From: Chloroflexota bacterium
GTDB lineage: Bacteria; Chloroflexota; Anaerolineae; Promineifilales; Promineifilaceae
Direction: 5' to 3'
Assembly (NCBI GenBank): GCA_008501785.1
Contig: QQUD01000131.1
Span: 1-5,919 of the forward strand
DNA length: 5,919 nucleotides
The notes beneath the pieces were generated by a model. That model saw only the letters and a program-made list of their open reading frames with translations. It ran no database searches and had not been told where the DNA came from. Positions 1 to 5,919 of the stretch are shown piece by piece. Made by a program: the position numbers and the translations under genes. The stretch's first letter is position 1, and every line of letters starts with the position of its first letter.

Positions 1-610
1 GTGGCAGCTTTTTGTCATGATTCCATTGTACCAGTGCCGCAAATCCGCCAAATAAAACGGCAGATTCGTGACTGAGCAAGCTTAACAAGAACCAGAAGCC
101 AGTGAGCGCCCACCAAAACGGCCGTTTTGTCTCTGCTTCAAATGCTTGCAAATAACTGTGCAGCCCCAGCAAAATTAGCCCAACTGTTGTTGGATGTACA
201 TTGTGCCCGTAGACGGCAATGGCTTGGTACGAGAATGGGAAGAGGGTGAAGATCAGACCAGTCGCGAAAGCAGAACGGCTGTTTTGCCACAATCGCCAAC
301 TCAACCAGGTCAGCAATCCCGCATTGGCTGCATGTTGAAACACATTTAGCCCATGCAGCAGCCAGTTGGGATAGTATCCAAATAGACTTTCAATGAGCAA
401 CATTGGCAAAAATGTTAGAGGACGATAGAAGCCAAACTCTTTTGCTGGCAGCCAGACGCTTGTCCAATCGAGCGTGCCTGTGATGCGGATGTGCAGCAAG
501 GTGTCGTAAATGAGGGGTAGGTGGATAGTCGGCCAGTAAAGCCAGAGGGAGATGATAACGGCCGTTACCACCACAAAAAAAAGCGGATATCGTCGCCTAA
601 ACTGCATCAT
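1..610 (-). CDS. Polytopic membrane protein, GT-C glycosyltransferase-like (partial, C-terminus beyond window)
   Basis: An open frame of 203 codons runs from ATG at 610 leftward off the window without a stop, so only the N-terminal part is seen. A basic start (MMQFRRR) is followed by a hydrophobic helix (about residues 9-26), then an extracytosolic-type loop with IYD (Asp36) and a YRPL motif (62-65). Further hydrophobic stretches lie at about 66-76, 113-133, 141-155 and 166-194, with polar signatures between them (HGLNVFQH at 86-93, HNVHP at 136-140, SHES at 180-183). A first-loop Asp, 'YRPL', 'lH..N...H..na' and a late 'HE/KE' are typical of GT-C glycosyltransferases (RgtA/ArnT/O-mannosyltransferase type), which move sugars from polyprenyl-phosphate donors on the outer face of the membrane. 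Assignment to GT-C is by pattern, not by search; the substrate cannot be told. ATG 610 is the first of two adjacent ATGs (610 and 607); a TATAAT box sits just upstream and no strong Shine-Dalgarno is seen. The palindromes at 114-129 and 556-567 lie inside this gene. Confidence 0.75.
   Translation of the reverse strand, partial: MMQFRRRYPLFFVVVTAVIISLWLYWPTIHLPLIYDTLLHIRITGTLDWTSVWLPAKEFGFYRPLTFLPMLLIESLFGYYPNWLLHGLNVFQHAANAGLLTWLSWRLWQNSRSAFATGLIFTLFPFSYQAIAVYGHNVHPTTVGLILLGLHSYLQAFEAETKRPFWWALTGFWFLLSLLSHESAVLFGGFAALVQWNHDKKLP
114..129. repeat. Iterated palindrome AACGGCCGTT, copy 1
   Basis: Core at 117-126, extended to a perfect 16-bp palindrome CAAAACGGCCGTTTTG. It lies inside the GT-C-like gene, where it encodes Lys-Arg-Pro-Phe. 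Confidence 0.8.
556..567. repeat. Iterated palindrome AACGGCCGTT, copy 2
   Basis: Core at 557-566, extended to 12 bp (TAACGGCCGTTA). It encodes Val-Thr-Ala-Val in the first membrane helix of the GT-C-like protein. Confidence 0.8.
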
Positions 611-617
611 GGCGCGA

Positions 618-623
618 ATTATA
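618..623 (-). promoter_or_regulatory. -10 box (TATAAT) of the GT-C-like gene, leaderless spacing
   Basis: A perfect TATAAT reads on the minus strand from 623 to 618. Taking the hexamer as -12 to -7 puts +1 at about 611, one base before the ATG at 610. No good TTGACA is present at 16-18 bp upstream (GGTGAA at 646-641 is the 17-bp candidate). No ribosome binding site fits between the box and the ATG, so the transcript is predicted to be leaderless or nearly so. Confidence 0.5.
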
Positions 624-715
624 CGCTTTCTTTTTATAACTTCACCAAGATTGGACCAATTTTCTCTGAAAACTAGGCATTGGTCTAAACTAAAAGGATG
701 ATTTTAGTGTAGTTT

Positions 716-736
716 GGGCGACCCTTGTGGTCGCCC
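716..736 (-). terminator. Stem-loop directly after the thioredoxin gene, probable terminator
   Basis: A perfect 8-bp inverted repeat, GGGCGACC (716-723) and GGTCGCCC (729-736), with a 5-nt loop starts 2 bp after the TAA stop at 739-741. The stem is GC-rich and well placed to end the minus-strand transcript, but on that strand it is followed by AAACTACACT and not by a U tract. It is therefore either a U-tract-less terminator or an mRNA 3'-end stabilising hairpin. Apart from this hairpin and the -10 box at 618-623, the stretch 611-738 shows nothing else. Confidence 0.6.
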
Positions 737-738
737 TC

Positions 739-1182
739 TTACTGCAACGACTGCAAGATTTCATTCATTTCTACAGCTACCGAATCACCTGATAGCGGTC
801 CAACCCAGCGCTTCAATTCGTTGCCATTGCCATCAAGCAGCACATAAGTTGAGCGGCTGCGAATTGCGTACTCTTCAAAATATGGACGCGATTCTGGCTT
901 GTCTACATCTAGTACAAAAAATTCAACTCGACCTGAGAACTGTTCTTCGAGCCTATGCACGATAGGCGCATTCGCTGCTCAAGTCGTTCACCAACTGGCA
1001 AACGCATTTAAGAGCTGTGGTCGTCCCGTGTTTCCAATCAAAGTCAGATCAGATGTATCAATGGTTGGTTCTGCCACGATTTCAGGTACTTTTTCAGCAA
1101 TTGGTGTACCCGCTGGGCTGCAAGCTGCCAGGAACATGAGGATGGTAACGGCCGTTACCAACAATGCAATGATACTTTTCAT
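739..1182 (-). CDS. Thioredoxin-like lipoprotein with UxxU active site (two in-frame TGA as selenocysteine)
   Basis: A single frame of 147 codons plus TAA, interrupted only by TGA at 990-988 (residue 65) and 981-979 (residue 68). Residues 1-21 are a lipoprotein signal: MKS, a hydrophobic core, then LAAC with Cys21 as lipidation site. A Pro/Thr-rich linker leads to a thioredoxin fold: FASW (61-64), TGA-Thr-Thr-TGA, AANAP with Pro73 five residues after the second TGA as in WCGPCKMIAP of E. coli Trx, RLEEQF (77-82), VEFFVLDVD (86-94), TYVLLDGNG (112-120) and RWVGPL (125-130). The TGAs fall exactly on the two catalytic cysteines, and a SECIS-like hairpin follows. I infer selenocysteine at both, giving a low-potential exported dithiol/diselenol reductase. 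The usual cis-Pro position holds Ser111 (TCA). The gene follows the molybdoenzyme by 95 bp on the same strand and likely shares its transcript. A weak AAAGG lies 3 nt before ATG 1182. The alternative, a pseudogene with two nonsense mutations, is much less likely. Confidence 0.85.
951..967 (-). promoter_or_regulatory. Candidate bacterial SECIS stem-loop in the thioredoxin coding region
   Basis: In the mRNA (minus strand) GCCUAU (967-962), loop CGUGC (961-957) and AUAGGC (956-951) form a perfect 6-bp stem with a 5-nt loop. Below it come a C-U mismatch (968/950), a G-C pair (969/949) and a U-G pair (970/948). The loop begins 17 nt after the second UGA and 26 nt after the first, and has G as its second base. 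Bacterial SECIS elements, which recruit SelB with Sec-tRNA, typically have the apical loop about 16-37 nt after the UGA with a G among the first two loop bases; both UGAs satisfy this. Whether one element serves both codons is inference. Confidence 0.7.
979..990 (-). other. Pair of recoded TGA codons (UxxU, thioredoxin active site)
   Basis: Reading on the minus strand: TGG (993-991, Trp64), TGA (990-988), ACG (Thr), ACT (Thr), TGA (981-979), then GCA GCG AAT GCG CCT (AANAP). The spacing reproduces W-C-x-x-C-x4-P of thioredoxins with TGA at each Cys. TGG is used for Trp immediately before, and no other gene in the window has an in-frame TGA, which argues against genome-wide reassignment. Confidence 0.8.
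1144..1159. repeat. Iterated palindrome AACGGCCGTT, copy 3
   Basis: Core at 1147-1156, extended to a perfect 16-bp palindrome GGTAACGGCCGTTACC. It encodes Val-Thr-Ala-Val-Thr in the lipoprotein signal of the thioredoxin-like gene. Confidence 0.8.
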
Positions 1183-1277
1183 ATACCTTTCTTAATCCGT
1201 TTTTTACTAATATCCGTTGTTGCCATCTTCATATATTAGGAAACCTCACCGTTCTCATCAATCATTCTCATTGTGTG

Positions 1278-2897
1278 CTAAACGTCAAAACTATGAATGC
1301 CAGTTGCCCCGTTTGGTCGTTGTGGTGAGCGTTCCGCAATTTGCGCTGTGCCATCTGCTTCATAGGTGCGAACTTCAAACGTGTGTTCCCCTTCCACAAA
1401 GGGCCAGTCGTAGCGCCAAATAACCCAGGTTGTTTCAGACAAAGGTGTGCGTAACGAGACTTTTTCCCAGTCACCGCCATCAACGCGCAGGTCAACTTTA
1501 GAGATTTGCCGGTCACCAGCCCAAGCAATGCCGCCAATCGGAACCAGCCGCTGCACACCTTTTTCCACAATGTTATCCACAGCCACCGTGTCAATCACCG
1601 AGGTGGTTTTCACTTGCGCCGTTTCGCTCCAATTGCGTTCTACCCAATACCCTTCACGGTATTCATCTGTCACTTCAATGCCCGTAATCCACTTCGGCTG
1701 TTTCATGCCATACAAATCGGGAATCCAGATACGCAGCGGGAAGCCGTGATCTTTGGGCAATGGCTCACCGTCCCAATCGTAACAAAACATGATGCGAGCA
1801 TCGTTGTTGATTAGTTCCAGATCAACTGTTTCGTGGAAGCCATCTTCACTGGTGATGTCCAAATATTTTGCGCCATCTTGTACGCCTGCCGCTGCCAGCA
1901 AATCTTGTGCGCTCACACCAGTCCACTGTGTCGTGCTGATCAAGCTTGTGCCAACACGCCCAGAAATGCAGGACAATGTGACAAACTGGCTGCGAGATGG
2001 AAAGTTATTGCGAATCTGTTCTAGCGTTAGCATTTGTGGATTGTCTACCAGTCCAGTAATCGGCAAAACCCAGTCTACTTCTTCGATCAGGCTCGGCTCT
2101 GTTCGCAAAAATACTTGATAGTGATCTTCAATGGGTGTGTAATCTGGGCGCGTTCCGGGTGCGGGCAGCAGCGGGTCGTCGTCGTTGGGGAAGCTGGTGA
2201 TATTGGTGGTGCGCGGTCCTAGTGCCGCAAGTTGCGCTTCACGCTGCTGCCGTTCTGCCTGTGCCAAAAATGCACTCACGCCCCCACCGACGACGGTGAT
2301 GCCTGCGGTGCTGGCTCCCAATCGAATCAGGAATTGACGACGATCGATGCGTTCAACGGTGTTGGTGGTGTTGTCTGTCGTAGAAACGGCCGTTTCCATC
2401 CCCCACATCCGCTGAAATGCATAACTCAATGCCACACCCCATACTAAAGACAAAACGCCATACCAGCTAATCACCAGCCCTGGATTGAACTTGTCGCCAG
2501 TTACTTGTAAATTCATCAAAATAAAAGGAATGGCAAACAAAACGCCGATGATTAGCCCAAATACCCAATTTGTGCGTTTCAGCACTCGCAAAATGGTAAA
2601 GAAAATGGCTCCGGCAACGATACCTGCCGTCAAGAACATGCCCACAGCCATTAATTGTTCAGCTATTTTGGCATTGCTCACGGCTTCATTGCCGCCAATC
2701 AGCAGCAATGTGTCAATCATCATATCAATGCCGAAGGTGAGTAAATCACCGGGCAGCACACCGGAAATCCAGTCGAATAAGTTAAAAGGCGCAAACGGCC
2801 ATCCAGCTAATTGGTTGGCGAGATAGAGAACGGCCGTTAACGGTGCAGTCAGCAGCAGTCCAACAACAGACCCCCATAATGGCGCAAATTTTTTCAT
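1278..2897 (-). CDS. Membrane-anchored molybdopterin-dependent oxidoreductase (sulfite oxidase family)
   Basis: 539 residues in two parts. Residues 1-165 hold about five hydrophobic helices (roughly 8-28, 52-68, 83-103, 110-130, 141-161) with no histidine, so this anchor cannot bind bis-His haem. A twin-arginine stretch RRQFL (186-190) with a following hydrophobic segment (about 193-212) looks like an internal Tat signal that exports the rest. Residues 255-412 resemble the Mo-cofactor domain of sulfite oxidase/YedY enzymes: TLSC with Cys310 as probable Mo ligand, W325 and GVSAQDLL, EDGF (351-354), GEPLP (377-381), HGFPLRIWIP (384-393), and YGMKQPKW (396-403). Residues 455-520 match the C-terminal Mo-co dimerisation domain (WAGDRQISKVDLRVDGG). 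The natural substrate (sulfite, sulfoxide or other) is not decidable. A perfect AGGAGG (2909-2904) lies 6 nt before ATG 2897. The gene stands first in a minus-strand set with the seleno-thioredoxin lipoprotein, which would act in the same compartment. Stop is TAG. Confidence 0.88.
   Translation of the reverse strand: MKKFAPLWGSVVGLLLTAPLTAVLYLANQLAGWPFAPFNLFDWISGVLPGDLLTFGIDMMIDTLLLIGGNEAVSNAKIAEQLMAVGMFLTAGIVAGAIFFTILRVLKRTNWVFGLIIGVLFAIPFILMNLQVTGDKFNPGLVISWYGVLSLVWGVALSYAFQRMWGMETAVSTTDNTTNTVERIDRRQFLIRLGASTAGITVVGGGVSAFLAQAERQQREAQLAALGPRTTNITSFPNDDDPLLPAPGTRPDYTPIEDHYQVFLRTEPSLIEEVDWVLPITGLVDNPQMLTLEQIRNNFPSRSQFVTLSCISGRVGTSLISTTQWTGVSAQDLLAAAGVQDGAKYLDITSEDGFHETVDLELINNDARIMFCYDWDGEPLPKDHGFPLRIWIPDLYGMKQPKWITGIEVTDEYREGYWVERNWSETAQVKTTSVIDTVAVDNIVEKGVQRLVPIGGIAWAGDRQISKVDLRVDGGDWEKVSLRTPLSETTWVIWRYDWPFVEGEHTFEVRTYEADGTAQIAERSPQRPNGATGIHSFDV
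2383..2396. repeat. Iterated palindrome AACGGCCGTT, copy 4
   Basis: Core at 2385-2394, extended to 14 bp (GAAACGGCCGTTTC). It encodes Glu-Thr-Ala-Val in the linker between the membrane anchor and the Tat-like segment of the molybdoenzyme. Confidence 0.8.
2829..2838. repeat. Iterated palindrome AACGGCCGTT, copy 5
   Basis: Exact decamer without palindromic extension. It encodes Leu-Thr-Ala-Val in the first membrane helix of the molybdoenzyme. Confidence 0.8.
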
Positions 2898-2903
2898 GAA
2901 ATT

Positions 2904-2909
2904 CCTCCT
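2904..2909 (-). promoter_or_regulatory. Ribosome binding site AGGAGG of the molybdoenzyme gene
   Basis: A full-consensus Shine-Dalgarno with a 6-nt spacer fixes the start at ATG 2897-2895. It is the only strong ribosome binding site in the window; the other genes have weak sites or none. Confidence 0.85.
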
Positions 2910-3045
2910 GAATAAGAAATTAGTGATTTGTCTTAGCGGTTAGATGACGCCTAATTGTCAAATCTTATAAACAACAGATTACGGAAATCTTACAAGGGCG
3001 TTATTCAATGCTTACAACACATTTATAAATGGGAATGTACATCCA

Positions 3046-3054
3046 TGTTATACT
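3046..3054 (+). promoter_or_regulatory. Extended -10 promoter element of mutY
   Basis: TGTTATACT is an extended -10 (TGn followed by TATACT at 3049-3054), with no convincing -35. It predicts +1 at about 3061, only 5 nt before ATG 3066 and 14 nt before the next in-frame ATG at 3075. It lies in the 168-bp divergent gap with the molybdoenzyme gene. On the minus strand of the same gap a TTGACA (2961-2956) could be a -35 for the other gene, but no good -10 partner was found. Confidence 0.5.
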
Positions 3055-3065
3055 TGCGCCCGGTA

Positions 3066-4178
3066 ATGAAAACTATGTCTGAACTAACTACTATTGTAAA
3101 ACCATTATTGGATTGGTGGGATGCCGGTCACGCAGATTTACCCTGGCGCAGGTCAAAAGACCCCTATGCGATTTGGGTATCTGAGATCATGCTTCAGCAA
3201 ACCCAGGTCACAACCGTAATTCCTTATTACGAGCGGTGGATGGCACAGTTTTCTACAGTTCAAGAATTGGCAGCAGCATCGTTAGATAATGTGCTAAAGT
3301 TGTGGGAAGGGTTGGGATATTACACCCGTGCCCGTAATTTACACGCGGCGGCGCAGCAGGTTTTGAATGAATTTAACGGCCATATTCCCACCACTGCCAA
3401 ACAATTACAAACGCTGAAAGGAATCGGCCGTTACACCGCTGGAGCCATCGCCTCAATTGCATTTAACGAATCGGTACCCGTGTTGGATGGCAACGTCATT
3501 CGTGTTTTTAGTCGTCTCACCGATTTGCCAGATGATGTGACCACTCATGCAACAAAAAAACATTTATGGCAGCTTGCAGAATCTACTGTACCTGTGAAAA
3601 GACCCGGCGACTTCAATCAGGCATTGATGGAGCTTGGTCAACAGGTATGTGTACCGCAAAAACCAACGTGCCTGCTGTGTCCACTGTCGGTAGCTTGTCT
3701 GGCGCGGCAGCGCGGCACACAGCTAGAGCGTCCGGTCAAACCGCCACGCAAAAACATACCTCATTATGATGTTGTTGCAGGCATCATTTGGGAGCAGGGA
3801 ACTGTTGAACCGGATCGGAATGCGCGGTTTTTGATTGCGAAACGGCCGTTAAACGGTCTTCTCGGTGGTTTGTGGGAGTTTCCAGGTGGTAAACAAGAAG
3901 ATGGCGAAACTTTACCCGAAGCATTACAACGCGAAATCACGGAAGAGTTGAACATGTCAATTGATGTAGGTGCATTCCAAACCAGCATCAAACACGCCTA
4001 CACCCACTTTCGCATCACCCTCCATGCATTTCATGCCATACACCTAAACGGTACGCCTCAGCATGTAGGCGTTGCCGATCACGCATGGGTAACTTTGGCG
4101 CAGCTAAACCAATATGCCTTTGCCGTCACAGATCAAAAAATCATCGCAAATCTACAAGAGAAACTCCCCAATTCATAA
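3066..4178 (+). CDS. mutY: A/G-specific adenine DNA glycosylase MutY with intact Nudix box
   Basis: Removes adenine mispaired with 8-oxoguanine, the first step of base excision repair at oxidised G. From ATG 3066 the protein has 370 residues, close to E. coli MutY (350). Signs, numbered from this start: LPWR, VSEIMLQQTQV with catalytic Glu40, GLGYYTRARNLH, helix-hairpin-helix LKGIGRYTAGA (117-127), VLDGN with catalytic Asp141, a [4Fe-4S] loop with Cys195, Cys202, Cys205 and Cys211 (C-x6-C-x2-C-x5-C), and a C-terminal MutT-like domain with HAYTH (310-314), the equivalent of the FSH loop that senses 8-oxoG. That domain also has a complete Nudix box, G275-x5-E281-x7-RExxEE (289-294), normally degraded in MutY, so it may still hydrolyse a nucleotide. 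The frame opens upstream to a TTG at 2955, but residues from there have no family counterpart and overlap the promoter; ATG 3075 is the alternative start. The TPR gene follows 82 bp downstream on the same strand. Confidence 0.95.
   Translation: MKTMSELTTIVKPLLDWWDAGHADLPWRRSKDPYAIWVSEIMLQQTQVTTVIPYYERWMAQFSTVQELAAASLDNVLKLWEGLGYYTRARNLHAAAQQVLNEFNGHIPTTAKQLQTLKGIGRYTAGAIASIAFNESVPVLDGNVIRVFSRLTDLPDDVTTHATKKHLWQLAESTVPVKRPGDFNQALMELGQQVCVPQKPTCLLCPLSVACLARQRGTQLERPVKPPRKNIPHYDVVAGIIWEQGTVEPDRNARFLIAKRPLNGLLGGLWEFPGGKQEDGETLPEALQREITEELNMSIDVGAFQTSIKHAYTHFRITLHAFHAIHLNGTPQHVGVADHAWVTLAQLNQYAFAVTDQKIIANLQEKLPNS
3841..3850. repeat. Iterated palindrome AACGGCCGTT, copy 6
   Basis: Exact decamer in mutY, read in a different codon phase from copies 2-5 (Lys-Arg-Pro-Leu), so the motif is not explained by one preferred peptide. 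Confidence 0.8.
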
Positions 4179-4181
4179 CTC

Positions 4182-4211
4182 CCAAATCGTCAATCGTAAA
4201 AGCCAAATCGT
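4182..4211 (+). repeat. Short direct repeats (CCAAATCGT x2; AATCGT x3) upstream of the TPR gene
   Basis: CCAAATCGT occurs at 4182-4190 and 4203-4211, 21 bp apart (two helical turns), with a third AATCGT core at 4192-4197; the three cores start 7 and 14 bp apart. They lie just upstream of the predicted -35 at 4227. They could be a regulator binding site or chance. Confidence 0.35.
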
Positions 4212-4226
4212 TTCACGCAATGTTCA

Positions 4227-4254
4227 TTGTGATTTTTGACATGCGTTGTATCAT
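4227..4254 (+). promoter_or_regulatory. Promoter of the TPR gene, leaderless spacing
   Basis: TTGTGA (4227-4232) and TATCAT (4249-4254) are separated by 16 bp and match 4/6 and 5/6 of the consensus. The -10 position puts +1 at about 4261, which is the A of the proposed ATG start, so a leaderless mRNA is predicted. The absence of any Shine-Dalgarno before 4261 agrees with this. Confidence 0.45.
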
Positions 4255-4260
4255 ATTTGT

Positions 4261-5577
4261 ATGGTTACAGAACCGCTATCTTCAGGAAAATTAAGCGTCA
4301 CTGGCATTTCGTCGGCGGCTCTGACCGCTTTCCGCGAAGGGCGCAACGCAACGCGTGACCAAGAATATCCCCAAGCAATAAAATATTATACTGACGTCCT
4401 CTTATTTGAGAGCATTACCGACATCTTTCGCGCACGTACATTAGAGTATCGTGGACTCTGTCATTGGCTGTCTGGTGATTTTGATGCCGCCGAACGCGAT
4501 TATCAAGCCTCCCTGACCGCAACCAACGATTTAGACCAGATTGCCCGTGCCCGTGTACGGTTGGGTGAGTTGATTGATTATCGTGGCCATTATGAAACGG
4601 CCGAAAAGATTTATCGTCAAGCATTGCAAGAAGCAACCCAGGCGCAAAACCTGCTGGTGATTGGGCGGGCGCGTCGTGGATTGGGCATTTTAAATCGTCG
4701 CCAGGGGAACACCGATAAAGCCATTAGCCACTTGACACAAGCTCTGGCTGCATTTCGACAAATTGGTGAAGCACGGGAGCAGGCTCGTGTGCTCACCAGT
4801 TTAGGGCGCACCCGTCAAGCGCGTGGTGAATATCAACATGCACTTACTGCCCATAAAGAAGCCCGTATGATCTTTGAATCGCTCAATGATCGGTGGCGGG
4901 TGGTGCAAACATTAAACGATACGGGCGAATGTCATCAAGCCCTTTATGATATTGACCGTGCGCTTGAATATCACCAAGAAGCGTTGAAGTTAGCAAATGA
5001 GTGTAATGCTGAACTGCTTTTGCCAGAAATTAAGCGGAATCTCGGCGTTGAGCTTGTAGAAAGAGGTCGCTATGAACAAGGTCTCTACTATTTGCAAGCT
5101 GCTTTGGAAGGGGCGCGGCAGATTGGTAATCGCGAGCTTGAGGCACTAACTTTATATAATTTGTCACGTGCCCATTTACGACAATCAAATTTAGATGCGG
5201 CTGAACAATTTGTCTTTTTATTGATGAATACGGCAGAAACGATTAATGCAGATCGGTATCGGGCGATGGCGTCGTTTGTGCGTGGTGAGCTACTTTATTA
5301 TCAGGGGGATCAGGAAACGGCCGTAATCGAACTCAACAAAGCCATGCTGGCCGCCCAAACATCCGTTGACCGTGGTGTTCTGTGGAAACTCCATGCGACA
5401 ATGAGCCACATCATCGAAACCCCCGAAATTGCCGCAGTCCATCAAACCATTGCTGCCGAATTTATTCGCCAAACGGCCGAACCGCTGCAAGACCCCGAAC
5501 TAAAATCTAAATTTGTAAATGCGCCCCCCGTGCTCGCAGTTTTAGACGCCGCTGGTATAAATCCAGAAAAGCTGTAA
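4261..5577 (+). CDS. Tetratricopeptide-repeat protein (MalT-like helical array)
   Basis: 438 residues with no signal peptide or membrane segment; cytoplasmic. Nearly the whole chain is TPR units: a capping pair from about residues 20 and 58, then seven units with a strict 40-residue period, visible as the recurring LG-type pair ending at residues 102, 142, 182, 222, 262, 302 and 342 (RLG, GLG, SLG, DTG, NLG, NLS, VRG), each followed by a G-x-Y/D-x-x-A turn (GHYETAE, GNTDKAI, GEYQHAL, GRYEQGL). The 40-residue period with alternating helices is that of the TPR_12/MalT type, found as sensor arms of STAND ATPases and adenylate-cyclase-like regulators; here neither an ATPase nor a DNA-binding domain is attached. 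It ends with a degenerate segment (LQDPELKSKFVNAPPV) of the kind that closes such arms. Probable scaffold or protein-binding role; partner unknown. ATG 4261 was preferred over the TTG at 4246 because the promoter overlaps the latter. Confidence 0.85.
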   Translation: MVTEPLSSGKLSVTGISSAALTAFREGRNATRDQEYPQAIKYYTDVLLFESITDIFRARTLEYRGLCHWLSGDFDAAERDYQASLTATNDLDQIARARVRLGELIDYRGHYETAEKIYRQALQEATQAQNLLVIGRARRGLGILNRRQGNTDKAISHLTQALAAFRQIGEAREQARVLTSLGRTRQARGEYQHALTAHKEARMIFESLNDRWRVVQTLNDTGECHQALYDIDRALEYHQEALKLANECNAELLLPEIKRNLGVELVERGRYEQGLYYLQAALEGARQIGNRELEALTLYNLSRAHLRQSNLDAAEQFVFLLMNTAETINADRYRAMASFVRGELLYYQGDQETAVIELNKAMLAAQTSVDRGVLWKLHATMSHIIETPEIAAVHQTIAAEFIRQTAEPLQDPELKSKFVNAPPVLAVLDAAGINPEKL

Positions 5578-5639
5578 AATTTCCTCATTGGACAGTCCTC
5601 AATCAAATAATCAAGTTTAAAAACAATTGAAGTGTTGCC

Positions 5640-5919
5640 ATGCTAAAAAGTTTCATATTTGCCCTCTTTTTTTGGATAGCAGAACGAATACGTGATGCAG
5701 CGATGTGGCCGATTAATTTGGTACGCGATTTTCCGGCGAGAAGCGGCCGTTTGTTGCGCACGTTGCGCATCGCTATTATTGGCATAATTCGTTTCTTTCC
5801 AGAATTAAGTCAAGCATCACAGCGTGGCGAAACAAGCGATTGGCTGCAATATAAAGGTTGGCGCCTATCTCATTGGTGTCACCGATTTATAAATGAGTGG
5901 TTTGATTTTGTGGCCGGCC
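5640..5919 (+). CDS. Unrecognised protein, N-terminal 93 residues (partial)
   Basis: From ATG 5640 the frame stays open to the window edge (last full codon ends at 5918). The visible part is Trp- and Arg-rich and strongly helical: a hydrophobic start (LKSFIFALFFWIAERIR), an amphipathic stretch (VRDFPARSGRLLRTLR), a short hydrophobic segment (IAIIGIIRFFP) and a Trp-rich end (SDWLQYKGW, NEWFDFVAG). It may associate peripherally with the membrane. I do not recognise the family. It starts 62 bp after the TPR gene on the same strand and could be co-transcribed; no clear ribosome binding site or terminator is seen between them. A variant of the AACGGCCGTT motif lies at 5742-5751. Confidence 0.65.
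   Translation, partial: MLKSFIFALFFWIAERIRDAAMWPINLVRDFPARSGRLLRTLRIAIIGIIRFFPELSQASQRGETSDWLQYKGWRLSHWCHRFINEWFDFVAG

Follow-up and report, generated by a model that had tools for sequence, protein, structure and literature searches.

The gene at positions 739–1182 of the window, by which we mean the whole 5,919-nucleotide stretch of DNA analysed, most probably encodes an extracytoplasmic, membrane-anchored UxxU selenoprotein in which a single hairpin serves both UGA codons and which acts as a diselenide-cycling, strongly reducing oxidoreductase. We put the probability of this reading at roughly 0.9. That the gene is a bona fide UxxU selenoprotein, as the original prediction had it, is supported and by far the best reading, based on the TGAs kept in relatives, the Cys homologs, the covariation of the hairpin and the Sec machinery of the relatives. 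We infer Sec insertion, the use of one hairpin for both codons, export and the direction of electron flow. The gene would belong to a conserved family of exported di-Sec thioredoxins in Anaerolineae whose genes are split by ordinary gene calling.

The double in-frame TGA is a real observation, and it was confirmed. What had appeared to be two open reading frames is a single 147-codon frame in which codons 65 and 68 are TGA, and the coordinates predicted for it, with 64 and 79 codons around the TGAs, were correct; the gene lies on the minus strand. The features are as follows.

739–1182, minus strand: selenoprotein gene of 147 codons and a TAA stop, with two in-frame TGA codons read as Sec
1180–1182, minus strand: start codon ATG, followed by 64 sense codons before the first TGA
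1120–1131, minus strand: lipobox LAAC, residues 18–21, predicted lipoprotein anchor
775–1026, minus strand: thioredoxin domain, residues 53–136 (Pfam Thioredoxin PF00085)
988–990, minus strand: first TGA, Sec65, codon 65 of the frame
979–981, minus strand: second TGA, Sec68, two codons past the first TGA and followed by 79 codons
951–967, minus strand: SECIS-like hairpin, arms 962–967 and 951–956, loop 957–961
850–852, minus strand: Ser111 at the thioredoxin cis-proline position
739–741, minus strand: stop codon TAA of the selenoprotein gene

W-TGA-T-T-TGA is the thioredoxin active site of this frame. The two TGAs had been placed on the cysteines of a WCxxC motif, and this was seen in alignments with the solved thioredoxins 4ba7 and 2yj7, where both Cys align on the TGAs; in 7c65, only the first Cys does. 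Upstream of the active site, the expected lipobox was found as LAAC ending at C21, which we take to be a lipobox by the lipobox rule. C21 is the same in 7 of 7 aligned UxxU orthologs. The window genes were said to stop at TAA or TAG, and the three other complete genes do so (molybdopterin oxidoreductase TAG, MutY TAA, TPR TAA).

A full-length query against 5.8 billion proteins gave one match (P0002, 84 aa), which ends exactly at the Trp preceding the first TGA. A C-terminal query gave ten proteins of 58–73 aa, among them the window's own piece, P0003. Nine of the ten start seven residues past the second TGA, and P0012 starts later. Standard annotation thus splits the gene, as had been anticipated: all eleven database entries, the window's piece included, are pieces of 58–84 aa.

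No relative was found by single-protein scans of genome_contigs and viral_contigs. A profile scan of genome_contigs (84,980 species genomes) gave one locus, L001, on contig JANQSK010001286.1 of an Anaerolineae MAG, with W-TGA-ACG-ACC-TGA. The six best matches in 52 genomes of the family of this MAG all had two TGAs, and the 20 best read-through matches in these genomes (E up to 1.2e-8) contained TGA once or twice but neither TAA nor TAG. Since an independent relative carries both TGAs at the same place, and since the 20 matches show TGA without TAA or TAG, the double TGA is more than chance. At E 1e-9, the UxxU profile matched at least 164 of 396 genomes of the class, with at most 8 candidates scored per genome. 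When 400 genomes were drawn from the phylum, 22 matched at E 1e-15, and G499 alone lay outside the earlier class draw. The profile scan of viral contigs gave two loci, L002 and L003, with the same match coordinates; L002 encodes an ordinary thioredoxin with CGQC. On plasmids, tblastn gave 17 records with 26–37% identity, mostly annotated as TlpA or DsbE type, and blastn against phages gave no match.

Among the best loci, 19 were read as UxxU, including the window. The first 18 were the window, L008–L013, L034, L035, L037, L051, L053, L075 and L077–L081, and the nineteenth was L083. L082, with two TGA by search and an ambiguous locus reading, was left unassigned. For the comparison of segments, 17 distinct UxxU, 31 UxxC and 14 CxxC segments were used; as the picking pattern allowed only TGA or Cys codons, these 62 segments say nothing on the absence of TAA and TAG. 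Repeat loci (L044–L047, L063 and L067) and identical segments (L012 and L022) were left out, and L027–L033, L036, L074, L076 and L083 were read later and stand outside the set. L073b was counted among the TGA/Cys segments and left out of the tree.

The clade of the window is a mixture of UxxU, UxxC and CxxC. Cys codons at both positions occur in the same-clade homologs L050 and P0014–P0017. The check proposed with the original prediction, Cys or TGA at 65 and 68 in homologs, accordingly found both kinds aligned there. Two marks of a bacterial selenoprotein gene are present: an in-frame TGA on the Cys of homologs and a TGA kept in independent relatives. As natural relatives carry CxxC, UxxC and UxxU at the same positions within one clade, the cost and benefit of the second Sec can be compared among them.

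Moreover, dN/dS (Nei–Gojobori, eight pairs) after the TGAs was 0.03–0.16 in the seven pairs where it was defined, and in the six pairs with both parts defined it was lower after the TGAs (0.03–0.16) than before (0.14–0.30), the values being rough because dS exceeded 1 in several pairs. Judged by these ratios, purifying selection acts on the codons that follow the TGAs. A pseudogene or sequencing error, in which two TGAs arose by chance in a broken CxxC thioredoxin gene, would explain a frame interrupted twice in a family that has CxxC homologs. We consider it extremely improbable, as both TGAs recur in other genomes, selection continues past them and P0003 is listed in 6 contigs.

The machinery for Sec insertion was common in the 52 genomes related to L001: tRNA-Sec was matched in 46 (E 1e-7; 44 above the cut-off), SelA in 42, SelB in 44 and SelD in 48. 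The tRNA-Sec model RF01852 also matched 5 of 14 control genomes, so weak tRNA-Sec matches are untrustworthy alone; a match of 59 bits or more was present in 42 of the 52 relatives. Of the 14 controls, E. coli alone had a SelA match, and two each matched SelB and SelD. Nearly all SelD genes of the relatives contain one TGA. Of the six genomes in which UxxU matched best, five had tRNA-Sec, five SelA, four full SelB and all six SelD. In the genome of L001 (G001), there is a tRNA-Sec whose anticodon is tca and, at a contig end, the C-terminal half of SelB. G051, which has a UxxU gene and SelD, gave no tRNA-Sec, SelA or SelB at the thresholds used, possibly due to incompleteness of the genome.

A TGA within an otherwise open gene would also be seen if TGA were reassigned in the lineage, e.g. 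to Trp or Gly. There is very little to be said for this, given the Cys codons that homologs carry at the two positions, the anticodon of the tRNA-Sec in G001 and the TGA that ends the reading of L013 and five UxxC readings, if these are true ends. In the selenoprotein reading, SelB and Sec-tRNA would decode both UGAs, and one downstream SECIS hairpin would direct both.

Counted from the first TGA, columns 24–29 pair with columns 35–40 around a 5-nt loop, and the region is ungapped in the 48 TGA segments. The loop is 26 nt downstream of UGA1 and 17 nt downstream of UGA2. The accessible part of PMC13188914 gives a bSECIS model with a stem of 4–16 bp, a loop of 3–9 nt, a spacing of 16–37 nt, a G as one of the first two bases of the loop and an energy of at most −7.5 kcal/mol. 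The window hairpin agrees with the geometry given there (a 6-bp stem and a 5-nt loop whose second base is G, at spacings of 26 and 17 nt). What speaks against the hairpin is that the free 49-nt fold of the window is a different structure with −13.2 kcal/mol, while the fold with the hairpin forced has −9.4 and the bare hairpin −5.6 kcal/mol. The forced-hairpin fold passed −7.5 kcal/mol in 16 of 17 UxxU and 30 of 31 UxxC segments.

All five inner pairs were complete in 42 of 48 TGA segments but in only 3 of 14 CxxC segments (Fisher p 6e-6, uncorrected for relatedness), and in each of six slid registers they were complete in 0 of 48. The loop GT was found in 48 of 48 TGA segments and also in 10 of 14 CxxC segments. 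Since CxxC segments keep the five pairs (3 of 14) and the GT (10 of 14), part of the hairpin signal may be codon constraint. In the 48 sequences, 96.5% of cells pair. Five of six pairs change on both sides, which was equalled or exceeded in 18 of 500 shuffles, and both-side changes were found in 44 cells compared to 13.9 ± 2.7 in shuffles (0 of 500), both uncorrected for relatedness. For the 17 UxxU alone, 98.0% of cells pair, four of six pairs change on both sides (4 of 500 shuffles) and 13 cells are changed on both sides compared to 4.1 ± 1.7 in shuffles (0 of 500), likewise uncorrected. The number of further pair types did not exceed that in shuffles, either for the 48 sequences or for the 17 UxxU. 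With RNAalifold, these six pairs were recovered from the UxxU set, and five of the six from the 48 sequences together. Column 28, the first base of a codon, and column 36, the third base of one, covary in all 18 sequences in which they changed, which is more than protein constraint alone would give.

Among the loci read later, a count by eye gave the five pairs in all 17 additional TGA segments and in one of ten additional CxxC loci. The extended tally, also by eye and without statistics, came to 59 of 65 for TGA segments and 4 of 24 for CxxC loci. Four CxxC thioredoxins (L087, L089, L090 and L124) have a SECIS-like hairpin with all of its pairs in the usual position; these may be fossils of a change from Sec to Cys. 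Rfam gave a single weak match on the window, under its cut-off.

The hairpin might suit only one of the two codons. If UGA1 alone were decoded as Sec, UGA2 would be a real stop, the main product would be short and the full-length protein minor. The single-TGA segments point in this direction, as their TGA is the first of the two positions in 31 of 31 and the hairpin spacing may therefore suit UGA1. Nevertheless, we regard this as very unlikely: a stop at UGA2 would cost most of the domain, the codons past it are conserved and under purifying selection, and 17 nt is within the spacing range in the part of PMC13188914 available. With one hairpin at two spacings, the handling of two close UGAs by SelB becomes testable.

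With Cys put at both TGAs, residues 53–136 matched PF00085 with 33 bits (cut-off 23.5). This match and the thioredoxin fold place the window protein among the thioredoxins. It scored 40.4 bits with the thioredoxin equivalog TIGR01068, below the cut-off of 96.8, and among the NCBIfam matches listed, no cut-off was passed. The product would be an exported lipoprotein, anchored in the membrane with its active site outside the cytoplasm. Sec65 would attack and Sec68 would resolve, and the active site would alternate between a reduced di-selenol and a diselenide form. Diselenide couples are more reducing than disulfides, and the UxxU protein would be a strongly reducing oxidoreductase.

One thioredoxin feature is absent, and the original prediction had missed this: the cis-proline before the third core strand is replaced by Ser111. 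In the 26-row clade of the window, this position is S in 15, A in 10 and T in 1, while it is Pro in 40 of 40 other rows. This raises the question of what the proteins of this clade bind. A second UxxU thioredoxin-like group (L034, L035, L037, L077, L078, L080 and L083) was seen in other genomes of the Anaerolineae class; it has NUxPU and similar motifs and keeps the cis-proline in the aligned rows.

The loss of the cis-proline is the argument for a di-selenolate site that mainly binds a metal, a metalloid or a [2Fe-2S] cluster, whether in place of electron exchange or in addition to it. In the sections seen of two papers, cis-Pro is said to be more conserved than CxxC and possibly to prevent metal binding (PMC2757866), and P75S/T/A in human TRX1 suffices to admit a [2Fe-2S] cluster (PMC6210436). 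However, the same sections of the latter report that Cys73 also matters for iron binding in human TRX1, and the residue two before the cis-Pro position in the window protein is S109, not Cys. They also report that plant TRXo bind a cluster and yet keep cis-Pro, so this residue is not decisive for cluster binding. Moreover, loss of cis-Pro could alter substrate binding instead, and the neighbours of the window gene recur in only 1 of 11 loci. Metal binding as the main role is therefore unlikely. A more specific form, in which the cis-proline-free di-selenolate is a metal, metalloid or [2Fe-2S] centre with Se as paired ligand, made by one hairpin from two UGAs nine bases apart, is slightly more doubtful still. 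A diselenide-cycling oxidoreductase remains the preferred reading.

Replacement of both redox residues had been called rare. It is less so: the consulted parts of PMC9312934, PMC13188914 and PMC2398784 describe UxxU for Prx-like PF00578, NF041115, FmdB and a GOS Prx-like family, and UxxU recurs in the relatives here. Thioredoxin PF00085 is inventoried as UxxC, with one Sec, in the part of PMC13188914 seen. We found no description of UxxU thioredoxins of the window's clade in the open-licence PMC literature, and UxxU in this clade is apparently unpublished there, as far as these partly seen sources go.

The Sec thioredoxins of PF00085 share with the window protein the Pfam domain, the fold and Sec at the first active-site position, but they have one Sec in the inventory as seen, whereas the window protein has two Sec, a lipobox and no cis-proline. 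The Prx-like thiol:disulfide oxidoreductases of PF00578 (UxxC/UxxU) are, by the parts of the papers seen, also Trx-fold selenoproteins with UxxU, and two CxxC relatives in the database have a precomputed PF00578 besides PF00085. The window protein differs in that it scored 17.0 bits with PF00578, below the cut-off of 26. The Rcas_1661 family NF041057 is likewise a Trx-like selenolipoprotein, but its model has 247 positions and a cut-off of 190 bits; the window protein had no match at E 0.01, and its ortholog L010 reached only 23.3 bits. The genome of L001 also holds a member of NF041057 with one TGA (L125, G001:C1287; 293 bits). NF041115 (UxxU, metal-binding) and FmdB (TIGR02605), as described in the excerpts seen, have two Sec in UxxU like the window protein, but at E 0.01 the NCBIfam matches of the seven UxxU orthologs included neither.

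The gene order in L001 is that of the window: molybdopterin oxidoreductase, UxxU gene and glycosyltransferase-like gene. We considered whether the gene is functionally linked to the molybdopterin oxidoreductase upstream and rejected this, as that gene recurs in L001 and in 0 of 10 other loci searched. The glycosyltransferase-like neighbour likewise recurs in L001 and in 0 of these 10, and no neighbour common to all ten was seen. G049, G050 and G051 share apparent lipoate-ligase and MOSC genes (by eye, without a family search). The neighbour at 1278–2897 is hydrophobic in its N-terminal part and has a molybdopterin domain of the sulfite-oxidase type (PF00174, 129.5 bits); it is below the cut-offs of the SoxC, SorA, SorT and MsrP models.

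The palindrome ACGGCCGT occurs in 7 copies in the 5.9 kb of the window (positions 118, 558, 1148, 2386, 2830, 3842 and 5317), compared to 0.07 expected from shuffles. It is present in 49 of 124 loci and looks like a highly iterated palindrome of the lineage.
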